The position numbers and the translations under genes are program-made. From an uncultured Alphaproteobacteria bacterium (GTDB taxonomy: Bacteria > Pseudomonadota > Alphaproteobacteria > RF32 > CAG-239), in NCBI GenBank assembly GCA_944393215.1, contig CALXZL010000001.1, positions 137,718-201,717 on the forward strand: a DNA stretch of 64,000 nt, read 5' to 3'. How positions within the stretch are numbered: the stretch's first letter is position 1; the number at the start of each line of letters is the position of its first letter. The notes beneath the pieces are model-generated. The model saw only the letters and a program-made list of their open reading frames with translations, had not been told where the DNA came from and did not search any database. Positions 1 through 64,000 of the stretch are shown one piece after another.

Positions 1-1
1 G

Positions 2-1651
2 GATAATGTTAAAAAGAAAGACATACGCACCGGCACCTCGGAAATGACCGTAACCTGGCGTTTAATGGACTTAACCAAGAGCCAAGTATATTGCAAAGGC
101 ACCACCACCGGTTACGGAGAAATGAAAGACGGTGAATATAAAGGTGAAATTTTGTTGGTAGAAAGAGCTTTTGCAGACGCTTTGAGTAAATTACCGCAAA
201 TTGAGTGCTATAATACCGAACTTTCCAAGAGAGTAAAACCGGAAGTTTTGCAGGCTCAATTAGAACAAATAAAAGCACAGGAAAAGAGCAAAATCACCTT
301 CAAAAACCAATATGCCGAAGAATTACACGGAATTAATGCTTTACAGAGCTGTGCTTCCAATGACTTAAAACCGCAAGATTTACTCCCTGCAGAAGCATCA
401 AATCTGCAAACAAAAGCAAGTTTTGCAACCGAAAACGGAGATGTTTTTGCCACTGGTCAAAATGTTGAAGGCTTTGTCAATAATGACGGTGATTTTGTTG
501 TTTTAAGTTCAGATATAAAAGAGAAGGCAAGCATCACGCCGGACAACAAAGTATTAAACGGCTATATTGATGAAAATGAACAAATCACCATATCATCGGA
601 CTTTTACGAAGGAGAAAGAAAACCGCTTGAAATTGCCGGTATAATTGAAACGGACGGAAGTTTTGTTTCCAAAGCCGTTATTGAAGAAAGAAGCGGCGGA
701 TATTCTAAATTCTCCGACGGAAAATTGGAAAGATTGCAAGAGTTAAAATTAAACAACAACTGCAGCGAAGTCACCTTGGGACAAGACGGTTGCACCACCA
801 TTTCCGTCACCAAGAACAACATCAAATATAATGATGATTACTGGATTGATATTCCGGTTGATGAAAATGCCGGATTTGCAGAAAGACAAAACCGAGCCGC
901 TGCCGAAAATATGTACTCGGAAGGCAAGAGCAACTTCTGCATCCAAAGTGTCAAACCCTATGAAAACTTGTCTCCGCAAAACATGTATCGTTTAAGAGCA
1001 TCGGTTGTCAGCGTAGAAAATCCGAGCGGCAGAAAAGGTGCAGGCTTGATTATCTCTGATCAGCTGATTTTGACCTCGGCAGATTTGGTTGATAAGAACA
1101 AGAATAAGTTCAATATCAAAACCATCAACGGCATGGATTATACCGGTTCGGCTTTCAGAGTAAACCCGAACAAAAACGTTGCGTTGATTTTGTTGGATGA
1201 AAAGACCAAATTCAACCCATTGCCGTTACGTTTGGCATTACCGGAAGTTGGCAAAGAAATGTTCATGACCTTAGGGCTACTTGACTTTGACCAAGGCGAA
1301 AACTATTTAGAAACAGAGGGAGAAGTCATCGGCTATCGTTATTCTGAAGACAAAGGTGCCGAAATCATTGTCAACACCTATGTTCAGAACCAAACTTTGG
1401 GTAGCTCCTTGATTGACAAAAACGGCAACATTACCGGACTGTCACACTCGGGCATCAGAGCAGATGAAGGCGGCGACTTGTTTATCCCGATTGAAACGGC
1501 ATTAAAGAGCGTCGGTTTAAACATCTGCGGCGTGAAGTTCATAAACAAACTTCCGGCAGCCGTATCGGTAGCAAAACCAATTTCAACTGCCATTGACAAT
1601 TCCAAAGGCAGCAAGGCGCCTGAAGCCATGAGTGTAAAGGAAAGAAAATAG
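2..1651 (+). CDS. Trypsin-like fold protein with lost catalytic triad (5'-truncated)
   Basis: The frame is open from base 2 with no upstream start, so the gene begins outside the window; the first in-frame ATG is at 44. The last third looks like a trypsin/HtrA-type serine protease domain: GAGLIIS followed by ILTSADLVD (usual ILT.AH.V), [11 protein letters not shown] (usual DP..DLALL) and [15 protein letters not shown] (usual GNSGGPL.D..G.V.GI). All three catalytic positions appear changed (His to Asp, Asp to Asn, Ser to Leu), so proteolysis is unlikely; a binding or scaffold role is inference. The N-terminal two thirds are not recognised. A signal peptide cannot be judged because the start is missing. 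The stop lies 4 bases before hslV, so co-transcription with hslVU is likely. Confidence 0.6.
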
Positions 1652-1655
1652 TTTT

Positions 1656-2177
1656 ATGACAACAATATTATGTATCAGAAAAGGCTCGGAAGTGGTTATG
1701 GCTGGCGACGGTCAAGCCACTTTGGGCGAAGCTGTTGTGTTCAAGTCAAAATCGGTTAAAGTTAGACGCATCGGCAACGGTAACATCATTGCCGGATTTG
1801 CCGGAGCCGCCGCAGACGGTATTACCTTGATAGAAAGATTGGAAGCCAAGTTGGAAAAACACGCCAACCAGTTAAAACGCGCCGCAGTGGAATTGGCAAA
1901 AGATTGGCGTATGGATAAATATTTGCGTCAATTGCAAGCCTATATGATTGTGGCAGACAAAGATGTATCTTTAGTTTTGAACGGCACTGGCGAGGTTATG
2001 GAACCCGACGACGGAATAATCGGCATTGGCTCCGGCGGAAATTATGCCATGGCGGCAGCCAAAGCTCTGTATGATGTCGAAGGCTTAAGCTTGGAAGAAA
2101 TAGCACAAAAAGCCATGAAAATTGCCGGTGACATAGATATTTATACCAATCACAATGTAATCATAGAGAAAGTTTAA
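1656..2177 (+). CDS. hslV: ATP-dependent protease subunit HslV
   Basis: Peptidase subunit of the HslUV (ClpYQ) cytoplasmic protease. The 173-residue protein starts [10 protein letters not shown], so Thr2 becomes the N-terminal nucleophile after Met removal, as in the family. [33 protein letters not shown] and the closing [12 protein letters not shown] are characteristic. Length equals that of known HslV. It follows the preceding gene by 4 bases and precedes hslU by 6, forming a unit with its ATPase. No good Shine-Dalgarno sequence is visible nearer than a GGAAAG about 13 bases upstream, which fits translational coupling. Confidence 0.97.
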
Positions 2178-2183
2178 GAAAAA

Positions 2184-3491
2184 ATGGCTACGTATAGTCC
2201 TCGTGAAATTGTATCCGAGTTGGATAGATTTATTATTGGTCAAACTGACGCCAAAAAGGCGGTTGCCGTAGCTTTGCGTAACCGCTGGAGAAGAATGCAG
2301 GTAGAACCGAGATTAAGAGATGAGATTGTTCCCAAAAATATCTTGATGGTCGGACCGACAGGTGTCGGTAAGACAGAAATTTCCAGACGTTTGGCAAAAT
2401 TAGCCAAAGCCCCGTTTGTCAAAGTTGAAGCCACCAAATTTACCGAAATCGGCTATGTCGGCAGAGATGTGGAGAGTATCATCCGTGATTTGGTCGAAAT
2501 TTCTTTAAACAATACCCGTAAAGAAATGCGCAAGTCGGTTACTGCCAAAGCCGAATTGGCGGCAGAAGACAGAGTATTGGAAGCTCTGGTTGGTTTAAGT
2601 GCCAGTGACGAAACCAAACAAAAGTTCAGAAAGCTCTTGCGTGAAAATCAGTTAAACGACAGAGAAATTGAAATCAGCGTGCAAGACAATTCTAATGCCT
2701 CTATGCCTACAATTGATATTCCCGGAATGCCCGGAGCGCAAATGGGGATGATTAGCTTGGGCGATTTGTTAGGCGGAACCGGAATAAAATACAAAACCAA
2801 AAAGATGAAAGTCGGCGAAGCTTATGATGTTTTGATTGCCGAAGAATGCGATAAGCTCTTAGATAACGACCAAATCACCAAAGCGGCGATTGAAGCCGTG
2901 GAAAATGACGGTATCGTCTTTATTGATGAGATTGATAAGATCACCGGAAAATCAGAAAATACTCGTGGTGATGTCTCAAGAGAAGGTGTGCAAAGAGATT
3001 TGCTGCCTTTGATTGAAGGTACAACCGTTTCCACAAAGTATGGCATGGTTAAAACCGACCACATTTTGTTCATCTGCTCGGGTGCATTTCATTTAGCAAA
3101 ACCTTCGGATCTGCTGCCGGAATTGCAAGGTCGATTGCCAATCCGTGTGGAATTAAAAGCCTTAACGCATGAAGACTTTGTCCGCATTTTAACCGAGCCG
3201 GAAGCAAACTTGATTGAGCAATATACTGCCCTGCTTAAAACCGAAAACTTTGATATTGAGTTTGAGAAGGAAGCAATTGATAAAATAGCCGATATTGCAG
3301 TTGAGATTAATGAGAATGTGGAGAACATCGGTGCTCGTCGTTTGCATACGGTTATGGAAATTTTGCTGGAAGACATCAGTTTTAATGCCTCAGATAGAAG
3401 CGGTCAAAAAGAAGTGATTACCGCTGAGTTTGTGGAGCAAAAATTGATGAAGTTCACGCAAGCCACCGACTTATCCAAATTCATTTTATAA
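2184..3491 (+). CDS. hslU: HslU ATPase (unfoldase of HslUV)
   Basis: AAA+ hexameric unfoldase that feeds substrates to HslV. The 435-residue protein shows the family start ([16 protein letters not shown]), Walker [10 protein letters not shown] near residue 55, the pore loop region [11 protein letters not shown], an inserted I-domain of roughly residues 105-240, Walker [11 protein letters not shown], and sensor/arginine regions [14 protein letters not shown] and [11 protein letters not shown]. The length is typical. It directly follows hslV and ends 9 bases before hemW, so all three are probably on one transcript. Confidence 0.97.
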
Positions 3492-3500
3492 TCAAAAGAT

Positions 3501-4628
3501 ATGAATGCCGAAACTTTACAAAATCCAAGTCATCAGGATAATTCCGTAAAGTTCGGCATTTATATTCATTGGCCCTTTTGCCTGAGCAAATGCCCCTATT
3601 GTGACTTTTTCAGCCAAATAAAAAAAGACGTTGAGCAAGAAACAATCATCAAAGAATATTTGGAAGATTTAGATTTTTACGCTGAAAAAACCGGTGATAG
3701 AGTTGTTGAAAGCATCTTTTTCGGCGGCGGCACACCTTCTTTGATTAAGCCGAATTTAATTGAAAAGATTATTAATCACATTCAGCAAAAATGGAAGTGC
3801 AAGAAAGATATTGAAATTTCTTTGGAAGCCAACCCCAATAGTGATAGAAAAAACTTGTTTAAAGATTTAAGGCAAGCCGGAATCAATCGCCTGTCTTTGG
3901 GCGTGCAGGCTTTAAATGATAAAGATTTAAAGTTTTTAGGCAGAACCCATAATTTAGAACAAGCATACGCAGCCATAGATGAAGTTTTGCAAAACTTTGA
4001 CAATCACTCTTTTGATTTGATTTACGCCCGACCAAAGCAAACTTTAAGTGCTTGGCAAGAAGAGATTAAACAAGCCGTTCACTTTGGTTTCAAACATTTA
4101 TCCATGTATCAACTGACCATTGAAGAAGGCACGGTTTTTTACAAAAAGCAAGTGGAAGCCGCCGAGGAAGATATTGCCCGAGAAATGTATTTATTCACCA
4201 ATCAATATCTGCAAGAAAATGGCTACCTGCAATATGAAGTTTCCAACTACGCTCAAAGCGGTTTTCCAAGCCGTCACAACTTGTTGTACTGGCAAGGCGA
4301 TGATTATCTAGGCATTGGCAAATCAGCGCACGGACGCCTAAAAATCGGCAATAGATTCTATGCTTTGACTCACCGCCGTCAAGAAGAGGAAATTTCAGCG
4401 AGTGAACGCGCCGAAGAATTGATTATTATGGGCTTGCGCTTAAATGAAGGAATAAGCAAAGAAAAGTTTTATAATGTCTGCGGGATTAAATTGGCAGACT
4501 TTATCAATCAAAAAAATTTATCCGAACTTAAAGCCGAAAAACTGATAGAAGAAACTAAAACCCATATGCTCGCTACCAATGAAGGCAGATTAGTCTTAAA
4601 CAAACTCATAGAAGACTTGTGTTTATAA
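3501..4628 (+). CDS. hemW: Radical SAM protein HemW (heme chaperone family)
   Basis: Radical SAM protein of the HemN/HemW group. The cluster motif CLSKCPYC (CxxxCxxC) lies around residues 28-35, preceded by IYIHWPF, followed by FFGGGTPSLI and by YQLTIEEGTVF, all typical of HemW. The 375-residue length matches HemW rather than the longer HemN. HemW is known to bind and transfer heme; it is not coproporphyrinogen dehydrogenase. In many Alphaproteobacteria it sits next to rdgB and rph; here those genes lie about 7 kb away on the other strand. A terminator follows directly. Confidence 0.92.
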   Translation: MNAETLQNPSHQDNSVKFGIYIHWPFCLSKCPYCDFFSQIKKDVEQETIIKEYLEDLDFYAEKTGDRVVESIFFGGGTPSLIKPNLIEKIINHIQQKWKCKKDIEISLEANPNSDRKNLFKDLRQAGINRLSLGVQALNDKDLKFLGRTHNLEQAYAAIDEVLQNFDNHSFDLIYARPKQTLSAWQEEIKQAVHFGFKHLSMYQLTIEEGTVFYKKQVEAAEEDIAREMYLFTNQYLQENGYLQYEVSNYAQSGFPSRHNLLYWQGDDYLGIGKSAHGRLKIGNRFYALTHRRQEEEISASERAEELIIMGLRLNEGISKEKFYNVCGIKLADFINQKNLSELKAEKLIEETKTHMLATNEGRLVLNKLIEDLCL

Positions 4629-4630
4629 AA

Positions 4631-4668
4631 AAAGCACCACTTTTTTAATAGCGGTGCTTTAACTTTTT
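4631..4668. terminator. Bidirectional terminator between hemW and trxA
   Basis: An 8-bp stem AAAGCACC / GGTGCTTT encloses an A/T-rich loop and is followed by a T run on the plus strand; A-rich sequence on the other side serves the minus strand. It lies between the convergent 3' ends of hemW and trxA. Confidence 0.8.
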
Positions 4669-4677
4669 TACTTAAAA

Positions 4678-4992
4678 TTACATATGAGATTTCAACCAAC
4701 TGGTAAGCGCATCTTTAGAATTAAAACCAACCTTCATATCAACTTGCTGACCGTCTTTAAACAAGAACATGGTCGGAATACTACGGATTCCAAATTCAGC
4801 AGCCGTATTCGGAGATTCATCAACATTCATTTTGCAAATTTCAACTTTGCCGACCATATCTTTGGAAACTTCTTCCAAAACCGGAATGAGTTGACGGCAC
4901 GGACCGCACCATTCTGCCCAAAAGTCAACCAAAACCAAACCTTTAGAGTTCAAAACCTCATCTTTGAATTGACTATCGTTAATAGCTTTCAT
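4678..4992 (-). CDS. trxA: Thioredoxin
   Basis: Cytoplasmic dithiol-disulfide reductase. The 104-residue protein has the redox site WCGPC at residues 28-32 in the context VDFWAEWCGPC, and the cis-proline region IRSIPTMFLFKDG. I chose the ATG at 4992 because an AAGGA sequence sits about 7 bases upstream; a longer reading frame from a TTG at 5007 would place that ribosome site inside the gene. It lies 60 bases downstream of addA in the same direction, a neighbourhood common in Alphaproteobacteria. An AT-rich stretch with TATATT in this gap may give it its own promoter. Confidence 0.96.
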   Translation of the reverse strand: MKAINDSQFKDEVLNSKGLVLVDFWAEWCGPCRQLIPVLEEVSKDMVGKVEICKMNVDESPNTAAEFGIRSIPTMFLFKDGQQVDMKVGFNSKDALTSWLKSHM

Positions 4993-5052
4993 TTTGTTTC
5001 CTTTCAAAAGTAATATTTAATGCTCTTAATATAACCCAATTTTTTTTTATAT

Positions 5053-8000
5053 TCAACCAACTTTCATCAAATTGGCTGTATCTGTCCATAAGATATATGT
5101 TTCAATTCTTTGCGTCGGATAAATTTTGGCAATCAGTTCCTTATAAGCCGAAAGTTGTTTGATATAAGCCGGCGGAATATCGGCAACGGTTTGGGCTGCC
5201 GGTCGATTCGTCTTAAAATCAATAATCATCACACGGTCTTTTTCCACCACCAAACGGTCAATTTGTCCGGAGATGATTCTGTCCTTCACCTGCCCCATCA
5301 CCGGCACTTCGGCTTTAGAATTTTCTCCAAACACGGCAGCAAAATCAGGATTTTGAAGAAGAACAGAAACTTCTTCAATCACACGATTATGTTCACGCAA
5401 AGACAAATCAGGCGCATTCTTTTGCAAAAATTCATCAATCACCAAAGCCGTATCGGCATTTTTGATTTCGGGCAAAAATTGCAAAAGTTTATGAATAATC
5501 GTACCGCGGCGATATTTGCTTTGTCCGTTTTCTCCAAGCGGGGAAGCAAAGATCTCGTCTTCCCCTTCCTCATCCAATTTGGAAGGAGTTAAAGGTTTGG
5601 CGAGCAAACTTTCGGTTTGAGGCAAAGTATGAACCCAATCAAAATCCGGCACTTGAACAATAGTCTTTTCTTTTTTATCGTCATTTTCTTTTTGAAATTG
5701 TTGCGGCACTTCATAAGAAAGGACATCATCACCTTGAGTTTGAGCTATTTGAGAAAAACTTTGCTGACACAGATTATACCAAGACTCATCACTAATTTTC
5801 TTACTTTTTTTATAGCCGCAAATATACAATCTGTCTTCGGCTCGAGTTAAAGCCACATATAAAAGTCGACGATATTCCTCCAAAGAACGCTCTTGTTCTT
5901 CTTGTTTAAGACGCAAACAATTTTTCTCATAATTTCGCGAAGAAAAAGGATAATACATCACCTCATCGTCAAACCAAAGAGCTGCCTCGCTTTTAATATT
6001 TTTCACTCGTACCGTATCGGGCAAAATCACAATCGGCGCCTGCAAACCCTTCGAACCGTGCACGGTCATAATCCGCACTGCATCCATATGATTTTGCTCT
6101 TGTTCGCGCTTAATTTCAACTTTATCTTGAGCCATCCAGCTTACAAAATTCTGAAGGCTTGGAATATGCTCTTGCTCAAAATTAAGGGTTAAGTTTACAA
6201 ATTCGTCAATACCGTCTATCGCTTCTTCTCCAAGGCGAGCAACAAACTTTTTGCGCCCCTGCATTTTGTTCAAAATATAAGCATAAAGCTCAAACGGTCG
6301 CACATAATCTGCCATATTCAGCAAGGTTTGTAATTCGGCATATGTTTCTTTATAAGCCGGATTATCGCCGAGTTTGCTCCAAAGAGAAGCATGACCGCGA
6401 TTATAGCAAAGTTTGAACAAATCATCATCATCCAGCCCGAAAAGCGGTGATTTCAAAATCGTTGCCAAAGTCAAATCATCCGCAGGGAGTAATAAAAATT
6501 TTGCGACAGCCACCAAATCTTGAACGGCAATTTGTTCCGAAAGTTTGATTTTATCCGCACCGGCAATATTAACATTATTATTTTTGCACTCACGGATCAA
6601 CTCTTCAACAAAACAATCACGTTGTCGAACCAAAACCATAAAATCACCAAAACGCACGGGACGATTTTGTGAAACCAACATTTCTTTATTGCTGACCATT
6701 TCTTTAATTTTAAGTGCAATCATATTTGCCAAACGAGAGCTGGTAGAAGTGGCGATTTTGCGTTCTATGGGCGGCAAATAGATATCAGGATTTTCATCTT
6801 CTTCTGCTTCCAACAGAGACCAAATTTCCACTTTTCCGCCGTCGCCAATTCTGGAAGGTGTATGCGTCATATCCTGCGTATCGGGGACGACGCCTTTTTT
6901 AGCCTGAGGCAAAGAAAAAACCTGATTAACCGTATCTAAAATTGCGGCAGTGGACCGAAAAGAAATATCCAGATGCACTTCTTCAAAACTATTCAATGGA
7001 GCCAATTTCTGAGCAAAATAACGACGCATATTTTCAAATTCTTTTGGATCTGCTCCTTGAAAAGAATAAATAGACTGTTTGCGGTCGCCCACAGCAAAAA
7101 CCGTTCGAGTTTGGTTTGAAGAGCTTGCACCGTTAAAGAAATCTTCAGTCACGGCACGAATAATTGCCCATTGGTCGGGAGAAGTATCTTGCGCTTCATC
7201 AATCAGCACATTATCAATACCGCCGTCCAACTTAAACAAAACCCAATCAGCCACGCTCTTATTTTCCAAAAGTTCACGAGTTAAAACAATCAAATCCTCA
7301 TAATCCATTTTAGAGTAAAGCCGCTTATATGACTTATAACCATTAATTAAATCTTCCGCCAAATATAAAACGGCTTTGGTGGTTTGCAACAAATTAGCTG
7401 CCGTCAAGCGATTATTAAGTTCAATCACGCTTTCTGCCAAAAGTGACATTTTTTCACTTGCTTCTGGATAAACTTGAAGCGTATCTTTTGATGCAAGTCT
7501 GGCACGCTTTTCTCCTTTGGTAAGAAACACATTTTGAAAAGCATCATAATTATCGGCATTGAGCCCGTTTTCCAAAACAAAAGCAAAAATTGCCGCCGCT
7601 TTATTATCCGTATCTTTACCGGAAAACAGAGCATTCATCAAAGTTTTAAGTTCAGCTTTGTCAAGTTTTTCTGCATAGTCGGCAATCAAACTATCCTTGG
7701 TATCGGTCGGAGAAATACCCAATTTGTGCGCCGTTTGAACAAAGAGTTCCTCCACACTATTATATTGCGCAAACAATCGAGCAATTTTACTGCGTTTTGC
7801 TGCGATGTTATTCATAATTCTCGGAAAGATATATTCACTCACGTTTTGGGTAATAAAAGCCAAACTTTGAGAGGCTTTGCTATTAGGGTTGAGTTCAATC
7901 TGCCGCAACAAATGCGCTTTGACTTCTTCCAAAGCTTCCGCCGCGGCACGTTCATCCATTACTTCAAAATAAGGTGAGATTTTGGCTTCCAACGGAAAGC

Positions 8001-8436
8001 GTTTTAAAATCTCTTGGCAAAAACTGTGAATGGTCTGAATTTTCATCCCACCGGGGGTATCAAGCAGCACCGCAAACAGCTTACGCGCGGTAGCAAGAAG
8101 CTTTTCTCCGTTTTTCAAGCTTAACACATCTTGTCCCAAAAGCTCGGAGATTTCCTCTTGCAATTTTTCTTCTTTAGCCACAGCCCAACGACTCAAGCGT
8201 CCGGCAATACGCGTGCTCATTTCCACTGCCGCCGCTTTGGTATAAGTCAAACACAAAATTTTGGCAGGCGGCACACCTTTAAGCAACAAGCGCAACACCC
8301 TGTCGGAAAGCACTTTGGTTTTGCCTGTTCCGGCGGAGGCTTCCACCCAAACTGATTTATCGGGGTTTGAGGCTTTGCGTTGCTTTTGTGTTGCCAACAA
8401 AGAGCGATTTTCTCTTTCCTTCTTAATATCCGTCAT
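5053..8436 (-). CDS. addA: AddA helicase-nuclease
   Basis: Large subunit of the AddAB complex, which processes double-strand DNA ends for RecA-dependent repair. The 1127-residue protein is a UvrD-type helicase: Walker A ASAGTGKTKVL near residue 35, LIDEAQDTSPDQW (Walker B), VGDRKQSIYSFQGADP, IMTVHGSKGLQAPIV and LLYVALTRAEDRLYI are helicase motifs. Close to the C-terminus, MIIDFKTNRP belongs to the PD-(D/E)XK nuclease core. Start: the ATG at 8436 has AGAGGAG 8 bases upstream, inside the end of addB; an upstream GTG at 8445 overlaps the addB stop and lacks such a site. addB and addA are separated by 5 bases. Confidence 0.96.
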   Translation of the reverse strand: MTDIKKERENRSLLATQKQRKASNPDKSVWVEASAGTGKTKVLSDRVLRLLLKGVPPAKILCLTYTKAAAVEMSTRIAGRLSRWAVAKEEKLQEEISELLGQDVLSLKNGEKLLATARKLFAVLLDTPGGMKIQTIHSFCQEILKRFPLEAKISPYFEVMDERAAAEALEEVKAHLLRQIELNPNSKASQSLAFITQNVSEYIFPRIMNNIAAKRSKIARLFAQYNSVEELFVQTAHKLGISPTDTKDSLIADYAEKLDKAELKTLMNALFSGKDTDNKAAAIFAFVLENGLNADNYDAFQNVFLTKGEKRARLASKDTLQVYPEASEKMSLLAESVIELNNRLTAANLLQTTKAVLYLAEDLINGYKSYKRLYSKMDYEDLIVLTRELLENKSVADWVLFKLDGGIDNVLIDEAQDTSPDQWAIIRAVTEDFFNGASSSNQTRTVFAVGDRKQSIYSFQGADPKEFENMRRYFAQKLAPLNSFEEVHLDISFRSTAAILDTVNQVFSLPQAKKGVVPDTQDMTHTPSRIGDGGKVEIWSLLEAEEDENPDIYLPPIERKIATSTSSRLANMIALKIKEMVSNKEMLVSQNRPVRFGDFMVLVRQRDCFVEELIRECKNNNVNIAGADKIKLSEQIAVQDLVAVAKFLLLPADDLTLATILKSPLFGLDDDDLFKLCYNRGHASLWSKLGDNPAYKETYAELQTLLNMADYVRPFELYAYILNKMQGRKKFVARLGEEAIDGIDEFVNLTLNFEQEHIPSLQNFVSWMAQDKVEIKREQEQNHMDAVRIMTVHGSKGLQAPIVILPDTVRVKNIKSEAALWFDDEVMYYPFSSRNYEKNCLRLKQEEQERSLEEYRRLLYVALTRAEDRLYICGYKKSKKISDESWYNLCQQSFSQIAQTQGDDVLSYEVPQQFQKENDDKKEKTIVQVPDFDWVHTLPQTESLLAKPLTPSKLDEEGEDEIFASPLGENGQSKYRRGTIIHKLLQFLPEIKNADTALVIDEFLQKNAPDLSLREHNRVIEEVSVLLQNPDFAAVFGENSKAEVPVMGQVKDRIISGQIDRLVVEKDRVMIIDFKTNRPAAQTVADIPPAYIKQLSAYKELIAKIYPTQRIETYILWTDTANLMKVG

Positions 8437-8441
8437 CAAAA

Positions 8442-11333
8442 TCACTCCTCTGTATCAATCTCAACAACTGACCACTCCTTCACTCGCGCCAAATGCTCAT
8501 AATCGGAATATTCCGGCACATTTTTCGGATTCGGTCGGCTATGATACGGCGTATCTTCAAAATCAAACATATGAATAAGTTTGGCAATCTGCTCCAAATT
8601 GTGATCAAGCGTAGCATCCATATCACCGTTAATTACCGTATCTTTACGTCCGAGCTGCCAATAGATGAGTTCGGCAACCTTCTTTTTATCAATACCGGCA
8701 AAACCTCCGGCACGTGCAATCAAGCCTTCAATCGGCAACTGAGGCGCTTTACCGGTTTCCACCTCTTTTTTAGAACGAGCACTTCCGGTTTTATAGTCAA
8801 TAATGTTAATTTTGCCGTCTTTGGTTTCATCCACACGATCGGCTTTAGCCGTTAAAACAAAATCTCCGGCAGGGGCATTAAGTGTCAATCTTCCTCTGAC
8901 CTCATTATGAACCCTCTGAATATTTTGCCGATATTCCGGTTCTTTATTAATTAACCAAGTTATGATTTTTACAAAATTAGGCCACCAAAAAGCACGGGTT
9001 TCCTGTGCAATTTCATTTTCGGCAAAATATTTTTCACCCAGTGCCACATATTCTTCTTCCGCGTTATCGGGAAAAGCACTTGGATGCAGATTATTAAATT
9101 CCTCCAAAATGGCATGAATAATATTACCGTAATCTGCCCTTGATAAATCTTGTTCAATTTCTTCCAAAGGCTTAAGTTTCAAAATATATTTGGCAAAAAT
9201 GGCATAAGGATCACGCATCCACATTTCCACGTTGCTGGCAGACATCTCGCGCGGACGGGCATAAACCGGTGGTTTAGGAGCCGGCGGCAAAATTTTGATA
9301 TATTCTTTGGGCTTATCTAAATCTTTGGCAATCAAACGATAAATCACATCTTCCAAAGCATCTGCTTCATAGCCGAGGGCTTTTAAGACGGTTTCCAAAC
9401 GCAACCACCAACGAGAGCAGACCTGCGGCGTACCCTGAACTTTTCCGGCGCGGGTTAAATAAAGCTCTTCGCCCCCCATAAACTCGGCAAAATCTTTTGC
9501 CATAATACCAATGGCTTTTTCCGGCAACGGAAAACCGAATTCTTTTTTCATCGGGCGCGACATCCATGGATCAGAAGTAGCGTTTTTGGGCCAGATACCC
9601 TCGTTGACTTCACCCAAAATCGTCACGTCATATTTCACCAAACGCGCCTCAATCGGACCTAAAATCTTCAATCTCGGGTGTGTACCAAACTTCGGACGCA
9701 CGGTTACACTGCTCATCAAGGCTTCAATCAGACTCAAATATTCTTGTGCTTCCACCTCGCCCAAAACTTCGGCTTTTTCCAATAAGTCAGCAAAGAAATG
9801 TGCCGCTGCCTCACCGGCATCACCCTTCCACAAATTAAGCGCCCCGGCTTTTGTATCTGTGGCAGCCAGAGCTTCCGCCACTTGCAAATGAGCTTGAATA
9901 AGTGCTTTCAAATCGACTTTTTCTGCAAGATAAAGATTATAAAGCGGAGCAAAAACTTCCTTCATTTTTTGCTCAAAGGCTTGCAAGATTTCATCTTCTT
10001 TTTGCGCGCGCCAAACTTTTTCTTCGAGCATACGGCTCATGCGACGCACTTCGCCGTTCTTTTGCCCGTTATTGGTAAGCGGATGTTTGAGCAAACTCAA
10101 AAAATCTATCCGGTTAAAATCACCTTCACAAACTTTTGCCACCAAACGCAAAAAATTTCCGACCGGGGTTAAAAATAAAGGCTTACCGGCGGAATCATCA
10201 ACTTTAATTTCCCAGCGCTCGAGCTCACTTGCCACACGGCGCGCCAAATTTCTATCTGAGGTGATGAGTGCCGCGGTTTTTTCCGGCTCTTCTAAAGTTT
10301 CACGCATAATCAGCGCAATCGCCAAAGCCTCTTCTCGAATATCGGCACAATCAATCAAACTAATACCGGCTGTTGCCTCAATACCAAGTTTTTTCTTTTG
10401 AATATCACGCCATTTATCGGTGGTTTTTGCCGGACGCATAATCTCGGAAATCAGCGCTTCACGCGGTTTGTTTTGCGGCTCTGTCAAATCGTCAATTTGC
10501 GCGCGTTCAATTTGCAAATAATCAAGCAAGAGCTTAAATTCAAATTGCGGATGTGTTTCATCAATCTCTTGCCAATCTTCTTCATCCAAATCTCTGTCCA
10601 AGCCAGAGAGAATAACCTCACCTTGAGGCAAGTTCAAAACCGTTTGCACCAACTCCTTCATGGCTGGGTATGTGGCGGTGGTTCCGGCAATGATAATGCG
10701 TTTGTCCGGCTTGGTCTCCGCCCATTGACGACTTTGCGCGCGAATAAGCAGATTGCGACGCTCGCTTGGATCAATTAAATTTCTTTCTTTGAGAATATCC
10801 GGCCAAAAACGGGTAATGATTTCCAAAAACTTCAAAGTTTCTTGCCAATGCGCGGCATATTCTTCCGGCACCAAATTTTGCAAATTGGCAAAACTCAAGT
10901 CTTCATTGTTAACCGTATCTATAAGATTGGCGAGCTCTTGCGCCAAAAAGCAAGCTTGATTGAGGGGAATTTTCTCCAAACCAAAATCAGAGGGCTTTGC
11001 CATAATGATTTTGGTAAACAAGAGCAAACGCTCATTGCGCTCAATCGCAGGCGGCAAGTTCAAAATCTCGACATCACTATCCAAGCCGGAAAGAAAAAGC
11101 TCATCGTCCTCCACATCACCAATCGGTATCATTTTCGGCAATAAGGTCGGCGCCATACCTTGTGCACGCACAAAAGCATCCGCCATTGACTTAACCGCAC
11201 GACGGTTAGGAAGAAGGAGTAAAACCTCGGCTAATTCTAACGGATTATTTTGATATTCCGCCAAAAGTTTGCCTGCCAAAGTGTCAACAAAAGAGCAGGT
11301 TGCAGGAATGTTATACAATCGGCAGACAGACAT
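8442..11333 (-). CDS. addB: AddB nuclease/inactive helicase subunit
   Basis: Second subunit of AddAB, of the alphaproteobacterial AddB type. The 963-residue protein carries an N-terminal helicase-like region with LLLPNRRAVKSMADAF, a middle region with LGPIEARLVKYDVTILGEV and NEGIWP, and a C-terminal nuclease motif NIIDYKTGSA. AddB helicase motors are generally inactive, while the nuclease domain cuts one strand. The gene starts 3 bases after rdgB and is read just before addA, giving a tight rph-rdgB-addB-addA-trxA transcription order on the minus strand. Confidence 0.95.
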   Translation of the reverse strand: MSVCRLYNIPATCSFVDTLAGKLLAEYQNNPLELAEVLLLLPNRRAVKSMADAFVRAQGMAPTLLPKMIPIGDVEDDELFLSGLDSDVEILNLPPAIERNERLLLFTKIIMAKPSDFGLEKIPLNQACFLAQELANLIDTVNNEDLSFANLQNLVPEEYAAHWQETLKFLEIITRFWPDILKERNLIDPSERRNLLIRAQSRQWAETKPDKRIIIAGTTATYPAMKELVQTVLNLPQGEVILSGLDRDLDEEDWQEIDETHPQFEFKLLLDYLQIERAQIDDLTEPQNKPREALISEIMRPAKTTDKWRDIQKKKLGIEATAGISLIDCADIREEALAIALIMRETLEEPEKTAALITSDRNLARRVASELERWEIKVDDSAGKPLFLTPVGNFLRLVAKVCEGDFNRIDFLSLLKHPLTNNGQKNGEVRRMSRMLEEKVWRAQKEDEILQAFEQKMKEVFAPLYNLYLAEKVDLKALIQAHLQVAEALAATDTKAGALNLWKGDAGEAAAHFFADLLEKAEVLGEVEAQEYLSLIEALMSSVTVRPKFGTHPRLKILGPIEARLVKYDVTILGEVNEGIWPKNATSDPWMSRPMKKEFGFPLPEKAIGIMAKDFAEFMGGEELYLTRAGKVQGTPQVCSRWWLRLETVLKALGYEADALEDVIYRLIAKDLDKPKEYIKILPPAPKPPVYARPREMSASNVEMWMRDPYAIFAKYILKLKPLEEIEQDLSRADYGNIIHAILEEFNNLHPSAFPDNAEEEYVALGEKYFAENEIAQETRAFWWPNFVKIITWLINKEPEYRQNIQRVHNEVRGRLTLNAPAGDFVLTAKADRVDETKDGKINIIDYKTGSARSKKEVETGKAPQLPIEGLIARAGGFAGIDKKKVAELIYWQLGRKDTVINGDMDATLDHNLEQIAKLIHMFDFEDTPYHSRPNPKNVPEYSDYEHLARVKEWSVVEIDTEE

Positions 11334-11336
11334 TTT

Positions 11337-11927
11337 TTACAAACTTTCCAAATAAGCCACAAATTTTTTGCAGGCATTGCCGCGGTGAGAAATTTTATTT
11401 TTTTCTTCTTTGGGTAAATCGCCAAAGGTTTGGTCATAACCATTGGGTTTAAAAATCGGATCATAACCAAAACCACCCTTTCCTTCTTTGCTTGTCGTAA
11501 TCACCCCGTTGACACGACCTTCAAAAACTTTTGTTTCTTCGTTCGGTACGGCAAAAGCCATCACGCAGGCAAAATAAGCCGAGCGGTCATTTGAGCCGCT
11601 GTCTTTAATTTCTTTAAGGAGTTTATCCATCCCCTTGTCAAAATCGCGGTTCGGCGCATAGCGTGCGGAATAAACTCCCGGTCGACCGTTTAAGGCATTC
11701 ACACACAAGCCGGAGTCATCTGCCAAACAAGGAAGACCGCTGATTTTGCAAAGTTCATCAGCTTTAAGACGTGCATTTTCTTCAAAAGTTGTGCCGGTTT
11801 CCTCAACATCGGGCAAGTTTAATTCGGCAGCTGAAACGACCTGAATGTTAAAAGGTTTCAGCATTTGACCGATTTCTTGCACTTTGCCTTGATTATGGCT
11901 GGCTAAAACAATTTTATCAAATTTCAT
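11337..11927 (-). CDS. rdgB: XTP/dITP pyrophosphatase (HAM1 family)
   Basis: Hydrolyses non-canonical purine triphosphates (ITP, dITP, XTP) to monophosphates and pyrophosphate, keeping them out of nucleic acids. The 196-residue protein has the family hallmarks IVLASHNQGKVQEI at the N-terminus, TFEENARLKA, LADDSGLCVNALNGRPGVYS, GFGYDPIF and the C-terminal ISHRG. Length is normal. It lies 3 bases downstream of rph and 3 bases upstream of addB. The rph-rdgB pair is a widespread neighbourhood. Confidence 0.96.
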   Translation of the reverse strand: MKFDKIVLASHNQGKVQEIGQMLKPFNIQVVSAAELNLPDVEETGTTFEENARLKADELCKISGLPCLADDSGLCVNALNGRPGVYSARYAPNRDFDKGMDKLLKEIKDSGSNDRSAYFACVMAFAVPNEETKVFEGRVNGVITTSKEGKGGFGYDPIFKPNGYDQTFGDLPKEEKNKISHRGNACKKFVAYLESL

Positions 11928-11930
11928 ATC

Positions 11931-12641
11931 TTATTTTCCCAAAGCTTGTTTTTGTTTTTCAATGAGCTCGGTAACACCTTTGCGCGCCAAAGCAAAAAGC
12001 TGATTGAACTGATTTTCATCAAAAGGTTTGCCTTCCGCCGTGCCCTGAATTTCTACAATTTTGTTATCGTCAGTTAAAACAAAATTCATATCCACTTCGG
12101 CGGTTGAATCTTCTTCATAGTCCACATCCAAAACGCATTCACCGTTACAAATGCCGCAAGAAATGGCGGCAACCATACCCTTGAGCGGATTAACCAAAAG
12201 TTTTTTCTCGTCCTGGAGTTTTTGCAAAGCCAAAGCCAGAGCCACATAACCGCCGGTAATCGAAGCCGTACGCGTGCCGCCGTCGGCTTGCAAAACATCG
12301 CAGTCAATACAAATGGAAATATCCTTCATGGCTTCCAAATCAACAACCGCACGCAAAGCTCTGCCGACAAGGCGTTGAATTTCTTGTGAGCGACCGGAGG
12401 GTTTTTTGGTTTCTCTCGGGATTCGGGTTTGTGCCGAACGCGGCAACATGGCATATTCTGCGGTAATCCAACCTTTGTTTTGTCCTTTGAGCCAAGCAGG
12501 GAGTTTATCTTCCACACTGGCGGTGCAAACCACATGGGTATTGCCGCATTTAATCAGGCAAGAACCCTCGGCATAAGGATTAAAATGAGGAATAATTTCC
12601 ACTTCGCGAATTTGATTATTTTCACGCTGAGAATGACGCAT
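11931..12641 (-). CDS. rph: RNase PH
   Basis: Phosphorolytic 3'-5' exoribonuclease that trims tRNA precursors. The 236-residue protein shows GSCLIKCGNTHVVCTASVE, WITAEYAMLPRSAQTR, SGRSQEIQRLVGRALRAVVD and CDVLQADGGTRTASITGGY, all diagnostic. Start: the ATG at 12641 (MRHSQRENNQIREV) matches the usual family N-terminus and has GAAGGAAG just upstream; a GTG at 12656 would swallow that site. It is the first gene of the minus-strand rph-rdgB-addB-addA run. In many relatives it is divergent from hrcA-grpE; here grpE is 2.8 kb away and hrcA is not present in between. Confidence 0.96.
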   Translation of the reverse strand: MRHSQRENNQIREVEIIPHFNPYAEGSCLIKCGNTHVVCTASVEDKLPAWLKGQNKGWITAEYAMLPRSAQTRIPRETKKPSGRSQEIQRLVGRALRAVVDLEAMKDISICIDCDVLQADGGTRTASITGGYVALALALQKLQDEKKLLVNPLKGMVAAISCGICNGECVLDVDYEEDSTAEVDMNFVLTDDNKIVEIQGTAEGKPFDENQFNQLFALARKGVTELIEKQKQALGK

Positions 12642-12740
12642 TTTTTCTTCCTTCACTCAATTATCAAAACTTTTTTGAAGATAGACCAGATTCGCCTTTT
12701 CATCAAGCACAAAAGTCATTTAAAACAGCAAAATCTGAAT

Positions 12741-12878
12741 TACCGTAAAATACAAATTTTTTATAAAATTGTATTATACGAGGAAGATAATAAGATTTAA
12801 GGAAAATTGCGAGGGAGTGTACTTTTGGGGTACATGACCGAACAATTTATCCGTAAAATCTGTATTAGATTCCCATAC
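12741..12878 (+). repeat. Hairpin repeat, copy 1
   Basis: First of three related elements of about 138 bp. It folds into a long imperfect hairpin: outer arms TAATA / TATTA and GATTT / AAATC, middle arms AAATTG / CAATTT, and a tip TGTAC / GTACA around a 7-base loop. A small leading hairpin, ATACAAATTTT / AAAATTGTAT, precedes it. Between 12755 and 12876 it is almost identical to copy 2 except in the tip loop. The strand is arbitrary. No reading frame is involved. The 80 bases between rph and the element hold nothing recognisable. Confidence 0.85.
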
Positions 12879-12880
12879 CA

Positions 12881-13093
12881 AACAAAAAATTTGGAGACGG
12901 CCGCTAAAGAAAGCACCAAAATGTGCTTTCTTTAAGGAGACGCAATGAGACTTGGCTTTGGCAGAATGCGATAGCTTTCAGGGCAAAGCCTTAGTCGGAA
13001 TTGTCGAGTAGTAGGCGCCAAGGGAAAAAGTACCGCAGCGTACATAGAGGTACGTGAGGACGCTTTTTACCCGATGGCAACGCACTAATCGTC
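12881..13093. other. Structured GC-richer block between two hairpin repeats
   Basis: Three successive stem-loops fill this gene-free stretch. (1) 12906-12933: a perfect 11-bp stem AAAGAAAGCAC / GTGCTTTCTTT. (2) About 12938-13009: nested arms CAAT / ATTG, GACT / AGTC and GGCTTTG / CAAAGCC. (3) About 13008-13087: nested arms TAGT / ACTA, GCCA / TGGC, GGG / CCC, AAAAAG / CTTTTT and CGTAC / GTACG. The tip of the third (GTAC-ATAGAG-GTAC followed by GTGA) resembles the tip of the flanking hairpin repeats (GTAC-AAAGAG-GTAC, ATGA). It is richer in G and C than the surroundings. It could be a small RNA, a mobile palindromic element, or both; direction of transcription is unknown. Confidence 0.55.
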
Positions 13094-13230
13094 CATTATA
13101 CGAATTTTTTATAAAATTGTATTATACGAGGAAGATAACAAGATTTAAGGAAAATTGCGAGGGAGTGTACAAAGAAGTACATGACCGAACAATTTATCCG
13201 TAAAATCTGTATTAGATTCCCGTAGAATAC
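13094..13230 (+). repeat. Hairpin repeat, copy 2
   Basis: Nearly identical to copy 1, with a different tip loop (AAAGAA between TGTAC and GTACA) and one other substitution. The outer arms TACG / CGTA pair fully here. Its right end lies only a few bases beyond the glgA stop codon (13235-13237), so in glgA mRNA it would form the first structure after the stop and may act as a 3' stabiliser or terminator (inference). Confidence 0.85.
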
Positions 13231-13234
13231 GATT

Positions 13235-15274
13235 TTACAGTTGACCGGTTTTCAGCAGATTAAAATACTTGTAGACGGAACCTCCTTCAATATCCCAACT
13301 AAAATCTTTGCGCATGGCAGCAGCTTGCATTTGTTTGATTTTTTCGGGTTTATAAAAGAAGGTATTAATGGCATGATTTAGGGTTTCGGTATAGGCATTT
13401 TTATTGTTTTTAACGCGCCGTGCCGTAATATTATTACCATAAACATGTTGTTTTTTGGCAAAGAAGACTTCGGTTCTGAAACCATCCACCCCGTCTTCAA
13501 TGGTATCAACCAAGCCCCCGGTTGATGTTGCCACCGGGAGAGCGCCTTTTGCCATGGCCTCCATTTGGGTGAGACCGCAAGGTTCAAAACGAGACGGCAT
13601 AAGATAAAAATCGGCAGCAAGCTGAATGGCATAAGCAAATTCATCTTTATATCCTCTGAAAACAAAAATGCGCTTAGCGGCAATCGGGCTGACTTTTGCC
13701 ACATCATCTTTGAGTTTTGCAAGATATTGTTTGAAATAGTCTTTATCACCGGCACCACCGAGAACGAAAATCGGATATTCGCGATATGTATGATTTTCAA
13801 GTACGTTTAAAATAGCTTTTGCAGCAATATCATAACCCTTTTGTTCCACCAAACGACTGGTCATACAAAAGACGGGAGTTTTTTCCACATCTTGCACAGA
13901 CTTTTCAATATCATTAAATTTATAGGTATCAATCAAAGGAATAACTTGATTTTTATAATTTTCATCTTTTGCAATATGAGAAATAAGTTTAATAAATTCA
14001 ACTTTATTATGGAGTTTGACATCCAAATGATTTTCATCAAAATACTTAAAATCGGTATTTTTAAAATAAGCATTAATAGCCTCAATTTTATCTTTGAGAG
14101 GCGCAATCAGCTTTTTATCATAACCATTGACAATACCATAAAAATTGCGGTGATCTTTTCTGATTTTCAAGACATCACGAAAGTCCAGTCCGAGTTCCAA
14201 CTCTTTGGACACTTCTTCCATATAGTTTTTAGAAACGGTCACAATTCTGTCCGCCGCAAAAACATTGCAAGCTGCCTGATTATAACAATCAGAAACAATC
14301 AAACTATTAATGGCTCTGGGGTTGCTGTTTTTAACGGTTTTGGCATTTTTAAAGACAAGGGTTGCCAAATCTTCATATAAAGAATTGAGTATTTTGGAAG
14401 TATTATCATAATCCCAACCCTGATAACCAAAATGGTGCGCAATATGAACAATGGGAATATTTTTAAGTTGGCGAGCAATTTTTTCATCCAGAATTCCGGC
14501 TTCAATCTGAGCCAGTGTAAAATATTTAGTCAAACCGGATAACGCCCCCACGTGCCAATCATTAGCAATCAAAACATTGGGCAAACTAATTTCGCGACAA
14601 TTTTTGCAAGCGATTGTTTCAAGAAGCTCATAAACAGACTTAGAGAAGAAGGCAAATCTTTCAACCTCATTAACATTAAATTCATTTAAGACATAGCATC
14701 CGTCTTGAGCCGAAACATTTTTTGGGCTTGGATTAATAGAGAAGAAGCGCTCGTTTTCCAAAAAGATATAATCGGTATTACCCCATTTTGCACAATAAAC
14801 ATTAACGGCAAAACGGGTTAAGACGGCTCTGTTTCCAAAAAAAGGAACGTGGATTGTCTTTATTTTTTTAACTTTAACACTTTTACCTTCGGCACCGAGA
14901 TAAACATCTCCGTTGAGTTCGGCTTTTTTCTTACCGGTATTACCAAGATACATCGGTGTAACGACGGTACAAGCGTGCCCGTCTTTTCCGAAAGTTTTAT
15001 TAAAAGCCTCGGGCAATTCGGAAGCGACCATTCCCAATCCTCCCCATTTCATAAAAGTACCGGTTTCAGCCGAAACCATCCAAGCATTAAGCTTATCAAT
15101 TTCGGGCCAAGAAAAACGTCCCAAACATTGACTGCGAGAGATATTTTGGATTTCTTTGAGATGAGGATTATTACAAACAGGATAGATAACGGAAAATTTT
15201 TTCTTTTTATTAAAATCTTTATCCAAAAATTTATACTGCACATCGGAACCTGAGATGGCAACATTATTATTCAT
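13235..15274 (-). CDS. glgA: Glycogen/starch synthase (GT5 family), unusually long
   Basis: Predicted to transfer glucose from ADP- or UDP-glucose to a growing alpha-1,4-glucan. GT5 signs: SAETGTFMKWGGLGMV (the K.GGLG donor-binding motif) near residue 70, NDWHVGAL, TSRLVEQKGYDIAAK in the second Rossmann domain, and PSRFEPCGLTQMEAM followed by ATSTGGLVDTI (the E..G...E retaining-transferase signature). At 679 residues it is about 200 longer than ordinary bacterial GlgA; the excess is spread through the first half. The start at 15274 has AAGGTAAGG upstream. It stands alone, divergent from grpE, with no glgB, glgC or glgP nearby, and occupies the place where relatives have hrcA. The donor cannot be told from sequence. 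Confidence 0.85.
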   Translation of the reverse strand: MNNNVAISGSDVQYKFLDKDFNKKKKFSVIYPVCNNPHLKEIQNISRSQCLGRFSWPEIDKLNAWMVSAETGTFMKWGGLGMVASELPEAFNKTFGKDGHACTVVTPMYLGNTGKKKAELNGDVYLGAEGKSVKVKKIKTIHVPFFGNRAVLTRFAVNVYCAKWGNTDYIFLENERFFSINPSPKNVSAQDGCYVLNEFNVNEVERFAFFSKSVYELLETIACKNCREISLPNVLIANDWHVGALSGLTKYFTLAQIEAGILDEKIARQLKNIPIVHIAHHFGYQGWDYDNTSKILNSLYEDLATLVFKNAKTVKNSNPRAINSLIVSDCYNQAACNVFAADRIVTVSKNYMEEVSKELELGLDFRDVLKIRKDHRNFYGIVNGYDKKLIAPLKDKIEAINAYFKNTDFKYFDENHLDVKLHNKVEFIKLISHIAKDENYKNQVIPLIDTYKFNDIEKSVQDVEKTPVFCMTSRLVEQKGYDIAAKAILNVLENHTYREYPIFVLGGAGDKDYFKQYLAKLKDDVAKVSPIAAKRIFVFRGYKDEFAYAIQLAADFYLMPSRFEPCGLTQMEAMAKGALPVATSTGGLVDTIEDGVDGFRTEVFFAKKQHVYGNNITARRVKNNKNAYTETLNHAINTFFYKPEKIKQMQAAAMRKDFSWDIEGGSVYKYFNLLKTGQL

Positions 15275-15338
15275 ATCCTTACCTTTCAGTCTGTAATAAT
15301 TAAATTGACGATTTTATCAGATAATTTTTGCAAGACTA

Positions 15339-15367
15339 TTGACTTGTCTGACAATTATCACTAGATA
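15339..15367 (+). promoter_or_regulatory. Possible grpE promoter, heat-shock type
   Basis: TTGACT (15339-15344) is followed after 17 bases by TAGATA. The same stretch can be read as a sigma-32-type site, CTTG then about 17 bases then GATATCT. A perfect short palindrome TTGTC-T-GACAA (15344-15354) overlaps it. No CIRCE element (TTAGCACTC/GAGTGCTAA) is seen, consistent with the lack of hrcA here. Confidence 0.4.
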
Positions 15368-15410
15368 TCTAAATATAAAATCGATAAGATTATTTGTAAA
15401 GAGGAATCGC

Positions 15411-16028
15411 ATGAATAAATACAAAAATAATGAGGATAAAACCGAACAAAACACTTCTGAAGAAGAAAAAGAATTAGAAGAATTTTCGCAAAATTCCGAA
15501 GAAGAATTCCATGAAGAAGACCTTTCTGCCGAAATGGCGGAGGCACAAGATTTTTCACAAGTAGAAAAAGACAATATTGAAAGTCTGCGCCTTGAAAACG
15601 CACATTTGAAAGATGAATATTTAAGAGCTTTGGCAGAAAGTGAAAATACCAAGAAAAGATGCGCTCAAGAGATTGAAAAAAATAACAAATTTGCGATTTC
15701 CTCTTTTGCCAAAAATTTATTAAGCGTAGCCGATAACTTGCATCGCGCTATAGAAGCTGCCGCACAAAATGCCGAAAACTGCCAAGATTTGCTCAAAGGC
15801 GTTGAGATGACCGAAGCCGAGTTAATGAAGGTATTTGACAAGCACGGCATCACCAAAATGGATGTTCTGGGCAAACATTTTGATCCCAACTTTCATCAAG
15901 TGATTCAAGAGGTTGAAGATAAGACTAAACCCAACGGCACCGTGATTGCCGAACTCCAAACCGGCTACATGATTAATGACCGTATCTTGCGTGAAGCCAT
16001 GGTTGTGGTTTCTAAAGGCGGCGAATAG
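15411..16028 (+). CDS. grpE: Nucleotide exchange factor GrpE
   Basis: Exchange factor for DnaK; it releases ADP and acts as a homodimer. The 205-residue protein has a very acidic N-terminal 60 residues, a long helix with LRALAESENTKKR, and the C-terminal beta-domain with FDPNFHQVIQEV, GTVIAELQTGYMINDRILREAMVVV, all typical. Start at 15411 is supported by AGAGGAA upstream; the reading frame continues upstream to 15339 without such a site. dnaK/dnaJ are not in the window. A strong terminator follows. Confidence 0.95.
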   Translation: MNKYKNNEDKTEQNTSEEEKELEEFSQNSEEEFHEEDLSAEMAEAQDFSQVEKDNIESLRLENAHLKDEYLRALAESENTKKRCAQEIEKNNKFAISSFAKNLLSVADNLHRAIEAAAQNAENCQDLLKGVEMTEAELMKVFDKHGITKMDVLGKHFDPNFHQVIQEVEDKTKPNGTVIAELQTGYMINDRILREAMVVVSKGGE

Positions 16029-16049
16029 TTTTAGAAATTGGATTTAAAC

Positions 16050-16089
16050 AAAAAAGAGAGAAAGGCGTTTGCCAATCTCTCTTTTTTTT
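16050..16089. terminator. Bidirectional terminator after grpE
   Basis: Arms AAAAAAGAGAGA and TCTCTCTTTTTT, with an inner GG/CC pair, form a strong hairpin flanked by A and T runs, between convergent grpE and the small minus-strand gene at 16105. Confidence 0.9.
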
Positions 16090-16104
16090 ATTTTTACCCC
16101 AAAA

Positions 16105-16599
16105 TTACATGCCTAATTTGGCAAGCATTTCAGGGGAGAACAACCCTCCCATAGAAGTAGAGGCATGCACAGGTTCTGGAACTGCATACTTCTCGGCAAG
16201 CTCGTCTTGTCCGAGTTCCTCCAGAACTTCAATAGCTTCGTCTGAAAGATACATTCCTTGAGGATTTTCTTTAGTGTATTCTTCCAGAAGCTCCCAATCC
16301 TCAAATTCCACCAGCAACACTTCATTTTCCGGACTAAGTGAACAGCCGAGAACCGAGCGGCGCACCAAGTCCATGTTGGGCTCATCTTCGGAAAGAACCG
16401 ACGTCACAAACTCTTTACACGGACGCCTCATGGAAAGGTATAAATCCCTACTTTCTTCGCGCCCCGGCTCCAAAAGGAGCAACTGATGTGCCGGCAAAAG
16501 CCAATATTTTTTAAAATATGCTTTCTGTTCCTCTATTGAGGAATTAAGAACCTGTAACTCTACCTTTTTTCCCGGGTGTTGAATTTTTTTCTGTGCCAT
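16105..16599 (-). CDS. Uncharacterised 164-residue protein
   Basis: I do not recognise this protein. It begins basic and becomes acidic in the second half, where helices rich in Glu and Leu (WELLEEYTKE, AIEVLEELGQDELAEKY) suggest a mostly helical C-terminal part. There is no signal peptide and no membrane segment. The codon mix and base composition look richer in G and C than in neighbours, and no Shine-Dalgarno site is visible before the ATG; together these hint at later acquisition (weak). It is a single-gene unit with terminators on both sides. The 200 bases upstream are AT-rich without clear features. Confidence 0.7.
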   Translation of the reverse strand: MAQKKIQHPGKKVELQVLNSSIEEQKAYFKKYWLLPAHQLLLLEPGREESRDLYLSMRRPCKEFVTSVLSEDEPNMDLVRRSVLGCSLSPENEVLLVEFEDWELLEEYTKENPQGMYLSDEAIEVLEELGQDELAEKYAVPEPVHASTSMGGLFSPEMLAKLGM

Positions 16600-16805
16600 A
16601 AAATTAAAATTTTTTAGAATTAAAGAAAAGACCAGACAATCCTTCTTCTTAAAAAATTCTATTAAGTTGAATCAGATAAAAACCTGATTGTCTGCCAAAA
16701 TAATAGAACATAAATAATCTCGAATTGAAAAACTTATACCACATTTTTCAGGCTTGGTCAACACATTTTAGACAAAAATTTCTTAAAAAAATATACATAC
16801 CCAAA

Positions 16806-16831
16806 CTGCCGATTTTTTTATCAATCGGCAG
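16806..16831 (-). terminator. Hairpin behind ftsK
   Basis: A perfect 9-bp stem CTGCCGATT / AATCGGCAG lies about 35 bases after the ftsK stop. The T run on the minus strand is short, but a stronger one (CTCTTTTTG) follows on the plus strand. It is a probable terminator. Confidence 0.6.
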
Positions 16832-16863
16832 CTCTTTTTGTTGATAATTTGGTAGGTAAAAAC

Positions 16864-19146
16864 TTAAAGCACTTCTCTGCGTCCGACATGGTCGGCAGCT
16901 GAAATCACACCTTCTTCTTCCATACGTTCAATCAAGGAAGCAGACCGATTATAACCGATACGCAATTTACGTTGCAAATAAGAAATCGAGGCTTTTTTAT
17001 CATTACGGACAATTTCCACGGCTTGAGCATACAAATCTTCGTCACCGCCGTCACCGCCGCCCATACCGGTTTTATCAAACACTGCCACACCGGTTGAGCC
17101 TTTTTCATTGAGCTCTCCTTCGGTCACGCCTTCAACATATTCCGGCTCTTTTTGCGATTTTAAGAATTCAACCACTTTTTCAACTTCGCTGTCTTTAACA
17201 AAGCTTCCGTGAACACGCAAAGGTCTCTGCCCGGCAGGCATATAGAGCATATCACCCATACCCAAAAGCTGCTCGGCTCCTTGCTCACCCAAAATGGTGC
17301 GACTATCTATTTTTGAGGTCACTTGAAAGCTGATACGGGTTGGAAAGTTTGCCTTAATTGTACCGGTAATAACATCCACGGAAGGACGTTGGGTAGACAT
17401 AATCAGGTGCAACCCGGCGGCACGCGCCATTTGTGCCAAACGTTGAATGGCTGCTTCAACTTCCTTACCAGCCACCAGCATCAAATCTGCCATTTCATCC
17501 ACCACAATCACAATGTAGGGCAACGGCGTTAAGTCTAAATCTTGCTCTTCATAAATCGGCTGTCCGGTTTCTTTATCAAAACCGGTTTGCACGGTACGTG
17601 TAACTTTTTCACCGCTGGCTTGAAGCTCTTTGAGTTTTTGATTATAACCGACAATATTACGTACATTGAGTTTTGCCATGGCACGATATCTGTCTTCCAT
17701 TTCTCGAACCGCCCATTTCAAGCCAATCACGGCTTTGGCAGGATCGGTAATCACCGGTGTAAGCAAATGCGGAATACCGTTATACATGGAAAACTCAAGC
17801 ATTTTAGGATCAATCATAATGAGCTTGCACTCGTCGGGACGCATTCTGTAGAGAAGCGACAAAATCATAGAGTTCACACCCACCGATTTTCCGGAACCGG
17901 TAGTACCGGCAACCAGCAAGTGCGGCATTTTGGACAAGTCGGCATAAACATTACGCCCACCGATATCTTTACCCAAAACCACATTAAGAATATTTTTGGA
18001 TTCTTCAAAAGCCTTGTCTTCCAGAAGCTCACGCAACCATACGGTTTCGCGTTTGGCATTCGGCATTTCAATACCGATGGTATTAGAACCCGGAACCACG
18101 GCAATACGCACGGAAACAACCGACATAGAACGAGCAATATCATCTGCCAAACCAATCACACGCGCGGTTTTGGTCCCGGGAGCAGGTTCTAATTCATACA
18201 AAGTGACCACCGGACCGGGACGAACTTTAACGATTTTTCCGTTAACCCCAAATTCTTGCAAAACATTTTCCAAATCTCGGGCAATGGCTTCAAGCTCTTT
18301 TTCATTGACTTGTCCGGCATTTTTGTCTTTGACCATGGAAAGCAAATTAACACTTGGTTTTTTATAACCGTCATCAACTTCTTTAGCTTTGGCAATCGAC
18401 ATTTTGGTTGCCATTTTTTCTGCGGCGGAAGAACTGTTGGAAACTTTTGGTTCTTTACGTTCTTTAATCTTTTTGGGTTTGACCACACGTTGTTCATCAT
18501 CTTCTTTTTTCAACCGACGCCCGAAACTGAAAATTCCACGACAGCATTGCAACAAGAATTGCCCCGATTTTGCACAAATTTCACAAGCTTTTTTAAGCCC
18601 TGCCAACCAGTTTTTATAAGTAATCCCGACGGCAAAATCAAAAGCCAAAAAGGCTAAAACAAACAAAATTAACGCAAAAATATATTTTCCGTACGCATAA
18701 ACATAGATTGAGTTAAAAAGAGAGAGTAAATGTCGAGCAAAGAACACACCGACATTTCCGCCGATTTTACCCAAGCCCCAAGTCTGCGGAACCAAACTAA
18801 GCAAAACCGAAAAGCAAAAAACACCAAAACCAAACGCAAATATACGACTATAAGGATTAATAACTTCGCGCAAGCGCAACAGATGATACCCCCAAACCAA
18901 AGGAGCAATCAAAAACAACGGCAAAGCATAACCAAACCAAGATAACACAAAATCGGAACAAAGAGCTCCCAAACTGCCTAAAAGATTATGGACTTCGGAA
19001 GAAGCCGTATTATAAGAAGAGTCATGAGGATTAAAAAAGAAAATACTGACAATCATAAAAATAACGGAAAGCATCATAGCCAAACCTAAGATTCTTATTC
19101 CTGCTTTTGTCACAAAACTTTTTTCTTTTTTCTTCTTTTTAGCCAT
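16864..19146 (-). CDS. ftsK: DNA translocase FtsK
   Basis: Septum-bound DNA pump that clears the terminus and activates XerCD recombination. The 760-residue protein has about four membrane segments in the first 170 residues, a linker of about 100 residues, the FtsK alpha/beta motor with Walker A AGTTGSGKSVGVN and Walker B YIVIVVDEMADLM, then IQRLAQMARAAGLHLIMSTQRPS. A C-terminal winged-helix gamma domain (SISYLQRKLRIGYNRSASL) would read KOPS-like sequences. I place the start at MAKKKKKEK (19146); 9 more upstream residues are possible. xerD is also in this window. It follows the HIT-protein gene by about 30 bases. Confidence 0.96.
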   Translation of the reverse strand: MAKKKKKEKSFVTKAGIRILGLAMMLSVIFMIVSIFFFNPHDSSYNTASSEVHNLLGSLGALCSDFVLSWFGYALPLFLIAPLVWGYHLLRLREVINPYSRIFAFGFGVFCFSVLLSLVPQTWGLGKIGGNVGVFFARHLLSLFNSIYVYAYGKYIFALILFVLAFLAFDFAVGITYKNWLAGLKKACEICAKSGQFLLQCCRGIFSFGRRLKKEDDEQRVVKPKKIKERKEPKVSNSSSAAEKMATKMSIAKAKEVDDGYKKPSVNLLSMVKDKNAGQVNEKELEAIARDLENVLQEFGVNGKIVKVRPGPVVTLYELEPAPGTKTARVIGLADDIARSMSVVSVRIAVVPGSNTIGIEMPNAKRETVWLRELLEDKAFEESKNILNVVLGKDIGGRNVYADLSKMPHLLVAGTTGSGKSVGVNSMILSLLYRMRPDECKLIMIDPKMLEFSMYNGIPHLLTPVITDPAKAVIGLKWAVREMEDRYRAMAKLNVRNIVGYNQKLKELQASGEKVTRTVQTGFDKETGQPIYEEQDLDLTPLPYIVIVVDEMADLMLVAGKEVEAAIQRLAQMARAAGLHLIMSTQRPSVDVITGTIKANFPTRISFQVTSKIDSRTILGEQGAEQLLGMGDMLYMPAGQRPLRVHGSFVKDSEVEKVVEFLKSQKEPEYVEGVTEGELNEKGSTGVAVFDKTGMGGGDGGDEDLYAQAVEIVRNDKKASISYLQRKLRIGYNRSASLIERMEEEGVISAADHVGRREVL

Positions 19147-19176
19147 AAATAACAACACACGTAAAAATATCAACCA

Positions 19177-19635
19177 CTATTCAAAAGTACTATAATCAGG
19201 ATGATGCATCCCTTGCATATATTTAGGATCAGTCTGCTTAATCATGATTGCCTTTTTAATTTTTGCCGCCATGGCTGCTTCATCATCGGACGTATAGGGT
19301 TCGAAATGATTGTTCCATACGGTTCCGGGCCAATCCGGATCACCTTTTTTACGGCAAATAATGTGGATGTAAAGCTGTGGACAAAGATTATCAACCGTCG
19401 CAACATTTGTCTGATCATGAGGAAAATTTTCAACCAAAACCTCTTCACATAAATCAATTTCGCGCATAAGCTGCAATCTGTCTTCCATACAAAGTCCGAG
19501 CATATTCTTAACGTTAGCAACTTTAGGAACTAAAATTAACCAAGGATAAAGAGCATTATTCTCCAGCAAAACCTTACAAAGCTTTAAATCAATGACATGA
19601 GCTTTTTTTGCCAAATCGGGAACAAGTTCAAACAT
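19177..19635 (-). CDS. HIT-domain protein
   Basis: Histidine-triad superfamily protein of 152 residues, related to the alphaproteobacterial HIT group with a WPGPVW-type tail. The triad region reads QLYIHIICRKKGDPDWPGTVW: one of the family histidines (usual QLHVH) is Tyr here, so nucleotide hydrolase activity may be altered. The second His is kept. Family members cleave diadenosine polyphosphates or nucleoside phosphoramidates. It is first in a two-gene minus-strand unit with ftsK. The function is inferred from family only. Confidence 0.8.
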   Translation of the reverse strand: MFELVPDLAKKAHVIDLKLCKVLLENNALYPWLILVPKVANVKNMLGLCMEDRLQLMREIDLCEEVLVENFPHDQTNVATVDNLCPQLYIHIICRKKGDPDWPGTVWNNHFEPYTSDDEAAMAAKIKKAIMIKQTDPKYMQGMHHPDYSTFE

Positions 19636-19812
19636 TTTAACCTCTCATATTCAACTTGTTTTATCAATAATGGAAACTTTATAGCGCTAATAGATTAAAA
19701 TGTAATTAATAAGGAATAACGATTCAGGTTTATAAAAGGCTTTAAATGCTTGACTTTTTTATTCTATCAGATAAAGCTTTTTGTGATATATCAATAATAA
19801 GGAAAACTATGA

Positions 19813-20763
19813 ATGACTAAAGCTTTCGTATTTCCCGGACAAGGATCACAATTTGTCGGCATGGGAAAAGAACTGGCTGAAAATTTCAAATCGGCCAAAG
19901 AAGTTTTCGAAGAAGTCAATGAAGCATTAAATCAAGACTTATTCAAAATAATGGTAGAAGGTCCGGAAGCGGACTTAACCATGACCAGCAACGCCCAACC
20001 CGCCTTAATGGCAAACTCTATGGCAGTTGTCCGTGTTTTGGAAAAAGAATTCGGGATCAATCTTAAAGACAAAGCATCATTTGTTGCCGGACACTCTTTA
20101 GGAGAATATTCAGCAGCTTGCGCTGCCGGTGTATTTTCATTAACCGACACGGCAAAATTACTTCGTACTCGTGGTGATGCCATGCAAAAAGCCGTTCCGT
20201 TAGGAGTTGGCGGTATGGCAGCTGTTATCGGTTTAAGCTCAGAAAAAGTTCATGAATTGGCAGAAGCATGTGCCGATGCAAGCAATGTCTGCGTTTGCGC
20301 CAATGACAACTCGGATGGACAAATTGTCATATCCGGACACATGGGAGCCATTGATAAAGCCGTAGGCATCGCCGGACCTGAATTCGGAGCCAAACGTTGC
20401 TTAAAACTCCCCGTAAGTGCCCCCTTCCACAGCCCGTTAATGAAACCGGCAGCCGAAGTTATGGCAAAAGCCTTGCATGAAGTGGAAGCACACGATGCTA
20501 GTATTCCGTTGATTTCCAACGTGTTAGCCTCGGCAATTTCAAAAAAAGAAGAAATCATCCAACACTTAATTGAACAAGTAACCGGATCTGTCCGCTGGAG
20601 AGAAAGTGTTGCTTATATGAAGAATAACGGCGTTACCGATGTTATAGAACTCGGCGCCGGCAAAGTTTTGTCCGGTCTGGTAAAAAGATGCGACAAAGAA
20701 ATTAATGCAATTTCGGTTGGCTCCGCCGCTGAGATTGAAGAATTGGCTAAAAGTTTAATTTAA
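19813..20763 (+). CDS. fabD: Malonyl-CoA:ACP transacylase
   Basis: Moves the malonyl group from CoA to acyl carrier protein for fatty acid synthesis. The 316-residue protein begins TKAFVFPGQGSQFVGMG, has the nucleophile motif AGHSLGEYSAA near residue 92, SAPFHSPLMKPA with the catalytic His near residue 200, and VIELGAGKVLSGL near the end. An AAGGA sits about 10 bases upstream. In the 177 bases before the gene, TTGACT at 19750-19755 could be part of a promoter, but no good -10 follows. fabG starts 13 bases later; acpP and fabF, which often come next, are absent. Confidence 0.96.
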   Translation: MTKAFVFPGQGSQFVGMGKELAENFKSAKEVFEEVNEALNQDLFKIMVEGPEADLTMTSNAQPALMANSMAVVRVLEKEFGINLKDKASFVAGHSLGEYSAACAAGVFSLTDTAKLLRTRGDAMQKAVPLGVGGMAAVIGLSSEKVHELAEACADASNVCVCANDNSDGQIVISGHMGAIDKAVGIAGPEFGAKRCLKLPVSAPFHSPLMKPAAEVMAKALHEVEAHDASIPLISNVLASAISKKEEIIQHLIEQVTGSVRWRESVAYMKNNGVTDVIELGAGKVLSGLVKRCDKEINAISVGSAAEIEELAKSLI

Positions 20764-20776
20764 AAGGAAAATAAAC

Positions 20777-21514
20777 ATGTTTGAATTACACGATAAAGTA
20801 GCTTTGATTACCGGTGCTGCCGGTGGCTTGGGAGACAAAATTGCCCGTACTTTGCACAAACAAGGCGCCACATTGGCTTTGACCGATATGCGTGAAGAAC
20901 CTATGCTCAAGCTTAAAGAAGAATTGGGAGATCGCGTTGAAGTTTTCACGGCAAATTTGACCAATGCCGAAGATGTTAAAAACTTGGTTTCTAACGTTGA
21001 AGCAAAATTAGGTCGCATTGACATTTTGGTAAACAATGCCGGCTTAACCAGAGACAATTTATTCATGCGCATGAGCGATGAAGATTGGCAATTAGTCTTG
21101 GACGTTAACCTTTCTGCCGGTTTCAAATTGGCAAAAGCAGCCGTTCGCGGTATGATGAAACGTCGTTTTGGCCGCATCATTGGTATTGCATCTGTTGTTG
21201 GTGTAACCGGAAACGCCGGTCAAGCCAACTACTCTGCATCCAAAGCCGGTATGATTGCCATGAACAAATGCTTGGCTCAAGAAGTCGGTTCTCGCGGCAT
21301 TACCGTAAACTCTATTGCGCCGGGCTTTATCCGCACACCGATGACCGATGTTTTGCCGGATGACGTCAAAGCTGCTTTGCTTGCCAAAATTCCGGAAGGC
21401 AAACTCGGTGAAGCTCAAGATATTGCTAACGTTGTTGCCTTCTTGGCATCTGATGAAGCTCAATACATCACCGGTCAAACCATCAACATCAACGGTGGTA
21501 TGGCAATGATCTAA
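20777..21514 (+). CDS. fabG: 3-oxoacyl-ACP reductase
   Basis: NADPH-dependent reduction of 3-oxoacyl-ACP in fatty acid elongation. The 245-residue short-chain dehydrogenase has the cofactor loop ITGAAGGLG (TGxxxGxG), NNAG at about residue 90, catalytic Ser in IASVVG, YSASKAG with the catalytic Tyr and Lys, and PGFIRTPMTD. It lies 13 bases after fabD with AAGGAAA upstream. A strong terminator directly follows, so the fabDG unit ends here. Confidence 0.95.
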   Translation: MFELHDKVALITGAAGGLGDKIARTLHKQGATLALTDMREEPMLKLKEELGDRVEVFTANLTNAEDVKNLVSNVEAKLGRIDILVNNAGLTRDNLFMRMSDEDWQLVLDVNLSAGFKLAKAAVRGMMKRRFGRIIGIASVVGVTGNAGQANYSASKAGMIAMNKCLAQEVGSRGITVNSIAPGFIRTPMTDVLPDDVKAALLAKIPEGKLGEAQDIANVVAFLASDEAQYITGQTININGGMAMI

Positions 21515-21531
21515 GGTTCAAGACCTCATAC

Positions 21532-21570
21532 AAAAAAGCACTTGCTCCTTTTCGAACAAGTGCTTTTTTT
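21532..21570. terminator. Bidirectional terminator after fabG
   Basis: A 13-bp stem AAAAAAGCACTTG / CAAGTGCTTTTTT with a loop of about 12 bases. It lies between fabG and the convergent gene at 21569, whose stop codon overlaps the T run. Confidence 0.92.
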
Positions 21571-22033
21571 AAGAAAAATTAAAAATCAATTCTTTATCAG
21601 AACCAATCCCTGCGGATAAAACCTTTTCTTCACCATCTTTAAGCACCGCTGCCTGAAAATGAGTATCATCAAGCTTTGTGCCTGATTTGCAGATAAAGAT
21701 CTTATCCTGACAGACGAGCAATTTTTTTGCAGAATAAAAGTCCGGCAAATCAATTAAGACCAAAAAACCGTTAGCTTTATCACCAAAAACAGAATGCAAA
21801 AACTCACCTTCCAAATAAATATGCCGCCAAGAAAACCCTTTTTTCTCAAACACCCAAACGTGTTCATCTTCATCTGCAATCAAAAGAAAATCTTTTGACG
21901 TCGCAATCAATTCGGAAGACAAAGACAACCTTGCAAAGATTTTAAAACAATCCTCTCTCACATCAAAAGCACGCCAATACTTTTTTCCATTTAAACAAAT
22001 TGTTTGAATTGGATTTATTTCTTGAATTTCCAT
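21569..22033 (-). CDS. Uncharacterised 154-residue protein
   Basis: Not recognised. The sequence alternates hydrophobic and polar residues with repeated short strands (KDFLLIADEDEHVWVFEKK, GFLVLIDLP, KLLVCQDKIFIC), suggesting an all-beta, perhaps propeller-like fold. It has no signal peptide or membrane segment, so it is probably cytoplasmic. It is a single gene on the minus strand, followed by the shared terminator, and may share a transcript with the acetyltransferase gene 72 bases upstream. Confidence 0.7.
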   Translation of the reverse strand: MEIQEINPIQTICLNGKKYWRAFDVREDCFKIFARLSLSSELIATSKDFLLIADEDEHVWVFEKKGFSWRHIYLEGEFLHSVFGDKANGFLVLIDLPDFYSAKKLLVCQDKIFICKSGTKLDDTHFQAAVLKDGEEKVLSAGIGSDKELIFNFS

Positions 22034-22105
22034 AAATAAAAAATTTAATAATTAAACATAATTGAACAATCACTCTTGTTAAAATATACAAAAAGAAAAA
22101 AGGTG

Positions 22106-22606
22106 TCAAAAATTATTTAGAAAAAAACAATCTTCTAACAAAACAAAACCTTCATCTTCTTGTGTTTTTGCATATTCGAGCTTAAGGATTCCGCCGCAAT
22201 GGATATAAAATTTTTCGGCTTTATCATTACCGTTAAGAGCAAATAAATAAAAAGTCTCACCCACTTCTTGAGCAAATTTTTTAAGAAGAGCTGAACCATA
22301 ACCCCGATTCTGTTCAGATTCTGCAATATATAAAGCATATAGTTCAAAATTAAGAGGAATTCTCTCATCTCTTCCTACGCCGCCCCAAGCAAAACCAACC
22401 ACGATTCCTTGCTCATTTTCTGCGACCAAAACAATATTTTTTTTATCAAGAAGACGATTCTGCCAGCGGTCTACCTTTTCTTGAGAAAATAATTTTTTTT
22501 GCAAAATACGCTGCGGGATTAAATTAACATAAGTTGTTTGCCAAGATTCACAATGAATCCGAGCAATAGAAACAGCATCAAAAAGCTCTGCATAACGTAT
22601 TTTCAT
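22106..22606 (-). CDS. GNAT-family N-acetyltransferase
   Basis: The 166-residue protein has the GNAT layout: N-terminal IRYAELFDAVSIARIHCESW, the strand VLVAENEQGIVVGFAWGG, and the acetyl-CoA loop ELYALYIAESEQNRGYGSAL (usual Q/R-x-x-G-x-G/A near residues 100-115). The substrate is unknown. Start at 22606 is chosen because AGGAA lies 6-7 bases upstream; a start 30 bases earlier lacks a site. It is divergent from lptF. Confidence 0.88.
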   Translation of the reverse strand: MKIRYAELFDAVSIARIHCESWQTTYVNLIPQRILQKKLFSQEKVDRWQNRLLDKKNIVLVAENEQGIVVGFAWGGVGRDERIPLNFELYALYIAESEQNRGYGSALLKKFAQEVGETFYLFALNGNDKAEKFYIHCGGILKLEYAKTQEDEGFVLLEDCFFLNNF

Positions 22607-22705
22607 GATTGATTCCTCAAAAAAATATTGATTCATTTATAAATAAAGGTATGTTACTAACCATATATGCATAAAATGGTATAAAAAAGATAAAAAAACC
22701 GCGGC

Positions 22706-23839
22706 ATGAAAAAACTGGACCGTTACATAATCAGACAAATACTTGTGGGCTTTTTGCTGGTAACTTTTTCCTTAATGTCCATCATTTGGCTGACACAATC
22801 TTTGCGCTTTGTTGATTTAATTACCAACAACGGCATAGCTATTAGTGTCTTTGCAGAATTAACATCTTTACTGATGCCGAGAATATTTACGGTATTAGCG
22901 CCCGTTTCGGTTTTTGCGGCAGTATTATTTGTATACAACCGCATGCTTTCGGACCGAGAGTTGGTTGTCATGAAATCAGCAGGCATCAGTCCGTTACAAT
23001 GTGCGGTTCCGGCAATTATCTTTGGTTTATTCATGTCTTTTTTCAACATCTTTGTATACAACTGGGGAATTCCTTGGTCAGAAAGACAATTCAGCGAATT
23101 GCAGTGGAAGGTAAAAAATGATGTTTCGCATTTAATGTTGAGAGAAGGAGAATTTACACGTTTACAAAACGGGTTAACCGTATTCATAACAACCCATGAA
23201 AAAGACGGCTCGGTTACAGGCATTATGGTCAATGATGAAAGAACGCCGGGATCAAGAGTAACAATTTCAGCAGAAAAGGGAAGAATAATTTATACGGAAA
23301 AAGGTCCGAAAATAATTATGGTCAACGGAGCCCGACAAGAAATAAACAAAAAAAACAATCAATTTACGTCTGTATCCTTCGCCCGATATTCAGTTGATTT
23401 TGGTATACAAGAAAAATCCCGAAAAAAAGAAGCCGGCGTCCGAGAAAGAGACTTGCAAGAATTGTTAAATGCGCACAACAATCCCAATTTGGAAGAAAAG
23501 GAAGCCAACCGCTTTTTTGTTGAAGGAAATCGCCGCTTATTAAACCCGTTTTTCAATCTACTTTTTGCCGTCTTGGCTTGTACGGGACTCCTTTGCGGGA
23601 ATTTCAATCGTCGTGGTCAAACCAAAATAATATCAATATCCGTAACGCTGATGATTGTTATTTTGGCACTGGATTTATCATTAACCAACATAGCAGTAAA
23701 CAATTTAGCATTATTATCTTTAATTTATGCCAATTTATTAATTCCTTTAGTAGCATGTTTTTATCTATTGCTTTTTTATAATCCGACGATGTTCAATCGT
23801 AAAAAAAATGTTCCTAATGAGGTAAAAAAATATGCATAA
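22706..23839 (+). CDS. lptF: LPS export permease LptF
   Basis: Inner-membrane subunit of the LptB2FG transporter, which extracts lipopolysaccharide and passes it to LptC. The 377-residue YjgP/YjgQ family protein has an N-terminal amphipathic and membrane region (LDRYIIRQILVGFLLV), three N-terminal membrane segments, a periplasmic beta-jellyroll domain of about residues 130-265, and three C-terminal membrane segments. I call it LptF from its place before lptD and surA and its sequence style; lptG is 12 kb away on the other strand. It overlaps lptD by 8 bases. Confidence 0.88.
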   Translation: MKKLDRYIIRQILVGFLLVTFSLMSIIWLTQSLRFVDLITNNGIAISVFAELTSLLMPRIFTVLAPVSVFAAVLFVYNRMLSDRELVVMKSAGISPLQCAVPAIIFGLFMSFFNIFVYNWGIPWSERQFSELQWKVKNDVSHLMLREGEFTRLQNGLTVFITTHEKDGSVTGIMVNDERTPGSRVTISAEKGRIIYTEKGPKIIMVNGARQEINKKNNQFTSVSFARYSVDFGIQEKSRKKEAGVRERDLQELLNAHNNPNLEEKEANRFFVEGNRRLLNPFFNLLFAVLACTGLLCGNFNRRGQTKIISISVTLMIVILALDLSLTNIAVNNLALLSLIYANLLIPLVACFYLLLFYNPTMFNRKKNVPNEVKKYA

Positions 23840-26102
23840 ACTTCATTTAGGAAAAAATATTTTAATCTTAAGCTTTTTGTTATATGGCATCAGAGCAGAA
23901 GCGCAAGAAATTGTCTATAATACAACGGATGCCGGTGTTGTTTTAAAAGATTCGGAAGTAAAACAACTCCCCCAAGCTAAAATAGATCCGTTAAACATAA
24001 CGGAAGCTGCGGACATAATTTCTCCCCGAGTAGAAGAGGAAGAGCAAGACATATATTTCAGTGCCGACGAAATACAAAATGACCAAAGACTAGAAACAAT
24101 CACGGCAACGGGAGACGTAAACATCGTCCGCGACAATTTAACGGTAAAAGCAGATAAAATAATATATAATCAAAAAGATGATATTGTTACGGCAGTCGGC
24201 AATGTTGTTTTGCTTAATGAAGACGGGACGGTTGTTTTTTCAGACTATGTTGTTCTTTCGGATAAAATGCAAGCCGGAGAAATGGATAACATCAAAATCA
24301 TAATGAAAGACAGAAGTCAAATTGCCGCCACTAAAATAACAAAATTTGTTAATGATGACAAAGAAATGGAAAATGCCGTTTATTCTCCGTGTGATGTCTG
24401 CACGGGAAAAAATCCGTTATGGCAGTTAAAGGCGAGAAAGATCATCCATGATGCGGAAAACAAAGATGTATATTACAATCATGCCTTTTTAGAGGTTAAA
24501 GGAGTTCCGGTATTTTATACGCCGTTTTTGTCACATCCGGATCCGAGTGTAAAAAGGCGTTCTGGATTTCTAATTCCGAACATTGTCAGCAGTTCTTACC
24601 TTGGAGCGGCAGTTCAACCCAAATACTTCTGGAATATATCCGATCATGAAGACCTGTTTTTTGATCCGATTTTTTCTACCGATAAAGGTTTAATATTAAG
24701 TGGAAAATACAATAAATATGTCTATCGCGGAGAATTAAGCGCGGAAGGCAGCTTCATGAAGGACGATGACAAAGACAAAACCAGAGGAAATATTTTTGCC
24801 ACGGGAAGATATGAGGTAAATGATTATTGGGTAGCCGATTTGGATGTAAACTATGCCTCCGACCGAACATACCTGAAAGATATGTCTCTTGATAAACAAG
24901 ACGATGCGTGGTTAACCTCAAGCCTCAAAATGCAAGGATTTGACAACCGAAATTATGCTGCCATAGAAAGCTACTATTATCAACTTTTAAGTTATGATAT
25001 GAAGGAATATGATGAACCGGTTGTTTTGCCATTAATGGAATATGAAAACATCAGTGATGTCGGACCATACGGAGCATATACCAAGACCAATTTAAACTTT
25101 GCTTCAATTTATAGAGAGGAAGAAACAAATACCCAAAGATTTTCCATGATAAATTCCTGGGTATTACCCTACACCTCACCATATGGAGAAAAATATCGTA
25201 TGGTTGCCTCGGTAAAATCGGACTTATACTATGTTGATAATTATCTCAATCCGGCAGGAGAAGAGTTTACGGGAGGAGTAGCGAGAGTGTTCCCGCAATT
25301 AGGCTTAGAGTGGAAATTACCCTTTATCCGTGCCAGTGAAACATCACGTCAAATTCTAGAACCGACGATAGTCGCCGTATTAGCCCCAAATGACAGTAAC
25401 AAAACAGATAAAATTCCCAATGAAGACAGCCAAGATTTTGAACTAGATGACTCAAATGTTCTAGACATTGATCGATACGCCGGATACGACAGAAATGATA
25501 CCGGTAGCCGTATCAGCTACGGTTTCAACTGGAGCTCTTATGGAGACATCACCGGCAGAACCTCTGCCTTTTTAGCACAAAGCTACTATTTTGAAAAAAA
25601 TGAATCAATCAACGACACCGTATCTTATGACCTCGGAGAAAAAAGCGGACATTTAAGTGATTACGTCGGAAGAATATACGCCAGTCCGACCGACTATTTT
25701 GATTTAAATTATCGTTTCAGAATAGACAAAGATGACTACGATTTAACATACAGCGAATTATCAACAACAATCGGTCCTAAAATTTTAAATGCCTACATAT
25801 CATATATCTATTTACAAGATAACAAATCATCATCTTTAATAGAGAATAGCGAAAGAAAAGAGCTATACACGGCATTAAGGAGTAAATTAACCAAAGATTG
25901 GAGCATCAGCATATACAATCGCCAAGATTTAACCGATGGCGGAGATTCTTTGGAATACGGCGGAGATTTAATCTACGAAGATGAGTGTACGGCGCTTATC
26001 ATATATATGAGAAAAGATAATTCGAGTGATCCTGATTATGAAGGAGATTATGAAGTCGGAGTAAACTTCCTATTAAAAACCCTTGGCGGAACGAGCAAAT
26101 AA
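23832..26102 (+). CDS. lptD: LPS assembly outer-membrane protein LptD
   Basis: Beta-barrel that inserts lipopolysaccharide into the outer leaflet together with LptE. It has a signal peptide (about residues 1-24), an OstA/LptA-like N-terminal domain (DIYFSADEIQNDQRLETITA, GDVNIVRDNLTVKADKI), then a long barrel with alternating aromatic strands. A Cys pair, CDVC, is at residues 187 and 190, and one Cys lies near the C-terminus (DECTALIIY), so a disulfide between plug and barrel is possible, though the pattern differs from E. coli. The 756-residue length is normal. GAGG lies 8 bases before the start. The gene is followed by surA, the chaperone for its folding. Confidence 0.93.
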   Translation: MHKLHLGKNILILSFLLYGIRAEAQEIVYNTTDAGVVLKDSEVKQLPQAKIDPLNITEAADIISPRVEEEEQDIYFSADEIQNDQRLETITATGDVNIVRDNLTVKADKIIYNQKDDIVTAVGNVVLLNEDGTVVFSDYVVLSDKMQAGEMDNIKIIMKDRSQIAATKITKFVNDDKEMENAVYSPCDVCTGKNPLWQLKARKIIHDAENKDVYYNHAFLEVKGVPVFYTPFLSHPDPSVKRRSGFLIPNIVSSSYLGAAVQPKYFWNISDHEDLFFDPIFSTDKGLILSGKYNKYVYRGELSAEGSFMKDDDKDKTRGNIFATGRYEVNDYWVADLDVNYASDRTYLKDMSLDKQDDAWLTSSLKMQGFDNRNYAAIESYYYQLLSYDMKEYDEPVVLPLMEYENISDVGPYGAYTKTNLNFASIYREEETNTQRFSMINSWVLPYTSPYGEKYRMVASVKSDLYYVDNYLNPAGEEFTGGVARVFPQLGLEWKLPFIRASETSRQILEPTIVAVLAPNDSNKTDKIPNEDSQDFELDDSNVLDIDRYAGYDRNDTGSRISYGFNWSSYGDITGRTSAFLAQSYYFEKNESINDTVSYDLGEKSGHLSDYVGRIYASPTDYFDLNYRFRIDKDDYDLTYSELSTTIGPKILNAYISYIYLQDNKSSSLIENSERKELYTALRSKLTKDWSISIYNRQDLTDGGDSLEYGGDLIYEDECTALIIYMRKDNSSDPDYEGDYEVGVNFLLKTLGGTSK

Positions 26103-26116
26103 AAGAGGAGGAATAA

Positions 26117-27037
26117 ATGAAAAAATTTTTCGGAATATTAGCCTTAAGCTTAACGATAATAAACACACAAGCGGAAGCAAAAAATTCGGTAAAAATAGCG
26201 GCATTGGTAAATGGAGAAATAATCTCCAATCAAGATGTGCAAAACCGAATTAATTCCTTCTTAATGACCACGCAAATTCCCCTCAACCCGCAAACCAAAG
26301 GTATGATTATACAAAAAGTAATACACTCTGCCGTAGATGAAAAAATAAAATTACAAGCCGCCGAGAAAGACGGAATAAAAATAACGGAACAAGATATAGA
26401 TGCCGCCATTACCAATTTTGAAAAAAGCAATAAGATTCCGAGCGGAGAATTAAAAAACATATTAAAAAATGCCAAAGTAACGGAAAAAAGCTTTCGAGAA
26501 CAAATGAAAGCCGATTTGGCATGGGTTCGTTTTTTAAGAAATAAATTACGTTTAGAAGGAAATATCACTCAAAGTGAAATAGAAAAAGCCTTAAAAGAAG
26601 CAAAAGAAGATTTAAACACACCGAAATATCAAATTTCAGAAATTTTCATAAAAAAAGAAAACGCCAAAGATATTCAAGATTTAGTCAAAAACTTAAGACA
26701 AGATCCGAGATTTGAGCTTTATGCCATGAAATTTTCTGATAGTCCGAGCGCAGCCAAAGGCGGAAATTTAGGCTGGGTTAATCAAGGCAAACTCCCCGAA
26801 AAGCTGGAAGAAACGGTTTTAGGGCTAAAAAACGGAGAAATAAGTGATGCCGTACTGCTTAACGACGGTTATTACATAATAAAATTGAACCAAACTTTTA
26901 ATCCTAAAAAAGATAAACCCAGTATGCCGACAGAAGAAGAAATAAAAAACTATTTAACCAATCAAAGAATGGAAACTTTGGCTCAAAAATACCTACAAGA
27001 CTTAAGACAGCAAGCCGTCATAGAAATAAGAAATTAA
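26117..27037 (+). CDS. surA: SurA-like periplasmic chaperone with one parvulin domain
   Basis: Periplasmic chaperone/peptidyl-prolyl isomerase for outer-membrane proteins. The 306-residue protein has a signal peptide (MKKFFGILALSLTIINTQA), a SurA N-terminal helical domain starting AALVNGEIISNQDVQNRI, and one parvulin domain with FSDSPSAAKGGNLGWVNQGK and DGYYIIKL. E. coli SurA has two parvulin domains; a single one is common in Alphaproteobacteria. A clear GGAGGA precedes the start. It sits between lptD and rsmA; pdxA, which often lies between surA and rsmA, is missing. Confidence 0.9.
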   Translation: MKKFFGILALSLTIINTQAEAKNSVKIAALVNGEIISNQDVQNRINSFLMTTQIPLNPQTKGMIIQKVIHSAVDEKIKLQAAEKDGIKITEQDIDAAITNFEKSNKIPSGELKNILKNAKVTEKSFREQMKADLAWVRFLRNKLRLEGNITQSEIEKALKEAKEDLNTPKYQISEIFIKKENAKDIQDLVKNLRQDPRFELYAMKFSDSPSAAKGGNLGWVNQGKLPEKLEETVLGLKNGEISDAVLLNDGYYIIKLNQTFNPKKDKPSMPTEEEIKNYLTNQRMETLAQKYLQDLRQQAVIEIRN

Positions 27038-27038
27038 T

Positions 27039-27893
27039 ATGATTGATTTATCAGAAAAAATAAATGAGCTTCCCGGTTTAAGAGAAACGGTAGGACGTCA
27101 CGGCTTAATGGCAAAAAAAGCCTTAGGACAGAATTTTTTGCTGGATAGGAACATAACGGACAAAATCATCAACACTTCTCTGACAAAACAAAAAAAGCCG
27201 GATTTCAGCGGAGAATATGTTATTGAAGTCGGTCCCGGACCGGGAGGACTGACACGTTCGGTATTATGCCGCAACCCCCAAAAATTGACGGTTGTGGAAA
27301 TGGACGAACGCTGCATTGAGATTATGCAGGAAATCAGAGAAAAAGTAGGCGAAGATAAACTTGAAATCATCAATGGAGACGCCTTGAAACAAGACTTTTC
27401 AAAGTTTGAAGGAACACCGAAAAATATAGTCAGCAATTTACCTTATAACATTTCCGTACCTCTGCTGGTCAGTTGGTTAAAACAAATTGAAAATTTTGAT
27501 AGTCTGACATTGATGTTCCAAAAGGAGGTTGCGGACAGAATTTGTGCCCCTACAAAATGCAAAGATTATGGTCGAATTTCGATTCTGTCACAACTTTTGT
27601 GCAAAATTGAGCGCTTGTTTGATATCAATCCCAACTGTTTTGTGCCTGCCCCCAAAATTTGGTCTACAGTGGTTTTATTCCGTCCCAAACCTGCCAACAT
27701 TGAATCAAAACTTTTAGAAAAAGTAGAAAAGCTGACCACGCAAGCCTTTAGCCAGCGCCGCAAGATGATTCGCCAAAGTTTGAAATCAGTTAAAGGGTTG
27801 GAAGAAAAATGCGCTTCACTGGGGTTAGATTTAACGCTTCGTGCCGAAGAAATAACACCGGAACAATATCTGGAGCTGGCAAAGCTACTTTAA
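27039..27893 (+). CDS. rsmA: 16S rRNA dimethyladenosine transferase
   Basis: Dimethylates two adjacent adenines near the 3' end of 16S rRNA late in 30S assembly. The 284-residue protein has the start region AKKALGQNFLLD, SAM-binding VIEVGPGPGGLT, the catalytic motif NLPYNISVPLL, and a C-terminal FVPAPKIWSTVV region with AFSQRRKMIRQSLK. It starts one base after surA and its last 9 bases overlap the 3' end of xerD on the other strand. Confidence 0.97.
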   Translation: MIDLSEKINELPGLRETVGRHGLMAKKALGQNFLLDRNITDKIINTSLTKQKKPDFSGEYVIEVGPGPGGLTRSVLCRNPQKLTVVEMDERCIEIMQEIREKVGEDKLEIINGDALKQDFSKFEGTPKNIVSNLPYNISVPLLVSWLKQIENFDSLTLMFQKEVADRICAPTKCKDYGRISILSQLLCKIERLFDINPNCFVPAPKIWSTVVLFRPKPANIESKLLEKVEKLTTQAFSQRRKMIRQSLKSVKGLEEKCASLGLDLTLRAEEITPEQYLELAKLL

Positions 27894-28790
27894 TCGACTC
27901 AACGGATGCAGTTTTTTTACCGTATCAATCAGTTTTTCCGAAGTAATATGGGTATATATCTCGGTTGTGGAAATATCTTCATGTCCGAGCATTTTTTGCA
28001 CACTACGCAAATCAGCATCATGATTAAGCAATCGTGTTGCAAAAGTGTGTCGCAGAACGTGCGGAGAAATTTTTTCAGGCGAAATACCGGCTTCCGCGGC
28101 AAGCTCTTTCAAAGCCACAAAAAAGGCCTCTCTGGTCATATGTCCGGAAGATGAAGTAAGAGAAGGAAACAGCCAAATAGATTTTCTACCGCCGCGGATA
28201 AAATTATCACGATAAGTTGTATAATCTAACACCGCTTCAATCGCCTCGTCAGAAATAGGAATAAGTCGCTCTTTGCTTCCTTTACCTCTGACTAAAATTT
28301 CTTTTTTATCAAAATTGATACAATTTTCCGGTAAACCGACCAGCTCGGAAACACGCAAACCACAAGCCGACATTAAAATCAACATAACGGCTAGGCGACG
28401 CGCATGGATTCCCTCTTTGGCAAAAGCCGTATCAATCAGTTGTTTGAGCTCGGTTTCCGTTAAAAACTTAGGCAACGGCTTTTCTTGCTTGGGAGCCATG
28501 AGATAAGCCGTCGGATTCTCTTTAATTTCCTTTTCGGAAAAAAGAAATTTAAAAAATTCTTTTAATGCCGAGATTTTGCGGGCAATACTTTTTGGAGCAT
28601 AATTCATACGGCTAAGCTTTTGCACGTATTGAAAGACATCATTATCTGTTACGTTTGCCATATCGGCAATAGGAACCAAAGACAAAAACTGTTGCAAATC
28701 ACGTTGATAATTTTCAATCGTATTCTGGGAAGCGCCACGCTCCGCCACCATCATGGCTAAAAAGCCTTCCAGTAAAGCTCCCGCCGACAT
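27885..28790 (-). CDS. xerD: Tyrosine recombinase, XerD type
   Basis: Site-specific recombinase that resolves chromosome dimers at dif with a partner Xer protein and FtsK. The 301-residue protein has an N-terminal SAM-like core-binding domain and the catalytic domain with SACGLRVSEL (first Arg), KGSKERLIPI (Lys), HVLRHTFATRLL (His-x-x-Arg), MLGHEDISTTEIYTHI (His and nucleophile Tyr). XerD rather than XerC is a judgement from overall sequence. A small membrane-protein gene ends 2 bases before the start. Confidence 0.87.
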   Translation of the reverse strand: MSAGALLEGFLAMMVAERGASQNTIENYQRDLQQFLSLVPIADMANVTDNDVFQYVQKLSRMNYAPKSIARKISALKEFFKFLFSEKEIKENPTAYLMAPKQEKPLPKFLTETELKQLIDTAFAKEGIHARRLAVMLILMSACGLRVSELVGLPENCINFDKKEILVRGKGSKERLIPISDEAIEAVLDYTTYRDNFIRGGRKSIWLFPSLTSSSGHMTREAFFVALKELAAEAGISPEKISPHVLRHTFATRLLNHDADLRSVQKMLGHEDISTTEIYTHITSEKLIDTVKKLHPLSRLK

Positions 28791-28792
28791 GG

Positions 28793-28936
28793 CTATTTAT
28801 TCAAAAAAGTGTTTTGCAAAGGTTGTTCCACATGCTCAACTTTAACCGGAACTTCTGCCGAGACCACAAAAAGAACAGCCAAAACAACAATTAATCCCAA
28901 AATATAAAATATAGCCTTTGATTTTTTCTGACGCAT
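28793..28936 (-). CDS. Small single-span membrane protein, 47 residues
   Basis: A short reading frame upstream of xerD: MRQKKSKA, a hydrophobic segment (IFYILGLIVVLAVLFVV, residues 9-25), then a short polar tail ending TFLNK. A positively charged N-terminus suggests the tail is periplasmic. AAGG lies about 10 bases before the ATG. The stop is 2 bases before the xerD start, which supports co-expression. No family is recognised. It is small enough to be chance, but the hydrophobic block, ribosome site and tight spacing argue for a real gene. Confidence 0.6.
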   Translation of the reverse strand: MRQKKSKAIFYILGLIVVLAVLFVVSAEVPVKVEHVEQPLQNTFLNK

Positions 28937-29015
28937 GATGTATAAACCTTATTAAATTAAAACTGTTATACAACAGATAACACAAAATCTATGAAAGAAA
29001 AATGAAAAAATAACA

Positions 29016-29561
29016 ATGATAAAAAAAATAGATAAAATAATTTTGCTCGTTGGATTAATGGGCAGCGGCAAAACCAGTGTTGGTAAAAGATTAGCCAAAA
29101 AATTAAATTTACCTTTTATCGACGGTGATACGGAAGTGGAAAAAGCCGCCGGTTTATCTTTAATGGATTTATTAAAATGCTTTGGTGAAACCGAATTCAG
29201 AGCCGGAGAGATGCGCGTGATGAAAAGACTTTTACAGGGAGCACCTTGCGTCTTGGCATCAGGAGGAGGTTCTTTTGTAGCCGAACAAACCAGAGAATTG
29301 GCTAAAAAAAATGCCTTAACCATTTGGCTCAAAGCCGATATAGAGGTATTATATCATCGCACGGCAGGAAGAAAGCATCGCCCGTTTTTAATAGGCAGCG
29401 ACGACCAGTTAAAAAGCAAACTGGAAAAATATATCAGTGATGAATATCCCTATTATTCGGAAGCAAACATTGTGGTGGAAACCAAGGAAGAACAAGTTGA
29501 CATCACCGTCAACCGCGTGATTGAGGCTATCAATAAATATCTGGCAGAAAACAAGGAATAA
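29016..29561 (+). CDS. aroK: Shikimate kinase
   Basis: Phosphorylates shikimate at the 3-OH in aromatic amino acid synthesis. The 181-residue protein shows Walker A GLMGSGKTSVGK, FIDGDTEVEKAAG with the shikimate-binding Asp, FRAGEMRVM (usual FR..E), LASGGGSF and the lid R-H-R-P region GRKHRPFL. aroB, its common downstream partner, is not here; a hairpin repeat and a convergent gene follow instead. It is divergent from the small gene at 28936, and a short palindrome CTGTT-ATAC-AACAG (28963-28976) lies between them. Confidence 0.94.
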   Translation: MIKKIDKIILLVGLMGSGKTSVGKRLAKKLNLPFIDGDTEVEKAAGLSLMDLLKCFGETEFRAGEMRVMKRLLQGAPCVLASGGGSFVAEQTRELAKKNALTIWLKADIEVLYHRTAGRKHRPFLIGSDDQLKSKLEKYISDEYPYYSEANIVVETKEEQVDITVNRVIEAINKYLAENKE

Positions 29562-29592
29562 ACAACTATTTGCCGCTAAATTGCTCTAGTTC

Positions 29593-29730
29593 ACCGTTAT
29601 ACGGATTTTTTAGAAAAGTTTGGAGAACGAGGAATATAATAAGAAACCAGAAAAAATTTGAGGGAGTGTACAAAGAGGTACATGACCGAAAATTTTATTC
29701 GCAGTTTCTGTATTAGATTACCGTTATACA
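29593..29730 (+). repeat. Hairpin repeat, copy 3 (diverged)
   Basis: This copy is related to the elements at 12741 and 13094 but clearly diverged, while keeping the fold. Outer arms AACG / CGTT replace TACG / CGTA, GAAAC / GTTTC replaces GATTT / AAATC, and the middle stem is AAATTT / AAATTT instead of AAATTG / CAATTT. The tip TGTAC-AAAGAG-GTACA is unchanged in the stem. The sequence ACCGTTATAC appears at both ends. It lies between convergent aroK and the ADP-dependent kinase gene and ends about 10 bases from the latter's stop. Confidence 0.8.
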
Positions 29731-29739
29731 AGCTTTTCT

Positions 29740-31140
29740 CTAGCGGGCGGAAACTAAAGACATCGACGATATCGTATCACCCATACCCACAAGCGTAACC
29801 GGCTTTTCAATCAAAATGGTCGGCAGCGCAATCACATCAAATCCATCAAAGGTCGAAATACCTGTTTCAAGTAAAGATTCATCTCCGATATAAGCCGCCA
29901 AATCTTTAAGCTCATTAAGCCCCACATCAGAAACTTCACGACCTTGCGCCCAAAGCAGGTTTTCTTTTTGGTTCACACTGCCCGTACCGGCTTTTCCGGC
30001 AGCAATCGTGGCGGCAGTCATCATACCGCGCAAGTTCGCTTCGGAAGAAATAACGGCATTTTTATCTTGCAAAGTGATGTAAAGACCAAACATATGCAAC
30101 TGGATTCTGGGTGCTTTAAGGGCTTTCTTAATCGCCACCAGCGCTTTGAACATATTTTGACTATGCGTATCTTTCTCGCAGGCTTCAGCCAATTTTTCTT
30201 GTCCGATAATTTCTAAAATATCAATAGCCTCACGCTCGTTAATGCCGATTGAATCAACCTTCGGCGCAATTTTTTCAATAATGGCTTTGCGTACAGCCAG
30301 ATCTTGCGTGGAAGCAATTTCCAAATGTACGATTGTGCCATTTTCCTTCCAAATTTTGAGCATTGGCAAAACGCTATGCGTGAGCACCACACCGTCATTA
30401 TTTTCAGTCAAGGCATGAAAACCGGATAAAATCATATAATTGAGTTTATTTTTCTCGGCTGCCTTCACAAAGTTTTCATCCATAACCAAATGGAGGTTCA
30501 GAGGATCATAAGTAGCAATAAAGCGGTTGGCTTTGGGGCAAACAAAAGTCTCACCGTCAAGCTCGACTTTATCGCCTTTATCAAACTCAATAATCCAATG
30601 AATAAGCGGAATATCGGTTTTGCGATCAATTTGATAAGCAGGCTTTTCATTTCCCTTTTCATCAAAAGAAAGCAGGTTATCAAGAGCCAAAAATTGTTGA
30701 GCTTGCAATTCCGGCAAAGAGTTAGCATGAGCATAAACTTTTTTCACACCGGCGACAGCCAAAATGTTAGCCACAATACCGCCTTGTCCGCCCATTTGCA
30801 AACGGTCATAGCCTAAATTTTTGACCATCCAATCATAAACAAGCTTATCTTCCGTCAACCACTCTTCGGCAATACCTTTAGAAAAGCATTTAAAAATACC
30901 TTTAATAACATCTTGCGGAGAAGAAAGTTTAGTTTCTTTAATGTCTTGAAGTTGTTTTAATGACAAATTTTGTGCCTTAGCCAGCTCGGCTATTTTTTTA
31001 CCACTGATTTTTAACACGGCATCCACATTGGTATTAAAAGCGGTAGCCGCAGTTTCAACTTTTTGAACGGCGTTCAACGTTTGCGGAACAACTTTATATT
31101 TTTCAAGCCAAGAAGTTTTAGCTTTAGCAAAATCCGTCAT
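29740..31140 (-). CDS. ADP-dependent glucokinase/phosphofructokinase family protein
   Basis: Belongs to the ADP-dependent sugar kinases (ribokinase fold) best known from Archaea and animals. Signs in the 466-residue protein: RLQMGGQGGIVAN near residue 115 (substrate/nucleotide region), SIGINEREA near residue 300 (the NxxE metal site) and the closing GMGDTISS at 452-459 with the catalytic Asp. Members phosphorylate glucose or fructose-6-phosphate using ADP and give AMP; which substrate applies here cannot be read from sequence. GGAGG lies 7 bases upstream of the start, and the gene follows the hemY-like gene by 14 bases, so it is probably in the mic60-hemY transcript. The hairpin repeat follows its stop. 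Confidence 0.85.
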   Translation of the reverse strand: MTDFAKAKTSWLEKYKVVPQTLNAVQKVETAATAFNTNVDAVLKISGKKIAELAKAQNLSLKQLQDIKETKLSSPQDVIKGIFKCFSKGIAEEWLTEDKLVYDWMVKNLGYDRLQMGGQGGIVANILAVAGVKKVYAHANSLPELQAQQFLALDNLLSFDEKGNEKPAYQIDRKTDIPLIHWIIEFDKGDKVELDGETFVCPKANRFIATYDPLNLHLVMDENFVKAAEKNKLNYMILSGFHALTENNDGVVLTHSVLPMLKIWKENGTIVHLEIASTQDLAVRKAIIEKIAPKVDSIGINEREAIDILEIIGQEKLAEACEKDTHSQNMFKALVAIKKALKAPRIQLHMFGLYITLQDKNAVISSEANLRGMMTAATIAAGKAGTGSVNQKENLLWAQGREVSDVGLNELKDLAAYIGDESLLETGISTFDGFDVIALPTILIEKPVTLVGMGDTISSMSLVSAR

Positions 31141-31154
31141 ATCAAAAACCTCCG

Positions 31155-32615
31155 TTAGTCATCATCTTCTTCTTTTTCAAGAGCCGGAATTTGCTCAGCC
31201 ACATCTTGCGGAACTTCGGCAAATTTAGCACCTTCATTTTTTTCAATATAGAGATGCCATTTTTTAGTACCGAAGGAACCACATGTATCGCAAACGGCTT
31301 CCCATTTATCAGAAACGGCACCACAATCTTCACAAACCCAACCGGAATCTTCATCACAAGATTTCATGCGTTGTTTCCACTCTGCGGCAGTTTTTTTATC
31401 TTTATTGGCTTTTTCTTCGTATGTTGCCAAGAGAGAGCAAATTTTCTTAGTACAAGGATTGTTAATGATAAACATATCAATTTCGGTTTTAGCTTTGTTC
31501 CACAAACCGGCTTTAACAGCCAATTCGGCAATCAATCGATTATTCAAAGACGGACGCAAACTATTCATATTAGCCCAAGCTTCAATACGTTTAATTTGAT
31601 CTAAAATATCATCTTTAGGCCAGAGGTTCATATATTCATAAGCCAACTCATCAACCGGATTTCTCTTCCAAGCTTGAGTTAAAACATTAGCAGCTTTTCT
31701 GATCTGGTTATCATGTTCTTTATAATAACGAGCCAAAGAGATAGCAGCAGCGACTAAGGTTTCATCAGCTTCAAAAGATTGAGAGGCAAATTTAAAGAAG
31801 TTAACATCATCATTTTTGGCTTTGAATTCAAAAGCTCTTTCCAAAAGCACAATAGATTTAAATCTGTCATAGTTAACTTTATTAATAATTTTCTTTTTCA
31901 AGCCAGCATCAAGCACCTGCATTGCGCCTTCCCAATCCTTAGCTTTAGCACGAAGTTCAAAGGCGCTTTCAATAACCCAATACAAATCTTGACGCAGTTC
32001 ATAAGCACGGTTAACCGTAGCCAAAGCTTCTTTAAATTCTTTTTTCTGCATCTGAGCTTCAACGGCGGCTTTCAAACCGATAAGTTGAACATTTTCATTT
32101 TTCATCATCTTACCGGAGAGTTTTTCCATCTTATCAAAGTCTTTTTCGCCTTTATAAATTTTCATTTTCAAGACATCAATAATAGGATCATCGCCGATAA
32201 TTTTTTTAAGCTTGGTCAAATTAGAGCGAGCTTCCTTCATATCACCGGCAGTAATAGCAGTCATGGCTTGAAGAACAAGAAGCATGGAATTATCAAAATC
32301 ATGGCGGTTAATAATCATTTTCTCACTGATTTTTCCAGCCAAAACATCAATTGCAGCATTTTCATCGGTATTATCTCTAAAGACGGAGGTTCTGTAAACT
32401 TCTTTGAGTTGGGCTTTTTGCACGGTTCTGATTATTCTTGTCAACAAATCGATAACGGCAAAAATAACAAGCAAAAAGAGCATTGCCTCGGGAATAGAGA
32501 ATTCAAAATAAACCTTACGCCAACTAACGGCAACAAGGCTGGCTCTGTCCATCATCCAAATTGTAAAAGTGAAAATGAGTCCGAGAAAAATAAAAATTGA
32601 AGTTTTTCTAGTCAT
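31155..32615 (-). CDS. HemY-like TPR membrane protein with C-terminal zinc ribbon
   Basis: The 486-residue protein has two N-terminal membrane segments (about residues 7-25 and 43-62), followed by helical TPR-like repeats over most of its length, the pattern of the alphaproteobacterial HemY N-terminal family. Near the C-terminus, WVCEDCGAVSDKWEAVCDTC forms a C-x2-C ... C-x2-C zinc-ribbon-like motif. The family name comes from its linkage with heme genes; a role in heme synthesis is not established. It overlaps the end of mic60 by 8 bases. No heme-synthesis enzyme lies in this cluster. Confidence 0.82.
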   Translation of the reverse strand: MTRKTSIFIFLGLIFTFTIWMMDRASLVAVSWRKVYFEFSIPEAMLFLLVIFAVIDLLTRIIRTVQKAQLKEVYRTSVFRDNTDENAAIDVLAGKISEKMIINRHDFDNSMLLVLQAMTAITAGDMKEARSNLTKLKKIIGDDPIIDVLKMKIYKGEKDFDKMEKLSGKMMKNENVQLIGLKAAVEAQMQKKEFKEALATVNRAYELRQDLYWVIESAFELRAKAKDWEGAMQVLDAGLKKKIINKVNYDRFKSIVLLERAFEFKAKNDDVNFFKFASQSFEADETLVAAAISLARYYKEHDNQIRKAANVLTQAWKRNPVDELAYEYMNLWPKDDILDQIKRIEAWANMNSLRPSLNNRLIAELAVKAGLWNKAKTEIDMFIINNPCTKKICSLLATYEEKANKDKKTAAEWKQRMKSCDEDSGWVCEDCGAVSDKWEAVCDTCGSFGTKKWHLYIEKNEGAKFAEVPQDVAEQIPALEKEEDDD

Positions 32616-33618
32616 GCTGCGTCTCCTTTTTTATAAAATTTACCTTCAAAGCCGCTAAATAATAAGTTGTAATCTGGGCAAGAGCCTCATCAAAAGCAAT
32701 TTTAGCCTGAGCTTTTTCCAACCAAGCTGTCAACAAAGGTTCTTTTTGCAGATTCGCATTGGAAAGATGCTGTAACATTAATACGGATTTTTTAATATTT
32801 CCTGAATTTAGCAAAATTTTAATTTGCTCCAATTCAGCAAGATTTGGATTTTGAGGAGAGTTGTCACCATTTTTTTGAACTTTAATAAATTCACTGATTT
32901 TATTATTGAGACGATCTTTCCATGTTTTTTCAGATTCCTGACGAGTTTGGTTAACCAAAGTCTGATAAACCTCATCAAAAGACTTCATCAAATAAGCATC
33001 ATTATAAATACCGTTAACGGCAGCATTAACAACAACCTCCACGGCAGGTTTAACCTTCACGTTATCGGCAGCCAGCTGATTCAAAATTTCGGCTTCATAA
33101 ACAAAGCTACCGCCTCTTTCGGCACTATCTTTAACCAACATGGCAGCAGTAAGAACAACAGCCCCCTGATCGGTGATTCGGCTTAACACATCTAATTGTT
33201 GTTCAGCAGCATCCAAACGAGTAAGCAAACCCAGGACGATTGCCACATCTGCCTTTGAATCAATCACATTTTGATTAAATTTTTCAAGCGTATCAAAACG
33301 TTGTTCCAAAGCGGCAGTATCTTGTTTTTGTGCCTGTAAACTCTGCATTAAGGCAATTTGGGTTCTCAAATCACTGACCTCTTGACGAAGCAAAGCCACT
33401 TGATCGATTTGCACCGTTTCAGATTCGGTATCAGATTTTTCAAAAAAGCTCTTAAATTTAACCGATAAATCATCCGTTAAATTTGGATTTTTCCAAAGAG
33501 CATACCCACCTCCCAAAACAAGAGCAATCAACAAAACTCTGAAGGTAAACTTTCCGAAAGTATGCATTTTCACGGGCGTTTTTTCAGATGATTCTTTTTT
33601 ATCTTTTGTATCAGCCAT
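32608..33618 (-). CDS. Mic60/mitofilin-family inner-membrane protein
   Basis: Bacterial relative of mitochondrial Mic60, thought to shape the inner membrane and contact outer-membrane proteins. The 336-residue protein has one N-terminal membrane segment (FTFRVLLIALVLGGGYALW, about residues 26-44), a coiled coil (about 75-120, VALLRQEVSDLRTQIALMQS) and a C-terminal mitofilin-like helical region. The mic60-hemY order is characteristic of Alphaproteobacteria. In relatives hemC and hemD sit between tsaD and mic60; here only 85 bases separate mic60 from divergent tsaD. Confidence 0.82.
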   Translation of the reverse strand: MADTKDKKESSEKTPVKMHTFGKFTFRVLLIALVLGGGYALWKNPNLTDDLSVKFKSFFEKSDTESETVQIDQVALLRQEVSDLRTQIALMQSLQAQKQDTAALEQRFDTLEKFNQNVIDSKADVAIVLGLLTRLDAAEQQLDVLSRITDQGAVVLTAAMLVKDSAERGGSFVYEAEILNQLAADNVKVKPAVEVVVNAAVNGIYNDAYLMKSFDEVYQTLVNQTRQESEKTWKDRLNNKISEFIKVQKNGDNSPQNPNLAELEQIKILLNSGNIKKSVLMLQHLSNANLQKEPLLTAWLEKAQAKIAFDEALAQITTYYLAALKVNFIKKETQHD

Positions 33619-33703
33619 AATTCCAAATTCCTTATTTGCTATTTTTATTTTAATAGTGTATATAAATAAAAAAAACTTTCAATAAAATAACGGAAAAAAA
33701 ACA

Positions 33704-34783
33704 ATGTTGGTATTAGGAATAGAAAGCAGCTGTGATGAAACGGCGGCAGCAATAGTCAACGATAAGAAGGAAATATTGGGAGAATGCTTGTGGACACAAA
33801 TCGAAGACCACAAGATTTACGGAGGTGTTGTTCCGGAAATAGCCGCCAGAGCCCATTTGGAACATATTGATGAAATAATTGAGCACACATTAAAAAAAGC
33901 CCAATTAAAAGCCGAAGACATAGATGCAATAGCTGCCTCTTCGGGACCGGGATTAATCGGAGGGGTTGTCATCGGCGTTATGGCTGCCAAAGCAATGGCA
34001 TTAGCCTTAAACAAACCGTTCATAGCCGTAAACCACCTGGAAGGACATGCTCTGGCACCTCGGCTTACGGGAGATGTACAATATCCATATTTATTGCTGC
34101 TTGTTTCCGGCGGACACTGCCAAATTTTGATTGTACATGATGTCGGAAAATTTGAAAGACTGGGAACCACCATAGATGATGCGGCGGGAGAAGCTTTTGA
34201 TAAGGTATCCAAAATGCTCAATTTAGGTTATCCTGGAGGACCGATCATAGAAAAAATGGCAGAATTGGGAGATGAAACTCGTTTTGTATTACCGCGTCCT
34301 TTAGCCAATTCGGGTGATTGCAATTTGTCATTTTCGGGTTTAAAAACAGCCGTTCGCAAAATAATTGAATCATATACACCGGACTGTAACATAGAGCATG
34401 CCGAAATAAATAAAAAAGACACGGCGGATATCTGTGCCGGCTTTCAACTTGCAGTATCCGATTGTCTAATTCACAAATTGGAAAAAGCAATAAAGATATT
34501 CAAAGAAAAATGCCCAACCGGAAAAGACATTGTTGTCTCGGGAGGGGTTGCCGCCAATAATTATCTACGCAAAAAAATGGCAGCTTTGGCAGAGAAGGAA
34601 GGATTAATATTCTCTGCGCCCCCCATACGGTTTTGCACGGATAACGGTGTAATGATTGCCTGGGCTGGATTGGAAAGATTTCAAAAAGGCTACACCAACG
34701 AGCTCGATTTCAAACCTCGTCCCCGTTGGCCCTTAGATGAAAATGCCCCCAAAACGGCAGGCGCCGGAGGCGTTAAAGCATGA
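33704..34783 (+). CDS. tsaD: tRNA threonylcarbamoyladenosine synthase subunit TsaD
   Basis: Transfers the threonylcarbamoyl group to A37 of ANN-decoding tRNAs, working with TsaB and TsaE. The 359-residue ASKHA-fold protein has GIESSCDETAAAIV, metal-binding VNHLEGHALAPRL, LLVSGGHCQI, DDAAGEAFDKVSKML and DIVVSGGVAANNYLR. Length is normal. tsaE is also in the window at 52.5 kb. It overlaps nth by 4 bases (ATGA); gpsA, the usual neighbour in related genomes, is absent. Confidence 0.97.
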   Translation: MLVLGIESSCDETAAAIVNDKKEILGECLWTQIEDHKIYGGVVPEIAARAHLEHIDEIIEHTLKKAQLKAEDIDAIAASSGPGLIGGVVIGVMAAKAMALALNKPFIAVNHLEGHALAPRLTGDVQYPYLLLLVSGGHCQILIVHDVGKFERLGTTIDDAAGEAFDKVSKMLNLGYPGGPIIEKMAELGDETRFVLPRPLANSGDCNLSFSGLKTAVRKIIESYTPDCNIEHAEINKKDTADICAGFQLAVSDCLIHKLEKAIKIFKEKCPTGKDIVVSGGVAANNYLRKKMAALAEKEGLIFSAPPIRFCTDNGVMIAWAGLERFQKGYTNELDFKPRPRWPLDENAPKTAGAGGVKA

Positions 34784-35415
34784 GAAACAAAAAAGAAATT
34801 TTGGAAATCATGAAAATCTTCCAAAAAGAAGATCCCAATCCGCGTTGCGAATTAGATTATAAAAATACTTTTACTCTATTGGTTGCCGTTGTTCTTTCGG
34901 CGCAAAGCACGGATAAAGGCGTCAACAAAGCCACCAAAGCTCTGTTTGAAGTTGCAGACACCCCGCAAAAAATGGCAGATTTGGGTTTAGAAAAAATCAA
35001 AGAATATATCAAGACAATAGGTTTATATAATAACAAAGCCAAAAACATCTTAGCTTTAAGTCAAGAACTGGTTGAAAAATATCATGGTGAAGTACCCGAA
35101 GACCGAGAAGCCCTGGAAAATCTTCCCGGAGTAGGCAGAAAGACTGCCAATGTCGTCTTAAATGTTTGGTTCAATCAACCAACTTTAGCCGTTGACACCC
35201 ATGTGATGAGAATATCGCAAAGGTTAGGTTTCAGTGAAGGCAAAACCCCCTTAGCCATTGAGCAAGATTTAATGAAAGTTCTGCCGCTTGAATATATAAA
35301 AAACGCCAATCACTGGCTGGTTTTGTTTGGCAGATACATTTGCAAAGCCCAAAAACCCGATTGTGAAAAATGTCCGATAGCATCATATTGTCATAGCAAA
35401 GACAAAAGAATATAA
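34780..35415 (+). CDS. nth: Endonuclease III
   Basis: Base-excision DNA glycosylase/AP lyase for oxidised pyrimidines. The 211-residue protein has the helix-hairpin-helix LPGVGRKTANVVLN with catalytic Lys, TLAVDTHVMRISQRLG with catalytic Asp, and a C-terminal 4Fe-4S site C-x6-C-x2-C-x5-C within CKAQKPDCEKCPIASYC. It starts inside the end of tsaD, which implies translational coupling, and is followed by a terminator. Confidence 0.97.
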   Translation: MRNKKEILEIMKIFQKEDPNPRCELDYKNTFTLLVAVVLSAQSTDKGVNKATKALFEVADTPQKMADLGLEKIKEYIKTIGLYNNKAKNILALSQELVEKYHGEVPEDREALENLPGVGRKTANVVLNVWFNQPTLAVDTHVMRISQRLGFSEGKTPLAIEQDLMKVLPLEYIKNANHWLVLFGRYICKAQKPDCEKCPIASYCHSKDKRI

Positions 35416-35441
35416 AAAAGGCTGATTTTTCAGCCTTTTTT
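35414..35441. terminator. Bidirectional terminator between nth and lptG
   Basis: Perfect 12-bp stem AAAAAAGGCTGA / TCAGCCTTTTTT with a 4-base T loop, between two convergent genes. Confidence 0.92.
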
Positions 35442-35442
35442 A

Positions 35443-36552
35443 TTAACCGTCTTCCAAATGCAACAACACCGACACGCTGATAAGCGTAGCAATAAGCGTT
35501 GGTGTACAAACCGCCAAAAAAGGAGGAATAGTTCCATTTAAGCCGAAAGCATAAATAAGCTGAGACATAAAATAGACCACAAAACCGGTAGTAATACCGC
35601 CGACGATTAAAAACATCACCCCGCCGCGACGATTATTGGCACGCAAAGCAAAAAGAGAAGCAACCAAAACCATGGCACAAAGCAAAAAGGGAGAAACCAG
35701 CAAAGAATAATAGCGCATCAAATGCTTTTGCGCTGAGAAACCGGCATTTTCATAAAAACGGATAGTATCGGGTAAATTCCAAAAAGAAATGGCATCGGGC
35801 TCAACAAAATTTTCTTTAATTCGATCAACGGTCAGAGCAGATTTATATTTCATACTACTCAAATTAGAGACAGGTTTACCAGCTTCATAGACAAGAACAT
35901 CCTTCAAATCAAAATAACCGTCATCCAAAATGGCAGCAAACGCCTCAATAGTTCGTTTAGGTTGAGATTGTCGATTCATTTCCAAGATAGTAACATTTCT
36001 CAGCAATAAAGAATCTTTTTCTTCTTGTCTGGCAGATTTTGCCTGCATCACTTGGAAGGTATTTTCATCAACGGCTTCACGCGTCCACAAACCTTTGTCG
36101 GAAAACAAAACGGCATTGGGATTTCTGGTATCAAAACGATAATCGAGTGTTTCATAAATTTCATAAAGGCGGGCAGCGATCGGATTAATAAGAGTAATAT
36201 TAATCACGCCCAAAGCAAAAACGGCACAAAGAACGGGTGTTAAAAAACCCCAAATAGAAACACCGGCAGCACGAATAATAACAAATTCATTACTTTTGCT
36301 CACGCGCCAAAAAGTTACCATAGCGGCAATCATCATAACAAAAGGGAAGACCATATCAATGGTTTTAGGCATTTTGGTCAGAGCAATTTCCAGCAAAAAC
36401 CAAAAAGAAACATCTTCACGCCCGGAAGCTTTACGCAAGAGTTCGACCATTTCAAACATTAAAATCACACCGATCACCATAAAAAGGACGGAGAGAAAAT
36501 TAACAACAATTTGTTTGGCCAAATATCGACCTAAAATAGATTTAGGATTCAT
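35443..36552 (-). CDS. lptG: LPS export permease LptG
   Basis: Partner of LptF in the LPS exporter. The 369-residue YjgP/YjgQ family protein has N-terminal membrane segments with RYLAKQIVVNFLSVLFMV, FVIIRAAGVSIWGFL (the usual E-x-x-x-x-R-x-x-G-x-S motif before the third segment), a periplasmic domain with LWTREAV, and three C-terminal segments including FALRANNRRGG. It stands alone here, 12 kb from lptF. In most relatives lptF and lptG are adjacent. Confidence 0.88.
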   Translation of the reverse strand: MNPKSILGRYLAKQIVVNFLSVLFMVIGVILMFEMVELLRKASGREDVSFWFLLEIALTKMPKTIDMVFPFVMMIAAMVTFWRVSKSNEFVIIRAAGVSIWGFLTPVLCAVFALGVINITLINPIAARLYEIYETLDYRFDTRNPNAVLFSDKGLWTREAVDENTFQVMQAKSARQEEKDSLLLRNVTILEMNRQSQPKRTIEAFAAILDDGYFDLKDVLVYEAGKPVSNLSSMKYKSALTVDRIKENFVEPDAISFWNLPDTIRFYENAGFSAQKHLMRYYSLLVSPFLLCAMVLVASLFALRANNRRGGVMFLIVGGITTGFVVYFMSQLIYAFGLNGTIPPFLAVCTPTLIATLISVSVLLHLEDG

Positions 36553-36628
36553 AGAAAAAATCTTTTAACAGTTAATATTAACGACAAAATATATCATCAT
36601 ACCTAAAATATCAAACTAAAAATTAATA

Positions 36629-37549
36629 TTAAAGCATAGAGAGATATCGTTCCACGCTGTCAGGCAAAATAAAGACAATATTTTTACCCTTCATATCGGA
36701 ACGTTGCCCGAGTTTAACGGCGGCAGCAGTGGCAGCACCGGCAGAAAGCCCGGCAGAAATTCCTTCCAACATCCCCAATTGTTTAGAAAAGAATTCGGCA
36801 TCTTCATCTGAAACATCAATCACTTCATTAACTAAAGATTTATCATAAAATTCGGGAACAAAACCGGCACCGATTCCCGGGATTTTATGCGGAGCCGGAT
36901 TTCCGCCGTTCAAAACCGGACTTGACGCCGGCTCCACGGCAACGACATACAAATCAGGATTATAAGTACGCAAAGTAGAAGCAATACCGGTCAAAGTCCC
37001 GGCAGTACCGACGGAAGCAACAAAAGCATCAACCTCCCCGGCAGTATCTTCAATAATTTCAATACTTGTGGTAAAGCGGTGAGCATCCGGATTAGCCTGA
37101 TTTGAAAATTGACGCAAAAGGATAACATTTTTGTTTTTTTCAGCCAACATATCGGCTTTGGCAATAGCCCCCTGCATACCGTCTTCGGCAGGTGTTAAAA
37201 TAACTTCGGCACCAAAATGGCGCATAAGCAAAATACGTTCTTTGGTCATATTTTCGGGCATGGTAATCACGAGTTTATAACCTTTGGCGGCACAAATTCC
37301 AGCCAAACCAATACCCGTATTACCGCTGGTAGCCTCAACAAAAACGGTATCATTGGTTATTTTATGAGATTTTTCGGCTTGTTCAATCATATTAAGAGCC
37401 ACACGATCTTTGACGGAAAAGAGAGGATTTAAGAATTCACATTTAGCCAAAAGATGAGCTTTCACATGAAAATTTTTTGCCAAACGAGAAAGTTCAAGCA
37501 AAGGCGTTTTTCCGACCAATTCGGTAATAGAATTATAAATTTTTTTCAT
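36629..37549 (-). CDS. cysK: Cysteine synthase (O-acetylserine sulfhydrylase)
   Basis: PLP enzyme making cysteine from O-acetylserine and sulfide. The 306-residue protein has LVGKTPLLEL, the PLP lysine in PLFSVKDRVA, the substrate loop EATSGNTGIGLAG, GTAGTLTGI and PGIGAGFVPEF. Start at 37549 has GAGG 6 bases upstream; the reading frame is open for 22 further codons but without a ribosome site. The CysK/CysM split is judged by overall similarity to CysK. It stands alone, with cysE not in the window. Confidence 0.92.
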   Translation of the reverse strand: MKKIYNSITELVGKTPLLELSRLAKNFHVKAHLLAKCEFLNPLFSVKDRVALNMIEQAEKSHKITNDTVFVEATSGNTGIGLAGICAAKGYKLVITMPENMTKERILLMRHFGAEVILTPAEDGMQGAIAKADMLAEKNKNVILLRQFSNQANPDAHRFTTSIEIIEDTAGEVDAFVASVGTAGTLTGIASTLRTYNPDLYVVAVEPASSPVLNGGNPAPHKIPGIGAGFVPEFYDKSLVNEVIDVSDEDAEFFSKQLGMLEGISAGLSAGAATAAAVKLGQRSDMKGKNIVFILPDSVERYLSML

Positions 37550-37658
37550 AAAAAACCTCAAAATGCTTCTAACATGTTTATAACAGATAATTAAGACTTT
37601 TAATAGGAATAACATTTAGCTAGTATAAAAACAAGTTTTAAAAACAAAAAATAAAGAA

Positions 37659-38210
37659 ATGAACAAAGCACTAAAAATAATTTTAAGCATAACAATATTT
37701 TGTGCCCTGATTCCCACGGCAAAATCTGCCAGTTTGGATGAAATTTACCGTGATGTAATCAGAGATGACAACAGTGGATATTTACCCATTTTTGTAAGAA
37801 ACAGAAACAGACCGGAATTATTATTTGAAGACAACCTTCCCAAAGAAGAAAAAACAATCAAAAAGAAGGAACAGCCGACGGTAAAACTGTTAGATGAGAG
37901 AAAAATAAAACAAGATGCAATAAAAGCCGAAGAAGAAAGATGGAAAAACACCATAAAAGCCATACAGACAAATCAAATTACGGCAAAAGAACTAAAAACC
38001 TTAGATGAATATGTCGAAAAAGATGATTCCAAAGCCATAGAGATAAAAGCATGGATGCTGGCAAAAGGTCATGGCATAAAGCAAAATCTGGTTGAATCCT
38101 TTCTATTATATAGAAAAGCAGAAAAACTCGGCGTCAAAGATGCCAAAAAAAATGCAGCACAAGTTTACAGAGCCATGAACCGGGATCAAAGAGAAAGCCT
38201 GGTAAAATAA
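37659..38210 (+). CDS. Exported protein with a Sel1-like repeat
   Basis: The 183-residue protein begins with a signal peptide (about residues 1-23, ending TAKSA). A charged Lys/Glu-rich middle follows, probably helical. The C-terminal part, AIEIKAWMLAKGHGIKQN then SFLLYRKAEKLGVKDA, fits one Sel1-like repeat (A-x-x-x-x-G-x-G-x-x-x-N...A-x-x-x-Y-x-x-A-x-x-x-G). Such proteins act in the periplasm as interaction partners; no specific role can be given. It is a single gene, divergent from cysK. Confidence 0.72.
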   Translation: MNKALKIILSITIFCALIPTAKSASLDEIYRDVIRDDNSGYLPIFVRNRNRPELLFEDNLPKEEKTIKKKEQPTVKLLDERKIKQDAIKAEEERWKNTIKAIQTNQITAKELKTLDEYVEKDDSKAIEIKAWMLAKGHGIKQNLVESFLLYRKAEKLGVKDAKKNAAQVYRAMNRDQRESLVK

Positions 38211-38365
38211 AATTAGATCACCCGTAGAGCAAGGGAAAATATCACAATTTCTAAGCCCCGCCAAGAAGCAAGAGAGCAACACTATATCAGGGCAAAGACA
38301 GAAAGGTAATTAAACCAATGCTGTTAGCCGGCTCCGGGCTTGCGTTTTGTTAAATTTTTCTGAAA
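38211..38365 (+). other. Possible structured RNA between convergent genes
   Basis: This 170-base gap between the Sel1-like gene and dnaQ is richer in G and C than its surroundings. It contains a stem AAGCCC-C-GCC (38253-38262) pairing with GGC-TCC-GGGCTT (38330-38341), an earlier stem TTAGA / TCTAA, and an alternative GCAAG / CTTGC pairing (38229-38233 with 38339-38343). A T-rich tail follows on the plus strand. It could be a small RNA, a 3'-UTR structure or a decayed element. I could not match it to tmRNA, SRP RNA or RNase P RNA. Confidence 0.35.
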
Positions 38366-38379
38366 TATAAACATAATTT

Positions 38380-39078
38380 TTATTCAGATAACCAGATAGC
38401 ACCTTTAATTTTATTTTGTAAAAATTCGTTATGTTGATTAATTTCTTCTTCAGTTAAAGGAAAATGCCGAGCCTCTCTGATTTTTCCGTTTGCGGAACCA
38501 AATTGAACTTGAGACGTATGTTGAGATTCTTTTTTCTTTTCATCAAACATCATTGACGGTTCTTGCCCGCCAATCAGTTGTAAATAAACTTCGGCTAAAA
38601 GTTCGGCATCTAGCAAAGCGCCGTGTTTGGTACGATTAGAATTGTCAATATTAAAGCGTTTACATAAAGCATCCAAATTAACACGCATTCCCGGAAACAT
38701 ATTGCGTGCAATTTCCAAAGTATCAATAACTCGGTCCCATGAAAATTCGGGTTTATTCAGCGCCTTTTGCTCAAAGTTACAAAAAGTGATATCAAATTTG
38801 GCATTATGCGCCACCAAAATGCCGTCATCACCGACAAAATCGAGCCACTCATCCACAATTTGGTCAAAGGTAGGAAAATCCTTCAAAAATTCATAAGAAA
38901 GCCCATGCACTTTAAAAGCATCTTCGGGGACTTCACGTTGAGGGTTGATATATTTATGAAAAGTTTTTCCGGTCGGAACATGATTAATAAGTTCAACCGC
39001 GCCGATTTCCACTAACCTATCACCTTTATCGGCATCAAAACCCGTTGTTTCCGTATCAAAAACAATCTCTCTGACCAT
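38380..39078 (-). CDS. dnaQ: DNA polymerase III epsilon subunit (proofreading exonuclease)
   Basis: 3'-5' exonuclease of the replicative polymerase core. The 232-residue protein has the DEDDh motifs: VFDTETTGFD, FVGDDGILVAHNAKFDITF, and the third motif NRTKHGALLDAELLAEVY with His and Asp. The C-terminal tail, about residues 175-232, should bind the alpha subunit. It follows coaE by 9 bases on the minus strand; coaE-dnaQ next to oriC is a conserved alphaproteobacterial arrangement. Confidence 0.95.
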   Translation of the reverse strand: MVREIVFDTETTGFDADKGDRLVEIGAVELINHVPTGKTFHKYINPQREVPEDAFKVHGLSYEFLKDFPTFDQIVDEWLDFVGDDGILVAHNAKFDITFCNFEQKALNKPEFSWDRVIDTLEIARNMFPGMRVNLDALCKRFNIDNSNRTKHGALLDAELLAEVYLQLIGGQEPSMMFDEKKKESQHTSQVQFGSANGKIREARHFPLTEEEINQHNEFLQNKIKGAIWLSE

Positions 39079-39087
39079 TATATAATC

Positions 39088-39669
39088 CTATCCGTTCAAA
39101 CCATTAATAATTTCCAAAGCCGAAACTTTAAGCAAATTCATGGGAACATCTGTTTCCACCACCCAATCGGCTTTTTCAACTTTTTCTTTTTGGCTCATTT
39201 GCTTATTTATAATTTTTTCAACATGCTCCAAAGAAACATTATCTCTGGACATCACTCGTTTTTTTTGAGTTTTTTCATCAACATTAACCGTAATAATAAA
39301 GTCGCAATATTTATCCCAACCAAGCTCAAACAAAAGCGCCGCATCCAAAAACAACAAATCATCATTTTGCGCATTTTTGCGAATAACGGCTTTAAGTTGT
39401 CTTTTCAAAAAGGGATGAATCAAACTTTCAAGCTTTTGCAACTTCTTTTTATCATCAAAAACGATCAAACGCAATTTTCTTTTATCAAAAGAACCATTCG
39501 TTTGTGCTTCGGGAAAATTTTGCAAAACCACCTTAATAAAATCAGGCTTAAAATAAAGTCTGCGTACCCAAGCATCGGCATCAAAAACCGGATACCCCAA
39601 TTTTTTAAATATATTTGCCAAGGTTGTTTTTCCGCAGCCGATAGAACCGGTAATAGCCGCCAAAATCAT
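39088..39669 (-). CDS. coaE: Dephospho-CoA kinase
   Basis: Last step of coenzyme A synthesis. The 193-residue protein has Walker A AAITGSIGCGKTTLANIF, FDADAWVRRLY, the HPFLKRQ element, and FLDAALLFELGWDKYCD (usual D.PLLFE). Start: of two ATGs, the one at 39669 lies 8 bases after AAGG, whereas the one at 39675 is too close to it. The gene is transcribed away from oriC, and aroE and maf, often located between it and the origin, are missing. Confidence 0.94.
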   Translation of the reverse strand: MILAAITGSIGCGKTTLANIFKKLGYPVFDADAWVRRLYFKPDFIKVVLQNFPEAQTNGSFDKRKLRLIVFDDKKKLQKLESLIHPFLKRQLKAVIRKNAQNDDLLFLDAALLFELGWDKYCDFIITVNVDEKTQKKRVMSRDNVSLEHVEKIINKQMSQKEKVEKADWVVETDVPMNLLKVSALEIINGLNG

Positions 39670-39714
39670 AAGCATTGCCTTAAGTAATTGATAAATATAA
39701 GCAAACCAGAGTTA

Positions 39715-39729
39715 TTAACAGAATATTAA
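39715..39729 (+). promoter_or_regulatory. CtrA-type binding site in oriC
   Basis: TTAA-CAGAATA-TTAA followed by C exactly fits the CtrA full-site pattern TTAA-N7-TTAAC known from Caulobacter, where CtrA represses origin firing. It overlaps a near-match DnaA box (39712-39720). Whether this organism has CtrA is not known from the window. Confidence 0.45.
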
Positions 39730-39734
39730 CTTTT

Positions 39735-39743
39735 TGTGTATAA
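39735..39743 (-). promoter_or_regulatory. Perfect DnaA box
   Basis: TGTGTATAA on the plus strand, that is TTATACACA on the minus strand; full match to TTATNCACA. Confidence 0.8.
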
Positions 39744-39987
39744 CTAGACTTACTCAAATCACTTATACAATTTAATACTCATAAAACAAAATCCAAACTC
39801 AAAGTTATATACAGGTATGAAAAGAAATCCTCATTTGTGGATATCTGAAAAATGCAAAATTAAAGTTTTGAATCTATAAATGGTGTTTATGTTTTTGAAA
39901 AAGAATCTAAAAAAGGAAAAATTATTAATATTTCGTTAACGATTCGTTTAAGAAGACACACATGTGGACAAGTCTGTTTATGAAAAA

Positions 39988-39996
39988 TTATCCACA
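39988..39996 (+). promoter_or_regulatory. Perfect DnaA box
   Basis: TTATCCACA, the strongest known DnaA box form. It lies 17 bases after the near-match box at 39963-39971 in opposite orientation. Confidence 0.85.
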
Positions 39997-40099
39997 AAAT
40001 GCACAGGGATATACTAAAAACAACTAAAATTTTAAAATATATTGTTAGCCCTGCGGGGCTGTTAATAAAACTAGTCAAAAGACCAAACATCAAATTTCA

Positions 40100-40128
40100 T
40101 TGACAAAAATAAAATATAATAATATATA
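40100..40128 (+). promoter_or_regulatory. Promoter of rho
   Basis: TTGACA, 17 bases, TATATA: a consensus -35 and a five-of-six -10. Transcription would start near 40135, leaving a leader of about 65 bases before rho. It sits at the rho-side edge of oriC. Confidence 0.75.
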
Positions 40129-40200
40129 AAGCTTACCTACCTTAAATTTTTTAATAAAAAATTAAAATCACAAATATATCCCCAAAAAATCAAGGAAATC

Positions 40201-41454
40201 ATGAATTTACAAGAACTTAAACAAAAAACTCCTAAGGAACTCTTAACAGAGGCGGAGGATCTGGGCATTGAAGATGCCTCATCAATGCGTAAACAAGATT
40301 TAATGTTTGCGATATTAAAAAAAGTAGCCAGTGAAGATAATATAATCTATGGTGAAGGAACCATAGAAGTTTTGCAAGACGGATTTGGATTTTTAAGATC
40401 AAGTCAATCCAACTACCTTGCCGGACCGGATGACATTTACGTTTCTCCGGCACAAGTCAAGAAGTTTGGTTTGCGAACCGGAGATACGGTTGAAGGAGAA
40501 ATCAGAGCACCCAAAGACAATGAACGCTATTTTGCTCTGACCAAAGTAAACCGAATAAATTTTGCCGATCCCGAACTTTCCAAACTTAGAATAAATTTTG
40601 ATAACCTTACCCCCCTTTATCCTACAGAAAAATTAGATTTTGACATTATTTGCGGAGACAAAGACTATACCACCCGTGTAATAGATTTGATTGCCCCGCA
40701 AGGAAAAGGTCAACGTGGTTTGATTGTGGCTCCGCCGCGCACCGGAAAAACCGTGATGCTGCAAAATATTGCTCATGCCATTGCCACCAACCACCCTGAA
40801 GCATATTTAATGGTTTTGCTGATAGACGAACGTCCGGAAGAAGTGACCGATATGACACGTTCCGTTAAAGGCGAAGTTATCTCTTCCACCTTTGATGAAC
40901 CGGCATCTCGCCACGTTCAAGTTGCCGAAATGGTGATTGAAAAAGCCAAAAGATTGGTTGAGACCAAAAAAGATGTTGTTATTTTGTTGGACTCAATCAC
41001 CCGTTTGGGAAGAGCATACAATACGGTTATTCCGTCATCAGGTAAAGTTTTGACCGGTGGTGTGGATGCCAACGCATTACAAAGACCGAAACGCTTGCTC
41101 GGTGCTGCTCGTAATGTTGAAGAAGGTGGTTCCTTAACCATTATTGCCACCGCATTGATTGATACCGGTTCTCGCATGGATGAAGTAATTTTTGAAGAAT
41201 TTAAGGGAACAGGTAACTCCGAAATCATTTTGGATAGAAAATTAACCGATAAACGCTTGTTCCCGACTATTGATATTACACGTTCGGGTACACGTAAAGA
41301 AGAATTGTTGGTTGATAAAGCTACCTTGTCCAAGATGTGGGTATTGCGCCGCGTTTTGATGCAAATGGGTATGACCGACGGTATGGAATTCTTGCTTGAT
41401 AAGCTCAAACAAAGTAAAGACAATCAAGATTTCTTTAACAATATGAATTCTTAA
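40201..41454 (+). CDS. rho: Transcription termination factor Rho
   Basis: RNA-dependent hexameric helicase ending transcription at Rho-dependent sites. The 417-residue protein has the N-terminal helical domain [15 protein letters not shown], the RNA-binding cold-shock domain with DGFGFLRS (about residues 60-70), [18 protein letters not shown], Walker [30 protein letters not shown], Walker [17 protein letters not shown] and the Q/R loops. Length is typical. It is the first gene right of the origin. hemE, which in several relatives lies between the origin and rho, is missing. Confidence 0.97.
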
Positions 41455-41460
41455 AAATTA

Positions 41461-41488
41461 AAAAAGCTCCTGAAAAGGAGCTTTTCTT
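41461..41488. terminator. Bidirectional terminator after rho
   Basis: Stem AAAAGCTCCT / AGGAGCTTTT with a 4-base loop followed by CTTTT, between convergent rho and the HAD-family gene. Confidence 0.88.
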
Positions 41489-42175
41489 TTACTTAAAAAT
41501 GAAATCATAAATTTCGTTCATTTTTTTGAAAATATGTTTTATACCCAAAGCCTGAACTTGAGATATATATTCATCATTATTATTCATTTTTGAACCGACA
41601 AAAGCAATAGTTTCCATTTTGGCAGCCAAACCGGCTGTAAGACCGGCAAGAGAGTCTTCAATAACCAAACAATTTTCAGGCTTTTCATCCATTTTTTCGG
41701 CGGCAAATAAAAACAAATCCGGCGCCGGTTTACCTTGAGCAACCATTTCTGAAAGAAAAATCTTATCGGAAGGAAAGATATCATCAATATGAACAGCCTT
41801 AATTTTTGCTTCGGTTTTTTCTTTGGTGCCGCCGGTTGCAATACATTGTTTAATTTCAGTATGTGCAAAAATTTTTTCAATACCGGGAATAAGAGAAATA
41901 CCTTTGCTCAAAACTTGCCAATCGAGTTGAGTTGCTTCATCTTCAAATTTTTTATCAACGTCAAAACCCATTTTTTGCAAAGTTTGCAAACGTGTCATCC
42001 AATGCATTCCACCCAGGTGATGATTAGTCGTTTTCAAATCCCAATTAATATTAAAATATTTTTTGAGGAGCTTGCGGCGATTTTCCATCCATAAATATTC
42101 GGTATCGGCAATTACGCCGTCAAAATCCCAAATTATCAAATTTTTAGAAAATTTTGTAGTTTTACAATTTTTCAT
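41489..42175 (-). CDS. HAD-family phosphatase/phosphomutase-like hydrolase
   Basis: The 228-residue protein has HAD motif I IIWDFDGVIADTE (catalytic Asp pair) at residues 14-26, a helical cap of type C1, motif II region CIATGGTKEK, the Lys in GKPAPDLFLFAAEKM, and motif IV CLVIEDSLAGLTAG. This layout matches the beta-phosphoglucomutase/phosphoglycolate phosphatase subgroup; the substrate cannot be set from sequence. It is the only minus-strand gene in the first 17 kb right of the origin, inserted between rho and mnmE. Confidence 0.87.
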   Translation of the reverse strand: MKNCKTTKFSKNLIIWDFDGVIADTEYLWMENRRKLLKKYFNINWDLKTTNHHLGGMHWMTRLQTLQKMGFDVDKKFEDEATQLDWQVLSKGISLIPGIEKIFAHTEIKQCIATGGTKEKTEAKIKAVHIDDIFPSDKIFLSEMVAQGKPAPDLFLFAAEKMDEKPENCLVIEDSLAGLTAGLAAKMETIAFVGSKMNNNDEYISQVQALGIKHIFKKMNEIYDFIFK

Positions 42176-42269
42176 AGAAAAAAGTGAGTCCGTTAAAAGC
42201 TCGTAGAAACATTTTTCAAAGATTCTATGATAGATTTATTAAAAAAACATAAACCCCTCTCCAAAGTCA

Positions 42270-42300
42270 AAAAAACGGCTTTTTTATAGAGTCGTTTTTT
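42270..42300. terminator. Terminator-like hairpin upstream of mnmE
   Basis: Stem AAAAAACGGCT / AGTCGTTTTTT with one G-T pair and a 9-base loop. It lies in the divergent gap between the HAD gene and mnmE, ahead of the mnmE promoter, with no gene ending at it. It may insulate mnmE from upstream transcription or end an unseen short transcript. Confidence 0.65.
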
Positions 42301-42305
42301 AAAAC

Positions 42306-42334
42306 TTGCTTTCAAGATTCAATCTCGCTATAAA
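42306..42334 (+). promoter_or_regulatory. Promoter of mnmE
   Basis: TTGCTT, 17 bases, TATAAA, then AAGGAGAG 6 bases before the mnmE ATG. The short leader and good spacing make this convincing. Confidence 0.65.
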
Positions 42335-42355
42335 AACAGCATAAGGAGAGAAAAA

Positions 42356-43699
42356 ATGACAAACCAAACTATTTATGCCTTATCGACGGTTTATGGAAAA
42401 TCTGGAGTAGCCGTAATCCGCATTTCCGGAGCGGAAGCTTTAAAGGCTATTGAACAGATGACTGACATTGATGTAAAAAAAATCAAACCGCGTTATGCTT
42501 ATTTTGTAAAACTACACAATTTGGAGAAGACCGAAAACTTGGATGAAAGTTTGGTTTTATATTTTAAGGCGCCCAATTCGTTTACCGGCGAAGACATAGT
42601 TGAGTTTCAAACCCATGGATCCAAAGCCGTGATTAGTTCGGTGATGAATTGTTTAAGCCGAATAGAAGGTTTTCGCATGGCTGAACCGGGAGAATATTCC
42701 AAACGCGCTTTTTACAACGGCAAAATGGATTTGACCGAAGCTGAAGGTTTGGCAGATTTGATAGATTCCGAAACATCGGAGCAACAAAAATATGCCATGC
42801 GTCAAATGGAAGGAGGATTAAAGAATCTATATGAAAACTGGCGCGCAGAGCTGGTTAAGATGTTGGCACATTTAGAAGCCTTTATAGATTTTCCCGATGA
42901 GGATATCCCCTCTTCCGTAATTGATAATATGAATAACACTGTATTTAAACTTGAAAACGAGATAAAAAGCCACTTGAACAGTGATTCAATCGGCGAAAGA
43001 TTGCGAGAAGGTTTCAGGGTTGTGATTGTTGGTGCGCCCAATGCCGGAAAGTCGAGTTTATTAAATGCCATTGTCAAAAGAGATGCCGTAATTGTATCGG
43101 ATATTGCCGGTACCACGCGTGATGCCATAGATGTTCATTTGGATTTAAATGGATATCCGGTCATGTTTACCGATACGGCAGGTTTAAGAGAAACAGAAGA
43201 AGAAATTGAGAAAAAAGGCATAGATATTGCTTATGGCAAAATTCACGATGCCGATTTGGTAATATGTTTGTTTGATGCTTCTGTAGACACTGTTCAAGTC
43301 TTTAATAAAATAAAAGATTCATTTAAAAACAAAGCCTTATTTGTTGCTAATAAAAGTGACAAATTAACATCTGAACAATGTTCAAATTTAGAAAAATCAG
43401 GTTGTTTGGTCATATCAGCCAAGCAAAAACAAGGGGTTGATAAAGTTTTGCAAGCCATATCCAAGAATATTCAAGAACGCTTTACTTCCAATTCCAACCT
43501 TTTAATTACCAGAAGCCGCTATAGAGAAGCATTAAAAGATGTTTTGGAAAATCTGCAAAATTTTGGCTTTAATAAAGAAATTGAGTTGACAGCGGAAGAT
43601 GTTCGTCTTGCCGCCCGTGCTTTGGGAAAAATTACCGGCAGAATTGAAGTGGATGAGATTTTAGATAAAATCTTTGGCGATTTTTGCATCGGTAAATAG
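42356..43699 (+). CDS. mnmE: tRNA modification GTPase MnmE
   Basis: With MnmG, builds the 5-carboxymethylaminomethyl group on the wobble uridine of several tRNAs. The 447-residue protein has the N-terminal folate-binding domain (TIYALSTVYGKSGVAVIRISG), G1 GAPNAGKSSLLNAI, the G2/G3 region GTTRDAIDV and DTAGLRET, G4 NKSD, and the conserved C-terminal CIGK whose Cys is essential. AAGGAGAG precedes the start. mnmG follows after a terminator and its own promoter. Confidence 0.97.
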   Translation: MTNQTIYALSTVYGKSGVAVIRISGAEALKAIEQMTDIDVKKIKPRYAYFVKLHNLEKTENLDESLVLYFKAPNSFTGEDIVEFQTHGSKAVISSVMNCLSRIEGFRMAEPGEYSKRAFYNGKMDLTEAEGLADLIDSETSEQQKYAMRQMEGGLKNLYENWRAELVKMLAHLEAFIDFPDEDIPSSVIDNMNNTVFKLENEIKSHLNSDSIGERLREGFRVVIVGAPNAGKSSLLNAIVKRDAVIVSDIAGTTRDAIDVHLDLNGYPVMFTDTAGLRETEEEIEKKGIDIAYGKIHDADLVICLFDASVDTVQVFNKIKDSFKNKALFVANKSDKLTSEQCSNLEKSGCLVISAKQKQGVDKVLQAISKNIQERFTSNSNLLITRSRYREALKDVLENLQNFGFNKEIELTAEDVRLAARALGKITGRIEVDEILDKIFGDFCIGK

Positions 43700-43716
43700 A
43701 GATTGAAAAAAATTTG

Positions 43717-43744
43717 AAAAGAGCGTTATAAACGCTCTTTTTTT
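43717..43744 (+). terminator. Terminator after mnmE
   Basis: Perfect 11-bp stem AAAAGAGCGTT / AACGCTCTTTT with a 3-base loop, then more T. Its place shows that mnmG needs its own promoter. Confidence 0.92.
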
Positions 43745-43754
43745 ATACCATGAG

Positions 43755-43782
43755 TTGATTTCTAAAATTTTTTGATTATAAT
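43755..43782 (+). promoter_or_regulatory. Promoter of mnmG
   Basis: TTGATT, 16 bases, then a perfect TATAAT, about 40 bases before the mnmG start and just after the mnmE terminator. Confidence 0.7.
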
Positions 43783-43822
43783 GCCGGCAAGATTTAATAA
43801 AAATTTTAAGGCCTTATAAATA

Positions 43823-45670
43823 ATGAATAAAATTTATGATGTAATAGTGGTCGGCGGAGGACACGCCGGCTGTGAAGCTTGTGCGGCGGCAGCCCGAACC
43901 GGAGCCAAAACGGCTTTGATTACACACCATATAGATACAATAGGTGCTATGTCATGCAATCCTGCCATTGGAGGATTGGGTAAAGGACATTTGGTCAGAG
44001 AGATTGATGCTCTGGATGGTTTAATGGGACGTGTGATAGATAAAGGCGGCATTCAGTTTCGTATGCTCAATGCTTCTAAAGGTCCGGCAGTGAGAGGTCC
44101 TCGCGCCCAAGCCGACAGAGAATTATATAAAAAATATATGCTTGAGGCTTTGCGCGAGCAAGATAATTTGGATATTATCGAAGCTGCCGTTGAAGGTTTA
44201 ATCATCAACGATAATCAAGTTGAAGGTGTTATTTTAGGTAATGGTGAAGAAATCCGAGCCAAAGCCACGGTTTTAACTTCCGGCACATTTTTGAACGGAG
44301 TGATGTTTGTTGGGCATCAAGCCACGGTTGGCGGACGTATTGGGGAAGAAAGCTGCACCGGTATAACACCGTATTTAAAGCAATTAGGCTTAAAAGTCGG
44401 TCGTTTGAAAACCGGCACCCCTGCCCGTTTGAACGGCAAAACCATCCATTGGGAAAAATTGGCAACGCAAGACGGTGACAATCCGCCTATTCCTTTTTCA
44501 TATTTGACCGATAAAATTACCAATCCGCAGATTCAGTGTTATATCACCCATACCAATGAAAAAACCCATAAGATTATTCGTGATAACTTTGATAAATGTG
44601 CTTTATTTTCGGGGTTGATTACCGGAATAGGACCAAGATATTGTCCGAGTATTGAAGACAAGTTAGTGAAGTTTGCGGATAGAACCAGCCACCAAATTTT
44701 CTTGGAGCCGGAAGGTTTGAACACGGATGTGGTCTATCCGAACGGTATTTCCACTTCTCTGCCGGCAGATGTGCAAGATGCGTTTATTCATACAATGGAA
44801 GGTTTGGAAGATGTTGAAATTTTGCGTTTTGCTTATGCCATTGAGTATGACTATGTTGATCCGCAAGAATTAGACAATCGATTAGCCGTCAAAAAAGTTC
44901 CGGGGCTATTTTTAGCCGGACAAATTAACGGCACGACCGGATATGAAGAAGCCGGAGCGCAAGGATTGATTGCTGGTGTTAATGCTGCCTTATATGCCGA
45001 AGGCAAGGACAGAGAATTTGTAATAGACAGAAGTGAAGCCTATATTGGTGTAATGATTGATGATTTAATCACCAAAGGTGTAGATGAGCCGTATCGCATG
45101 TTTACCTCTCGATCTGAATATCGTTTATTTTTGCGAGCAGATAATGCCGATCGTCGCTTAACCGAAAAAGGACATGATATAGGTTGTGTTGGTGAATATA
45201 GATACAGTGTATTTAAAGCTAAAAAAGAGCAAATAGAGCATTATTTCAAACTCTGCCAAACTTTACAAACCACCTATAAAGAAATTGATTCTTTGGGTTT
45301 AAATGTCAAAAAAGACGGCACTAAGAGAACACCTTTTAATCTGATGAGTTATGACAACGTTTCACGTGAAACAATCAACAAACTCTTTCCTGAGATTGCC
45401 GATATGCCGGATGTAGTATATGAAGCAATAGAAATAGAAGCACGCTACTCTGGATATATCAAACGTCAAATGGCAGATATTGAAGTTTTCAAAAAAGATG
45501 AGAACTTGAAGTTGAAGGAAGATATAGATTATAGCAAAATTGGTGGATTATCGCGTGAAATGGTGGCAAAATTAAGTAAGGTTAAACCTTCAACCATTGG
45601 CGAAGCTTCTCGTATTCCGGGAGTTACACCGGCAGCCATTACAGCCATTTTGGGCTATGTCAAAAAATAA
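43823..45670 (+). CDS. mnmG: tRNA uridine modification FAD enzyme MnmG
   Basis: FAD- and NADH-dependent partner of MnmE. The 615-residue protein has the dinucleotide fold [63 protein letters not shown] and [17 protein letters not shown]. The C-terminal helical domain ends with [17 protein letters not shown] consensus parS site lies inside the gene (45358-45373), as do two copies of a recurring 14-base motif (44366, 45204). In relatives rsmG normally follows; here a three-gene block separates them. Confidence 0.97.
45358..45373. promoter_or_regulatory. parS: parS centromere site inside mnmG
   Basis: Palindrome GTTTCACGTGAAAC at 45359-45372, the universal ParB-binding core; the 16-base form has C instead of T at its first base. 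It lies 5.2 kb from oriC and 4.8 kb from parB. Confidence 0.93.
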
Positions 45671-45696
45671 ATAACAGTGTATTTAAAGTAATTTTC

Positions 45697-46314
45697 ATGA
45701 TTGAAACACTCATAAAATATAATGAAATATTTGTTCAAAATAATTCACATGGAAATACGGCAAATAAAAATATATTTGATTTTAGCAATTTTGGTTCAAA
45801 TTTGATTTTGACCGCGCCGCATGCAACAAGAAGTTTTGTCGGCAAAAAAGAAAAACTGGCTGACGCATGTACCGGAGCTTTAGTAAAATATATCGGAGAG
45901 CAGAATAGAATATCAAATATTATCCGAACCAAATTTGTTCCGCATAAGGCATTGATATCAGATTTTATTGCCGAAAATAAATTGCAAAATCATTATTTTT
46001 TGGATATTCATGGCTTTGTTGCTGAACCAAAATATGATGTCTGCTTAGGAACCGGATATTTTTCTGAAGAAGGTTATCCTTATTTAGATAAAATAATGGC
46101 AGCAGCGAAAAAATATAATCTGAAAATAAAAATAAATCATCATCTTTATAAGGGTTGCATAGGTTTAACCGGTCGATATCAGAAAACCTGGAATGAACCG
46201 AGGGTAATTCAAATTGAATTGCAAAAAAAAATAAGAGATTTTTATAACAACCCCGAAACGGTCAAACAAATAACCATACCGTTTTTTTATGATATAATTC
46301 AATCTTACAAATAA
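45697..46314 (+). CDS. N-formylglutamate amidohydrolase-like protein
   Basis: The 205-residue protein resembles the FGase/HutG2 fold: LILTAPHATRSF near residue 37 (metal-binding His), YFLDIHGF near residue 100 (Asp and His) and a C-terminal strand with RVIQIELQKKIRD containing the conserved Glu. Family members are zinc hydrolases releasing formate or acting on related amides; the true substrate is uncertain. No signal peptide is seen. It follows mnmG by 26 bases with one copy of the recurring 14-base motif in the gap, and is the first gene of an insertion between mnmG and rsmG. Confidence 0.62.
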   Translation: MIETLIKYNEIFVQNNSHGNTANKNIFDFSNFGSNLILTAPHATRSFVGKKEKLADACTGALVKYIGEQNRISNIIRTKFVPHKALISDFIAENKLQNHYFLDIHGFVAEPKYDVCLGTGYFSEEGYPYLDKIMAAAKKYNLKIKINHHLYKGCIGLTGRYQKTWNEPRVIQIELQKKIRDFYNNPETVKQITIPFFYDIIQSYK

Positions 46315-46388
46315 AACCGAAATAGTATATTTACTAAAATTTAAATAGCAGAGATTATAATCAAACAAATCAAAAACAGGAGTCTGCT

Positions 46389-47807
46389 ATGAGTGAAAAT
46401 TTCTTTATTCCCGACAGCTTAAAAATATCCGGAGGAAATCCGGTATCCGGAGATATCAAAATCAGCGGTGCCAAAAACTCCATATTAGGACTAATGGCAG
46501 CAGCATTATTGACGGATGACGTTGTAACCTTGCGTAATGTTCCATATATAACAGATGTCTTGGAAATGGGGCATATTCTGCAAGACATAGGTGTAAAAGT
46601 TCAATTTAATCCGCAAAAAAGAATATTAAAATTGCAGGCAAACAAAATCATTAAAAATGAAATTTCGCATCAGGCTTCGCATTTTAGAGCCAGTTATTAT
46701 CTTTGGGGATCCTTATTGGCAAGATTTTCACGCACCAAAGAATTTGACAGTCTGAAGGTGTGTCTTCCCGGCGGTTGTTCTTTTGGTGGAAAAAGACCGA
46801 CAGATTTTCATGAAGAGTTAATTAAAACGGTTTTTGGAGCCGAAATAAGTATAGAGACAAGAGAAAACGAAAAATATTCTTATCTTAATTTCAAAATTCC
46901 GGCACAAGAAAATGCCGATTTATGCCCGGTATATACCACATTTAAGGCATCGCACGGCGCAACATTTCACTGGTTATTATCTGTTGCCGGATCAGATAAC
47001 TGCAAAATGATGTATAATGCATCATTAGAACCTGAGGTTTCCAATTTAATTGCCATGTTGCAAAAAATGGGGCTAGGATTAATCGGAAATGAAAGAACCG
47101 GAATAATTTATGACGGGAAAAACCGCAAATTATTGAAAGGTGTCGATTTTGAAGTAATACCGGACAGATTGGAAGCCGCAACCTATGCTTTATTAACTCT
47201 TTCCACAAAAGGAGCTGTGGAGCTTAACGGAATAAATTTTGATCATTGTTCCCCATGGCTGGGACAATTAGAAAGGATGTTTTCTCACAGTATTTATTAT
47301 TCAACAGATAAGAAAAAACTTTGTTTGGATTTTAGAAAAGTAAAACCATATGACGGTTTTATCATGCAAGTGACACCCTTCCCCGGTTTTGAAACAGATT
47401 TACAACAGATTTGGACACCGGTATTAGCCCAAGCCAAGACCGAATCTATAATATCAGATTTAATTTGGCCCGGACGTTCGGCACATTTAGATCAAATGGC
47501 AAAATTTGGTTTAGTCAGCAAACATTATCAATTTGATGTAAACAGTGGTCAGCAAGGAAGTATAAAGAATTTATATATCAACATAGAACCGTCAAATTTT
47601 CATGCCGCAAATGTGGAAGGAACAGATTTGCGCGGAACTATGGCAACAATAATGCTGGCAGCATCAATCAAAGGAGAAAGTACGATAAATAATCCCGGCT
47701 TTGCATTAAGAGGATATCCTAATTTGCTTAAAAATTTAGAAGAATTAGGAATAGATATATCTTCATCAAAAACAGGTCGAGAAATAGAAGCCCTACCGGA
47801 GCTATAA
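46389..47807 (+). CDS. UDP-GlcNAc enolpyruvyl transferase-like (MurA family)
   Basis: EPSP-synthase superfamily protein, closest in motif pattern to MurA, the first committed step of peptidoglycan synthesis. Key residues look intact: KISGAKNSILGL (Lys), HFRASYYLWGSLLAR, LPGGCSFGGKRPTDFH (Cys of the fosfomycin-reactive loop), DRLEAATYALL, and FPGFETDLQQ (catalytic Asp). At 472 residues it is about 50 longer than usual MurA, and its divergence leaves open a second, specialised enzyme. CAGGAG precedes the start; TATAAT at about 46360 may be a -10. The PHP gene begins directly after the stop. Confidence 0.75.
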   Translation: MSENFFIPDSLKISGGNPVSGDIKISGAKNSILGLMAAALLTDDVVTLRNVPYITDVLEMGHILQDIGVKVQFNPQKRILKLQANKIIKNEISHQASHFRASYYLWGSLLARFSRTKEFDSLKVCLPGGCSFGGKRPTDFHEELIKTVFGAEISIETRENEKYSYLNFKIPAQENADLCPVYTTFKASHGATFHWLLSVAGSDNCKMMYNASLEPEVSNLIAMLQKMGLGLIGNERTGIIYDGKNRKLLKGVDFEVIPDRLEAATYALLTLSTKGAVELNGINFDHCSPWLGQLERMFSHSIYYSTDKKKLCLDFRKVKPYDGFIMQVTPFPGFETDLQQIWTPVLAQAKTESIISDLIWPGRSAHLDQMAKFGLVSKHYQFDVNSGQQGSIKNLYINIEPSNFHAANVEGTDLRGTMATIMLAASIKGESTINNPGFALRGYPNLLKNLEELGIDISSSKTGREIEALPEL

Positions 47808-48632
47808 ATGCAAAAATTTACCTTACATTGTCATACTCATGCATTAGGATGCTTTGATGGTCGGAACACGGCAGATGAAATGATAAGCCGTGCTGAAGAA
47901 CTGGGTTTTGAAGGAATAGGAATATCAAACCATTTTTGTTGGCATCCCAATGCTCCGCAGTGCAGTCCGATGTTTATAAATGATGAAAACAAAGCATTGG
48001 ACATGCATTTAAGAATAATAGATGAAGTGAAAACAGCCGCATTGAATCATAAGATAAAAGTCTATGTTGGTGCAGAAGTAGATTTTTTTCCGTCAGCAGT
48101 ATGGAGAAAAGGTTTTGAAAAGATGCTCCAAAAGCTAAATTATGATTATTTAATTGGTTCGAATCACTTTATTCGTTCTGAGGATGAATCTCAGATATAT
48201 AATTTATATCACTTAGATTTGTTACCACCGAATCTCAAACCGGAAGAATTTAAAGAATTGGTACAGCAGCATTGGAACAATGTTGTTTATACAATAGAGA
48301 GTGGATATTTTGATTTTTTGGCTCATCCGGACTATTGTGTTATAAAAATACCGGATGTACCTGAATTTGAAGAAAACCGCTGGAAGGTTATCGAAGCATT
48401 AGATAAGTACAAAATGCCGTTTGAAGTCAATACGAGTGGATATAACCGAATTGATATGCAACATCCGTGTGATTGGATGTTAGAAGAACTATGCAAAAGA
48501 AGAGTTCCGACATTATTGAGTGATGACGCTCACTCGGTAGAGATGTTAGGTCAGCATTTTGAACGAGCAGAAAACTTACTTCAAAAATTTGATTGCAAAA
48601 AACGATTGAGTTTAAAATTTCTTGAGAAATAG
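47808..48632 (+). CDS. PHP-domain phosphoesterase (histidinol-phosphatase-like)
   Basis: The 274-residue protein has the PHP metal motifs: TLHCHTHALG (His-x-His), GIGISNHF, VGAEVDFF (Glu), LIGSNHF, FLAHPDYC and LLSDDAHSVEMLG near the C-terminus (Asp and His). The layout is that of HisK-type histidinol phosphatases, but sugar phosphates or nucleotides are also possible. It begins at the base after the MurA-like stop, so the two are surely co-translated, which suggests a shared pathway. No other histidine genes are in the window. Confidence 0.78.
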   Translation: MQKFTLHCHTHALGCFDGRNTADEMISRAEELGFEGIGISNHFCWHPNAPQCSPMFINDENKALDMHLRIIDEVKTAALNHKIKVYVGAEVDFFPSAVWRKGFEKMLQKLNYDYLIGSNHFIRSEDESQIYNLYHLDLLPPNLKPEEFKELVQQHWNNVVYTIESGYFDFLAHPDYCVIKIPDVPEFEENRWKVIEALDKYKMPFEVNTSGYNRIDMQHPCDWMLEELCKRRVPTLLSDDAHSVEMLGQHFERAENLLQKFDCKKRLSLKFLEK

Positions 48633-48751
48633 ATTCAAAAAATATTGTTTAAGTCTTTGATTTAAGATTCTTTTATAAAAATAAAAAAATAAGTGTTTAT
48701 AAGTGTGCTTTTTATATTTTAAATCGCGCAAAAAAAATCTATAAATATTTT

Positions 48752-49378
48752 ATGCAAAATTTTATAGAAAAATATAATGTTTCACGTGAAACATTTGATC
48801 TTTTAAAAGCCTACGAAGCCAGCTTGGTAGAGTGGCAAAAAAAGTTCAATTTGGTAAGCAATTCTTCTTTGGAAGATTGCTGGAATCGACATTTTGTTGA
48901 CTCGGCACAGCTGTTTAAATTTATTCCCGAAGGGGCAAAGACTCTGCTTGATTTTGGCTCTGGTGCTGGTTTTCCTGCAATGGTGCTGGCAATAATGGCA
49001 AAAGAAAAAACACCGTATTTAAAAGTTGCTTTAGTTGAAAGTATTAATAAAAAAACACTGTATTTAAATGAGGTGAAAAAAATATGCGGATTAGATGTTG
49101 AAATTTTCAATCAAAGAATCGAAAATTTGCCGCAGCAAAAAGTTGACGTGATAACATCACGTGCCATGGCGTCATTAAAAGAACTTTTTAAATATGCAAC
49201 ACCATTTTGTCATAAAGAAACAATTTGCATTTTTCCCAAGGGAAAAAAATACGCCGAAGAAATAGAAGAAGCAAAAAAAATTTGGAATTTTGAATATAAA
49301 ATTTTTGATAGTGAAACCAGTAACGAGGGAAAAATTTTGGTCATAAATCACTTGTTGAAGAAAAAAGGAGGAAAATAA
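48752..49378 (+). CDS. rsmG: 16S rRNA m7G527 methyltransferase
   Basis: Methylates G527 of 16S rRNA with SAM. The 208-residue protein has LVSNSSLEDCWNRHFVDSAQL, the SAM-binding LLDFGSGAGFPAMVLAI and VDVITSRAMASL. Bases 48778-48793, encoding residues 9-14, are a perfect parS palindrome, so coding and centromere functions share this DNA. Two copies of the recurring 14-base motif (49010, 49055) lie in the gene. parA starts at the base after the stop. Confidence 0.95.
   Translation: MQNFIEKYNVSRETFDLLKAYEASLVEWQKKFNLVSNSSLEDCWNRHFVDSAQLFKFIPEGAKTLLDFGSGAGFPAMVLAIMAKEKTPYLKVALVESINKKTLYLNEVKKICGLDVEIFNQRIENLPQQKVDVITSRAMASLKELFKYATPFCHKETICIFPKGKKYAEEIEEAKKIWNFEYKIFDSETSNEGKILVINHLLKKKGGK
48778..48793. 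promoter_or_regulatory. parS: parS centromere site inside rsmG
   Basis: TGTTTCACGTGAAACA, a perfect 16-base consensus parS. It is 8.6 kb from oriC and 1.4 kb before parB. Confidence 0.96.
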
Positions 49379-50158
49379 ATGCCAAGAGTTATAGCTATTG
49401 CCAACCGCAAAGGGGGCGTAGGAAAAACCACAACAACCGTAAATGTTGCAACCGCAATGGCTGCCGCCGGAAAAAAAGTTTTGGTTATAGATTTGGATCC
49501 GCAAGGCAATGCTTCAACATCAATGGGCGTAAACAAACGCGGCAGAATGGCTTCCTCCTATGAAGTCTTAATCGGAGAAGCAAAATTATCCGAAGCAATT
49601 GTCTGGACCGAAATTCCAAACTTTTCAATAATCCCCTCTTCTCCAGATTTGGCTGGTGCTGAAATTGAATTGGTAGATGTTGAAAAAAGAGAATTTCGCC
49701 TAAAAAATGCCATTAAAGAAGAAGCAATTAACTATGATTATATTTTAATCGATTGTCCGCCTTCTTTGAGCTTAATCACAATCAATGCGTTGGTTGCTGC
49801 CAATGCGGTTATTGTTCCTCTGCAATGTGAATTTTTGGCTTTGGAAGGAATTACCGATTTGATTCGCAACATCAATCAAATTAAAAAAGTTTTTAATCCT
49901 GATTTGGAGTTGCAAGGTGTTGTACTGACTATGTATGACAAACGCAATAATTTGTCACAACAAGTTGAAGACGATGTCAGACATTTCTTTGGAAAAAAAG
50001 TTTATCAAACCGTTATTCCGAGAAATGTTAAAATATCGGAAGCGCCCTCCCACGGCAAACCCGTATTGATATATGATTTTAAATGTCCGGGAGCGCAGGC
50101 ATACATCAATTTAACCGGAGAAGTTTTAAGAAGAGAAAAGGAATTAATGGCATGTTAG
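49379..50158 (+). CDS. parA: Chromosome partitioning ATPase ParA
   Basis: DNA-binding ATPase that moves ParB-parS complexes, so segregating the origins. The 259-residue protein has the deviant Walker A RKGGVGKTTTTVN near residue 10, VLVIDLDPQGNAST, and DYILIDCPPSLSLIT. GAGGAAAA precedes the ATG. It overlaps parB by 7 bases and follows rsmG without a gap, the standard order near origins. Confidence 0.97.
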   Translation: MPRVIAIANRKGGVGKTTTTVNVATAMAAAGKKVLVIDLDPQGNASTSMGVNKRGRMASSYEVLIGEAKLSEAIVWTEIPNFSIIPSSPDLAGAEIELVDVEKREFRLKNAIKEEAINYDYILIDCPPSLSLITINALVAANAVIVPLQCEFLALEGITDLIRNINQIKKVFNPDLELQGVVLTMYDKRNNLSQQVEDDVRHFFGKKVYQTVIPRNVKISEAPSHGKPVLIYDFKCPGAQAYINLTGEVLRREKELMAC

Positions 50159-51135
50159 AAGATAATAAGAAAAAAAATTTAGGTCGCGGTCTGGGAGCAT
50201 TATTAGGCGGAGATGATATTGATTTAGATGTCTTAATGGAAATGCCTACTGAAAAAAATAATTCTGAAATTTCAAAAAATGTAGATAGTGTAAAAATTGA
50301 AGATTTACATGCCGGAAAATATCAGCCAAGAACGGAATTTGATAAAGAAGCTTTAGATGCTTTGGTCGAATCTGTTAAAGAAAAAGGCGTATTGCAGCCT
50401 TTGTTGGTAAGAAAACAAGGTAATCAATATGAGATAATTGCCGGAGAAAGAAGATGGCGTGCTGCCAAAATTGCCGGATTAAAAGAAGTACCGGTCATTG
50501 TCAAAGACTTTTCCGATCAAGAAGCTTTGGAAGTTGCTTTGGTTGAAAACTTGTTGCGCGAAAATTTAAGCGCCATAGAGGAAGCTGAAGGTCTGCAAAG
50601 ATTAATAACCGAATTTTCTCATACCCAAGAAGCTTTATCACAAATTGTCGGCAAATCCAGAAGTCATATTGCCAATACTTTAAGATTGTTAAATTTGCCT
50701 CAAGAAATACAAAACATGGTAAAAGAAGGCAAACTTTCGGCAGGACATGCCAGAGCTTTGGTCGGCTTGGATAATGCGGTAGAACTTGCCAAACAAATAA
50801 TAGCCAAAGATTTAAATGTCAGACAAGTTGAAGATTTGGTTGCAAAACAAAAAGAACCTAAAAAAGAAAAAACAGCAACCAAAAAAGACCAAGATTTAAC
50901 GGATATAGAAAATGATCTGAATAAAGAGCTTGGTTTAAGAATAAAAATAACACCAAGCAAACAAGGTGGCGGAAAAGTTGTTTTGCAATATGCTTCACCG
51001 GCAGAGTTGGATATGATACTTGATATTTTGGATAAAAGTAAAAAAAATATGAAAAATCAAGGTCAGAACACTGTATTTAAATCAGAGGCGGAGCCGCAAA
51101 ATAATGAAAAATTTGTCATCAAGGTAGTAGACTAA
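50152..51135 (+). CDS. parB: Chromosome partitioning protein ParB
   Basis: CTP-dependent clamp loading at parS. I start it at the ATG at 50152 (MLEDNKKKNLGRGLGALLGG), which has AGGAATTA upstream and gives the typical ParA-stimulating N-terminus; 23 further upstream codons are open but lie inside parA. The 327-residue protein has the CTP-binding GERRWRAAK, ENLLRENLSAIEEAEGL, a helix-turn-helix SQIVGKSRSHIANTLRLL, and a C-terminal dimer domain. One copy of the 14-base motif (51068) is near its end. Confidence 0.96.
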   Translation: MLEDNKKKNLGRGLGALLGGDDIDLDVLMEMPTEKNNSEISKNVDSVKIEDLHAGKYQPRTEFDKEALDALVESVKEKGVLQPLLVRKQGNQYEIIAGERRWRAAKIAGLKEVPVIVKDFSDQEALEVALVENLLRENLSAIEEAEGLQRLITEFSHTQEALSQIVGKSRSHIANTLRLLNLPQEIQNMVKEGKLSAGHARALVGLDNAVELAKQIIAKDLNVRQVEDLVAKQKEPKKEKTATKKDQDLTDIENDLNKELGLRIKITPSKQGGGKVVLQYASPAELDMILDILDKSKKNMKNQGQNTVFKSEAEPQNNEKFVIKVVD

Positions 51136-51136
51136 A

Positions 51137-51448
51137 ATGGCGCTGATAAAATATTTTTTCATAGCACTTATAATTATTGGAACGTTCATAGCCGGTTCTT
51201 TGGGTTTAATCGAAGGAAATTGGTTAAACCAAGCCGGCTATGCCGTAATATTTATAATAGGTTTTTTGATATTGAATCTTATTGCGAAGATAGCATGGAG
51301 AATATTATTTTTAGTTTTAGGTGTGTTTTTCATCATATATCTACTGAGCTATTTTGAAATCATAGAATTCAGCCACAACGGAATAAATGAAGCCAAACAG
51401 GAAATATTGGAAGAAGTAAACATTAAAAAAGGTCTTATGGAAAAATAA
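51137..51448 (+). CDS. Small membrane protein, paralogue of the thermonuclease N-domain
   Basis: The 103-residue protein has about three hydrophobic segments (roughly residues 5-25, 32-52 and 55-72). Its sequence aligns with the first 95 residues of the thermonuclease gene downstream: Q-x-G...F-x-I-G-x-x-I-L...K-x-A-W-R and NGIN recur at matching positions. This suggests duplication of a membrane module. It begins one base after parB. The following terminator starts inside the last codons. The function is unknown. Confidence 0.75.
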   Translation: MALIKYFFIALIIIGTFIAGSLGLIEGNWLNQAGYAVIFIIGFLILNLIAKIAWRILFLVLGVFFIIYLLSYFEIIEFSHNGINEAKQEILEEVNIKKGLMEK

Positions 51449-51458
51449 GACCTTTTTT
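51425..51458 (+). terminator. Terminator overlapping the end of the small membrane protein gene
   Basis: Stem AAAAAAGGTCTTA / TAAGACCTTTTTT, 13 bp, whose left arm encodes the last residues and whose right arm contains the stop codon. It ends the rsmG-parA-parB transcript. Confidence 0.88.
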
Positions 51459-51543
51459 AATAAAAAACGGTAACCATATATTTACTAAAATCAAATATTA
51501 ATATAATATTCAAAATCATCAATAATAAGCATAAGGTAAAAAA

Positions 51544-52524
51544 ATGGGTTTTCTGAAAAAAATATTAACGGCAATGGGAGCCTTTCTGCTGATTTTTTGG
51601 GGCGGAGCCGGAACGCAGAGCAAAAGTTTAATCATGCAAGGCGGCGGATTTATTCTTTTTCTGATAGGTTTAATAGTCTTATACATTTTTGTAAAAATGG
51701 CATGGCGCGCCATGGGTTGTCTCCCATCATTTTTAATTTTTTCAGGAATTATAACTTTTATAATTTATGCTATCGGCGGATTTAATAACGGCATAAACGG
51801 AGTTATTCCGACATTAAAGTCATTTTTAGGGCAAAGCAGCAATCAAGCCTCTCCGGCAATGATGATGTATGAAGAAGAAACGGAAATAATTTCGGATTCG
51901 GAAGATATAATAGACGATTCGGAATTACAAGATGTTCCTCAATTAAGACAGCCGACACCACCGGTACAAACTCAAAAGACATTTAAGCAGGTTTTAAAAA
52001 ACTTTGGAAGAAAACAAGAACCCCAACGCCAAATGTCCCCGCAAGATTATCCTTCCATAATAGGGAGAGTTCGTGTTGTAAACGGAGATACGTTGATGAT
52101 GGACGGACATTATATTCGTCTGTTTGCAATAGATGCGCCGGAAGCGGATCAAACCTGCGCCAACAAAATGGGAAGAGCATATCATTGCGGAAGAGTGGCA
52201 GCAACCTGGCTAAGAGATTGGTTGAGGGATAATGAAGTTGAATGTCATATCATGCAACAAGATAAAAGAGGAAACATGGTTGGTGTCTGCTCTTTAGGAC
52301 AATATGACATTGGTGCGGCTTTGGTTAATGCCGGTTGGGCAATAGCATATACCAAATATTCGGATGTATACGTTCCGTATCAAGAGCAGGCGATGAACCG
52401 CAGAGACGGTCTATGGCAAGGAAAATTTTATAGTCCGGAAGATTGGCGCAAAATGAAATCGAGAAAGCCGAATATCAAAATCACCAAACCGAAAAAAGAA
52501 CGAAAAAGCATGCTTGGATTTTAA
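51544..52524 (+). CDS. Membrane-anchored thermonuclease-family protein
   Basis: The 326-residue protein starts with a membrane module (three hydrophobic stretches within residues 8-80) shared with the preceding gene, then an acidic linker (about 105-140), then a staphylococcal-nuclease domain: RVRVVNGDTLMMDGHYIRLF, AIDAPEADQTC, DKRGNMVGVC, DIGAALVNAGWAIAY and DGLWQGKFYSPEDWR. The expected Arg, Asp and Glu active-site residues appear present, so Ca-dependent nuclease activity is plausible. The nuclease part probably lies outside the inner membrane, but topology is uncertain. It overlaps nothing and precedes tsaE by 4 bases. Confidence 0.82.
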   Translation: MGFLKKILTAMGAFLLIFWGGAGTQSKSLIMQGGGFILFLIGLIVLYIFVKMAWRAMGCLPSFLIFSGIITFIIYAIGGFNNGINGVIPTLKSFLGQSSNQASPAMMMYEEETEIISDSEDIIDDSELQDVPQLRQPTPPVQTQKTFKQVLKNFGRKQEPQRQMSPQDYPSIIGRVRVVNGDTLMMDGHYIRLFAIDAPEADQTCANKMGRAYHCGRVAATWLRDWLRDNEVECHIMQQDKRGNMVGVCSLGQYDIGAALVNAGWAIAYTKYSDVYVPYQEQAMNRRDGLWQGKFYSPEDWRKMKSRKPNIKITKPKKERKSMLGF

Positions 52525-52528
52525 GAAA

Positions 52529-52996
52529 ATGGATTTGGTATATTCATATCTTTCGGCAACGGAAGCCGATACGGTATCTTTGGCTAAAAGGGTAGCAAAG
52601 CTGGCACAAAAAGGAGACATCTTTGCTCTTGACGGTACGTTAGGGATGGGAAAAAGCGTTTTCAGCCGTGCCTTTATACAAAGTTTGGTCGGAGAGACAG
52701 ATGTTCCCAGTCCGACATTTACATTATTACAAATCTATGAAGCTCCATCGTTTGATATATATCACTTTGACCTATATCGATTAAAAGAAGCGGAAGAAAT
52801 TTTTGAATTAGGTATGGAAGAAGCCATGTATCAAGGGGTTTGTTTAATAGAGTGGCCGGAAAAAATGGAAGGCTATTTACCGCGTCGCGCCATAACAATA
52901 AAAATAAGCCCGCAGGAGCAAGGTCGTTTATTTGAAATATATACAAACGAACCCGAAGGAAAAAAACGTTTTGGTTTATTAAATGGACAAATCTGA
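52529..52996 (+). CDS. tsaE: tRNA t6A synthesis ATPase TsaE
   Basis: P-loop protein that resets the TsaB-TsaD complex. The 155-residue protein has GTLGMGKSVFSRAFIQ (Walker A), SPTFTLLQIYE and FDIYHFDLYRLKEAEEIFELG, GVCLIEWPEKM, all family signatures. I start at the ATG at 52529; an upstream TTG at 52514 overlaps the nuclease gene. Its TGA stop overlaps the hprK ATG. In many Alphaproteobacteria tsaE lies before addB; here it is elsewhere. Confidence 0.94.
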   Translation: MDLVYSYLSATEADTVSLAKRVAKLAQKGDIFALDGTLGMGKSVFSRAFIQSLVGETDVPSPTFTLLQIYEAPSFDIYHFDLYRLKEAEEIFELGMEEAMYQGVCLIEWPEKMEGYLPRRAITIKISPQEQGRLFEIYTNEPEGKKRFGLLNGQI

Positions 52997-53412
52997 TGGC
53001 AAACATACATGCATCATGCGTATCATATTTTGATAAAGGAATTTTAATAAGAGGCAAATCCGGATTAGGAAAGTCAGACTTAGCCTTGCGATTAATAATG
53101 GATAAAGGCTGCATGCTTATCGGAGATGATCGGATAGATATTTTTGCCAAAAGAGGAAAATTAAAAGCCTATGGCATAAAGACCATAGCCAATATGTTAG
53201 AGGTAAGAGGAATAGGTTTGGCACATTTTCCGTCAAAAAAATCAGCCATAATCAATTTGGTTGTAGATTTGGTAAAAGATTCTTCGGAAATAGAAAGATT
53301 ACCCGAGGCAGAAGAAATAGATTTGGAAGGAATAAAAGTTCCGCGAATAAAAATCTGTGCCTTTGAAATATCGGCGGTAGATAAAATAATATTGGCATTA
53401 TCACTGCAATAA
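52996..53412 (+). CDS. hprK: HPr kinase/phosphorylase, short alphaproteobacterial form
   Basis: The 138-residue protein corresponds to the C-terminal kinase domain only, as usual in this class: Walker A RGKSGLGKSDLALRL near residue 20, GDDRIDI, and the signature EVRGIGLAHF. It would phosphorylate the HPr protein of a nitrogen-type PTS. The start overlaps the tsaE stop by one base. The usual partners (EIIA, HPr, rapZ, the ChvG/ChvI pair) are not next to it here. Confidence 0.88.
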   Translation: MANIHASCVSYFDKGILIRGKSGLGKSDLALRLIMDKGCMLIGDDRIDIFAKRGKLKAYGIKTIANMLEVRGIGLAHFPSKKSAIINLVVDLVKDSSEIERLPEAEEIDLEGIKVPRIKICAFEISAVDKIILALSLQ

Positions 53413-53444
53413 GATTCTAAAATTTGATAAGTCAGATAAGTTTG

Positions 53445-53473
53445 TTGATTTATCAAAGATGAAGTCATAATAT
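53445..53473 (+). promoter_or_regulatory. Possible promoter of mlaE
   Basis: TTGATT, 17 bases, TAATAT. An inverted repeat TTTGATAA / TTATCAAA (about 53423-53457) covers the -35 and could be an operator. Confidence 0.45.
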
Positions 53474-53507
53474 AAGATAAAAAGTTAATCTTTGGAAAGA
53501 ATATATC

Positions 53508-54287
53508 ATGATACAAAAATTTTTACGTAAATTGGGAAAACCTTTGGTAAAATTTTTCTCAAGTTTGGGAGAATTATCCATATTTGTGATTCGTTCGGTA
53601 GGAAATTGTTTTGTTCCGCCGTTTTATGTCCGCAATTTAATGCGTCAAATCATGGATATAGGTTTTTATTCTTTGCCGGTTGTAGGTTTAACCACCATTT
53701 TTGCCGGTATGGTTATTGCGATTCAGAGTTATTCCGGATTTTCTCGTTTTGGAGCAGAAAGTGCGGTTGCTTCGGTTGTTTTAATTTCCGTAACCCGAGA
53801 ATTAGCCCCGGTATTGTCAGCATTAATGGTTGCCGGCAGAATAGGTGCGGCAATGGCAGCAGAAATCGGAACAATGAGAGTAACGGAACAAATAGATGCC
53901 TTAACCACCTTATCGACAAATCCGTATAAATATTTAATAGCTCCGAGAATTGTTGCGGGAGTTATTGTCTTGCCGATATTGGTATTAATCGGAGATGTAA
54001 TCGGAATTTTCGGAGGCTATGTTGTTGGGGTATATCAGCTTGGTTTCAATCCGGCAAATTATATAAAATCGACCATAGACAATTTAGAAGCCTTAGATAT
54101 AACAACCGGTGTCGTAAAAGCGGCGGTATTTGGATTTATCATAGCCATTATGGGCTGCTATAACGGATTTAAATCTAAAGGAGGGGCTCAAGGTGTAGGT
54201 GAAGCCACCACCAATGCGGTTGTATCTTCGTCTATTTTGATTTTGATATTTAACTATATCATCACCGGAATATTCTTTTCCAAATAA
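53508..54287 (+). CDS. mlaE: Phospholipid ABC transporter permease MlaE
   Basis: Permease of the Mla system, which keeps outer-membrane lipid asymmetry. The 259-residue protein has MDIGFYSLPVVGLTTIFAGM, SVTRELAPVLSALMVAGRIG, AAEIGTMRVTEQIDAL and four to five membrane segments, all typical of MlaE. mlaF follows after 20 bases. mlaD, normally next, is not present; radA follows instead. Confidence 0.93.
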   Translation: MIQKFLRKLGKPLVKFFSSLGELSIFVIRSVGNCFVPPFYVRNLMRQIMDIGFYSLPVVGLTTIFAGMVIAIQSYSGFSRFGAESAVASVVLISVTRELAPVLSALMVAGRIGAAMAAEIGTMRVTEQIDALTTLSTNPYKYLIAPRIVAGVIVLPILVLIGDVIGIFGGYVVGVYQLGFNPANYIKSTIDNLEALDITTGVVKAAVFGFIIAIMGCYNGFKSKGGAQGVGEATTNAVVSSSILILIFNYIITGIFFSK

Positions 54288-54307
54288 GCAGGAGTGGAGA
54301 AAAGCAC

Positions 54308-55072
54308 ATGAGTGATACAAAAATAAAAATAACCAATCTTCACAAAGCATTCGGTCGCAAAGTAGTTTTAGACGGAATAGATTTGGAAATCAAAAAAGGA
54401 GAGTCTTTAGTCGTAATCGGTGGTTCCGGCACCGGAAAATCCGTTCTGATAAAATGCATTCAAGGGATATTAACACCGGAACAAGGTTCAATATTGGTAG
54501 ATGATGAAGAAGTTGTCGGTGTTTCCGAGAAGGAAAAAGAAAAATTGCACTCCAAAATGGGGATGCTGTTTCAGGGCGGCGCATTATTTGATAGTTTGAG
54601 TGTTTGGGAAAATGTTGCCTTTGGCTTACTTGAGAATCAAAAAATGGATAAAAAAAATGCCAAGATGGAAGCCATAAGAGTGTTAAGACAGGTTGGTTTA
54701 GCACCGGATGTCGCCGATTTATCCCCGTCGGAATTATCGGGAGGAATGCAGAAGCGTGTTGGTTTGGCACGAGCCATAGCAACAAGACCGGAAATCATCT
54801 TTTTTGATGAACCGACCACCGGATTAGATCCGATTATGTCAGATGTGATAAACGGTCTGATAATAGAGTCCGTAAAAGGTTTGGGCGCCACGGCTTTGAC
54901 AATTACGCATGATATGGCATCGGCACGTAAAATAGCTGATAGAATAGCCATGTTGTACAAAGGCAAAATCATCTGGCAAGGAACGGTTAAAGAGCTGGAT
55001 AAAACCAACAATGAATATGTTCGCCAATTTATCAACGGCAGCTCAGAAGGTCCGATAAAAGTGGAGGTTTAG
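54308..55072 (+). CDS. mlaF: Phospholipid ABC transporter ATP-binding protein MlaF
   Basis: ATPase for MlaE. The 254-residue protein has Walker A GGSGTGKSVLIKCI, LSGGMQKRVGLARAIA signature, Walker B EIIFFDEPTTGLDPI and the switch His in ITHDMASA. MLFQGGALFDSLSVWENV is characteristic of the MlaF group. GGAG precedes the start. The Shine-Dalgarno site for radA lies in its last codons. Confidence 0.93.
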   Translation: MSDTKIKITNLHKAFGRKVVLDGIDLEIKKGESLVVIGGSGTGKSVLIKCIQGILTPEQGSILVDDEEVVGVSEKEKEKLHSKMGMLFQGGALFDSLSVWENVAFGLLENQKMDKKNAKMEAIRVLRQVGLAPDVADLSPSELSGGMQKRVGLARAIATRPEIIFFDEPTTGLDPIMSDVINGLIIESVKGLGATALTITHDMASARKIADRIAMLYKGKIIWQGTVKELDKTNNEYVRQFINGSSEGPIKVEV

Positions 55073-55075
55073 GCT

Positions 55076-56449
55076 TTGGCAAAAAAGGGAACAGATTTTG
55101 TCTGCCAAAATTGCGGTGCCGTATATCCCAAATGGCAAGGAAAATGTGATGCCTGCGGAGAGTGGAACAGTATTGTGGAAGAACAAATCGGCGGAGAAGG
55201 TTTTTCAAATCTGACACCCAAACGGAAGGGAAAAATCATCGATTTTGTTCCTTTGGTCGGTGCACAAGAAAATCTGGAAAGACTAACAACGGGAATAAAA
55301 GAATTAGACCGCGTATGCGGCGGCGGTTTAGTTGCCGGATCTGTTATTTTGGTAGGAGGAGATCCGGGAATAGGAAAATCCACATTACTGTTGCAAGCCT
55401 GCGCCAAAGTAGCGGAATTACCGACACATCCGGAAGTATTTTACATTTCCGGAGAAGAGGCAATCGACCAAGTGAGAATAAGAGCCAAAAGACTAGGGCT
55501 GGAAAAAGCACCGGTCAATTTAGCCTCGGCAACGGATATCAGAGATATTGTTGCCACATTGGAAAAATCCAATGCCAATGTTGTGATAATAGATTCCATC
55601 CAAACCATGTATTTGGAAGATGTTGAGTCCACTCCCGGCAGTGTAACGCAGGTGAGGGCATGTTCCTATGAGTTGATAAAATTAGCCAAGAGAAAAGGCT
55701 TTACGTTGTTTGTCGTCGGACACGTCACCAAACAAGGATCGATAGCCGGACCGAGAGTATTGGAGCATATGGTTGATACGGTGCTGTATTTTGAAGGGGA
55801 GAGAGGACATCATTTCCGCATTTTGCGTGCGGTAAAAAACCGTTTTGGAGCCACGGATGAGATTGGTGTTTTTGAAATGCAGGATCAAGGTTTGGTTGAG
55901 GTTGAAAATCCTTCGGCATTATTTTTGGCAGAAAGACAGGGAAATATTTCCGGTTCATGTGTTTTTGCAGGGATAGAAGGTTCGAGACCGGTTTTGGTTG
56001 AGATTCAAGCATTGGTCAGTCCGACAGGTTATGCCAGCCCCAAAAGAGCGGTTGTCGGGTGGGATTCCAATCGGTTAGCCATGGTTTTAGCGGTTTTGGA
56101 AGCCAGATGCGGCATGAATTTAAGTTCGCAAGATGTTTATTTGAACATAGCCGGAGGGTTAAGAATAACCGAACCTGCGGCAGATTTAGCGGTAGCCATG
56201 GCGGTAATTTCTTCCATGACTAACAAACCCTTACCGCATGATATGGTCATTTTTGGAGAAATAGGGTTGTCAGGGGAGATAAGAGCAGTAACACAGCCGT
56301 CATTAAGGCTAAAAGAAGCTCAAAAGCTTGGATTTGCGAGCTGCATTATTCCACCGACACATAACAAAGAAAAAAAATCGGGTTTACACACGGAAATGAA
56401 CGTTTATGAAATAGGAAATGTTCAAAGACTGATAAATTGGTTTAACTAA
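55076..56449 (+). CDS. radA: DNA repair protein RadA
   Basis: RecA-like helicase for branch migration of recombination intermediates. The 457-residue protein has a zinc finger FVCQNCGAVYPKWQGKCDAC, Walker A GGDPGIGKSTLLLQ, the RadA motif KNRFGATDEIGVF, and a C-terminal Lon-type domain. Start is a TTG at 55076, supported by GGAGG within the mlaF end and by the expected N-terminus. The gene is followed by cvpA as in many Alphaproteobacteria. Confidence 0.96.
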   Translation: MAKKGTDFVCQNCGAVYPKWQGKCDACGEWNSIVEEQIGGEGFSNLTPKRKGKIIDFVPLVGAQENLERLTTGIKELDRVCGGGLVAGSVILVGGDPGIGKSTLLLQACAKVAELPTHPEVFYISGEEAIDQVRIRAKRLGLEKAPVNLASATDIRDIVATLEKSNANVVIIDSIQTMYLEDVESTPGSVTQVRACSYELIKLAKRKGFTLFVVGHVTKQGSIAGPRVLEHMVDTVLYFEGERGHHFRILRAVKNRFGATDEIGVFEMQDQGLVEVENPSALFLAERQGNISGSCVFAGIEGSRPVLVEIQALVSPTGYASPKRAVVGWDSNRLAMVLAVLEARCGMNLSSQDVYLNIAGGLRITEPAADLAVAMAVISSMTNKPLPHDMVIFGEIGLSGEIRAVTQPSLRLKEAQKLGFASCIIPPTHNKEKKSGLHTEMNVYEIGNVQRLINWFN

Positions 56450-56461
56450 AGGAAAAAAGGC

Positions 56462-57217
56462 ATGAACAGTCTGGATATAGCCATATTAATTATAGTTGCA
56501 ATTTCAGCATTAATAGCTCTGGGCAGAGGTTTGATAAAAGAAGTATTATCAATCATTGGCTGGGTATTAGCCATTATAGCCGTAATTTATTTAATGCCGC
56601 TATTAACACCGTTTGCCGAAAAATATATAGAAAACGGCTCGGCAGCGGCAGTAGCAACGGCATCCGGAATTGTGATATTGTTTTTTATAATATGGATTAT
56701 TCTGACCTCCAAAATAATCGGCTCGATAAGAAAAAGCAAATTAAGCGGTTTAGATCGAATTTTAGGGTTATTTTTTGGTATATTCAGAGCTTTTTTATTG
56801 GTTGTTTTAGTTTATATTTTAATCAACTGGATGGTTCCAAAGGAAAATCAAGCCAAAGTGATGCAAGAGTCAAAATATTTTAATATCGCGGGTTCTTTTG
56901 CCAAACCGATAGAAGATTTGATACCGGAATCAACTTTGGCAAAAATAAGAGAAAAAACCAAAGCGGTTAGCGGCAACGAAGAAGAGGAAGAGAAAGTTGA
57001 AGCAAAGGAAAAGAGAAAAACCGACATAGATGTTTTGTTTGAGATGTTGGCTCAGCCCAAAGTTGCCAAGAAAAAAGAGCCGATAAAAGTGATAAATAAT
57101 GACAAAGCCAATCAGAAGAAGGCAACGGAAAAGAAACAAGAAGAGGACAAAGCCAAGAGCTATAATGATAGTGAAAGAGGCAATTTAGACCGGCTGATAG
57201 AAAACACGGTAGAATAA
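56462..57217 (+). CDS. cvpA: CvpA-family membrane protein with long charged tail
   Basis: The 251-residue protein has four membrane segments in the first 125 residues, including LIKEVLSIIGWVLAIIAVIYL and the family motif LDRILGLFFGIFRAFLLV. The last 90 residues are a Lys/Glu-rich, probably disordered tail, longer than in E. coli CvpA. CvpA is linked with colicin V production and envelope homeostasis; its exact action is unsettled. purF, the frequent next gene, is absent; a terminator follows. Confidence 0.88.
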   Translation: MNSLDIAILIIVAISALIALGRGLIKEVLSIIGWVLAIIAVIYLMPLLTPFAEKYIENGSAAAVATASGIVILFFIIWIILTSKIIGSIRKSKLSGLDRILGLFFGIFRAFLLVVLVYILINWMVPKENQAKVMQESKYFNIAGSFAKPIEDLIPESTLAKIREKTKAVSGNEEEEEKVEAKEKRKTDIDVLFEMLAQPKVAKKKEPIKVINNDKANQKKATEKKQEEDKAKSYNDSERGNLDRLIENTVE

Positions 57218-57218
57218 G

Positions 57219-57246
57219 AAAAAGCTCCCAAACGGGAGCTTTTTTG
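57219..57246. terminator. Bidirectional terminator after cvpA
   Basis: Perfect 11-bp stem AAAAAGCTCCC / GGGAGCTTTTT with a 4-base loop, between convergent cvpA and the HTH gene. Confidence 0.92.
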
Positions 57247-57247
57247 T

Positions 57248-57490
57248 TTATTGTGCATCCAAGGCAAGGTCAATTTTCATATCAAAAGCACGAGCAATTT
57301 GGTTAAGGTTGCCAAAATTGATTTCGGCGAGCCCAAGCTCAAGTTTTTCAATATAAGCAGAGGGCACGCCGGTTTGGTTTGCAAGCTCTAAAATAGTCAT
57401 TTTATGCAAACGTCGGAGTGTAGTAATTTGCTCGGCAAGGGCGAGTTTGGTTTGTTTGAGATTAATTCGGGCTTGTTTTTTGTTTAACAT
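57248..57490 (-). CDS. Small XRE-type helix-turn-helix regulator
   Basis: The 80-residue protein is essentially one helix-turn-helix domain: LRRLHKMTILELANQTGVPSAYIEKLELG, then NLNQIARAFDMKIDLAL. Such small regulators often control phage, toxin-antitoxin or nearby genes; no partner is adjacent. AGGAG lies upstream of the start. The structured region at 57537-57720 lies directly upstream of it. Confidence 0.85.
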   Translation of the reverse strand: MLNKKQARINLKQTKLALAEQITTLRRLHKMTILELANQTGVPSAYIEKLELGLAEINFGNLNQIARAFDMKIDLALDAQ

Positions 57491-57536
57491 TATTCAACTC
57501 CTTTACAGATAACAGACGATTGTTTGTTAAATTAAA

Positions 57537-57720
57537 CCGCCGAGAGAAGAATCTCAAGGCGGTGGAGCTGAAAAACTGTACAACATCAGTCGCCCTTATT
57601 CGACCTAAAAAGGCTTATATCGGGCACTCCACCATGAGTGGATATAATTGTTGTAAGATGTTTTTCAGACACCACAGGCTATCTCTAACCTGCGAGAGCT
57701 ATTGTAGAGAGAATGAGAAA
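57537..57720. other. Intergenic region with long nested inverted repeats, candidate structured RNA
   Basis: A hairpin CCGCC-GAGA / TCTC-GGCGG lies at 57537-57562. A long nested stem follows: GGTG (57561-57564) with CACC (57670-57673), CTGAAAAAC (57568-57576) with GTTTTTCAG (57660-57668), and TACAACA (57579-57585) with TGTTGTA (57649-57655). It encloses further small hairpins (GCCC / GGGC, CACTC / GAGTG). The base composition is richer in G and C than usual for non-coding DNA here. An open frame at 57520-57741 is not protein-like. It may be a non-coding RNA (either strand) or a small palindromic mobile element. Confidence 0.5.
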
Positions 57721-57766
57721 AAAAGCAAATATTTTTTGTGAACGAGGTACAAAACACTACCTAAAC

Positions 57767-57827
57767 GTCATGCTGAACTCGTTTCAGCATCTCATAAAAA
57801 GAGACACTGAAACAAGTTCATGGTGAC
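57767..57827. repeat. Imperfect palindromic repeat, 27-bp arms
   Basis: The left arm contains GTCATGCTGAAC...GTTTCAG...TCTC and the right arm GAGA...CTGAAAC...GTTCATGGTGAC, with a 7-base A-rich loop. Arms of this TGCTGAAC/TTTCAGCATC kind are a common dispersed intergenic palindrome in many bacterial genomes. Only one copy is in this window. Confidence 0.7.
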
Positions 57828-57873
57828 ATTTTTATCTAAACAAGGCACAAACTTTCCGCCAAGAGCAGAAAGA

Positions 57874-57939
57874 GCATCGCGGTCCACAGGGTACCGCAAG
57901 AGAGGCCGTCAAACCGATGCGATTAAACGCGCTGCGTTT
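57874..57939 (-). other. Structured sequence directly downstream of recR
   Basis: AAACGC-AGC-GCGTTT (57925-57939) forms a hairpin one base after the recR stop. Beyond it, GCATCG / CGATGC (57874-57879 with 57915-57920) encloses GCGGT / ACCGC. No T run follows, so this is not a classic terminator. It could be a repeat unit or a 3'-UTR structure. Confidence 0.4.
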
Positions 57940-57940
57940 A

Positions 57941-58534
57941 TTAGAGGAGTTTGCGGGAGTTGAGGGCAAGCTGAATGGTGCCTTCGTCCATATAATCAAG
58001 CTCGGCGCCCATTGGGATTCCCTGCGCTAAGGTCGTTATTTTAACATTAGAGTCCTTAAGACGAGAAACCAAGTAGTGAGAAGTGATTTGTCCGTCAACC
58101 GTTGCCGGCAAGGCTAAAATAACCTCTGTAATGCCCTCAGAGCGGATTCTTTCAATCAATGGCTCAATATTCAAGTCTTCAGGAGCAACACCGTCCAGGG
58201 CTGATAAAATTCCGCCTAAGACATGGTATTTACCTTTAAAGAAGGAAACGCGTTCCATTGCCCATAAATCCGCCACATCTTGCACCACGCAAAGAAGATG
58301 CGGTTCACGAAGAGCGGAAGAGCAAATCGAGCAGGGAGAGGTGGTGTCATAATTACCGCAGATTTCGCAGGTCTTGATATTGTTCGCCACTTGCGTCATA
58401 GCCTCAATCAAGGGCAAAAGCAAGGATTCGCGCTTTTTTATGAGCTGCAAAACAATGCGACGAGCCGAGCGTGTTCCGAGAGAAGGGAGCTTTGCCACCA
58501 ATTTTATGAGTTTTTCAATATCCTGACCTGCCAT
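57941..58534 (-). CDS. recR: Recombination mediator RecR
   Basis: Ring-forming protein that with RecO loads RecA at single-strand gaps. The 197-residue protein has the helix-hairpin-helix KLPSLGTRSARRIVLQL, a zinc motif CEICGNYDTTSPCSIC, and the Toprim domain LLCVVQDVADLWAMER followed by ILALPATVDGQ. It ends the dnaX-ybaB-recR operon, the classic gene order. Confidence 0.96.
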   Translation of the reverse strand: MAGQDIEKLIKLVAKLPSLGTRSARRIVLQLIKKRESLLLPLIEAMTQVANNIKTCEICGNYDTTSPCSICSSALREPHLLCVVQDVADLWAMERVSFFKGKYHVLGGILSALDGVAPEDLNIEPLIERIRSEGITEVILALPATVDGQITSHYLVSRLKDSNVKITTLAQGIPMGAELDYMDEGTIQLALNSRKLL

Positions 58535-58543
58535 ATCAGCACC

Positions 58544-58864
58544 TTAGAAGGGGAGTTTCAATCCCGGAATATTCAATCCGCCGGTAACCGAAGAAATGGT
58601 CTTGTTTAAGTTTTCATCAACTTTGTTTTTGGCATCATTATAAGCCGCCAAGATTAAATCTTCCAAAATGTCAACTTCATCGGCATTGATGAGAGATTTA
58701 TCAAGAGAAATTTTTTTCATTTCAAACTTACCGTTAAGCGTAACATTAACCATACCGCCGCCGCTGGTGCCGTTCACTTCTTCTTGAGCAGCTTTTTCTT
58801 GAGCTTCTTCCATTTTCTTTTGCATCATTTGCGCTTGTTTCATAATACCTTGAATATTCATCAT
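58544..58864 (-). CDS. YbaB/EbfC nucleoid-associated protein
   Basis: The 106-residue dimeric DNA-binding protein starts with IQGIMKQAQMMQKKMEEAQEKA, followed by SGGGMVNVTLNGKFEMKKI, the YbaB signature. It lies 2 bases after dnaX and 9 before recR. Family members bind DNA and are almost always located between dnaX and recR. Confidence 0.94.
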   Translation of the reverse strand: MMNIQGIMKQAQMMQKKMEEAQEKAAQEEVNGTSGGGMVNVTLNGKFEMKKISLDKSLINADEVDILEDLILAAYNDAKNKVDENLNKTISSVTGGLNIPGLKLPF

Positions 58865-58866
58865 AA

Positions 58867-60579
58867 TCAGAGTTCCTCATCAAAAAAAGTTTCGGATTCG
58901 TCAGAAATTTGTACTCCTTCTTCCTCATCCAGTTGTTTAATACGTGTTAAAAGATCAATTTTAGAACCTTTGAACTCGGCTAAAATGGCTTTAACTAGAG
59001 GATATTCGGAAATGCTACGTTTATTTTCCTCATCCTTTGCATGCTCTTTAGCAGCAAGAGTTTGTCCCATTTGACCGCGGAGTGTTTCAATTTTCCAATT
59101 TTTTCCGGTAGCGTTTTCCAGTTCTTTATGAAAGTTTAGAAGAAAATCATTAGAGATTTTTTCAGATATTGTCATTTTGATAAAGCCGTCAGCAAATTCC
59201 TGAAAAGCAATATCATTTTTAATGGTATAAGTCAGCAAAACCTTTTTATTTTGTTCAAAATAAGCCACCATTTCTTCGGGAGATTTGAAGGAAACCAAGT
59301 TTTGTTGACTATGTTGAAGGTTTTCATTTTCGGCTAAAGCGGCAGCATGAGAAACAATATGAGCCAAAGTAGCAGATTCAGTTTTTTTTTCAGCCGCAAA
59401 GGTTAAGTTAGAGTTTTTTTTTACGTCGTTCAAAATTTCAAAAGGTGTAGGAAGCGAGGCAGAATATGCTACACGGATAAGAATCATTTCCAAAGCATCA
59501 ATTTGCACCGGAGCAATCGCCAATTCAGAAACACCTTTGAGAAGCATTTGCCAAATTTTGGAGAGGATAGCAATAGATACGGAGCCGGAAAGTTTACGAC
59601 ACAATTCTTTTTCCGATTCAGCCAAATTACTGTCACTCATAAATGACGGAACAATTTTAGCCTTAGCCACCATATGGGTAATATTAATTAAATCTTGCAA
59701 TAAAGTGGTAGGGTTTGCACCGTTTTTATATTGTTCTTTAATATTGAGAAGAACATCTTCAACCTTTCCTGAGAGCAAGGATTCAAACAACTCAAAAGTC
59801 TGATTTCGGTCTGCCAAACCAATCATATTTTTAACCGTTTCGGTTTTAACAATACCCGAGCTCAAAGAAATGGCTTGATCAAGCAAAGATAAGCCGTCAC
59901 GACAAGAACCGTCGGCAGCTTTGGCAATAATCTGCAAAGCCTCATCCTCGGCTTGTAAACCTTCTTTGCCGATAATATTTTTGAAATGATTAAACAAAGT
60001 ATCCACGGTCAAACGTTGCAGATCAAAGCGCTGGCAACGAGAGAGGACGGTAACCGGAACTTTTCTGATTTCGGTTGTTGCAAAAATAAATTTAACATGA
60101 GAAGGGGGCTCTTCCAAAGTTTTGAGCAAAGCATTGAAGGCACTTTTGGAGAGCATATGAACTTCGTCGATAATATAAACTTTATAACGCGCATTGGTAG
60201 GTTTATAGCGCACACCGTCCAAAATTTCGCGAATATCATCCACACCGGTACGGGAAGCGGCATCAAGTTCCAAAACATCAATATGTCTGCCTTCGGCAAT
60301 GGCTTTGCAGTTTTCGCAAATTCCGCAAGGATGAACGGTCGGACCGTTATGCGCATCTTTGCCGATGCAGTTAAGAGCTTTAGCGATAATACGAGCGGTT
60401 GTTGTTTTACCCACACCGCGGATTCCGGTGAGAATATAAGCATGATGAAGCCGATTGTTTTTAATGGCATTAGTCAATGTTTGCACCAAAGCATCTTGCC
60501 CGAGCAAATCTTCAAAAGTCTGCGGGCGATACTTTCTGGCAAGCACCACATATTGATTATCAGTTTTATCTTCAGCCAT
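58867..60579 (-). CDS. dnaX: DNA polymerase III gamma/tau subunit
   Basis: Clamp-loader ATPase. The 570-residue protein has YVVLARKYRPQTFEDLLGQ, Walker A GIRGVGKTTTARIIAKAL, zinc ligands including CGICENC, Walker B VYIIDEVHMLSKSAFNALLKTLEEPP, and sensor FIFATTEIRKVP. The C-terminal 200 residues are less conserved, as in tau forms. I start at the ATG at 60579 (MAEDK); 13 further upstream codons would run into the SRP RNA gene. No clear frameshift slippery site (A6-G type) was noted. Confidence 0.95.
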   Translation of the reverse strand: MAEDKTDNQYVVLARKYRPQTFEDLLGQDALVQTLTNAIKNNRLHHAYILTGIRGVGKTTTARIIAKALNCIGKDAHNGPTVHPCGICENCKAIAEGRHIDVLELDAASRTGVDDIREILDGVRYKPTNARYKVYIIDEVHMLSKSAFNALLKTLEEPPSHVKFIFATTEIRKVPVTVLSRCQRFDLQRLTVDTLFNHFKNIIGKEGLQAEDEALQIIAKAADGSCRDGLSLLDQAISLSSGIVKTETVKNMIGLADRNQTFELFESLLSGKVEDVLLNIKEQYKNGANPTTLLQDLINITHMVAKAKIVPSFMSDSNLAESEKELCRKLSGSVSIAILSKIWQMLLKGVSELAIAPVQIDALEMILIRVAYSASLPTPFEILNDVKKNSNLTFAAEKKTESATLAHIVSHAAALAENENLQHSQQNLVSFKSPEEMVAYFEQNKKVLLTYTIKNDIAFQEFADGFIKMTISEKISNDFLLNFHKELENATGKNWKIETLRGQMGQTLAAKEHAKDEENKRSISEYPLVKAILAEFKGSKIDLLTRIKQLDEEEGVQISDESETFFDEEL

Positions 60580-60609
60580 ATTATTTATCGTTTCATCCCA
60601 AAAAGCGGT

Positions 60610-60696
60610 GGAGGACATATAGCCTTGATTAAAGTCGTTACGGCTGCTTCCTTCCGAACCTGACCGGGTTGGCGACCAATCAACCCAACGTCCTCC
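60610..60696 (-). ncRNA. ffs: Signal recognition particle RNA (4.5S, small type)
   Basis: On the minus strand the conserved domain IV core reads GGTCAGGTTCGGAAGGAAGC followed by AGCC. The ends pair as GGAGGAC / GTCCTCC, closing a hairpin of about 87 bases. CGCTTTTT follows as a likely termination signal. Position just upstream of dnaX agrees with many Alphaproteobacteria. It pairs with Ffh protein to target membrane proteins. Confidence 0.96.
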
Positions 60697-60761
60697 TTTG
60701 GGTAATATTGCCGAAAACTAAAGAGATTTCAAGCAATATTTATCTTTTATGACAATTAATT

Positions 60762-62231
60762 TTAATTTCCGACCATAATATTCATTTTTTGCAAACTACG
60801 GCGGATACTGTCGCGTTCTTCCTCTTCGGCATTATATAAATCAGATTGTCCGTTAAGATTCAAACGGTGACCGTAAATAAGAGTTTGAGCCAAAGTCGTA
60901 TCTTTTCCGAAAATAAGAGGAACACGATAAGTTTCGGTAAGTATTATATCATCTGACGAAAATTCGGTATTAATATTTTCAAAACGTTTGGGAGCTTCGT
61001 CGATAATCACATCCTCGGTTTTTTTAACTTCGATAATATCCATACTATGTTGATTGCGTCCGTTTTCAAATAAGCGAAACATTCCGTTAATCCCGACATA
61101 TCCGTCCGGATTGGTGATAACGGAGGTATAATTATTTCCGCCTTGTTTGGCAATGGCATTGGAAAGAGCCACGGCATCATAACCCAAAGCATAAAGAGCT
61201 TGTGGTCGTTCGCCGAAAACATAAGCATATTTGTTTACGAAATAATTGCTGTGACTGCGAGAAATTGCCGGATACCAACTTCCAATAATGGTAGATTCGC
61301 TGTTCAAATTAGAGTTTTCCCATAAAGAAGTTCCCAAAAATTTAACATCAGGCGCAAAAACGTCATAATAACCAAACATGGCAACGGCGGATTTAAGTTT
61401 GGCACCTTTTTCGGGAATAAGAACCATATCAAAATCAATTTCCCCTAAAGTATCATGAGAAGAAACACGTTTAAGTGCTTTGGCAGATTCGGCATCTCCG
61501 GCATCAGCTTTAGCTTTGAGAGAAGCTTTGAGCTTTTCCATTCTGGCATGACGCGTATTATAATCGGTCATTTCTTTTAAGATACTTGAAAAATCGGAAG
61601 TATTCGGCGGATAAAAAGCGATTCGAGTAATAATGATGCTGTTTTTTTGAGCGGCTTTGACGGCAGCTTTGGCAACGGCAATACCGGTTGCATTGTCGGG
61701 AACCAATAAAGCCAAACGAGAACGCCCTTGTTTAACGGCATAAGAAATAATCCGATTAACTTGTTCGTCAACCAACAAGCCTAAAGTATAGACACTAGGC
61801 TGGAGAACATCTTCGGTGGTAGAAAAAGCAATAACGGGAATATTTCTGCGTGTTGTTTCATCGGAAATGGCTCGAACGGAAGAGCTTTTCAACGGACCGA
61901 TAATCATTTTCACATTTTGATTAATGGCATTTTGCACGGCAATTCGCGCGCCCTCATCAGAACTTTTAGTGTCATAATATTGCAAGATAAGATTAGGATT
62001 TTTAACATCTTCCAAAGCAATCATGGTTGCATTTTTCAAACCGTTTCCGTAACGAGCGGCATCACCGGTGAGCGGAAGCAACACCCCCACTCTAAAGCTT
62101 GAATTTTCGGAAAGATTAATTTCGGAAAAATCGGTAGAAGAGGCGTCAGCTCCGCCCAAATGATTAACATTTGAAGTCGAGCAACCTAAAAGAGTTAAAC
62201 TTAAAAATAAGGCAGAAATATGTTTTAACAC
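60762..62231 (-). CDS. Penicillin-binding protein activator, LpoA-like lipoprotein
   Basis: The 489-residue protein has a lipoprotein signal peptide (MLKHISALFLSLTLLGCS, lipid-modified Cys at 17). The body is a type I periplasmic-binding fold: RVGVLLPLTGDAARYGNGL, MIIGPLKSSSVRAIS, IPVIAFSTTEDV. This matches the alphaproteobacterial penicillin-binding-protein-activator family, related to the C-terminal half of E. coli LpoA. It should sit on the outer membrane and stimulate peptidoglycan synthesis. It is divergent from rsmI-yraN, the typical neighbourhood. Confidence 0.85.
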   Translation of the reverse strand: MLKHISALFLSLTLLGCSTSNVNHLGGADASSTDFSEINLSENSSFRVGVLLPLTGDAARYGNGLKNATMIALEDVKNPNLILQYYDTKSSDEGARIAVQNAINQNVKMIIGPLKSSSVRAISDETTRRNIPVIAFSTTEDVLQPSVYTLGLLVDEQVNRIISYAVKQGRSRLALLVPDNATGIAVAKAAVKAAQKNSIIITRIAFYPPNTSDFSSILKEMTDYNTRHARMEKLKASLKAKADAGDAESAKALKRVSSHDTLGEIDFDMVLIPEKGAKLKSAVAMFGYYDVFAPDVKFLGTSLWENSNLNSESTIIGSWYPAISRSHSNYFVNKYAYVFGERPQALYALGYDAVALSNAIAKQGGNNYTSVITNPDGYVGINGMFRLFENGRNQHSMDIIEVKKTEDVIIDEAPKRFENINTEFSSDDIILTETYRVPLIFGKDTTLAQTLIYGHRLNLNGQSDLYNAEEEERDSIRRSLQKMNIMVGN

Positions 62232-62323
62232 TTGCTTTTTATCCTAAAATATATTGTTCTGTAAATATAACATCATATTGAAGAAATTAGTTTAAAAAAA
62301 GACTAATGTAAAGAGAAGAGATT

Positions 62324-63157
62324 ATGAAGAGCGGTTTATATATAGTAGCCACACCGATAGGAAATTTAGGAGACATATCTTCCCGAGCCGTTGACGTCTT
62401 AAAAGAGGCAGAGGTCATTGCTTGCGAAGATACAAGAGTAACCAAAAAACTTTTTTCTTTATTAGGTATAAGTCTGCACAAAAGTTTTATAACTTTGCAC
62501 GACCATAACGAAGATGAACAAGCTCAAAAAATCATAGATTGTGTTTTAGCAGGACAAATTGTGGCTCAAGTCAGCGATGCCGGTTCTCCGCTGATATCGG
62601 ATCCGGGATATAAGTTGATAAAACAATGCCGACAAGCCGGAATTTATATAACCACCTTGCCGGGGTGTTGCGCCTTAATTTCGGCATTGCAGCTTTCAGG
62701 ATTACCAACCAATCGGTTTATGTTTGTCGGATTTATTCCCAACAAAGACAAAGCCCGGATTGATTTATTTAATAAATATAAAAATTTGGATTCAACCCTT
62801 ATTTTTTATGAGACAGCGCCGCGGTTGCTCAAAACTTTGGTAGCGGCTCAAGAAGTTTTCGGCAATCGAGAAATGTCGGTGGTGCGTGAAATCAGTAAGG
62901 TTTATGAAGATTGTCAAACGGCACCGGTTGAAGATTTGATAGATTTTTATACCCAAAATCCGCCCAAAGGAGAAATGGTTTTTATGGTTGCACCGGCAAC
63001 GGAAGATCAACAGGAAGAAATAAATTTAGATTCTCTGTTAAAAGAAAAGTTGGAGAAAACAAGCCTAAAAACAGTCGTCAAAGAAATTGTAGAAACCTAC
63101 GGATTAAATAAAAATGAAGTTTATGAACAAGCCTTGAGGATAAAAAATGCCAAATAA
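62324..63157 (+). CDS. rsmI: 16S rRNA 2'-O-methyltransferase RsmI
   Basis: Methylates the 2'-O of C1402 in 16S rRNA. The 277-residue protein has SGLYIVATPIGNLGDISSRA, EVIACEDTRVTKKL, VSDAGSPLISDPGYKLI and LPGCCALISALQLSGLPT, all diagnostic of the tetrapyrrole-methylase-like RsmI family. Its 3' end overlaps yraN by 11 bases. Confidence 0.96.
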   Translation: MKSGLYIVATPIGNLGDISSRAVDVLKEAEVIACEDTRVTKKLFSLLGISLHKSFITLHDHNEDEQAQKIIDCVLAGQIVAQVSDAGSPLISDPGYKLIKQCRQAGIYITTLPGCCALISALQLSGLPTNRFMFVGFIPNKDKARIDLFNKYKNLDSTLIFYETAPRLLKTLVAAQEVFGNREMSVVREISKVYEDCQTAPVEDLIDFYTQNPPKGEMVFMVAPATEDQQEEINLDSLLKEKLEKTSLKTVVKEIVETYGLNKNEVYEQALRIKNAK

Positions 63158-63518
63158 TTATCATAACGGCAAGTTAGCCGAATATATAGCTCTTTTATAT
63201 TTAATATTTCACGGATATTTCCCGATTGCCAAAAACTATATTACCGGCAAAGGCACCCATGCCGGTGAGGTAGATTTAATTGTCCGTAAAGGAAAAACGC
63301 TTGTTTTTGTAGAAGTTAAAGAACGTCGCAGTTTTGAAAAAGCAGCTTACGCCATATCGGAACAGCAAAAGCAACGCATAGTCAGAGGAGCAGAAGTTTT
63401 TTTGGCAAAACATAAGAAATATGATACATATGACATCCGATTTGATGCCATATTGGTAGAATATCCGTTTAAGGTCAGACACTTACGCAATGCATGGGTA
63501 GCATCTAAGCTATTTTAA
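63147..63518 (+). CDS. YraN-family (UPF0102) endonuclease-like protein
   Basis: The 123-residue protein is of the restriction-endonuclease-like UPF0102 family: HNGKLAEYIALLYLIFHGY, GEVDLIVRKGKTLVFVEVKER (D-x(n)-E-x-K core). The function is unsettled in the family. It overlaps the end of rsmI, the common arrangement, and converges with the cca gene, overlapping it by 14 bases. Confidence 0.92.
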   Translation: MPNNYHNGKLAEYIALLYLIFHGYFPIAKNYITGKGTHAGEVDLIVRKGKTLVFVEVKERRSFEKAAYAISEQQKQRIVRGAEVFLAKHKKYDTYDIRFDAILVEYPFKVRHLRNAWVASKLF

Positions 63519-64000
63519 GCTGTTGCAAACGCTCCAAAAGATCTTGTTTAGAGAGAGTAAAACCGCTTTCTATCCAAATTTCTTCAAGATTACGCAAAAT
63601 ATGTCCGATATGTTGTTGTTCACGGATTCCGACATTGATGATATCTTGCCCGCGTAAAGGAAATTTTGGCGTCTCAAAATTCAAAATAAAATTTAAAATA
63701 TGTTGAAAATCCGGCAAAATCTGTTTTTGCAAAGCTTGCGCGATCATCAATTTATTGCGAGCAAAATCTTTGCCGTAAGTGTAGATAATCCGTTTGAGGC
63801 AACGTTCGACTTCAAAATCTCTAAGCGGCACGGAAATGCGAGCCAAATCAATAAAATCTTGTTTTTGTTTTTTGCTAAATTTCATACGCACGGCAAGATT
63901 ATTGGCAAAGGCTTCATCAGGATTAAACAAAATAAACAAGCGAGCCAAGGCATTTTTAGGCAGTTTTTCTTGATTGATTTGCTTATCCAAAAATTCCAAA
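63505..64000 (-). CDS. CCA-adding enzyme/poly(A) polymerase, C-terminal part
   Basis: The start lies beyond the window; about 165 residues are visible. They carry the C-terminal tRNA-binding helices of CCA tRNA nucleotidyltransferases: ALARLFILF, then FPLRGQDIINVGIREQQHIGHILRNLEE and WIESGFTLSKQDLLERL, the usual closing block of the alphaproteobacterial enzyme. The catalytic head is outside the window, so the call rests on this tail. Confidence 0.78.
   Translation of the reverse strand, partial: LEFLDKQINQEKLPKNALARLFILFNPDEAFANNLAVRMKFSKKQKQDFIDLARISVPLRDFEVERCLKRIIYTYGKDFARNKLMIAQALQKQILPDFQHILNFILNFETPKFPLRGQDIINVGIREQQHIGHILRNLEEIWIESGFTLSKQDLLERLQQLKIA

Follow-up and report, generated by a model that had tools for sequence, protein, structure and literature searches.

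The palindromic repeat that recurs in the window (the whole stretch of 64,000 nucleotides analysed, from an uncultured alphaproteobacterium) is best read as a small non-autonomous mobile DNA hairpin of about 125–145 bp, which is joined in one direction to the 3′ ends of genes, probably by way of single-stranded DNA at replication forks. We assign this reading a probability of roughly 0.5. The copies, referred to as rods, are described below mainly from the bacterial family to which the source genome of the window belongs (the host family).

The rods of the window and their neighbours are listed in Table 1. An earlier note had described three copies in this DNA. All three are present, but the covariance model R1, which was derived from the consensus structure of an alignment of 27 copies (A2), detects four rods rather than three. 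It also shifts the third copy from the interval 29593–29730 to the bounds given in the table; the opening 20 bases of the former interval resemble the right half of an older adjacent copy, cut short, which explains why CCGTTATAC was seen at both ends of it. A search of the window that tolerated up to two mismatches found the tip GAGGGAGTGTAC three times, always exact. The paired substitutions attributed to copy 3 were confirmed on reading the sequence: compared with copies 1 and 2, GATTT...AAATC has become GAAAC...GTTTC and ATTG...CAAT has become ATTT...AAAT, and TACG...CGTA of copy 2 is replaced by AACG...CGTT, with both arms altered in every case. Copy 1 has TACG...CATA at the corresponding stem, and its right end has diverged.

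Table 1. Rods, their parts and adjoining genes in the window.
Feature	Position	Strand	Remarks
Rod copy 1	12764..12889	+	R1 98.7 bits, E 2.6e-26
Insert X	12895..13010	+	Separate folded module that replaces the left arms of rods in several copies; 91% match on G000:C14
Fourth rod	12985..13109	+	Second tip type GTACCGCAGCGTAC...GTACGTGAGGA; R1 85 bits, E 4.4e-22; left end fused to insert X
Rod copy 2	13112..13236	+	R1 124.3 bits, E 3.2e-34; overlaps stop codon of host gene (distance -1)
Host gene of the 12764-13236 array, starch/glycogen synthase-like	13235..15274	-	PF08323, PF00534; stop codon overlapped by rod end
Apparent right-half remnant of an earlier copy (CTCTAGTTCACCGTTATACGG...)	29584..29612	+	Distal to host gene; from reading of the sequence
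Rod copy 3	29613..29737	+	One long imperfect hairpin; R1 (cmsearch) 127.3 bits, E 3.8e-35, this copy being among the 27 used to build R1
Tip of rod copy 3	29665..29685	+	AG-TGTAC-AAAGAG-GTACA-TGA; columns invariant or almost so
Bulged G, 3′ arm, beside invariant TA/TA pairs	29710	+	Invariant in A2; unpaired in consensus structure
Stop codon of copy 3 host gene	29740..29742	-	Adjoins rod end, distance 3 (ORF list, junction table)
Host gene of copy 3, ADP-specific phosphofructokinase/glucokinase	29740..31140	-	PF04587, Pfam E 1.1e-70

The 171 bases around copy 3 fold at -50.2 kcal/mol on the top strand, compared with -31.9 ± 3.8 kcal/mol in 200 shuffles (z = -4.8), and at -36.2 kcal/mol on the opposite strand (z = -3.8). 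The consensus derived from A2 is a rod of 125 positions with 41 pairs in five helices, and changes on both sides were found in 34 of these pairs. Paired cells made up 91.4% of A2 versus 70.4% in shuffles, double-change cells numbered 239 versus 72 ± 7, and the observed value was reached by none of 500 shuffles on any of five covariation measures. When the partners were slid by 1–3 columns, the double-change cells fell from 239 to 39–70. These results bear out the earlier claim that the folded form is the conserved feature. That claim had been accompanied by an alternative, a MITE whose terminal repeats account for the pairing, which is contradicted by the outermost helix: all eight of its pairs are double-changed, as freely as those of the inner helices. 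The near-constant parts of A2 are the tip, two TA/TA pairs and the bulged G. The tip reads, in order, AG, YGTAC, some six bases, GTACR and TGA, and its stem has at the foot a G.T pair that is almost constant (26 of 27 copies, and 107 of 115 in a larger set). Diverged rods from other families have the same plan and little stem sequence in common, as judged by eye. The stem sequence is thus free to vary provided that the long rod persists together with its constant tip, its fixed internal loops and the bulged G. One internal loop, with GAG at A2 columns 12–14 and ATA at columns 123–125, appears to be reversed in some copies, with ATA in the 5′ arm and GAG in the 3′ arm. Comparison with Rfam, as the earlier note had proposed, gave no family above threshold at the element in the window or at 12 loci. 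The sole Rfam match in the window was the bacterial small SRP RNA gene at 60604–60699 on the minus strand, away from the rods; at the 12 loci a 5S rRNA above threshold and one sub-threshold sX11 match both lay outside the rods.

Placement was analysed at 84 sites, nearly all from the host family, 78 of which had a neighbouring gene on both sides. At 76 of these 78 sites the right-hand gene was on the opposite strand, and in 65 of the 76 the right end of the rod overlapped the stop codon of that gene or lay no more than 7 nt from it, compared with 6.1 expected if rods were placed uniformly in the gap. The left end of the rod was at a stop codon in none of the 76. The first neighbour count missed short genes; the junction table covers 67 sites and the 11 others were read back. 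Nine of the 11 abut a stop codon on reading back, which brings the host-family figure to 76 of 78, although several of these sites represent one gene end shared by different species, so that not all are independent. By eye, an rpsO or L25 gene supplies the stop at five of the nine. At L072 and L074 the stop belongs to an unidentified ORF of roughly 100 codons, and at L157 the copy is a partial one that the first count had omitted. Abutment to a stop codon was not established for L032 and L086 (2 of 78 sites) after re-reading. Stop codons at the 67 junctions were TAA in 49 cases, TAG in 17 and TGA in one, and where the stop is 13 or 24 nt within the rod, the rod itself provides it. Many copies appear to carry stops in all three frames near the gene-side end. 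The host genes are mostly housekeeping genes, for example those for IF-2, EF-Tu, YchF, FtsH, RplO and RpoA, as recognised by eye from protein ends; Pfam was applied to five genes of the window. Only one of the 84 sites (L052) had a rod inside an ORF of more than 150 amino acids, and there an L25-like gene end (by eye) abuts from the other strand.

Outside the host family, 9 of 13 loci with a right-hand neighbour obeyed the gene-end rule within 26 nt, and in a partly overlapping set, with ORFs of at least 100 amino acids, 6 of 16 did so within 30 nt. On annotated plasmids the rule was found at 9 of 11 places, corresponding to seven of nine distinct sites, with stops about 10–70 nt from the rod or the matched core; a twelfth record was unannotated. 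The exceptions were L491 and L517, the latter a copy that underlies an annotated hypothetical protein. Automatic ORFs at 30 GC-rich places gave 10 that obeyed, 15 with the gene on the same strand, four that were far and one without a neighbour; this count was set aside as it contradicts the annotation in both directions (wrongly against the rule at L490, wrongly for it at L491). At L529, which is outside the class, a tRNA-Val gene on the opposite strand has its 3′ end 6 nt from the rod at 1501–1623; this one case hints that the recognised feature is the end of a gene rather than translation.

The second rule concerns the strand. All 154 copies on 27 multi-copy contigs, representing 103 sites more than 2 kb apart in six host-family genomes, agreed in strand with the other copies of their contig; the count was read from R1 match lists after one reverse-strand duplicate and 10 copies alone on a contig were dropped. 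GC skew at third codon positions, corrected for gene strand, was negative where the copies were on the plus strand and positive where they were on the minus strand. This agreement held in 18 of 18 stretches from four genomes and in the window, so that the top strand of the rod was C-rich in 19 of 19 cases; the sample left out two stretches without letters, as well as those whose genes all lay on the same strand, for which the skew could not be corrected. The gene-end rule alone does not account for the strand rule, since just 185 of the 333 genes in the 18 stretches were on the G-rich strand. Similarly, rplB was opposite to the rods in all five genomes with rods listed on the rplB contig. In the genomes examined, therefore, the top strand of the rod is always lagging-strand sequence, and it follows that the host genes are on the leading strand. 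On three contigs that cross an apparent origin, rods were found on one side only, so the change of strand was observed from one contig to another and not inside a single contig. Outside the host family 10 of 16 stretches agreed with the skew, three disagreed (two of them near zero), two could not be computed and one had rods on both strands. Contigs with rods on both strands, G208:C38 and G407:C30, both come from outside the host family.

For each of five occupied plasmid sites, one or more related records have matching flanks and are shorter by 142–145 bp. Such filled and empty alleles in named plasmids indicate that the rod is mobile. By alignment and annotation, the landing point was 0 nt from the stop at sites 1 and 4 and 1 nt from it at site 5. 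It was 6 nt from the stop at site 3, where the empty allele retains bases matching the foot of the rod and is possibly a deletion. At site 2 the landing was 60 nt inside the gene, and the annotated gene of the filled allele terminates within the rod. The stops of the empty alleles include TGA, TAA and TAG, and at site 1 the stop is TGA in one strain and TAA in another. No more than three sites showed duplicated bases of 3–4 bp, judged by eye: sites 4 and 5 have CTA/CTAG on both sides and site 2 has TGA, and none was clear at sites 1 and 3.

The history of single sites was followed by comparing relatives. At the site between the kinase gene and aroK, three close relatives of the window species also have a rod, two of them with a different interior, and one of these two rods is a chimera with insert X. 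The interior has thus been replaced at this site while the outer parts were kept. The older remnant at this site, which by eye is the same in two of three close species and divergent in the third, sits on the side of the rod distal to the kinase gene. The L157 array has its decayed unit beside the gene instead, so no rule for the entry side of new units can be given. Tandem units in several genomes are spaced 126–127 bp apart, and subtypes alternate in one array. Arrays of two alternating subtypes with single-arm deletions, as if hairpins had been lost during copying, were observed at L157 (7691–8149), L158 and L160. Insert X includes a strong hairpin and a short ATG frame; it is once joined at the tip and, by eye, is also found at L023 and L147. 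At the same kinase gene end in G003, L150 has a shorter hairpin with a similar tip (5399–5506, 28.7 bits), perhaps a minimal form.

These features could be brought together as follows. An enzyme would recognise the shape of the hairpin as single-stranded DNA and, by way of the single-stranded DNA of a replication fork, would attach it to gene 3′ ends in a single direction. For genes on the leading strand, it is the sense strand that templates the lagging strand. Recognition by shape would free the stem sequence, which would explain the compensatory changes, and landings behind genes would be harmless because of the stops that many copies appear to carry in all three frames at the gene-side end. 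The better-folding strand counts against the fork proposal, as it is the one expected on the leading-strand template and not on the exposed lagging-strand template. No candidate enzyme emerged from searches for Y1_Tnp in six genomes and RVT_1 in 49. The more specific version, replication-coupled transposition with hairpin recognition by shape only, one-way pasting at gene 3′ ends and a mover that is neither a RAYT nor one of the reverse transcriptase kinds searched for, is put forward tentatively for no fewer than 20 alphaproteobacterial families and a few genomes outside the class, and we regard it as a possibility with the odds against it.

Because the better-folding strand is not on the exposed template, selection against the other orientation stays a serious rival. 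Here rods would insert in either direction, hairpins with the stabler strand on the lagging-strand template would be lost in the course of replication, and copies would persist only immediately after a stop codon, where they would do no harm or serve as terminators. The two strands around copy 3 differ by 14 kcal/mol in the direction that this explanation predicts, the arrays have apparent arm deletions, at the end of the kinase gene several rod-free relatives have, by eye, a hairpin resembling a terminator, and the strand and placement rules are weaker outside the host family. However, strand concordance is complete in the host-family genomes examined, rods lie within a few nucleotides of the stop rather than anywhere in the gap (65 versus 6.1 expected), and three of the five polymorphic sites are already at the stop codon. 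We consider selection as the source of both rules somewhat unlikely.

The earlier note had left open whether RNA or cruciform DNA is the folded molecule. Mispairs outside the tip were used to distinguish the two. In the host family G.U and A.C mispairs numbered 100 and 86 or 107 and 94, according to the strand used for deriving the structure, and a separate host-family count gave 124 G.U and 90 A.C. As a control, 25 tRNAs from the same DNA had 46 G.U and no A.C among 556 pairs, although ARAGORN may not draw A.C pairs. The near equality in the host family, which differs from the tRNA control, favours pairing at the DNA level, and we hold this with moderate confidence. The GC-rich relatives do not settle the question, since their ratio of G.U to A.C is 85:19 or 18:19 depending on the strand chosen for the structure. 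A structured RNA, either the top strand antisense to the host gene or a 3′ UTR in the sense direction, would also yield covariation through RNA selection. The strength of the covariation, the conserved internal loops, the conserved G.T/G.U pair of the tip, the better fold of the top strand and the one GC-rich count of 85:19 are consistent with such an RNA. Nevertheless, with either strand G.U and A.C are about equally frequent in the host family, in clear contrast to the tRNA control; a sense RNA would have the conserved pair of the tip as A.C; an RNA gives no reason to expect a link between strand and replication; and Rfam gave no match. An RNA origin of the covariation is therefore rather improbable.

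Among known movers, IS5/IS427-type enzymes prefer CTAG targets, and a DDE transposase of this kind could in principle move the rod as a MITE. The CTA/CTAG on both sides at sites 4 and 5 and the TGA at site 2 (by eye) are what suggests it. This explanation has to face a terminal helix that changes on both sides in all eight pairs, so that there is no fixed terminal repeat, as well as an orientation fixed with respect to gene and replication, which is not expected, and three kinds of stop codon at the sites used; we think it quite unlikely. A similar judgement, a shade more sceptical, applies to an attC-like site, that is, a folded single strand recombined by a tyrosine recombinase. attC sites are characterized by shape over sequence, an extrahelical base and a choice of strand, all of which rods share, and a gene of the Phage_integrase family (XerC/D-like, Pfam) is located at 27885–28790 of the window. 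On the other hand, no cassettes were seen between tandem rods, and the terminal helix is without the fixed sequence that attC core boxes require. That rods are REP-type elements and owe their movement to a RAYT (REP-associated Y1 transposase) is strongly disfavoured: rods are palindromic, extragenic and close to gene 3′ ends, and single-strand transposition would produce a strand bias, but Y1_Tnp was found in one of six genomes and was absent from G003 (49–51 copies) and G012 (53 copies), the locus around the single Y1 gene had no R1 match, and rods are three to six times the length of REPs and have no constant GTAG tag.

A reverse transcriptase was also considered as the mover and is disfavoured by its distribution. 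RVT_1 was found in 15 of 49 genomes; it was present in G010 (58 copies) and G012 (53 copies), and none was found in G003, G009 and G024, which have 49–51, 51 and 66 copies, respectively. The loci around two reverse transcriptase genes had no R1 match. Group IIC introns are inserted at gene ends in a fixed direction and have been linked to single-stranded DNA. They thus resemble rods in fixed-direction insertion at gene ends, whereas reverse transcriptase was unmatched in 34 of the 49 genomes.

With regard to distribution, a DNA search found seven places in the genome of the window and matched 23 of 54 genomes, this one included, and R1 gave 20 matches in the same genome. R1 matched 48 of 49 sampled host-family genomes (0–66 copies each), 29 of 289 genomes sampled across the class (four from the host family, the others spread over 19 further families) and 13 of 299 sampled across the phylum, five of which were outside the class, some of them weak. 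Copy numbers can differ greatly inside one genus, as in g4 with 51, 11, 1, 12 and 16 copies. DNA matches to a GC-rich copy were found in plasmids of Agrobacterium, Sphingobium, Shinella, Phyllobacterium, Mesorhizobium and others. R1 is insensitive for GC-rich copies, as it matched only two of six named plasmids. In viral contigs the tip pattern was found in 105 stretches in one scan and in at least 120 in another, numbers that by a rough estimate are indistinguishable from chance. R1 matched 50 of 80 listed loci from the first scan and all 15 of a further set of viral loci chosen by a longer shared word. One of the viral loci, L308, is by its ORFs a gene-transfer-agent-like cluster filed as viral, with rods at 9068–9186 and 5825–5946. 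In all four records found, the match to the gene adjoining the rod is annotated as a phage major capsid or head gene, and about ten other loci of the viral collection share this capsid gene end (by eye). A rod at the end of the major capsid gene in gene-transfer-agent-like operons could set the ratio of capsid to downstream protein. The possibility that rods are coding sequence was dropped, since reading frames differ among the subtypes (by eye).

Small palindromic mobile repeats are a known kind, and the rods lack the tested defining features of REP/RAYT and CIR and, among those of DDE MITEs, the conserved terminal inverted repeats. The REP/BIME and REPIN repeats are, like rods, short extragenic palindromes, often downstream of coding regions and with stops at their edge, and the termini of GTAG REPs often provide stop codons to flanking ORFs, according to the accessible part of PMC3733652. 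REPs are hairpins of 20–40 bp tagged with GTAG or CGTC, whereas rods are about 125 bp long with variable stems; no constant tag was present in the 27 aligned rods, some of which have GTAG in the foot. Unlike REP/RAYT systems, rods form tandems in one orientation, their strand is tied to replication in the host family, and Y1_Tnp was unmatched in five of six genomes. Rickettsia palindromic elements (RPE) are alphaproteobacterial long stem-loops of 105–146 bp, as rods are, but they insert in frame inside genes and not at gene ends (available text of PMC2229807; compared by description, not by sequence). The Caulobacter CcrM-associated intergenic repeats (CIR), about 110 bp, are likewise alphaproteobacterial and intergenic, but they consist of two arms and a linker with conserved GANTC, as far as the same source could be consulted, while rods are a single rod in the consensus and in most folds, and GAGTC is found in only some copies (by eye). 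The rhizobial RIME, Sm repeats and A, B and C palindromes are intergenic with conserved secondary structure; the accessible portion of PMC2573895, with which rods were compared by description and not by sequence, gave no strand or stop-codon rule for them. Some of the GC-rich rods may be rhizobial repeats that have already been named. Within the accessible part of the literature on bacterial repeats, mostly open-access, we found no description of the rod and its two placement rules, and both were absent from the available text of PMC12306157, PMC2229807, PMC2873474, PMC2573895, PMC3733652, PMC2817692 and PMC10969869.

Small palindromic repeats are common, and how most of them move is a long-standing open question. 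The placement of rods directly behind leading-strand genes points to an unexplained mode of DNA insertion at gene ends. The covariation suggests, besides, that a striking pattern of this kind, which is commonly read as the sign of a functional RNA, can also denote a DNA hairpin. With two strict rules in the host family and natural filled and empty alleles in the cultivable Sphingobium and Agrobacterium, the mechanism is directly testable. If insertion reads the end of a gene, a guide beyond DNA sequence would be needed, such as transcription, translation or the structure of the fork.
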